Positions 1-22,541 of a stretch of 22,541 bases of DNA are shown piece after piece. This DNA comes from a virus. The stretch is taken from positions 1 to 22,541 of the IMG/VR virus record IMGVR_UViG_3300008448_000721. One strand, 5' to 3'. The notes below the pieces were generated by a model. That model searched no databases and had not been told where the DNA came from. It was given only the letters and a program-made list of their open reading frames with translations. Within the stretch, counting starts at the first letter, position 1. Every line of letters starts with the position of its first letter. Made by a program: the position numbers and the translations under genes.

Positions 1-777
1 TGTAAGTTGCCATTGTTCTATTGCATTTTGTTGTTCGTCTAATTCTTTAATATATATTTGTGTTATTGCTTCCTTCATTTGATCTTTAAAATTAAAAGAT
101 CTAAAAACAGCTGTCTGATTTTCAGATAAATTTTCAGGAAATACATAACCGGTAGTTTGTAAAAAATTATAAAAAAACAGCTGCGTTGAATTTGTAGCAT
201 CTTCAGATGTTACAACTAAAGAAGAAGTTGGTGCGCTGCCTATCTTAATTGAATTTATAATTTTTGTTTTATTTTGTGCTACTTCTTGTGTAATGTTTAT
301 TGCATCTTCAACTTGTTCCTCAAAATTTGGTTGATCTGATGGAGCGACTAACTTTCCAGAGCCATAAAGAGCATTACCGGCAGGAACTGGGGTGTACTCA
401 CCTTTTTTATAATCAGTACCGTCTGGTTTTTTCTTTAAATCTATATTCTTTTCAGATTTTAATATGCTTATATTTTTATTTATTTTAGCGTTTCTTATCA
501 TGGTATCGTAAAATACCATTGTTATTGGTTTCCAAGAAACACGTTTTGGAAGTTTAAATGTATGAGAATAAAGATATTTTGCATCTTGAATTCCAATCTC
601 ATAGCTGGGTCTATCGCAGCTTTTAGCAAAATATCTTGTTATTTTATTTTCTTTGATTTGTGCATTGAATGGGCCAGTCGAGCTTGCCGGATTAGCGCCA
701 ATTTCAGTTGCAAATTCAATGACCCAACGGTGGGCTTGTTTTGGGAACAAGGTCGTTGGGTCATTCCAGAATGGCAT
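1..777 (-). CDS. Second tail-tube-like protein (gp19 paralogue), partial
   Basis: The reading frame is open from an ATG at 777 to the window edge (259 codons, no stop), so the C-terminus is missing. A GAGG ribosome site lies 8 nt before the ATG. The N-terminal 90 residues match the plan of the tail tube protein encoded just upstream: both begin with FWN-P, both carry an RPS motif (here near residue 56), and HTFKLPKRVSWKPIT (residues 72-86) parallels YHFPGKVTWEPVT in gp19. After that it departs, with a Lys-rich and Pro/Gly linker (about 105-150) and a segment absent from gp19. T4 tubes start on gp48 and gp54, tube-like initiator proteins, so a tube initiator or specialised end-of-tube subunit is possible, but that is inference. 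The homology to the gp19 family is seen directly; the exact role is open. Confidence 0.75.
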   Translation of the reverse strand, partial: MPFWNDPTTLFPKQAHRWVIEFATEIGANPASSTGPFNAQIKENKITRYFAKSCDRPSYEIGIQDAKYLYSHTFKLPKRVSWKPITMVFYDTMIRNAKINKNISILKSEKNIDLKKKPDGTDYKKGEYTPVPAGNALYGSGKLVAPSDQPNFEEQVEDAINITQEVAQNKTKIINSIKIGSAPTSSLVVTSEDATNSTQLFFYNFLQTTGYVFPENLSENQTAVFRSFNFKDQMKEAITQIYIKELDEQQNAIEQWQLT

Positions 778-806
778 ATTTGTATCCTCTATAGTTAGAT
801 TATACT

Positions 807-814
807 ATAAATAG
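807..814 (-). promoter_or_regulatory. Candidate late promoter element CTATTTAT (site 1)
   Basis: The coding strand reads GTATCTATTTATAGTATAAT in the 55-base gap between the tube gene and the second tube-like gene, 29 nt before the latter's ATG. The 13-base stretch AGTATCTATTTAT is shared exactly with the site before the sheath gene. A TATAAT follows two bases later. The promoter role is inferred from recurrence and position. Confidence 0.5.
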
Positions 815-832
815 ATACTATTTTAAAATTTG

Positions 833-1345
833 TTAGTTGTAACTTGCCCAATCATAACGGAATGTATATACAGCAGTTAAAATACCTTCTGCTGCATAAT
901 CTAATTCGTTTAGTGTAACTTTTGTTATAAAAGCGTTATTTAATGACCACTTGTCGGTTGAGTTGCCTTCGGAATCAAGAACTTCAACAATAACATTACC
1001 AGCCGCTGCCGTTGCACGTGCTTTAGAAACAGTTCTAAAATTACCTGTGCCGCCACCTACATCGTTTGGGTTAATCCAGCCAGCTGAACTTAAATAGCGG
1101 TATGAATCGCCCGAAACACTAGCTTGTACTGCATCGACAAATTTAATTGTAACAGGTTCCCATGTTACTTTGCCGGGAAAATGATACGCTTTATCTAAAA
1201 AGTCAACTTTTGTACCATCACCAACCGTAAACGACGGTCGACCGGCACTTTGCGCTAAATATTGCGCGTCTGTGCCAAGACGACTAAAAGTGACTTTGAA
1301 TTTAAACTGACGCTTTGGATCTAGATTTGGTGTATTCCAGAACAT
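833..1345 (-). CDS. 19: Tail tube protein (gp19-like)
   Basis: A 170-aa protein (T4 gp19 is 163 aa), encoded directly after the sheath gene as in T4-type phages. It should polymerise into the inner tail tube through which DNA passes. Visible features are the N-terminal FWNTPNLDPKRQFKFKV, the RPSFTVGDGTKVDF segment near residues 36-49, YHFPGKVTWEPVTIKFVD (about 54-71) and a beta-rich C-terminus ending in YTFRYDWASYN. The ATG has a good AGGAG ribosome site. The gene is followed by a short gap with a promoter-like motif and then a paralogous gene. The family call rests on sequence pattern plus position after the sheath. Confidence 0.9.
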   Translation of the reverse strand: MFWNTPNLDPKRQFKFKVTFSRLGTDAQYLAQSAGRPSFTVGDGTKVDFLDKAYHFPGKVTWEPVTIKFVDAVQASVSGDSYRYLSSAGWINPNDVGGGTGNFRTVSKARATAAAGNVIVEVLDSEGNSTDKWSLNNAFITKVTLNELDYAAEGILTAVYTFRYDWASYN

Positions 1346-1363
1346 TTATGTATTCTCCTGATA

Positions 1364-3859
1364 TTATTCTGTAAATGCTGCGCCAGAGTTCGTTACAACG
1401 AAGTCAAGAGCGATGAATTCAATTGCTCTGGTTGGCTTTAAGAAGATTTTGCAGTACATGATATTGCGGTCTACTAGATCTGCCGTTGTAGTACTGCTAT
1501 CTAGTACAACTTTTGCATCATCTAAACCGTATGCATTTTTAATATTTTGTAGGAATGGCTCAACTGACCCCTTGAAACGATTCCATGTTGCTTCGACGTT
1601 TGGTTCAAATAAGATACCAACAGCAACTCGAGAAACCTCTTTCTTAATGTAGTTAAGTAATCTGCGGACATTTACACGATCAAGTGCGCTTGGTGTCACC
1701 TGTAATGTTTTTTGACCAAAGATTAATACACCTTCACTTGGGAAAGTAGCAATTGGGTTGATGTTGACTTCATATAACGCATCACGATCTGATGCATTTA
1801 ATTGCAGTGCTGTTTTTGAAACTCCAATACCGCTATTTGCTTGTGTTAATCCACCACGGTTAAAACCAGCTGGCGCAAACCATAGAGCACTACGACCTTC
1901 TGTACCGCCATAGGCACCAAAAGCGGCAATTGAAGCTGGCATATAAATGCCTTCGCTTTGAACAAATACAGCTGGGAAGTAAGCTGCACCGTAGCTATTA
2001 TCAATTGATCTGGCATTTAAATTTGTAATTACATCAGTTGTTGATGATGGACGAACTTCTACGCTATCGTTTGTTTCGTATGCGTATTTATAATCACCTT
2101 TTAGGTCAATAATTGCCATCGCATCGCCACGTGTCTTACAAACATCAATCATATAGCTTGTTAATGCTTCATTTTTTAGACCGGGGACTAATAACAAATT
2201 CATATCAACTACTTCTGGATTTGCTACAATGTCGATTGCACTTTTAATTGAACGATATGCAGCGTTGTTTGTTTCATCGGCTAAATCGGTTAAAATATAT
2301 TCATTAACTAATGGTTCCTCTTCGGTAATATCTAAACCATCGCTACCGCCATGTAATGGCATATCAAAACCAAGAATATAACCGCCTGTTAATAAATCTA
2401 TAGCGTTAACAACATTTGGATTGTATATTTTAGTACCACTAGCAGATCCAGAAACAAGCCTTGTAGAGAAAAAAGACGCAGACCCTAACGTCGCACTTAA
2501 AGGTTTAAACCTTAGAACATCAATAAGATCGGCATTATTTGTTAAATGCGAAACTAAACCAAATCTTTTTGCTTTAGCTGTACTGGCATTTAATGTTTCG
2601 GAGAAAAGCTCAATAGTTGGATAAACAACAGAGGAGCTTACGACTGAAACATTTGGCTGTGCTGGGATTCTAAACCCGTGGGGAAGCGCCTCTGCTGGGG
2701 CATCAGAATCTGCCATTACGATTCTTACATATGAAGAGCGATTAGGATAAGAACCATATTCAACATAGTGGCTGTTTTCTGCGTCCCACTCTCTCCATGA
2801 ATCACCAATTCTTTTAGCAATAAAATCTGCTGAATTAACATCTAAGTTAACTCCATTAAATCTTTCGAGAACAGTTTGAACCGCATCAACTTCAAGTAGT
2901 TTGCGGACAACTACGTCAAATGTGCCATATTTTGTAACTGTTGTGTTTCGTGACGCACGAACATTTTCAATTGAAATTTTAATATCTCTTGAAACGCTTG
3001 CACCGTTATTTAACGCAACAAACTTAAATAAATTAATTGCGTCATCGGCAGTTTTATCGCTGTGATCGCTGATTACATAGCCACTTTCAGCAGAAACAGC
3101 TTTTGTTTGAAAAGTTTTAAAACTTGAAGATAATTCTTGTAGATAAACTTTTGTTACGGTTCCGCTGGTTGAATTTTCAAATGTTTCACCAAGGAAATAA
3201 TTTTTTGTAATATCTGTTGTTTGTTCGCCTTCTACAAATCTTGATGGATTTGTGTTTAATTTTTTTCTAAGGAAACTTGATGCATCTGGATCTAATGATG
3301 CTGTAAAATATTTTGTTAGTGCTGTGTTAGCAATACGTAATACGAACTGATTGGATGCATTTAATGTTGCAGATGCATTTACCATATAATCACCGCTACC
3401 GGTTTGTAATGAAAAAGATGTGGAGACGTTAGTGTAAAATATTGCTGCTAGTGTACCACTGTTTGATGCATTTAAAGCATAAAGACCATATGCCTTACCA
3501 TCAACAGTCCAGCCGGGTTCACCGGTACCACCATTTTTGTCAACACCAACAAGACGTACAACCGTAACCGGTGATGCGTTTTGTAGAAATGCTTTTGCAG
3601 CATAAGTTGCAAGAGTTGGCGAAGTTGGTGCGCCTGTACGCCAAACGTCAACGCCGTTAACAACACCATTAGTAGCGCCACCAAAAACTTTTTCTAATTC
3701 GGCAACACTGCTAACTCTTACTGGTTGCATAGCTGGCCCACGTAATGTACGACCGATAACAACAGGACCAATAGCTGGTGGTATTGGTGAAATTATTGAG
3801 TCGTCTATTTCATTGACTTGTACACCGGGGGATACAAATCTAAACTTTTCAATAGCCAT
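1364..3859 (-). CDS. 18: Tail sheath protein (gp18-like)
   Basis: An 831-aa protein forming the contractile sheath around the tail tube. The N-terminus (SPGVQVNEIDDS, then IGPVVIGRTLRGPAMQPV) is typical of T4-type sheath proteins. The conserved C-terminal core includes NVRRLLNYIKKEVSRVAVG, a FEPNVEATWNRFKGSV segment and a terminal strand IFLKPTRAIEFIALDFVV. The protein is about 170 residues longer than T4 gp18 (659 aa). The extra length lies in the Ser/Thr/Asn-rich middle (about 120-480) and probably decorates the sheath surface. The ATG has an AGGAG site 9 nt upstream and a CTATTTAT element 46 nt upstream. The tube gene follows 18 bases after the stop. Confidence 0.95.
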   Translation of the reverse strand: MAIEKFRFVSPGVQVNEIDDSIISPIPPAIGPVVIGRTLRGPAMQPVRVSSVAELEKVFGGATNGVVNGVDVWRTGAPTSPTLATYAAKAFLQNASPVTVVRLVGVDKNGGTGEPGWTVDGKAYGLYALNASNSGTLAAIFYTNVSTSFSLQTGSGDYMVNASATLNASNQFVLRIANTALTKYFTASLDPDASSFLRKKLNTNPSRFVEGEQTTDITKNYFLGETFENSTSGTVTKVYLQELSSSFKTFQTKAVSAESGYVISDHSDKTADDAINLFKFVALNNGASVSRDIKISIENVRASRNTTVTKYGTFDVVVRKLLEVDAVQTVLERFNGVNLDVNSADFIAKRIGDSWREWDAENSHYVEYGSYPNRSSYVRIVMADSDAPAEALPHGFRIPAQPNVSVVSSSVVYPTIELFSETLNASTAKAKRFGLVSHLTNNADLIDVLRFKPLSATLGSASFFSTRLVSGSASGTKIYNPNVVNAIDLLTGGYILGFDMPLHGGSDGLDITEEEPLVNEYILTDLADETNNAAYRSIKSAIDIVANPEVVDMNLLLVPGLKNEALTSYMIDVCKTRGDAMAIIDLKGDYKYAYETNDSVEVRPSSTTDVITNLNARSIDNSYGAAYFPAVFVQSEGIYMPASIAAFGAYGGTEGRSALWFAPAGFNRGGLTQANSGIGVSKTALQLNASDRDALYEVNINPIATFPSEGVLIFGQKTLQVTPSALDRVNVRRLLNYIKKEVSRVAVGILFEPNVEATWNRFKGSVEPFLQNIKNAYGLDDAKVVLDSSTTTADLVDRNIMYCKIFLKPTRAIEFIALDFVVTNSGAAFTE

Positions 3860-3905
3860 TAATATATTCTCCTAAAACATATTTTATAAAACGCTAAAAC
3901 TTATA

Positions 3906-3913
3906 ATAAATAG
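3906..3913 (-). promoter_or_regulatory. Candidate late promoter element CTATTTAT (site 2)
   Basis: The coding strand reads AGTATCTATTTATTATAAG in the 77-base gap between the gp14-like and sheath genes, 46 nt before the sheath ATG. It shares 13 consecutive bases with site 1. The role is inferred. Confidence 0.5.
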
Positions 3914-3936
3914 ATACTTTTTTTTCCAAAATCCAG

Positions 3937-4431
3937 TTATTTGGCATCAAATATTCCTTCGCGTGCTTTTATACATTTTGCGGCTATTTCCATAGTACTA
4001 TTTGCATCACCAAAAACTAATTTTGGTTCTAGTAAAGTTACTATTTCAAAAAAACTACTGTCATAATAAATAAAATCACCTTCATGCACATATAAATCTT
4101 GATCTTCAACTAAACGTCTTTTATGAAAATGCACTGTAATAGTAGCTCTGCGGTCAATTCCAAAATTGTTTGTTGTTGTTTTATAACCTTCCCAAGATAC
4201 TAAAGCATGAACATGAATGGGAGATAAAAAAGTTTTTCTTAATGCTTCACCATAAAGTGGATGAAAATTTGTATGCTCTAAACTTATTGGATAATAAATA
4301 ATAGCTTGACCTATTACGCGTTCAATGAGCTCATCATTTACTTGTTTGACAAGATCTTTTTCTTTTTGTCCAGTAAATAATGGAGGCGGTGGAGCTTCGG
4401 GCTGTGACCATTTATTTTTTTTCTTAGCCAT
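3937..4431 (-). CDS. 14: Neck protein (gp14-like)
   Basis: A 164-aa protein resembling the core of T4 gp14, a neck component joining the filled head to the tail. Shared landmarks, recalled from the T4 protein, are a Tyr-Pro/Val strand near IIYYPISLEHTNFHPLYGEA (44-63), SWEGY (79-83, T4 SFEGY), an N-F-G turn (89-91), a beta strand of the TITVHFH type, and the EGDFIYYDSSFFEI block (117-130, T4 EGDLIYFPMDNGLFEI). It is shorter than T4 gp14 (256 aa) and lacks that C-terminal tail. The N-terminus is Lys-rich followed by a PPPP stretch. It starts four bases after the gp13-like stop, so the two are likely co-translated, matching their joint role. Confidence 0.8.
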   Translation of the reverse strand: MAKKKNKWSQPEAPPPPLFTGQKEKDLVKQVNDELIERVIGQAIIYYPISLEHTNFHPLYGEALRKTFLSPIHVHALVSWEGYKTTTNNFGIDRRATITVHFHKRRLVEDQDLYVHEGDFIYYDSSFFEIVTLLEPKLVFGDANSTMEIAAKCIKAREGIFDAK

Positions 4432-4435
4432 TTAG

Positions 4436-5710
4436 TTAGCCCACATAAATAAGATTTGGTGCAAACGCTTGGACTTTTGAAGCACCTTCTGCAATTGCAA
4501 CATCTTTTTCAATTAATTTATCATATGTTGTTTCGTCTAGCACTTTCATTAATTCTTCTTTTAATTCTTTTTGCTCTGCTTTACCCTCTGTGACTAACGC
4601 AGCTCCATTCAAAGTAACGGAATCGTTTGGAATGGGAATTGTAGAAAATTTATTTCTAATATATCCTAGCATTTCTTTACAAAGGGCTAATGCAAATCTT
4701 CTTATCCATTGCTTGCCCATGCTGTTAATTTTATCATATGGAATATTTTGAAATGGTATTGTATTAATATTGTTAATACCATCTAAACTAGCATCTGCAT
4801 TTGCGCTTTCCTCTTGCCAAGCATCATTTGCTATAGTAAATTCAAACCAAAATCTATCAGGTCCAGTTATGCTTGGCACTGGTAATAATCTTAATTTATT
4901 ATTTCTAAGCTGATAACTATAATCACTTACACGAGTTTTAATAGCATCTTCATATGCCATCGCTTGAAGTTTGTTTTGCCACACAGGAATAACTTCAAAT
5001 GTGCTATCGTCTGCGTATTGACCATAAGTTGAAAGATTACCGACAACATTAAGGCCACCAAAGTAACCATAAAAATTCCAACTTGCCGCTGGCGTTTTAT
5101 AATAAACTTTTTTAATATTTATACGTTTATTTCCAACAGCACCAGAAAATTCAGTGCTTGAGCTAATGATTTCTTGTAAATCATAATCCTGCACGCCTGC
5201 CGTTGTTAAAACGGAACCAGAATAAACAGTTTCGGTTCCGTTTACTGAAGCTACTGTAGAATATCCCTTACCAACAGCCTGAGAATAGCCTAAATTCCAT
5301 CTTGGAAATTTAAGCTCTACGTGCGTCGATGAAGCGATGTCTGAACCGGTTAGTTGACCTTTTTGATCAAATGATCCTGTTGAGCCGCCAAGAAACTTAG
5401 ATAAAACATTTTTACCCTGATGCAAATTTACAAGATAAGAATATTCAAGAGTCGCTTCTTCGTAGGCAGCATATACCTGCCCTTCAACAATTTCTATATC
5501 AAGAACATCACCGCCTAATTTTTTATAAACAAATGCAACTTCCTCTGCTGCGCCTTTTTTAAATAAAGCTATTTGATCGGAAGACCAATAATCTGACGAA
5601 ACATAAATACCAAATGGTAAAGAGGCAGTTGTAACATTTGAAACGCTACCAGTTGATGGTAAAATGCTTTTACTACTATTAGAAGCGGGTGTTAACACCG
5701 GATATGCCAT
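4436..5710 (-). CDS. 13: Neck protein (gp13-like)
   Basis: A 424-aa protein. Its last hundred residues match the end of T4 gp13: KQWIRRFALALCKEMLGYIR (about 333-352) parallels the T4 stretch RWVKDWATALAKELNGQI, followed by a VTLNGAALVTEGKAEQKELK segment and a closing IYVG (T4 ILVG). The middle is longer than in T4 (309 aa) and Ser/Thr/Tyr-rich. gp13 helps seal the packaged head and forms the tail-attachment neck with gp14, the next gene here. The ATG has a GAGG site 8 nt upstream. The gene follows the gp23 terminator and a promoter-like element, so it probably starts its own transcription unit with 14, 18 and 19. Confidence 0.82.
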   Translation of the reverse strand: MAYPVLTPASNSSKSILPSTGSVSNVTTASLPFGIYVSSDYWSSDQIALFKKGAAEEVAFVYKKLGGDVLDIEIVEGQVYAAYEEATLEYSYLVNLHQGKNVLSKFLGGSTGSFDQKGQLTGSDIASSTHVELKFPRWNLGYSQAVGKGYSTVASVNGTETVYSGSVLTTAGVQDYDLQEIISSSTEFSGAVGNKRINIKKVYYKTPAASWNFYGYFGGLNVVGNLSTYGQYADDSTFEVIPVWQNKLQAMAYEDAIKTRVSDYSYQLRNNKLRLLPVPSITGPDRFWFEFTIANDAWQEESANADASLDGINNINTIPFQNIPYDKINSMGKQWIRRFALALCKEMLGYIRNKFSTIPIPNDSVTLNGAALVTEGKAEQKELKEELMKVLDETTYDKLIEKDVAIAEGASKVQAFAPNLIYVG

Positions 5711-5728
5711 TTATTTTCCTCTGTGAAA

Positions 5729-5736
5729 TTAAATAG
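5729..5736 (-). promoter_or_regulatory. Candidate late promoter element, variant CTATTTAA (site 3)
   Basis: The coding strand reads AAACTATTTAATTTCAC, one mismatch from CTATTTAT. It lies between the gp23 terminator and the gp13 ATG, 18 nt before that ATG. Because the terminator should stop upstream transcription, a promoter is needed about here, which supports the weaker match. Confidence 0.45.
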
Positions 5737-5748
5737 TTTACAGATAAT

Positions 5749-5777
5749 AAAAAACCCCGCCTCTTTTGGAGGCGGGG
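5749..5777 (-). terminator. Rho-independent terminator after the major capsid gene
   Basis: On the coding strand CCCCGCCTC (5777-5769) pairs perfectly with GAGGCGGGG (5763-5755) around a five-base loop CAAAA, and six T residues follow at once (5754-5749). The stem is nine pairs and mostly G-C in an AT-rich genome. The plus strand also has a five-T run after the stem, so it might work in both directions. It sits 24 bases after the gp23 stop and separates head genes from neck and tail genes. Confidence 0.9.
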
Positions 5778-5800
5778 AGCTTTTTAGCTTTTAATTTTTA

Positions 5801-7681
5801 CTAACCAAGTAGATCTTGAACGATAACTAGACCGTACATGTCTGGACGGACCATCGCTTTACCGTAACGTGTCATTACGGCTTTGCGTGGTGTGAAATCG
5901 TCTGGATCAAAGATTGTTGGTGAGGTTTGTAGTGGAACATAAGGTGAGTAGACATAGCCGCTTTCGAGGAAGCTGCCGCCCTTACGACCAACGAGGATTA
6001 CGTTACGTGGGAAGTAAGGATCTACAATTACGTCAAACTTGCTGTTTAGCGCACCAACTTTAACTGCACCGATGCTACCCTTTTCTGCATCGTGGGTAAC
6101 GGTTGCACGGAACCCAGCGGTGAATTCAAGGATGTTTGCAACTTCTGGTGAGAGAACAACGTAGTTAGCGCCACCGCGTAGTGTCTTACGGTGGATGAGG
6201 GCTGAAACGTCATTGATTGTTTCAATGAGTGTTTCGTACCACATGCTAACGTTACCGGTAAAATCAGGTGGATTTGTACCGTTAGAAGCATCAGCACCTG
6301 TGTTGCGATTTACGAACTTACCGGGACGGCGCGACCAGTATTTAACACCAGCGGTACCGCCCTTGATTAGATCGTTAAGAATTTCTTGATCAATTTCAAG
6401 ACCGATTTGTTCGCTGAGGATGCTGGTTAATTCAACTTCGGCGTCAAGGTTGTGATAAGCGTTTAGATCTTGGCCGAGTTCTGGAGTCCAGCTGGCCTTG
6501 AGCTTACGTGAACGCGCAGTGATGCTGAAGCTGTCTACCTTTAGTTTAATTTCTGGTAGTGTATCGCTTGCTTCAAGAGCAAATGGTGATGCACCTTTGA
6601 GAGCACCGAGAGCGCTGTCGCCAGCTACTGAAATTTGATCCTTGATTGGGAAACCAAGAACAACGGTTGTACTTGCACCGAGTGAAGTTGCTAGCGATGA
6701 AGTGTTAACAGTTAATGAACCGCTTGGATCTGAAGAATGCTTGAATACAATTTCAAGGTACTTAACACCATCGGCGTCGGTTGTTGCATTAGAACCTTCG
6801 CCTTGAACGATACGAGTTAGACGACGAACTAGCGAACCGCTAACACCTGATGGTGATGCACTTAGATCGCCATTAGATGGGCTTGAAGCTGCGGTAACAG
6901 TTTGTGTGTTTGGTGAAGTTAGGCTAAAACCAGTTGTAGTACCTGAAATAATTGATAGTGATGTTAGATCTTGTTCTGCAATTAATTTAAAAGCAGCACC
7001 ATGCGTGGTAAGACCTTGTAGTGTTGATAAGGGAGCACGGTAAACTGAAACTTTACCACTTGTTTCGGCAGCAAGGTCTGGGTCAAAGCGAACTTTTTTA
7101 GCGCTGTCGCTGCTTGATAATTCGGTGCAAGCTAATGGAGCAAGAAACAGAGTGAAGCTTGAAGCAGCAACTTCTGCACTTGCACGCGCAGTACCATAAC
7201 CGCTGGTTAGTGAGAAGAAGCCTTTTTCAGCGTGAGCATTACCATCTACGCGAACACCACCGGTAATTTCAACACCGAGACGATCACCGTAAAGTGAATC
7301 GTTTGTTGAAATAACAACATCTCCGCTAGGACCGAGTTGTGTGCCATACTTAAAGTCCATGAAGAATACAAGACCGCTTGGTAGGCTCATTGGTTGTACG
7401 CTGACGAGGTCGTTAGCGATTAGACCAGCGAATACACGACGAACGATTGGGAATGCAACTGCGGCAAAACCCTGTACGTCGCCGCTGCTCATTGTGTTAG
7501 CTTCGCGGAGTAGTTCTTTAGCTTGGTTCTCTAGGAGAACTGCCATTGTACCACGTTGGTAATCGTCTTCGATACCTTCGAGTAGACCTGAATTTTCCCA
7601 CTTGCTCACTAGCGCTGCGCTTTCTTTCTTTTTGTCTTGGAAGACGGTGCCTTCCGTAAGACGTTCTAATACGTTTGCCAT
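5801..7681 (-). CDS. 23: Major capsid protein (gp23-like)
   Basis: A 626-aa protein with HK97-type T4 major capsid features. A propeptide-like N-terminus leads into VRRVFAGLIANDLVSVQPMS (about 80-99; T4 VRRAIPNLIAFDICGVQPMN). The core block SRKLKASWTPELGQDLNAYH (391-410) matches T4 SRQLKAAYSIELAQDLRAVH. The C-terminus has SGYVYSPYVPLQ and a TRYGKAMVRPDMYG-type ending. It is about 100 residues longer than T4 gp23, owing to a Ser/Thr-rich beta insertion near 120-375. LLRE at 57-60 fits the T4 protease rule (Leu or Ile, any residue, Glu), suggesting cleavage after E60 and a mature chain starting ANTMSSG. A strong AGGAG site precedes the ATG, and a hairpin sits just before that. Confidence 0.95.
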   Translation of the reverse strand: MANVLERLTEGTVFQDKKKESAALVSKWENSGLLEGIEDDYQRGTMAVLLENQAKELLREANTMSSGDVQGFAAVAFPIVRRVFAGLIANDLVSVQPMSLPSGLVFFMDFKYGTQLGPSGDVVISTNDSLYGDRLGVEITGGVRVDGNAHAEKGFFSLTSGYGTARASAEVAASSFTLFLAPLACTELSSSDSAKKVRFDPDLAAETSGKVSVYRAPLSTLQGLTTHGAAFKLIAEQDLTSLSIISGTTTGFSLTSPNTQTVTAASSPSNGDLSASPSGVSGSLVRRLTRIVQGEGSNATTDADGVKYLEIVFKHSSDPSGSLTVNTSSLATSLGASTTVVLGFPIKDQISVAGDSALGALKGASPFALEASDTLPEIKLKVDSFSITARSRKLKASWTPELGQDLNAYHNLDAEVELTSILSEQIGLEIDQEILNDLIKGGTAGVKYWSRRPGKFVNRNTGADASNGTNPPDFTGNVSMWYETLIETINDVSALIHRKTLRGGANYVVLSPEVANILEFTAGFRATVTHDAEKGSIGAVKVGALNSKFDVIVDPYFPRNVILVGRKGGSFLESGYVYSPYVPLQTSPTIFDPDDFTPRKAVMTRYGKAMVRPDMYGLVIVQDLLG

Positions 7682-7691
7682 TTTAATCTCC

Positions 7692-7706
7692 TGTCTATTT
7701 TAGACA
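7692..7706 (-). promoter_or_regulatory. Perfect inverted repeat just before the gp23 ribosome site
   Basis: TGTCTA and TAGACA pair perfectly around three bases, in the 28-base gap between the gp22 stop and the gp23 AGGAG site. On the mRNA this short hairpin sits immediately 5' of the Shine-Dalgarno of the most highly made protein. It may protect or define a processed 5' end or tune translation. It lacks a long T tract, so it is not a terminator. The function is inferred. Confidence 0.4.
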
Positions 7707-7709
7707 ATT

Positions 7710-8879
7710 TTATTTTTTAATTCCTGCTAAAAGTTTCCAGCGATCCATAGTTGGATCAACTTGGGTTTGTTTTCTTGGTAAGAATGGGCTTGGACCCTTG
7801 TTTAGCGCTTCAGTTAACGATTGTGGAGCGGGGCGCTTTTCGCTTACGCTCGCCGTTGACTTTAGAAGAGCGCTATAAATAGTTTTAGCTTCTTCTACCG
7901 ATGACGCATGGGAGATTGATTCGGCAATTTGGTTCTTTTGTCGCTCATTCAAGGAGGAATCACCCAACGTCTTATTTGTATATAGTAGCCTTGCGTTCAA
8001 AAGGTTGCTTTCATTAACTTTTTCTGTTAAGTATTCTACACCTTCTTTTAATTGAACATTCAGTTCTAATGATTTTTTAAGTTTAGCTTTTGTTTCACTA
8101 AGTTTAGCAATGGCAGCATCTAGTGCTTCTTCTAACTCGTTTTTTTCTTCTTCTTTCTTTTCAACTGTTGCTAAAAGATCTTCTTTTTGTGCCTCAAGTG
8201 CTGCTGCAATTCTTTTTTGTTTATTAAGTTCAATTTCGCTATTGTCAGGATCACGAACATTACTCATGTCCATCATGATTTCTTCATCAAGAGTAAACTC
8301 TTGCTCTTTTAGTGTTCCACCCGAGATCTTAGAACTTCCAGCAGACATTGAAACACCCGAAGCCTTCTCTTCATCCTTCTTCGCTTGTTCTGAGGCTTTT
8401 ACATCTGCTTGAGCGCCTTTGTTTCTAAGAGTAGCAGCTTCTACATCTTTTCTGGTAGCTTCTGCTCTTTGCTTATCGCCTTCTTCTGAAGCTTCTTCAA
8501 GTGGGTTTTCTTCAACTTGCATTGTATCGTTTGGAACAACTTGCATTTCTTCTTCAAGTTGTGTTACTTTTTCAACAAGTGAATTTAAATCAATTTCAAT
8601 TTCTTGAAGATCGCCTTCGCTTAAATAAGCAGGTTGAATGCTATCCATGACTTTTTTAAAAGCAGTTTGTTTTTGCTCACCTGTTGTTGGAGTTGCTGCG
8701 GCAGTAGCATCGCCACCTCCTAGATCACCTAATCCAGTTTCGTCTTGTTCAAGAAGTGCTTCAACGCTTTGTTTAATTTCTTCTGAGTATTGTTCTAAAA
8801 TTTGTGCTTCGGCATTTTTGCGAGCTGTTTCTTTTAACATTTTCGCATCTGCAATAGCTTGTTCAAGCAATGAAGACAT
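7710..8879 (-). CDS. 22: Prohead core scaffold protein (gp22-like)
   Basis: A 389-aa, strongly charged, coiled-coil protein directly before the capsid gene, as gp22 is in T4. It should form the internal scaffolding core around which the shell assembles and then be degraded by the gp21 protease. The most recognisable part is the C-terminal third: LNARLLYTNKTLGDSSLNER (near 297-316), then an IAESISHASSVEEAKTIYSA helix, a pattern typical of gp22 homologues in distant T4-like phages. Residues about 220-295 are a Glu/Lys heptad-like coiled coil. Many Leu-x-Glu sites (such as LLEQ and LEEE) suit protease destruction. A GAGG site precedes the ATG, and a promoter-like element lies 32 nt upstream. A CTATTTAT also lies inside the gene at 7875-7882, about 190 nt before gp23. 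Confidence 0.88.
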   Translation of the reverse strand: MSSLLEQAIADAKMLKETARKNAEAQILEQYSEEIKQSVEALLEQDETGLGDLGGGDATAAATPTTGEQKQTAFKKVMDSIQPAYLSEGDLQEIEIDLNSLVEKVTQLEEEMQVVPNDTMQVEENPLEEASEEGDKQRAEATRKDVEAATLRNKGAQADVKASEQAKKDEEKASGVSMSAGSSKISGGTLKEQEFTLDEEIMMDMSNVRDPDNSEIELNKQKRIAAALEAQKEDLLATVEKKEEEKNELEEALDAAIAKLSETKAKLKKSLELNVQLKEGVEYLTEKVNESNLLNARLLYTNKTLGDSSLNERQKNQIAESISHASSVEEAKTIYSALLKSTASVSEKRPAPQSLTEALNKGPSPFLPRKQTQVDPTMDRWKLLAGIKK

Positions 8880-8911
8880 TCGTATACCTCAATTTTCTAA
8901 TATCTTTGTAA

Positions 8912-8919
8912 ATAAATAG
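8912..8919 (-). promoter_or_regulatory. Candidate late promoter element CTATTTAT (site 4)
   Basis: The coding strand reads AGCACTATTTATTTACAAAG in the 67-base gap between the fibre-like gene and gp22, 32 nt before the gp22 ATG. It fits the recurring motif at the other gene-start gaps. The role is inferred. Confidence 0.5.
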
Positions 8920-8946
8920 TGCTAAATATTCTTAAAAGAACAAAAA

Positions 8947-10299
8947 CTAACTATAGACATAATTTATTCTATACCACTTAAAGCTATTATCCCTAGTATC
9001 TTTCATAGCATGAACAGTAACAACAGACGCAGATGGAGCGCTATTTTTTCCATAAATTTGCACTCCGCTGTAGCCTTCAATGTTTTGTGAGTTAGAAGCG
9101 GAAACAATAACTAAATCACTATTACCAATATGCTTAATAGTAAATTTTCTATTAACAACATTATCACTAGAGGCATCTGGTAATGTAATAGTTATATTGC
9201 CTGAAACTGGCGTTGGATCGCAATAAACTATTTCATATTCTTCAAATTCATCTATTGTAAATGTGCTGCTTGTGACTAAAGTATATAAATAATAGTTTAC
9301 GGCACTTCCACCGCCTCCGCCTCCGCCACCACCGCCTTGTGTTATGTCTTGACCATTTAAATAAATAGTAGAACCAGAACCAGTTATATATAAACTAGAG
9401 TTTTGAATTAATACACCAGCGCTAGCAGTTATTTGATCAGCATGTAAAGATCCACTAAATGAACCAGTTAATTTAACACCGGTATTGCTATTGCCCCATG
9501 TGCCATCAGATGAACGATAGCGAATAACTTGACCATCTAATAAAGCTGTTGTATCAGGGTTAAAACCAGTTATGTCACCAAAATGTGATGGATCGCGGGT
9601 TTTAACGAAAATTTTGCCTTGTGTTGGGTGCTGATAAATACAGGTTCCAATTGGAATAACTTCATAAGGCGCAGTTGGTCTAGAGCCAGTTAGGGAGCCA
9701 GAAGTGGTGTTAGAAACATAGATTTCATTACCTTCTGTAAAAGCATTTGTGTTTAAGTTAGTTATTTCACCAAAGGTTGTTGCATAACCAAAATCATTAA
9801 CGGCAATATCTGCATTTATTACGCCTATAATTTGATTACCAGCGGCACCAGTTAGCGGAACATTAACCGAAAGTGCGCGAGCGAATGTTTTATTTGCCCC
9901 TTGTGGAGTGCCAACACGCACTGCCATGCCTTTTGTTAGGGTAACGCTGTCCGTATTTTTTGCTCTAACAAGTAAGGAGCGGCCAAGAGAATTTAATACT
10001 GTTGACACTTCAGAATTATAAACTAATTCATGTTTAGCTGAGTCGTAATAAATCTGCCCTTCTTGTGGGGTTGGAGGGGTTGCAACAGGTTTAATTATTA
10101 AATTACCACTAACTGTTATATTATCTACACTGCTGCTTCCAAGAATAACGTTATTTTTAAAATCAGCATTTGCATAAACATAAAGATTGTCTACGTTGCC
10201 ATCATTATTTTCTAATGGCGTACCAATTGTAAATGTGTCTTTGTTAGAGGAACCTAAATCAAGACCACCGGATGCAGTAAGGTTAGTTAAAATTTTCAT
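8947..10299 (-). CDS. Fibre-like virion protein with ten-glycine hinge
   Basis: A 450-aa beta-rich protein. Residues about 120-225 have the layout seen in many phage fibre and decoration proteins: LTKGMAVRVGTPQGANKTFA, then an IIGVINADIAVNDFG stretch, an EGNEIYVSNTTSGSLT turn and IPIGTC. Residues 322-331 are ten consecutive glycines. The C-terminal domain (332-450) includes NITITLPDASSDN, RKFTIKHIG and QNIEGYSGVQIYGKNSA, a pattern common in host-binding tips. The gene sits among head genes (after 21, before 22 and 23), so a head fibre or outer-capsid decoration is more likely than a tail fibre, but this is inference from position. It overlaps the bS21-like stop in a TAATG junction. Confidence 0.65.
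   Translation of the reverse strand: MKILTNLTASGGLDLGSSNKDTFTIGTPLENNDGNVDNLYVYANADFKNNVILGSSSVDNITVSGNLIIKPVATPPTPQEGQIYYDSAKHELVYNSEVSTVLNSLGRSLLVRAKNTDSVTLTKGMAVRVGTPQGANKTFARALSVNVPLTGAAGNQIIGVINADIAVNDFGYATTFGEITNLNTNAFTEGNEIYVSNTTSGSLTGSRPTAPYEVIPIGTCIYQHPTQGKIFVKTRDPSHFGDITGFNPDTTALLDGQVIRYRSSDGTWGNSNTGVKLTGSFSGSLHADQITASAGVLIQNSSLYITGSGSTIYLNGQDITQGGGGGGGGGGSAVNYYLYTLVTSSTFTIDEFEEYEIVYCDPTPVSGNITITLPDASSDNVVNRKFTIKHIGNSDLVIVSASNSQNIEGYSGVQIYGKNSAPSASVVTVHAMKDTRDNSFKWYRINYVYS
9307..9336 (-). repeat. Ten-codon glycine tract (GGN repeat)
   Basis: Ten consecutive Gly codons use GGC, GGT and GGA in mixed order, giving a purine-rich triplet repeat inside the fibre-like gene. It probably makes a flexible hinge between the shaft and the C-terminal domain. 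Such triplet tracts can change length by slippage. Confidence 0.9.
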
Positions 10300-10571
10300 T
10301 ATTTACGTTTCTTGTCCTCGCTGGACATTCTTTCGCTTTCACGAGCTTCGCGTAGCGCACGTTCTTTTGCAACACGACGTTCGTGACGTTCTTTCTGACG
10401 GGGGGTTTCAAAGCGTCTTACCCCTGCGCTTTTATCAAAAACTTTCTTTTGTAGATCTTCTTTTTTGCAAACTTTTAAGAACTTCTTAATAAGTAGATCG
10501 TTAGCTTCTAAGCTTGGTCTTACGTCTGGCGGTAGTGCTACTCCTGCGTGTGTTGGAGAATGTTTTGACAT
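10299..10571 (-). CDS. rpsU: Ribosomal protein bS21-like
   Basis: A 90-aa very basic protein. Residues 25-70 follow the bS21 plan. IKKFLKVCKKEDLQKKV corresponds to bacterial LRRFKRSCEKAGVLAEV, and VRRFETPRQKERHERR corresponds to the REFYEKPTTERKRAK region, including the aromatic-Glu-x-Pro step. The rest is an Arg/Lys/Glu helix. bS21 sits on the 30S platform next to the anti-Shine-Dalgarno end of 16S rRNA, so a phage copy could bias ribosomes toward phage messages. bS21 genes are known in other phages. I chose the ATG at 10571, one base after the upstream stop; the only earlier start is a TTG. The gene lies inside the head operon, so it would be made late. A generic basic RNA-binding protein is the alternative. 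Confidence 0.72.
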   Translation of the reverse strand: MSKHSPTHAGVALPPDVRPSLEANDLLIKKFLKVCKKEDLQKKVFDKSAGVRRFETPRQKERHERRVAKERALREARESERMSSEDKKRK

Positions 10572-10572
10572 G

Positions 10573-10983
10573 CTATTTCTTCTTTCCGGCAACTAGTGCC
10601 TTCCATGTGGCTTTATTGCCACCAATTAGTGAACTAACATCAAGACCGGGATCGCTTGGGTCAACATCTTTTAGTGGACCACGACGCTCGGCTCCATTTG
10701 CTGCTTGCGCTTCCGTAAGCGGTTGCGTACCAGCAAAAGGGTCAAAACCGGTTGGTTTTGGCATTAACTTTGATTTTTGAATACTTTGTTCTAGCAGCTT
10801 GCGCTTGCCATCTGCTTCTTGAGCAGAGCCTTGTTTTAGCTGTTGAATAACTTTTGGAGCTGGTTTCGCTACTGGTTTTTTACTTTCGCTTAATGTTTGT
10901 AGCAAGCCTTCTTCTACCAATATTTCTCGTAGTGATTCTTTTAATATTTCTTTTATCACTGCTCTAAAATTATCAGCATCCAT
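10573..10983 (-). CDS. Unknown protein in head operon, amphipathic N-terminus
   Basis: A 136-aa protein I do not recognise. The N-terminus (FRAVIKEILKESLREILVEE, residues 6-25) is an acidic/basic amphipathic helix of the same general type as the shared tag found on several other proteins here, but without its MKITKS start. The rest is Lys/Pro-rich and low in predicted fold, ending in a basic GKKK. The start overlaps the previous stop as TAATG, and the bS21-like ATG follows one base after its stop, so all three are probably co-translated. A role as a minor capsid, core or internal head protein is plausible from position only. Confidence 0.7.
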   Translation of the reverse strand: MDADNFRAVIKEILKESLREILVEEGLLQTLSESKKPVAKPAPKVIQQLKQGSAQEADGKRKLLEQSIQKSKLMPKPTGFDPFAGTQPLTEAQAANGAERRGPLKDVDPSDPGLDVSSLIGGNKATWKALVAGKKK

Positions 10984-11405
10984 TAGCCAATACCTGCGCT
11001 TCCCGAATAAGCGGTTGTAAGATCATAACCGGTGATTCCAGTTAGTTCAGCGACAATGTATATTCCAGCCGTATTGTGCGTAGCATCTGCGCCTAATAGA
11101 TAAATTTTATTAGTTTTTACGCGTATCTCTACACTATAAACATTTTTTCCAGAGCTATCTTGATTCTGTAGCAAAAAATGTTGGCTGTTTTTAACACCAT
11201 TTGCGCTAAAACCAACTTTTAAGCCATAGTTGGCATCATAGTTGAAAACATGAATTTTTTGTGTCACGCTTGGGAAAACAACTTCTATAGGAGTTGTACT
11301 GCTAGAGCCAGCAGTTAAGCTTCCTGTGACAAATGGAATCCCGCTTACTTGATAATTTCCAACGTTGTTTAGCCCCGGTCTAAGATTTACATATTGATCT
11401 GCCAT
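10983..11405 (-). CDS. Probable virion structural protein, beta-rich
   Basis: A 140-aa protein following the prohead protease by nine bases. It is dominated by short alternating hydrophobic and Gly/Ser/Asn segments, for example IEVVFPSVTQKIHVFNYD (about 40-57), VEIRVKTNKIYLLGAD (92-107) and a terminal SGSAGIG, which suggests a small beta-sandwich. It has no signal peptide, TM segment or catalytic motif. Lying between gp21 and other head genes, it may be a capsid decoration or head-completion protein; that is inference. An AGGA site precedes the ATG at normal spacing. Confidence 0.7.
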   Translation of the reverse strand: MADQYVNLRPGLNNVGNYQVSGIPFVTGSLTAGSSSTTPIEVVFPSVTQKIHVFNYDANYGLKVGFSANGVKNSQHFLLQNQDSSGKNVYSVEIRVKTNKIYLLGADATHNTAGIYIVAELTGITGYDLTTAYSGSAGIG

Positions 11406-11414
11406 GCTATTATC

Positions 11415-12008
11415 CTATAAAATTTTAGTTAAAATGTTATTTAATTTATCAATTCGCTGTTTTGATTCAGCGAGTGCGCGATGCTCTTTCATCATAAATG
11501 CGCCGGGAGTGCTTGGTTCGCTGACCATATCAAAACAAATAAGTTGAAAATCATCATCAACAATTGTTACGCCACCACTTTGGCGTGTTGAGCCTAATCC
11601 GCGAGAGCTAATACCAAGCTTAACACCACTTTCCACAAGCGTTTGAAGAATCTTACCGCTTGGCGTAGGTAGAACTTTAATTTTAGCCATAACAGCACTA
11701 CCATCCCACCACGTTTTAACAACCATGTGCGAAACATTTTTAAGATTTATGACCGAACTATCTGGGTGGTCAAGTTCGCCAAGAGCACGATTTTGCCCAA
11801 TGAGATCTTGATATTTTTCAATCTCACGCCTTAGAATTTTTTCACCATATTTACGGCCATTGCCATTTTTAACATCTGCTTCTTGAATTTTGCCACTAAG
11901 AATAAGACCACCTTCAGAAACGTACTTTTTTTCCGCTTCTGTTAGCAGATCTTGACAAATGCCACCGGGGCAAAGTTCAAAAAATTCTCTTAATAATTCT
12001 TGTGCCAT
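11415..12008 (-). CDS. 21: Prohead core protease (gp21-like)
   Basis: A 197-aa serine protease of the T4 prohead type, with the herpesvirus-assemblin-like fold known for this family. It matures the prohead by cutting scaffold, capsid propeptide and internal proteins after Glu. Visible active-site segments are GELDHPDSS with His81, GISSRGLGS with Ser134 or Ser135 as nucleophile, and the FDMVSEPSTPGAF segment from 159 that follows the core in relatives. The start of the fold, GLILSGKIQEADVKNGNGRKY (split around 35-54), is also typical. It is close in size to T4 gp21 (212 aa). It lies downstream of the tagged small genes and upstream of 22 and 23, the relative order of T4. Confidence 0.95.
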   Translation of the reverse strand: MAQELLREFFELCPGGICQDLLTEAEKKYVSEGGLILSGKIQEADVKNGNGRKYGEKILRREIEKYQDLIGQNRALGELDHPDSSVINLKNVSHMVVKTWWDGSAVMAKIKVLPTPSGKILQTLVESGVKLGISSRGLGSTRQSGGVTIVDDDFQLICFDMVSEPSTPGAFMMKEHRALAESKQRIDKLNNILTKIL

Positions 12009-12013
12009 TATTT

Positions 12014-12118
12014 TTACCTGATAAGGGCGGGCGCTACCCGCCCGCTACATGAACCGGAGCAGCAACGACGAACTGGCTGTAGCATGTAACGACGAACAAA
12101 TGTAACTTCTACGCGCAT
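12014..12118 (-). CDS. Possible 34-aa small ORF before the protease gene
   Basis: The 111-base gap before gp21 contains an ATG one base after the previous stop, preceded by GGAAGGGA, a fair ribosome site, and a frame of 34 codons ending in TAA seven bases before the gp21 ATG. The product is Arg/Cys-rich (MRVEVTFVRRYML, later RRCCSGSCSG) and resembles nothing I know. A 10-base direct repeat (12064-12073 and 12088-12097) encodes two VRR segments. The frame runs through a strong hairpin. It may be a leader peptide, a tiny core protein or chance. Confidence 0.3.
   Translation of the reverse strand: MRVEVTFVRRYMLQPVRRCCSGSCSGRVAPALIR
12025..12043 (-). promoter_or_regulatory. Strong G-C hairpin upstream of the protease gene
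   Basis: GGGCGGG pairs with CCCGCCC around a five-base loop, 16 bases before the gp21 ATG. On the mRNA it is followed by TTATCAGGTAAAAATA, which includes the AGG ribosome site but no run of T, so it is a weak candidate for termination. Partial attenuation or translational control of the protease is possible. The stem is seen directly; the role is inferred. Confidence 0.5.
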
Positions 12119-12119
12119 G

Positions 12120-12548
12120 TTATTTTTCCCTTCCGCTATAATCCATAATTTGTTCGCAAAGATCAGCATCGTTGCGAACGTTTGTAGGTGTACTATCGTG
12201 CCAAATTACCATGCCGTTTTGAATGTAAAAACCAAACTCGCCAACTGGTTGCACAACGCCGGATGTTAGCTCATCGTTATTAAACGCAAGGCGATAAACA
12301 TTTTTGCCTTGTGTCACATAAACTTCGCCACCTTCGATGTGCGTTTCTACATTGCCTGTTTCATAAGGCGGGCGAGTGCCCATTGGTTCTTTGTTGTTAT
12401 TGTTTGGCGCAACACCATTACGATAATTTTGAATATATTCACTACCAAGCGTAGGCGAAAAAACCTTGCTTGGCTGTGTGTTTCTCATGGGATTAGCAAT
12501 TTCTTCCATGATAAGTTGTTTAATAATAGCTTTGTTTATTTTTTTCAT
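12120..12548 (-). CDS. Tagged probable internal head protein, 142 aa
   Basis: I set the start at the ATG at 12548. A longer frame would need a TTG and would overlap the previous gene. The N-terminus MKKINKAIIKQLIMEEI is a variant of the shared tag, with a LIME step where the T4-type protease could cut. The remainder (about 18-142) is Asn/Gly-rich, with beta-like segments VETHIEGGEVYVTQGKNVYR and GEFGFYIQNGMVIWHD, and matches no family I know. It is the last complete gene before gp21. By analogy with T4 core and internal proteins, it may be packed in the prohead core and trimmed. The ribosome site is poor, suggesting coupling to the previous stop eight bases away. Confidence 0.7.
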   Translation of the reverse strand: MKKINKAIIKQLIMEEIANPMRNTQPSKVFSPTLGSEYIQNYRNGVAPNNNNKEPMGTRPPYETGNVETHIEGGEVYVTQGKNVYRLAFNNDELTSGVVQPVGEFGFYIQNGMVIWHDSTPTNVRNDADLCEQIMDYSGREK

Positions 12549-12555
12549 GTTAATA

Positions 12556-12777
12556 TTATGCCAAACTTTCAACTTCTCTTGAAATTGCGCCTAATTCTTG
12601 ACGTAGCTGTGGACCAACATAATTAGAAAGATTTCTTATTCGCATAGCTAATTCAATAGCTTTATCTTTTTTAGCTTGTAAAGGAGCAACAGATGACTGA
12701 TCATCTACAACTTCTTCAAGGTTTTGCTCTAACTCTTCTTTAATTAATTGTTTTAGAACTGATTTTGTAATCTTCAT
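12556..12777 (-). CDS. Tagged small probable core protein, 73 aa
   Basis: A 73-aa protein beginning with the clearest form of the shared tag, MKITKSVLKQLIKEELEQN. The rest is helical and acidic/basic (a KAIELAMRIRNLSNYV helix, then a LRQELGAISREVESLA helix). Its small size, charge and place between gp20 and gp21 recall the T4 core proteins gp67 and gp68, but I see no sequence match. LIKE at 11-14 fits the Leu/Ile-x-Glu cleavage rule. The ATG is preceded by a GAGG site and a CTATTTAT element 23 nt upstream, so a transcript probably starts here for the protease and following genes. Confidence 0.78.
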   Translation of the reverse strand: MKITKSVLKQLIKEELEQNLEEVVDDQSSVAPLQAKKDKAIELAMRIRNLSNYVGPQLRQELGAISREVESLA

Positions 12778-12800
12778 TATTCTACCTCGTACATTATAAC

Positions 12801-12808
12801 ATAAATAG
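12801..12808 (-). promoter_or_regulatory. Candidate late promoter element CTATTTAT (site 5)
   Basis: The coding strand reads TTTACTATTTATGTTATAAT in the 38-base gap before the 73-aa gene, 23 nt upstream of its ATG. As at site 1, TATAAT follows two bases after the motif. A GAGG ribosome site comes next. The role is inferred. Confidence 0.5.
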
Positions 12809-12815
12809 TAAATTG

Positions 12816-13082
12816 TTATTGTTTTTTCACTTTTATTATAATTCCGTCATCATCTACAAGGCGGCTAATGAAGTACGACATCCCAGAGCTAATACACGCG
12901 CTAACAAACCAATTAAAAGGCAGGCTAAAGAAACAAAGCGACATAGCCGCGCCAACCCACCAGCCCATGCACATAGGACATTTAAAAAAATGATGTTGCG
13001 GTCTTATGGCATCAAAAATTTTACCATAAACCGCAATCATCGTGCAGCCATAGCAAGCAAGAATAAAGCTTACTAATTCCAT
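12816..13082 (-). CDS. Small membrane protein with CPMC motif
   Basis: An 88-aa protein with hydrophobic stretches near 3-18, 41-54 and 56-72, a CPMCMGWWVG motif (35-44) and a charged tail DDDGIIIKVKKQ. The Cys-Pro-x-Cys followed by an aromatic-rich membrane segment resembles small phage and bacterial membrane proteins of the DUF1360 sort (Cys-x-x-Cys-x-Gly-Phe/Trp-Trp-Val). That comparison is from memory. It is unusual between head-core genes. It overlaps the preceding stop as TAATG and should therefore be co-translated with the tagged proteins. The function is unknown; a membrane anchor for head assembly or a superinfection or lysis factor are options. Confidence 0.8.
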   Translation of the reverse strand: MELVSFILACYGCTMIAVYGKIFDAIRPQHHFFKCPMCMGWWVGAAMSLCFFSLPFNWFVSACISSGMSYFISRLVDDDGIIIKVKKQ

Positions 13083-13597
13083 TATTTATTCTTTCTTTCT
13101 GCTAGAGCCTGTGCATAATTATAATGACCGGTTCTACGGCTTTTAAACGCTCGCCCCATTATGTCTTTTTTAAGAGTTTCTAATGCGCTTTGCGCATTAC
13201 CAATCGCATCATAGAAAGGTTTTACGCTAATTGAACCACCGCCTCTATATCTTAGCGGGCCAGCAGCGGCACGTAATGCTTCAACGCCATCAGTTTCAAT
13301 TTCTAATAGTTGCTGAGATAATTCTGCTATCGTATCCATTGCGGCAGCGCGTGCTTCTTCTTTAGAAGCGCTTAATTCATCTGCTTGCTCTGCTTCTGCC
13401 TCTGCGGCTGCTGCTGCTTCTTGATTAGCCAGTTCGCCAGATGTTAAACCAGCCATTCTAGCGGCACCGCCAACAAATTTTTTACCTAAACTGCCAACCT
13501 TGTCGCTAAACCAACCTTCTTCAATTTCACCTTCTGCAATCATTTTTTTAATTTCTTCACTAATGATTGCTTTTACTTGCGATTCACTAATAATCAT
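13082..13597 (-). CDS. Tagged probable internal head protein, 171 aa
   Basis: A 171-aa protein starting MIISESQVKAIISEEIKKM, a divergent form of the shared tag with an IISE cleavage-like step. EEGWF (26-30) follows, where the next-upstream gene product has EEGFF. A long Ala/Glu-rich helix (about 56-85) leads to a basic C-terminus ending YNYAQALAERKNK. Both ends resemble the 141-aa protein encoded just upstream, so the two look like divergent tandem duplicates with different middles. It starts directly after that gene's stop (TAAATG). I recognise no known family. Packaging into the head core is inferred from the tag and the position between gp20 and gp21. Confidence 0.75.
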   Translation of the reverse strand: MIISESQVKAIISEEIKKMIAEGEIEEGWFSDKVGSLGKKFVGGAARMAGLTSGELANQEAAAAAEAEAEQADELSASKEEARAAAMDTIAELSQQLLEIETDGVEALRAAAGPLRYRGGGSISVKPFYDAIGNAQSALETLKKDIMGRAFKSRRTGHYNYAQALAERKNK

Positions 13598-14023
13598 TTA
13601 TTTTCTCCACTTGTTTTTATTATTTTCTCTAAGCGCTACAGCTTTTGCGGCTTGCACGTCATAACTACCCTGTTCATCGCCACCCTTGGGACCAACAAGC
13701 ATCATTGCTTGCATAATTCTACTTTGCAATGCGCCATCGCCTTTTACTTGTTTAGCTAAATCAGAAAGTTTAGCACGCTTTTGTTCTGTTGACATGTTAG
13801 AAGCTATTACATCAAATGCAGCAGCCGCGATTGTTCTATCACCCATTGGTTTGCCATAACCTTCACCGGGAAACATATCCATTTGAACCATTTCTGGTTC
13901 TGGTTCTGGCGGTGGTGGTGATTTTGGTTTACTGCGAAACATATCAAAAAAGCCCTCTTCCACAGCTTCTTTTTCTAGTTCCTCTTTAATAATTTGTTTT
14001 AAAAAACTTTTTGTAATCTTCAT
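13598..14023 (-). CDS. Tagged probable internal head protein, 141 aa
   Basis: A 141-aa protein with the tag MKITKSFLKQIIKEELEKE at the start and an IIKE cleavage-like step. EEGFFDMF follows (22-29), then a Pro/Glu-rich linker (PPPPEPEPE, about 36-44), then helices (RTIAAAAFDVIASNM, then EQKRAKLSDLAKQVK) and a basic end. The C-terminal YDVQAAKAVALRENNKNK resembles the end of the 171-aa neighbour, supporting duplication. At the DNA level the first 30 or so bases are nearly the same as those of the 73-aa gene. The ATG has a GGAG site. I recognise no family; it is probably an internal or core protein of the prohead. Confidence 0.75.
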   Translation of the reverse strand: MKITKSFLKQIIKEELEKEAVEEGFFDMFRSKPKSPPPPEPEPEMVQMDMFPGEGYGKPMGDRTIAAAAFDVIASNMSTEQKRAKLSDLAKQVKGDGALQSRIMQAMMLVGPKGGDEQGSYDVQAAKAVALRENNKNKWRK

Positions 14024-14038
14024 TATAAATATTCTCCA

Positions 14039-14596
14039 CTAATAATTGTAACGATAAATGCCACGGGTTGGGAAACCATATTTTGGAATTGAACCTTTGA
14101 ATTTTTCTTGAGGAATTTCACCAAGCTCGGTACTGTTTTCTTCTTCTGGCGCTAGAAGTTCACGCTCTAAATCATCAATAAATTTTTTACGAATGCTGTA
14201 CTCTTGCTTATCTTTGTTTATAAAATTAGCAAGGTTTAGCAGGACAACGTCTAGCGGTTCCTCTTCGCCTTTTTTTTCTATAGCAAATTTGGCTTCAAGC
14301 GAACCGTGAATGTTACCACCAATTACGCTATCAGGGGTAACTACGCCCTGAATAACTAAGTGATTAAAAAGCTGATCTTGATCGGTGTAGACATCGTTGC
14401 TAAATTCGCCTTTTGGCATAGCAATTATTTTGCCCTTATCGGGAATAATAACGACATTCATATTTTGATGACCGGTAATAAGAATGCTACCGTCTAGGGT
14501 TTTACCCATTTGCAACTTAATTTTTTTAAATTGTTTTTGTTTGGCAACTACTTGCAAATCATCGATGTTGTTTACTACTTTTAACTGTAATGGCAT
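14039..14596 (-). CDS. Unknown protein between portal and protease genes, 185 aa
   Basis: A 185-aa protein I do not recognise. Residues about 20-110 alternate strands and turns (KIKLQMGKTLDGSILITGH, a VVIIPDKGKIIAMP stretch, a VIQGVVTPDSVIGGNIHGSL stretch), suggesting a compact beta domain. It continues into a charged helix (EYSIRKKFIDDLERELL) and a Gly/Tyr-rich end (YGFPTRGIYRYNY). It has no signal peptide, TM segment or shared tag. It overlaps the 274-aa gene's stop as TAATG and is likely co-translated with it. Position in the block between gp20 and gp21 suggests a prohead core or assembly factor. Confidence 0.75.
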   Translation of the reverse strand: MPLQLKVVNNIDDLQVVAKQKQFKKIKLQMGKTLDGSILITGHQNMNVVIIPDKGKIIAMPKGEFSNDVYTDQDQLFNHLVIQGVVTPDSVIGGNIHGSLEAKFAIEKKGEEEPLDVVLLNLANFINKDKQEYSIRKKFIDDLERELLAPEEENSTELGEIPQEKFKGSIPKYGFPTRGIYRYNY

Positions 14597-15420
14597 TATT
14601 TTTGTACCTCAGAAACAAATTCTTGAATGTACATTATTTTCTTAATTAGTTCTTCGTTAATGTTGCTAACTTTTAAATTATTAAGAACTTTTTGTAGAGT
14701 TTTGGCATTTTGTAAAATTTCTGTATTGCCTTTTACTAATTCATTAGATAATGATTTAGAGACACTTTCTTTTAGCCTATCAATTTCTTCATTTAAATAA
14801 ACTTTTAATTCTACATCTTCTTCGGAATAATTTATAAATTTAGAAAGTAATTGCTTCTGCTCTGATAATAATTTATCACTATAGGTTTCATTGAAACGTT
14901 CAATAAAACGTTTAAGCGCTAGCGAATCAACGCGTTCTAAAATAACTTTTTTTTCTTTTGCTTCTGCTGTAATTGTTTCTAAAATTTCTTGTTCGAGCAA
15001 AATTTTTTGTTTTGGTTCAATGCTTTTGTTAAAAATTTGTGAAACAGAAGCTAAGGTTTTGTAATTTGGTACAAAATTATTAAAAACGTGTGGGCCAACA
15101 AATTTGTTAATTTTTGCAATTAGTTTACTTTGCTCATTAAAAATTTCTGTTTCGTTTAACTTTTCATGTTCAAGCTTAACTTGACTTAACAATTTTTCAG
15201 CTATGCCTTTAGGAAATTCTTTAGTAGCATAAAGTTGTTTATAAAGTGTTAGTTCCCTATCAAGCGGACCACCTTTTTTAAAATGCTCTTTGATAAGTAC
15301 AGAAATAGTTTTTTGTTTTGGTTTATCGCCTTCTACCGTTGCTTTTGTTAGTTCTTTAACAAGTGTTTCAAAAAGAAACGCAGTGTTGCGTTTTTTGTTA
15401 TGTTTAAATTTATTTTGCAT
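14596..15420 (-). CDS. Helical protein after the portal, possible core or assembly factor
   Basis: A 274-aa Lys/Glu-rich, almost fully helical protein. The N-terminus KHNKKRNTAFLFETLVKEL (6-24) is distinctive, and I believe similar proteins sit next to portal genes in other distant T4-like phages, though I cannot name the family. Helical blocks with heptad-like Leu spacing run through the rest (an LLEQEILETITAEAKEKKVI helix around 140-160 and long runs in 175-240). Its start overlaps the last 11 bases of the portal gene, implying translational coupling. A CTATTTAT lies inside the portal gene at 15528-15535, about 107 nt before this ATG. A scaffold or portal-associated core protein is a reasonable inference. 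Confidence 0.75.
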   Translation of the reverse strand: MQNKFKHNKKRNTAFLFETLVKELTKATVEGDKPKQKTISVLIKEHFKKGGPLDRELTLYKQLYATKEFPKGIAEKLLSQVKLEHEKLNETEIFNEQSKLIAKINKFVGPHVFNNFVPNYKTLASVSQIFNKSIEPKQKILLEQEILETITAEAKEKKVILERVDSLALKRFIERFNETYSDKLLSEQKQLLSKFINYSEEDVELKVYLNEEIDRLKESVSKSLSNELVKGNTEILQNAKTLQKVLNNLKVSNINEELIKKIMYIQEFVSEVQK

Positions 15421-17350
15421 TCTTTTTCTCCAAGCCCGCTAATAGAATTTTAATTTCTCTATTTGCTTCATGCAACTTACGTTCGTTTATATCTTCCTCT
15501 GGGCGTTCGCCTTCTAGATAAATAGTGTCCTCAAACAGGTTTGTTATGTTAGAAAATTGTTTATCATTTTTTAAAGTAGGGAAGAGGCTACGTTTATCGG
15601 TCCCCTGTTTGGAAAATTCACCTAAAGAGTGCCTTCTGCCTTTGACTTCCCTACGATCTGGTAAGCCGCGATCTTTCTTTTTTACATAATCATCCTTACG
15701 CTTGGCTGGTGGTGTGCCGCCTTCAACGTCAGGAACTACCAATAGACCCCCTTCTCCACCGCCTTCCGCCCCAGCTGCTTCGCTACCACCAGCTTCACCG
15801 CCAGCGGGAGGCGTTTCTCCGCCACCTGTTTCACCACCAAGACCGCCACCACCTTCCCCACCAAGACCAGCATCGGCTGCGCCAGTAGCTTCAGCACCAG
15901 CACCGGCTGCATTTGCACTACCCTCAAGTGACTTTTCATAAATTTTATCGTGATGAATTTCTCTTTGAATCTTTTTGTAGTCGTGATCAGAAAGCTTAAA
16001 GATGTTTTCGGCAATCCAGCGTTTACTGAAGAAACCTTCTTTTGCAGCACCAGCAATTTCAAACTTAGTTTTCCAGTGTTCGAGTTCTTGTAGCTCGCTA
16101 ATTTTTGAAGGGTTGTTTAATTCTAGTGAAAATTTAAGTAAATCTTCGTTGCGATAGCCAAGAGTAAAAAGATGAATAATTCCAATTTTTTCTAACTCGC
16201 TAATTATAACTTTTTGTAAACGTTGGATTGTGCGAGCAAAACGAATATCTTTTTGTGCTAGGGTGCTTTTATCTTCTTGTGTGCCTTCACCTTTAGAAAG
16301 ATAACTTTGTGGAATTTTTAAGGCGCTAAATAATTTATCGCGTAGATATTTCACGTCATCAATGTCACCAGTAAAATTCCCACCAGTAAGTGTGTCAATT
16401 TTTGTATTACTTTGTCCACGAACTGGAATGAAATAATCTTCATCAATGCTCATTGGGTTATAGCGAAGATCAACGCGGCCAGTGTTTGGATCAACAATCA
16501 TGTTACGCTTCATTTGATTTTGAATCTTTAGCATGAATTGCTCCATGTCTTCTGGAGCTATGTTTCCAACGTCGATATAAAATACACGACGGTCTGGAGC
16601 GCGAACGATGCGATAAGCCATCATAGCGTCTTCTAGCAGGTTTAGCTGACGCCAAATACGACGCGCTGGCTCAAGAACGCTTGTGCCGTAGGGCATGTAC
16701 TTATCTTGCCCACCAATGCGGAAGTGAGCAATTTGCCAATTTTCAAATGTAATACCGCCGCTATTCCATTGAAACTGCACGTAGTTTGGGTTTGTCTTAT
16801 CTTCGCCTTCAAGGCGTTCAATTTCTGGTGAAGGTAAGCCAATTACGCCTTTGACACCAAGCTGATCATCAAGATCAAGGTAAAGAAATAGATCGCCAAA
16901 CTTAATCATTGTTCGGCACCAACCAAAAAGGCTAAATTCAATATTTAGAACATCATAATAAAGCGTTTCAAGAATGCCTTTTATTTCTTGGTTAGGAGAT
17001 TTAACATGCAGCATCTTTGAAAGACCGCTGTAGGTGGTCATTTCATCTGCATAGATGTCCAACGCGCTTGCAATTTCAGGTGTAAATTCCATTTGATCAA
17101 AATCGCTATAACGCTCTGCACGAGTTTGATTAGCCATGATGTTGGCTTGAATTGCATCAAATGGGTTATAACTGGTCTTTTGGAATTGCTTACCGCTTGC
17201 GCTATTAAAATCAAATTTATTAAGCTGACGGCGCTTGAAACGCAGTTGTGCTTGCTGACGATAATTAATTAGCGGACCAGAGAAAAGTCGCGTTAAGCTT
17301 CTAAATAATTGTGAATCTTTATTTTTTATATTTTTTCGCTGATCTGCCAT
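15410..17350 (-). CDS. 20: Portal protein (gp20-like) with long Gly-rich tail
   Basis: A 646-aa protein that should form the dodecameric portal vertex, the prohead assembly start and DNA gateway. T4 gp20-type landmarks include an N-terminal YNPFDAIQANIMAN region, RYSDFDQMEFTPEIASALDI (80-99), SLFGWCRTMIKFGDLFLYLD (about 139-158), RRIWRQLNLLEDAMMAYRIV (near 231-250) and RAPDRRVFYIDVGN just after. A DKLFSALKIPQSYLSKGEGT segment follows further on. The core ends near 470, and T4 gp20 is 524 aa. The extra C-terminal part is a Gly/Ala/Glu low-complexity segment (about 476-546) followed by a basic then acidic tail. The gene starts four bases after the terminase stop, with GGGAT as ribosome site. 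Confidence 0.95.
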   Translation of the reverse strand: MADQRKNIKNKDSQLFRSLTRLFSGPLINYRQQAQLRFKRRQLNKFDFNSASGKQFQKTSYNPFDAIQANIMANQTRAERYSDFDQMEFTPEIASALDIYADEMTTYSGLSKMLHVKSPNQEIKGILETLYYDVLNIEFSLFGWCRTMIKFGDLFLYLDLDDQLGVKGVIGLPSPEIERLEGEDKTNPNYVQFQWNSGGITFENWQIAHFRIGGQDKYMPYGTSVLEPARRIWRQLNLLEDAMMAYRIVRAPDRRVFYIDVGNIAPEDMEQFMLKIQNQMKRNMIVDPNTGRVDLRYNPMSIDEDYFIPVRGQSNTKIDTLTGGNFTGDIDDVKYLRDKLFSALKIPQSYLSKGEGTQEDKSTLAQKDIRFARTIQRLQKVIISELEKIGIIHLFTLGYRNEDLLKFSLELNNPSKISELQELEHWKTKFEIAGAAKEGFFSKRWIAENIFKLSDHDYKKIQREIHHDKIYEKSLEGSANAAGAGAEATGAADAGLGGEGGGGLGGETGGGETPPAGGEAGGSEAAGAEGGGEGGLLVVPDVEGGTPPAKRKDDYVKKKDRGLPDRREVKGRRHSLGEFSKQGTDKRSLFPTLKNDKQFSNITNLFEDTIYLEGERPEEDINERKLHEANREIKILLAGLEKKNAK

Positions 17351-17353
17351 CTT

Positions 17354-18925
17354 TTATCCCTTAATTAACCACAAATAATCTTGGTACATTTTTTTAGTTG
17401 CAGTTTCTTGCACTTGCTTAAAGCTATTCATTCCGTTTATGCTAGTATTTAGTTGAGTGTTACTTTTACCCATAGTCGCTAGCAGCGCTTTTGTGTATTC
17501 TACATCTTTTTGATTGCCAATTAAAGCTGTGTCGCGCACCCAACATGCTATTGCAAGTGACATAACAAGATCGTCGTTATAGCCTTTTTGAGCTTCTGGA
17601 CGCCCATTAGACCAAATGAACTTTTCAAGTTCTCGCAGTGTTCGTGCTGAATTAATAATTAGTGATTTATTACGAATTAATTCATCAAGTTTAGCAATGA
17701 TGAGCGGACGTGTTTTAACTGATGTTGTAAAACCGGCTACAGCGCTGCTATTACCATAAGCTACGTTAGGCTCTATGTAATCATGATTTGTTTTAGACGA
17801 ATAATAGAGATTACGATAGCCATTACTAGCCAATTTTTGTGCTACCGTAAAACCAATGTTATTGTTTTCTACTACTAATAGCGCATGACCGTATTCTTTT
17901 CCAACCTGTTCTAACAAATTGACAAATTGATCTGGTTCCACTTTACCTTGGTACTCTGCAACTTGTTCCATAGTAGAAACATTAATAACATGAAAAACTG
18001 AATAGTCAGCACCATCGCCACGGGCAACGTCAGCGCATAAAATATACTTGCCTTGATGATTATAAGGTTTCCAAGTATGATAATTGCGGTCTACCCATGA
18101 TTTATGCTTTGGTTCGCTTACATTTTCACGAATCCGTTGCAGATCGTCTGGGTCTATTACGGTTTCGCCGCTTGCATTAAAAGAACAAAGATATTCTTGT
18201 GCTACTTCTCGCTTTGATAAGTTTTTAGTTTCATTGTTGAACCATTCTTTATCGTGGTCTGGGTGTACATCCCAAGGAAGATTCGTAGGGATAAATAGGT
18301 TTTGACCATTTTCCGCATCTTCGTATGTCTTGTGAAACCAGTTGCCTATGCCATTAGGTGATGAAAGCGCCACACAGCGACCACCAGTGGAAATAGTAGG
18401 ATAAAGCGCAGTCCAAATACTATCCATGTTATCAATGTGGGCAGCTTCGTCTACCACAAGAAGCGAAACAGCTTCGGAACGACCGGCATCCTCACTAGTA
18501 GCCACTGCTTTAATTTGTGAACCATTTGTCAACTCGAATGAATGCTTGTTATCTACTTTTACGGTAGCAATTTTAAGCCATTCTGGTACATTTCCAACAA
18601 TATATTTAACTTTTTTAACCATGTTGCTGGCTGTACTATACTTTGTAGCCATAACAAGCACGTTTTTTTCACGATAAAACAGTAATAACCAAGCAATATA
18701 GCCCGCACAGATGGTAGAGATACCAAGCTGGCGGGCTTTTACTATTACGTTAAAACGATGATCTCGGAATTTATCTAACAGGTCATCCTGAAAATTGTAG
18801 GTTTTGAAAGGGATCATCCCACGATCAGGATGTGAAATTTTAGCATAGTTCTTTAAAAAGTAAGATGGGTTCTTACCGCATTTAATAATTTCTTTCTTGA
18901 TCTCTTCGACGGTAAGTTCATCCAT
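17354..18925 (-). CDS. 17: Large terminase subunit (gp17-like)
   Basis: A 523-aa DNA-packaging motor with N-terminal ATPase and C-terminal RNase H-like nuclease. ATPase signs are the Walker A-like VKARQLGIST (62-71), Walker B LLVVDEA with D159 and E160, and the coupling motif SSPNG (188-192). The Walker A has Ile where T4 has Lys (RQLGKT). K63 at the start of the loop may supply the charge, as in other terminases with a shifted Lys. Nuclease residues are D299 in CADVARGDGADYS, E353 in VVENNNIG and D451/D452 in YNDDLVMSLA. The length is near T4 gp17 minus its extensions (610 aa). The portal gene follows at once, so packaging motor and portal are co-expressed. Confidence 0.97.
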   Translation of the reverse strand: MDELTVEEIKKEIIKCGKNPSYFLKNYAKISHPDRGMIPFKTYNFQDDLLDKFRDHRFNVIVKARQLGISTICAGYIAWLLLFYREKNVLVMATKYSTASNMVKKVKYIVGNVPEWLKIATVKVDNKHSFELTNGSQIKAVATSEDAGRSEAVSLLVVDEAAHIDNMDSIWTALYPTISTGGRCVALSSPNGIGNWFHKTYEDAENGQNLFIPTNLPWDVHPDHDKEWFNNETKNLSKREVAQEYLCSFNASGETVIDPDDLQRIRENVSEPKHKSWVDRNYHTWKPYNHQGKYILCADVARGDGADYSVFHVINVSTMEQVAEYQGKVEPDQFVNLLEQVGKEYGHALLVVENNNIGFTVAQKLASNGYRNLYYSSKTNHDYIEPNVAYGNSSAVAGFTTSVKTRPLIIAKLDELIRNKSLIINSARTLRELEKFIWSNGRPEAQKGYNDDLVMSLAIACWVRDTALIGNQKDVEYTKALLATMGKSNTQLNTSINGMNSFKQVQETATKKMYQDYLWLIKG

Positions 18926-18934
18926 GTGCCCACT

Positions 18935-19474
18935 CTATTTAATCTTTGTGCTTACGTTTTGTGGTTTTGTCTTGCCTTTTTCTAACTTTTTATAATAAGC
19001 ATCCATGCGTTCAAGGTTTTGTTTTGCTACTGTGTCTGGGGCTACGGCCATAACTTCCTTAAGATTAAGGACTTCATAACCCATAACAGCTTTAACCATA
19101 GCCTTTACGCGATTGCTAGTTTCTATTAGCACACTAATCTCGCCTACTTCTTTTAGACGAAGTTGTGAACCAGTTGCTTTACCAAATTGCTTAACAATAT
19201 AGCTTTTTACATCATTAATACGGCGTTCTACTTCTTTTTCAAACTTTTTCTGATGTAGTTCGCGGATTGGCTCAACGCTATGGTATTTAATAAGTAGCTT
19301 ATCGCCATGTAGGGCAATGCCAAAACCATCCATAACTTTTTGATCAACAATGGGTTGGTCTTCTCGCTTTAATCCAATCGAAACAATTTCGCCATTTTCG
19401 TCTATTGCCCCATGATGTTTATTGGCAACAGCCTCTGAAATTCCTTTAACAATATCATAAACGCTAAGTGCCAT
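18935..19474 (-). CDS. Unknown 179-aa protein before terminase; possible small-terminase position
   Basis: I chose the ATG at 19474, preceded by GGAG at good spacing; the longer frame needs a TTG. The protein begins MALSVYDIVKGISEAV, has a short beta region (GFGIALHGDKLLIKYHSV), then charged helices (FEKEVERRINDVKSYIVKQF) and a Lys-rich tail. I recognise no motif. In T4-like phages the small terminase (gp16) gene lies directly before gp17, and size and place fit, but I see no helix-turn-helix or other proof. The gene overlaps the zinc-ribbon gene by 11 bases and ends nine bases before the terminase start, consistent with one operon. Confidence 0.75.
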   Translation of the reverse strand: MALSVYDIVKGISEAVANKHHGAIDENGEIVSIGLKREDQPIVDQKVMDGFGIALHGDKLLIKYHSVEPIRELHQKKFEKEVERRINDVKSYIVKQFGKATGSQLRLKEVGEISVLIETSNRVKAMVKAVMGYEVLNLKEVMAVAPDTVAKQNLERMDAYYKKLEKGKTKPQNVSTKIK

Positions 19475-19859
19475 TTTTATGCTCCATTTTAGGACGCCAG
19501 CCATTCTTCCAGCGTTCTTCTCTGTCAACTATGTACTGGACGTAGCATCTATGACAGGTTCCAAACTTAGTAAAATAAACATCATCCTCACGATTGAACG
19601 AATAGCTGTCACAATAGTTGCAATGACGTTCTACATTTTTATTAATTAGTTTCTTTGCAATTAAAACACCTTCTATTTCAATTCTTTCCTGAGATGCTTC
19701 AAGTTTACTTTCTTTAATTTGTGCTTTTTTAACATCTTGCAAGTAGCCTTGCTCTTTGTCTGGGCACCATCCACTCTTTGGATTAATAATTGCTTCTGTG
19801 CCGTATTTTTCTGCTACACTTTTTTCTAGAGCTGCAAGATAATTTAAATCACGTTTCAT
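19464..19859 (-). CDS. Zinc-ribbon protein of unknown role
   Basis: A 131-aa protein with two Cys pairs, C80-x-x-C83 (HCNYCDSYSF) and C102-x-x-C105 (GTCHRCYVQYI), separated by 18 residues. This is the layout of a zinc ribbon. The N-terminal half is a charged helix. Aromatic and basic residues follow the ribbon (RWKNGWRPK), so nucleic-acid binding is plausible, but no named family is evident. It overlaps the preceding gene's end by four bases (ATGA-type junction) and the next gene by eleven, so it is tightly coupled to the membrane-protein set before it and the terminase operon after it. Confidence 0.75.
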   Translation of the reverse strand: MKRDLNYLAALEKSVAEKYGTEAIINPKSGWCPDKEQGYLQDVKKAQIKESKLEASQERIEIEGVLIAKKLINKNVERHCNYCDSYSFNREDDVYFTKFGTCHRCYVQYIVDREERWKNGWRPKMEHKNGT

Positions 19860-20317
19860 TTAGCCACCTGAACTGCTGCATAAAACATTGCAATAGAAGC
19901 TGCAAAACCAAGAACAAAACCACCAACTAGTTTCAAATCGCTCCATTTTTGTGCTGAACTTAGTTGATCTATTCTGTCCTGTTTAATTTTAAGCAAGTTT
20001 TCATACATTTCTTTGTTAATTGTTAGCTCTAGCTCTTTCTTTTTACTTACTGTTTCTAGTTCTAGCTGTATTTTTTTTATTTCTGTGTCTTTTACTACAG
20101 CCAATTCAGCAAGTTTAGCTTCTTGTTTAGCAATAACTTTTGAAAGAGCACCAGCATTAAAGAAAAAACCATCTTCTGGGGCTGCTTCACCTGTTTTAAG
20201 TTCAACAAAGTGATCTTCTTCGCCGTCGTGATCTATGTCTTCTGCGCGGGCAATAGGCATCCAGCCCGTCAGCAACGCCGACAGAGTAAGCAGAGCGAGC
20301 AACTTTTTAGCACTCAT
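19856..20317 (-). CDS. Signal peptide, coiled coil and C-terminal TM protein; spanin-like
   Basis: A 153-aa protein. Residues 1-25 form a classic signal peptide (Lys-Lys, then a Leu-rich core, then ARA before E26). Residues about 55-125 are a charged coiled coil, and 129-151 a TM segment (LKLVGGFVLGFAASIAMFYA). The mature protein would lie in the periplasm, anchored in the inner membrane by its C-terminus. Unimolecular spanins, which fuse envelope membranes at lysis, have this order but start with a lipobox Cys, absent here. DIDHDGEED (27-35) has the Asp-x-Asp-x-Asp-Gly spacing of calcium-binding loops. It follows the holin-like and KEA-coiled-coil genes, which suggests a lysis role; this is inference. 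Confidence 0.65.
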   Translation of the reverse strand: MSAKKLLALLTLSALLTGWMPIARAEDIDHDGEEDHFVELKTGEAAPEDGFFFNAGALSKVIAKQEAKLAELAVVKDTEIKKIQLELETVSKKKELELTINKEMYENLLKIKQDRIDQLSSAQKWSDLKLVGGFVLGFAASIAMFYAAVQVAK

Positions 20318-20712
20318 TATTTCTTGGGCCTACCTTTCTTTTTTTCACCGACACCTAGCTTATCGGCTACCTCTTTTTTAAACTTTTCTTTGTCTTTCTT
20401 TGCTAGTTCTTCTAGCTTTTTCTTGCTTTCTTCTTCGGTCTTCTTTACTTCTTCCAGTTTAGCCGCTTTTTCGGCTTCTAGAGCAGCCTCTTTGGCTTTC
20501 TTTTCTGCCTCTAGCTTTGCTGTTTCTTCTGCTAATTTAGCAGCAGCTTCTTCCTTGGCTTTAGTTTCTTTTTCAGCCTGTTCAGCACCTTGTAGTTCCT
20601 TGTCAATGTGTGCTTTCCAAGCAGCAGCACCAATTACAACACCGGCAACAACTACCCAAACCCATTTTTTAATTGTGAACATGACTTTTTTTACCACCTC
20701 TAGAAGATTCAT
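20317..20712 (-). CDS. N-terminal TM plus Lys/Glu/Ala coiled-coil protein; i-spanin-like
   Basis: A 131-aa protein with one N-terminal TM segment (about 17-31, WVWVVVAGVVIGAAA), then a long Lys/Glu/Ala coiled coil (about 38-115) and a basic tail KKKGRPKK. An N-terminal anchor with an extended coiled coil is the form of inner-membrane spanin subunits and of TolA-like rods. The GRPKK end resembles an AT-hook core, which would be odd in the periplasm, so the orientation is not certain. It starts directly after the holin-like stop (TAAATG) and overlaps the next start (TAATG). The function is inferred from topology and neighbours; low-complexity coiled coil makes homology weak evidence. Confidence 0.6.
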   Translation of the reverse strand: MNLLEVVKKVMFTIKKWVWVVVAGVVIGAAAWKAHIDKELQGAEQAEKETKAKEEAAAKLAEETAKLEAEKKAKEAALEAEKAAKLEEVKKTEEESKKKLEELAKKDKEKFKKEVADKLGVGEKKKGRPKK

Positions 20713-21009
20713 TTATTTACCCGCTCCTTTCCATTTCGCAGCTAAATCTGCGACACCTTGGATACCAATATAGCCTAATGAAATCCCCATCCACTCATCG
20801 GGCGTGATCTTACCAAAACCTAGAAATACTGTTGCTACAATCCAGACGAGCAGCTTGCGCGATAGGATTTTTTCTGATAACACATCAACCAGCCCAACGC
20901 CTTCTTTTTCAGCCTTGTTCATTTCTTCCTCTACTTCTTTTTTTATGTTTTCTAAGATGCTAATGCTAGCAACTTCTTGTGGTTTTATCTCTGGTTTGTC
21001 GTTAGCCAT
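20713..21009 (-). CDS. Holin-like small membrane protein
   Basis: A 98-aa protein with a charged helix (about 20-50) and two closely spaced TM segments, LLVWIVATVFLGFG (53-66) and WMGISLGYIGIQGVAD (73-88), divided by a short KITPDE turn. It ends in a basic AAKWKGAGK. The second segment with a Gly-Tyr-x-Gly-x-Gln-x-x-x-Asp pattern is one I associate with several phage holin families. Holins form the inner-membrane lesion that sets lysis time. The gene has an AGGAA ribosome site, and two further envelope-type genes follow without gaps. No endolysin is visible in this window. Other small phage membrane proteins remain possible. Confidence 0.62.
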   Translation of the reverse strand: MANDKPEIKPQEVASISILENIKKEVEEEMNKAEKEGVGLVDVLSEKILSRKLLVWIVATVFLGFGKITPDEWMGISLGYIGIQGVADLAAKWKGAGK

Positions 21010-21010
21010 T

Positions 21011-21229
21011 TTATTTTCCTATGTACCTTGCAGCTTCTTCTGGGAATAGTTTTGCCATCATTTCAAAAGCCATTTTGGCTTCTGATTTAATGTCCATGTT
21101 GCGACCAACTCCAACAGCAGAAAGTTTTTCTAAGAAACTTAGGATGTAATCTGCTTCGTTAGAAGCACCAGCCATTTCTTCTAACTCTTCCTTAATTAAG
21201 TGTTTTAGTGCTTGTTTAGATAACTTCAT
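21011..21229 (-). CDS. Tagged small protein, 72 aa, outside the head-core block
   Basis: I chose the ATG at 21229 because AAAGGAG lies five bases upstream; a longer frame would overlap gp46. The N-terminus MKLSKQALKHLIKEELEEM matches the tag of the proteins between gp20 and gp21 almost residue for residue, with LIKE at the same place. The remainder (about 20-72) is two acidic/basic helices (ADYILSFLEKLSAVG, then EAKMAFEMMAKLFPEEA). It lies between the recombination ATPase and the holin-like gene, about 8 kb from the other tagged genes. If the tag is a capsid-targeting signal, this is a further internal head protein. I recognise no known family. Confidence 0.78.
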   Translation of the reverse strand: MKLSKQALKHLIKEELEEMAGASNEADYILSFLEKLSAVGVGRNMDIKSEAKMAFEMMAKLFPEEAARYIGK

Positions 21230-21239
21230 GTTAACTCCT

Positions 21240-22541
21240 TTATTGATGAACGTGGGCAAATGCGCCTTGGCGATCAATAATAATTTGTGAATCAACTGTG
21301 TCCTTGAGAGCATCAAGATGTGAAATAAGGAGTACAGTTTTAAAGCTACCTTTAATTAGTTCCAAGATCCGAATAAAACCAGCTAGATTATCGTTGTCAA
21401 GAGCAGTACCCGGCTCATCTAGAACAAAAACATCGCATTTTGGTAGCGAAGTCACGTTTAGAAATGCTAACCGAATAGCGATAGAGGCTAGCGATTTTTC
21501 TGCGCCGCTACCCATTTCTAGCGGACGAGCGTCGTATTTAGGGTGTTTAATCATAATATCTAGCTTGTCATCATCATTAACAAGAAAAACAGCAAAGTCA
21601 ACTACATTAGCAAGTAGTTTATTAATCTCCGAGTTGATAACTGGCAGCTTATTCTTGATAACTTGATAAGAGATACCGTTTGGGTGCATTGCTTTCAAGT
21701 ATAGATCATAAGCGGCGAATTCTTTACGCCTTTCTGCAAGTTCTAATTGTTGCTCTTCTAGATTTTCAAGAGTAGAAATCTGATAGCCGCTTTCCTTATA
21801 AAAGCCGGTAATTTTTTGCTGTAAAGAATTTAACTTCATCTCAAGATCACTAACTGCTTTTTTTAATTCTTTTTCACGATCAATTTTTTGTGATAGTTCA
21901 GAATTTTGCTCTGATTGCTTTTTTAGCTCTTCATAACGCTCGCGACACGCTTCGACTGTGTCACGCGCCGAGTTTTGCTTTGCAGTGGTTTTTTCTCGCT
22001 CTAATAGCAAATCTTTTTGTAGCAATAACAGTTTATTTAATAGCTCTTGATTGCTTTTGTAAACGCTTATGTTGTCTTCGACTACTTTATATTCCTCGAT
22101 AGCTTTTTCTAGATCGTTTTTTTCGTTTAGTAGTTGAACTAGCCGAACTTTACTATCCGGTAAACCAATCTTAGAATCAAAAGCATTTTTAATAAACTTG
22201 CATGATGGAAACGCATCACCGCATGGGACTTCGTCAAGAATCTTACTGTCTCGTTCAAGATCAAAAACACTTTTCTTAAGAAGGTTAAACTCGCTAAGTA
22301 GTTGTGTAAATTGATCGTTTTTTCCTTTTAATACTTCGCGTTTGGTTAACAGGGCGTTATAATCTATGTTTAGTTTTATAGATGTTTCTTTTTCTTTAAC
22401 ATCAAGCTCTGATAACTTTTTATCTAATTCCGTGATGCGTTTTGAGCAGCTATCGCTTATTGTTTGGTGCTGCACCATTGTTGCATAAACATCAGATAAG
22501 CTACCTTGTTCTTTTTTGATGTTGCGTAGGAACGAGGAAAC
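21240..22541 (-). CDS. 46: Recombination endonuclease subunit (gp46/SbcC/Rad50-like), partial
   Basis: The frame is open to the window edge (433 codons visible), so the N-terminal Walker A half is missing. Visible parts, counting from the first codon in the window, are a long coiled coil, a Cys pair PCGDAFPSCKFIK (107 and 114) at the hinge position, a second coiled coil, the ABC signature MGSGAEKSLA (343-352), Walker B DVFVLDEP (370-377) and the His-loop LLISHLD. With a gp47/SbcD-type nuclease this ATPase processes DNA ends in recombination-dependent replication. The hinge Cys residues are six apart, not the usual Cys-x-x-Cys. The gene ends just before an AAGGAG site for the 72-aa gene. Confidence 0.93.
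   Translation of the reverse strand, partial: VSSFLRNIKKEQGSLSDVYATMVQHQTISDSCSKRITELDKKLSELDVKEKETSIKLNIDYNALLTKREVLKGKNDQFTQLLSEFNLLKKSVFDLERDSKILDEVPCGDAFPSCKFIKNAFDSKIGLPDSKVRLVQLLNEKNDLEKAIEEYKVVEDNISVYKSNQELLNKLLLLQKDLLLEREKTTAKQNSARDTVEACRERYEELKKQSEQNSELSQKIDREKELKKAVSDLEMKLNSLQQKITGFYKESGYQISTLENLEEQQLELAERRKEFAAYDLYLKAMHPNGISYQVIKNKLPVINSEINKLLANVVDFAVFLVNDDDKLDIMIKHPKYDARPLEMGSGAEKSLASIAIRLAFLNVTSLPKCDVFVLDEPGTALDNDNLAGFIRILELIKGSFKTVLLISHLDALKDTVDSQIIIDRQGAFAHVHQ

Follow-up and report, generated by a model that had tools for sequence, protein, structure and literature searches.

Interchangeable N-terminal tags with a candidate prohead-protease site on unrelated proteins of T4-like phages

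It was found that many proteins of T4-like phages, unrelated in their bodies, begin with a short shared tag that ends in a candidate site for the prohead protease gp21. Five of these proteins are encoded in a stretch of 22,541 nt, the whole of which is called the window here. The tags are probably capsid-targeting sequences working like those of T4, with processing by gp21, and I put the probability of this reading at roughly 0.76. The original prediction, a capsid-targeting and processing signal, is favoured by the unrelated bodies, the association with gp21, the [LI]xE signature, and a tag copied from the scaffold, while the mostly acidic cargo speaks against it.

The window comes from a T4-superfamily phage, and nearly all of its genes lie on the minus strand (Table 1). 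PHROGs matches confirmed gp20, gp21, and gp23. The gene order is SbcC, a tagged gene, possible lysis genes, terminase, gp20, two conserved unknowns, four tagged genes with a small membrane-type protein among them, gp21, other head genes, the scaffold, gp23, and neck, sheath, and tube genes. Thus, as had been stated, four tagged genes lie between gp20 and gp21 and a gp21 homologue is encoded nearby, while the fifth sits between SbcC and terminase, away from gp21. All five N-termini read on the minus strand as first described, and all carry the shared tag, although the gene starting at 13597 has it only in a diverged form. A 16-residue profile trained on tagged proteins from other loci and contigs gave the five scores between 8.3 and 42.3; the 12548 gene was scored with a one-residue shift because its tag has one extra Lys. 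Among orthologues of the 12548 protein, the tag is kept at two loci (L426 and L427) and has the canonical form MKITKELLKKIIKEE at a third (L077). The bodies of the five window proteins are mutually unrelated.

The nearest cultured relatives of the window phage have a terminase identity of only about 42%. Across 20 tagged phages the head-gene order is kept, and the tags are found in the gp20-gp21 interval, in the gp21-scaffold interval, and 9-12 kb upstream. Directly after gp20, most tagged phages have a conserved unknown pair (14596-15420 and 14039-14596 in the window), which stands where T4 has genes 67 and 68. The small membrane-type protein (12816-13082) has a CPMCMGWW motif and weak matches to unnamed PHROGs only, and its place just before gp21 is kept in most tagged phages.

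Table 1. Features of the window and tags of phage immuto (scores are those of the 16-residue tag profile; a slash marks a predicted cut)
Feature	Positions	Strand	Details
SbcC	21240-22478		
Tagged cargo gene, 72 aa (21229 gene)	21011-21229	-	tag MKLSKQALKHLIKEEL at 21182-21229; score 29.6
Terminase	17354-18925		
gp20 portal, upstream border of tagged cluster	15410-17350	-	phrog_213, E=8.9e-74
Tagged cargo gene, 141 aa (14023 gene)	13598-14023	-	tag MKITKSFLKQIIKEEL at 13976-14023; score 42.3; second candidate site AVEE23/GFFDMF; predicted peptides after candidate cuts ELEKEAVEEGFFDMFR or GFFDMFR
Tagged cargo gene, 171 aa (13597 gene)	13082-13597	-	diverged tag MIISESQVKAIISEEI at 13550-13597; score 8.3; further candidate sites MIAE22/G and EIEE27/GWFSDK; predicted peptides after candidate cuts GEIEEGWFSDK or GWFSDK
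ACTATTTAT element, candidate late promoter	12801-12809	-	upstream of the 12777 gene
Tagged cargo gene, 73 aa (12777 gene)	12556-12777	-	tag MKITKSVLKQLIKEEL at 12730-12777; score 39.1; second candidate site NLEE22/V
Tagged cargo gene, 142 aa (12548 gene)	12120-12548	-	tag MKKINKAIIKQLIMEEI at 12498-12548; score 22.8
gp21-type prohead protease	11415-12008	-	phrog_207, E=1.8e-53
Conserved single-copy gene between gp21 and gp22	10573-10983	-	relatives start MKKSELKKVIKPLVKECIHEVLIEEG
gp22-slot scaffold	7710-8879	-	synteny and 15 homologues with LAG[IL] ends; conserved C-terminus DRWKLLAGIKK
gp23 major capsid protein	5801-7681	-	phrog_138, E=8e-72
Predicted gp23 propeptide boundary	~7502-7513 (P4-P1 codons)	-	QAKELLRE60/ANTM; alignment of 16 gp23
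ACTATTTA elements	12801-12809, 8912-8920, 5729-5737	-	
CTATTTATA variant of the element	806-814	-	
immuto35A_190			related tag MKKSQLRQIIKEALDAS
immuto35A_175			related tag MKKSELVKLIKEEL
immuto35A_3, _178, _194, _201			FDLKKFLVEN or HKWQAKFLKES tags
immuto35A_42, _187			RMQxLAGIITES tags

Is the tag common beyond the window? One degenerate pattern was scanned over 2.9 million viral contigs, and the matches listed are a lower bound. In uncultured relatives, the tag (tag 1) reads M-K-[IL]-T-K-x-x-L-K-x-[IL]-I-K-E-E. After removal of residues 1-24, the bodies of 326 tag-1 proteins fell into 243 families, 223 of which are singletons, among the matches listed. The largest number of tag-1 genes in one genome is 26, in a 289-kb phage, with 15 of them consecutive. 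One 8-kb stretch of this phage (L281:6333-14494) holds 17 tagged genes whose bodies are all different, including the unbroken row of 15. When the ORFs of 20 related head regions, the window, and two isolates were scored with the profile, 86 of 1,341 on the coding strand exceeded a score of 2, compared with 0 of 2,114 on the opposite strand. The tags also agree in strand with gp21, but this is discounted as weak support because the tagged genomes are largely unidirectional (86-92% by gene count).

The tag is restricted to phages. A scan of 84,980 prokaryote genomes found it in only four contigs, all metagenome-assembled, and gp21 is present in two of the four assemblies. Tagged stretches within metagenome-assembled genomes named Methylococcaceae (a 306-kb contig) and Halobacteriovorax (L304-L308) appear to be phage contigs placed in bacterial bins, since both assemblies have gp21. 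A tblastn search of the isolate collection with a 22-residue query found no tag, probably owing to masking and the shortness of the query, and DNA patterns and the profile were therefore used instead. Isolate homologues of one tag-1 body and one tag-2 body were not found by tblastn either. Pfam and PHROGs assigned almost no functions to the tag-1 bodies, and in these searches tag 1 did not appear chiefly on early cytoplasmic proteins, the distribution named beforehand as contrary to the prediction. The mean net charge of the tag-1 bodies is slightly negative, and 31% of them are net basic. A further idea, in which tag 1 would be a repeat within gp22 or gp23, was rejected, since in the head proteins of the window and 20 related regions the motif occurs at N-termini only.

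I found that where a homologue of a tagged body is without tag 1, it often begins with MKLLxENWRKYLxE (tag 2). Homologous bodies bear either tag 1 or tag 2; that is, the tags have been exchanged. Tag 2 is unrelated to tag 1 in sequence and has [hydrophobic][LI]xE in the same register, at residues 11-14. When tag 2 was picked on residues 1-11 alone, L/I at residue 12 and Glu at residue 14 were present in 90%, and the 130 complete bodies fell into 80 families, both among the matches listed. Pfam revealed kinases, NUDIX, GNAT, GDSL, exonuclease, nucleotidyltransferase, and HAD domains in tag-2 bodies. Some of these bodies resemble metabolic enzymes (NUDIX, nucleotidase), which counts against the capsid-targeting reading. 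In the loci fetched for tag 2, tag 1 was found 46 times on the same strand and never on the other strand. Several tag-2 proteins at three loci (L318, L405, and L410) show, by eye, an H-x-T 2H-phosphoesterase-like motif (WPHHMTINMGP); the 2H-phosphoesterase fold is that of known anti-CBASS nucleases.

A third tag, RMQxLAGI[IL]xE, occurs in T4-like phages more distant from the window. It was revealed that the gene immediately upstream of gp23 (the gp22 slot) encodes a protein whose very last residues are RMQxLAGI, with gp23 lying at most 900 bp from the RMQxLAGI-ending gene in 54 of the 55 cases with room. The same peptide is N-terminal on 45 other proteins belonging to 42 families, and there [IL]-x-Glu follows, with the unselected Glu present in 45 of 45 and P1' mostly Gly, Ser, or Asn. 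A capsid-targeting sequence would be expected to have just this form, a copied scaffold end supplied with a protease site. The cultured Flavobacterium phage immuto, whose scaffold C-terminus RMQxLAGI is identical to the tag of those 45 proteins, has FDLKKFLVEN-type, MKKS[QE]L-type, and RMQxLAGIITES tags. The window tags contain no LAGI. Conservation of the scaffold C-terminus, as W or RM..LAGI, reaches from the window clade to phages of Flavobacterium and Microcystis (L460-L579). As for tag 1, giant-phage versions of the 10573-10983 gene begin with M(A/P)K-KV[TK]RS-LK-[LI][IV]KECLVEILVEG, which is tag-1-like, and this gene may be the original of tag 1.

Alternatively, the tag may be a core-assembly helix, and the tagged proteins expendable scaffold parts that build the prohead core and are then degraded or expelled, with no delivered cargo. 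T4 gp67 and gp68 are expendable scaffold components of the prohead core. Lying between gp20 and gp21, the window genes fill the slot of gp67 and gp68, many tagged proteins are small and acidic like T4 gp67, and the conserved core gene at 10573-10983 has the tag-like N-terminus just described. However, up to 26 unrelated tagged proteins are found per genome, many of them distant from the head genes, and homologous bodies bear the enzyme-rich tag 2 instead. Scaffold parts should be conserved, yet 223 of the 243 families are singletons among the matches listed. This alternative is unlikely.

The capsid-targeting reading turns on the processing site. T4 gp21 cleaves after L/I-x-E (PMC9026906). Ile-x-Glu or a close form had been noticed at about residues 11-14 in the window, and this signature extends to tag 1 in general: N-termini picked on residues 1-9 alone have Ile12 in 98%, a variable residue 13, and Glu14 in 98%, although these positions were unselected, which suggests a protease site. 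The residue after Glu14 (P1') is Glu in about 90% of tag 1, unlike the small residues of T4. Within residues 17-30 behind tag 1, a second hydrophobic-hydrophobic-x-Glu was found in 33 of 68 cases in giant phages (3.1±1.7 when shuffled), at Glu22 or Glu27, and in 85 of 331 outside them (24±4 when shuffled), mostly at Glu22. It is most often followed by Gly, Ser, Ala, Asn, or Thr. Judging from these motifs, tag 1 may be cut at Glu22 or Glu27 rather than at Glu14; the exact bond is left undecided because of the P1' Glu at Glu14 and the position-specific second site.

The gp21 family profile had a single match in the PDB, the T4 prohead core protease 5jbl (E=5e-29), and His81 (GELDHP) and Ser135 (GISSRG) are invariant in 15 sequences. 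The N-terminus of the window gp21, MAQELLRE/FF, bears the same site signature as the tags. Most gp21 relatives have M..LLRE at residues 4-8, which parallels QLLIE9 of T4, where self-removal of the first nine residues by gp21 has been inferred (PMC9958956). In an alignment of 16 gp23 sequences, the tagged phages have a conserved [QE][LV]L[RK]E/[AS] where the T4 propeptide ends (SFLTE/AEIGG in T4 gp23), and a cut at LLRE is predicted for their gp23. The gp21 family is present in 33 of 50 tagged records compared with 5 of 30 random records (17/21 versus 4/17 at ≥50 kb; 13/13 versus 4/6 at ≥100 kb), and the sole tagged record among the controls, which has 15 tags in 267 kb, also has gp21. Large contigs of this kind are mostly T4-like, so the association is partly phylogenetic and is taken as supporting evidence only.

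Does the signature necessarily reflect cleavage? The tag might instead be a sorting or membrane-docking helix in the infected cell, keeping late proteins at the inner membrane or an assembly site, for example, with [LI]xE as a by-product of an amphipathic Lys/Glu helix. Tag 1 is amphipathic and rich in Lys and Glu, which by itself raises the chance of [LI]xE, and Glu would be an unusual P1' residue for the predicted cut at Glu14. However, two unrelated tags share the [hydrophobic][LI]xE end with an unselected Glu, one of these copies the scaffold C-terminus, and the second site that follows tag 1 is tied to particular positions, so that this explanation seems very improbable. The invariant residues of tag 1 use synonymous variants (Thr4 ACA/ACC/ACT/ACG; Leu8 CTT/TTA/CTA; Ile12 ATC/ATT), and therefore selection acts on the protein. 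Given this variation, and upstream DNA in which the ribosome-binding site is conserved and nothing beyond it, it is scarcely credible that the shared start reflects a conserved DNA element (a translation starter, recombination site, or mobile cassette border) and no protein signal, even though tagged genes form tandem runs of up to 15 in one giant phage.

A candidate late promoter, ACTATTTA, was also found in the head regions, and it is unlike TATAAATA of T4. Its coding to opposite strand ratio is 62:1 in the head regions of tagged phages (L261-L280) compared with 37:25 in random control loci, and it often lies 20-40 bases before a structural gene. The late promoter known from T4, TATAAATA, was rejected, with no coding-strand enrichment (16 versus 42 on the opposite strand).

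To return to capsid targeting, the T4 internal proteins IPI, IPII, and IPIII have the targeting sequence MKTYQEFIAE/A (Mullaney and Black 1996, as reviewed in PMC9026906). In both systems, a short N-terminal peptide with a hydrophobic-hydrophobic-x-Glu gp21 site at its end is common to unrelated proteins, the genes are near head and lysis genes, and the phage encodes gp21. T4 IPII and IPIII adjoin lysozyme e, and distal tag clusters neighbour endolysins. In contrast, the tags have 14-27 residues (10-19 in T4) and often two candidate sites, there are up to 26 tagged proteins per genome rather than three, and the bodies are mostly acidic rather than basic. The description of the tag as unlike that of T4 was borne out, since only Met-Lys and the terminal hydrophobic-Ile-x-Glu agree with IPII and IPIII. 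On account of its different sequence and non-basic cargo, the tag is filed as working like the T4 targeting sequence but outside its family. T4 Alt, an injected ADP-ribosyltransferase with a 7-residue gp21-cut propeptide, is a head-carried enzyme with a short N-terminal propeptide and thus a model for the tag-2 proteins with predicted enzyme domains. In the giant phages phiKZ and SPN3US, many ejected head proteins are processed by a gp21-like protease; there the substrates number only nine, with mostly long propeptides and an A-x-E motif (PMC10052503), whereas here a short common tag has [LI]xE. Read as targeting sequences, the tags are a new and far larger variant of T4-type capsid targeting; no earlier description of them, or of the tag strings, was found in the literature searched.

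It is proposed that the N-terminal tag helix would dock the tagged protein on the prohead core during head assembly, probably by copying a conserved core-protein segment, as the 10573-10983-type N-terminus and the scaffold C-terminus suggest. gp21 would then cut after [hydrophobic]-[LI]-x-E within or just behind the tag, at Glu14 or, if the second site is used, at Glu22 or Glu27. The cut would free the cargo inside the head, and injection with the DNA may follow. The chances that most of the cargo is delivered to the host are about even. The full proposal could equally go either way: a few interchangeable labels, copied from the phage's own prohead-core segments and joined to a protease site, would load hundreds of unrelated proteins into the head for host delivery, including kinases and NUDIX, GNAT, 2H-phosphoesterase, and nucleotidyltransferase enzymes.

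To my knowledge, there are very few phages whose proteins carried into the host have been identified, because internal proteins have only the tag in common and homology cannot find them. In uncultured T4-like phages, most of them marine, the tags can be recognised, and an N-terminal tag search would list the candidate injected proteins of each genome (anti-restriction, anti-defence, and host takeover). For the question of how targeting sequences find the prohead core, the copied scaffold C-terminus suggests a concrete answer. If the proposal is true, the tag would be a sequence handle for finding a large number of injected phage effectors that have yet to be described.
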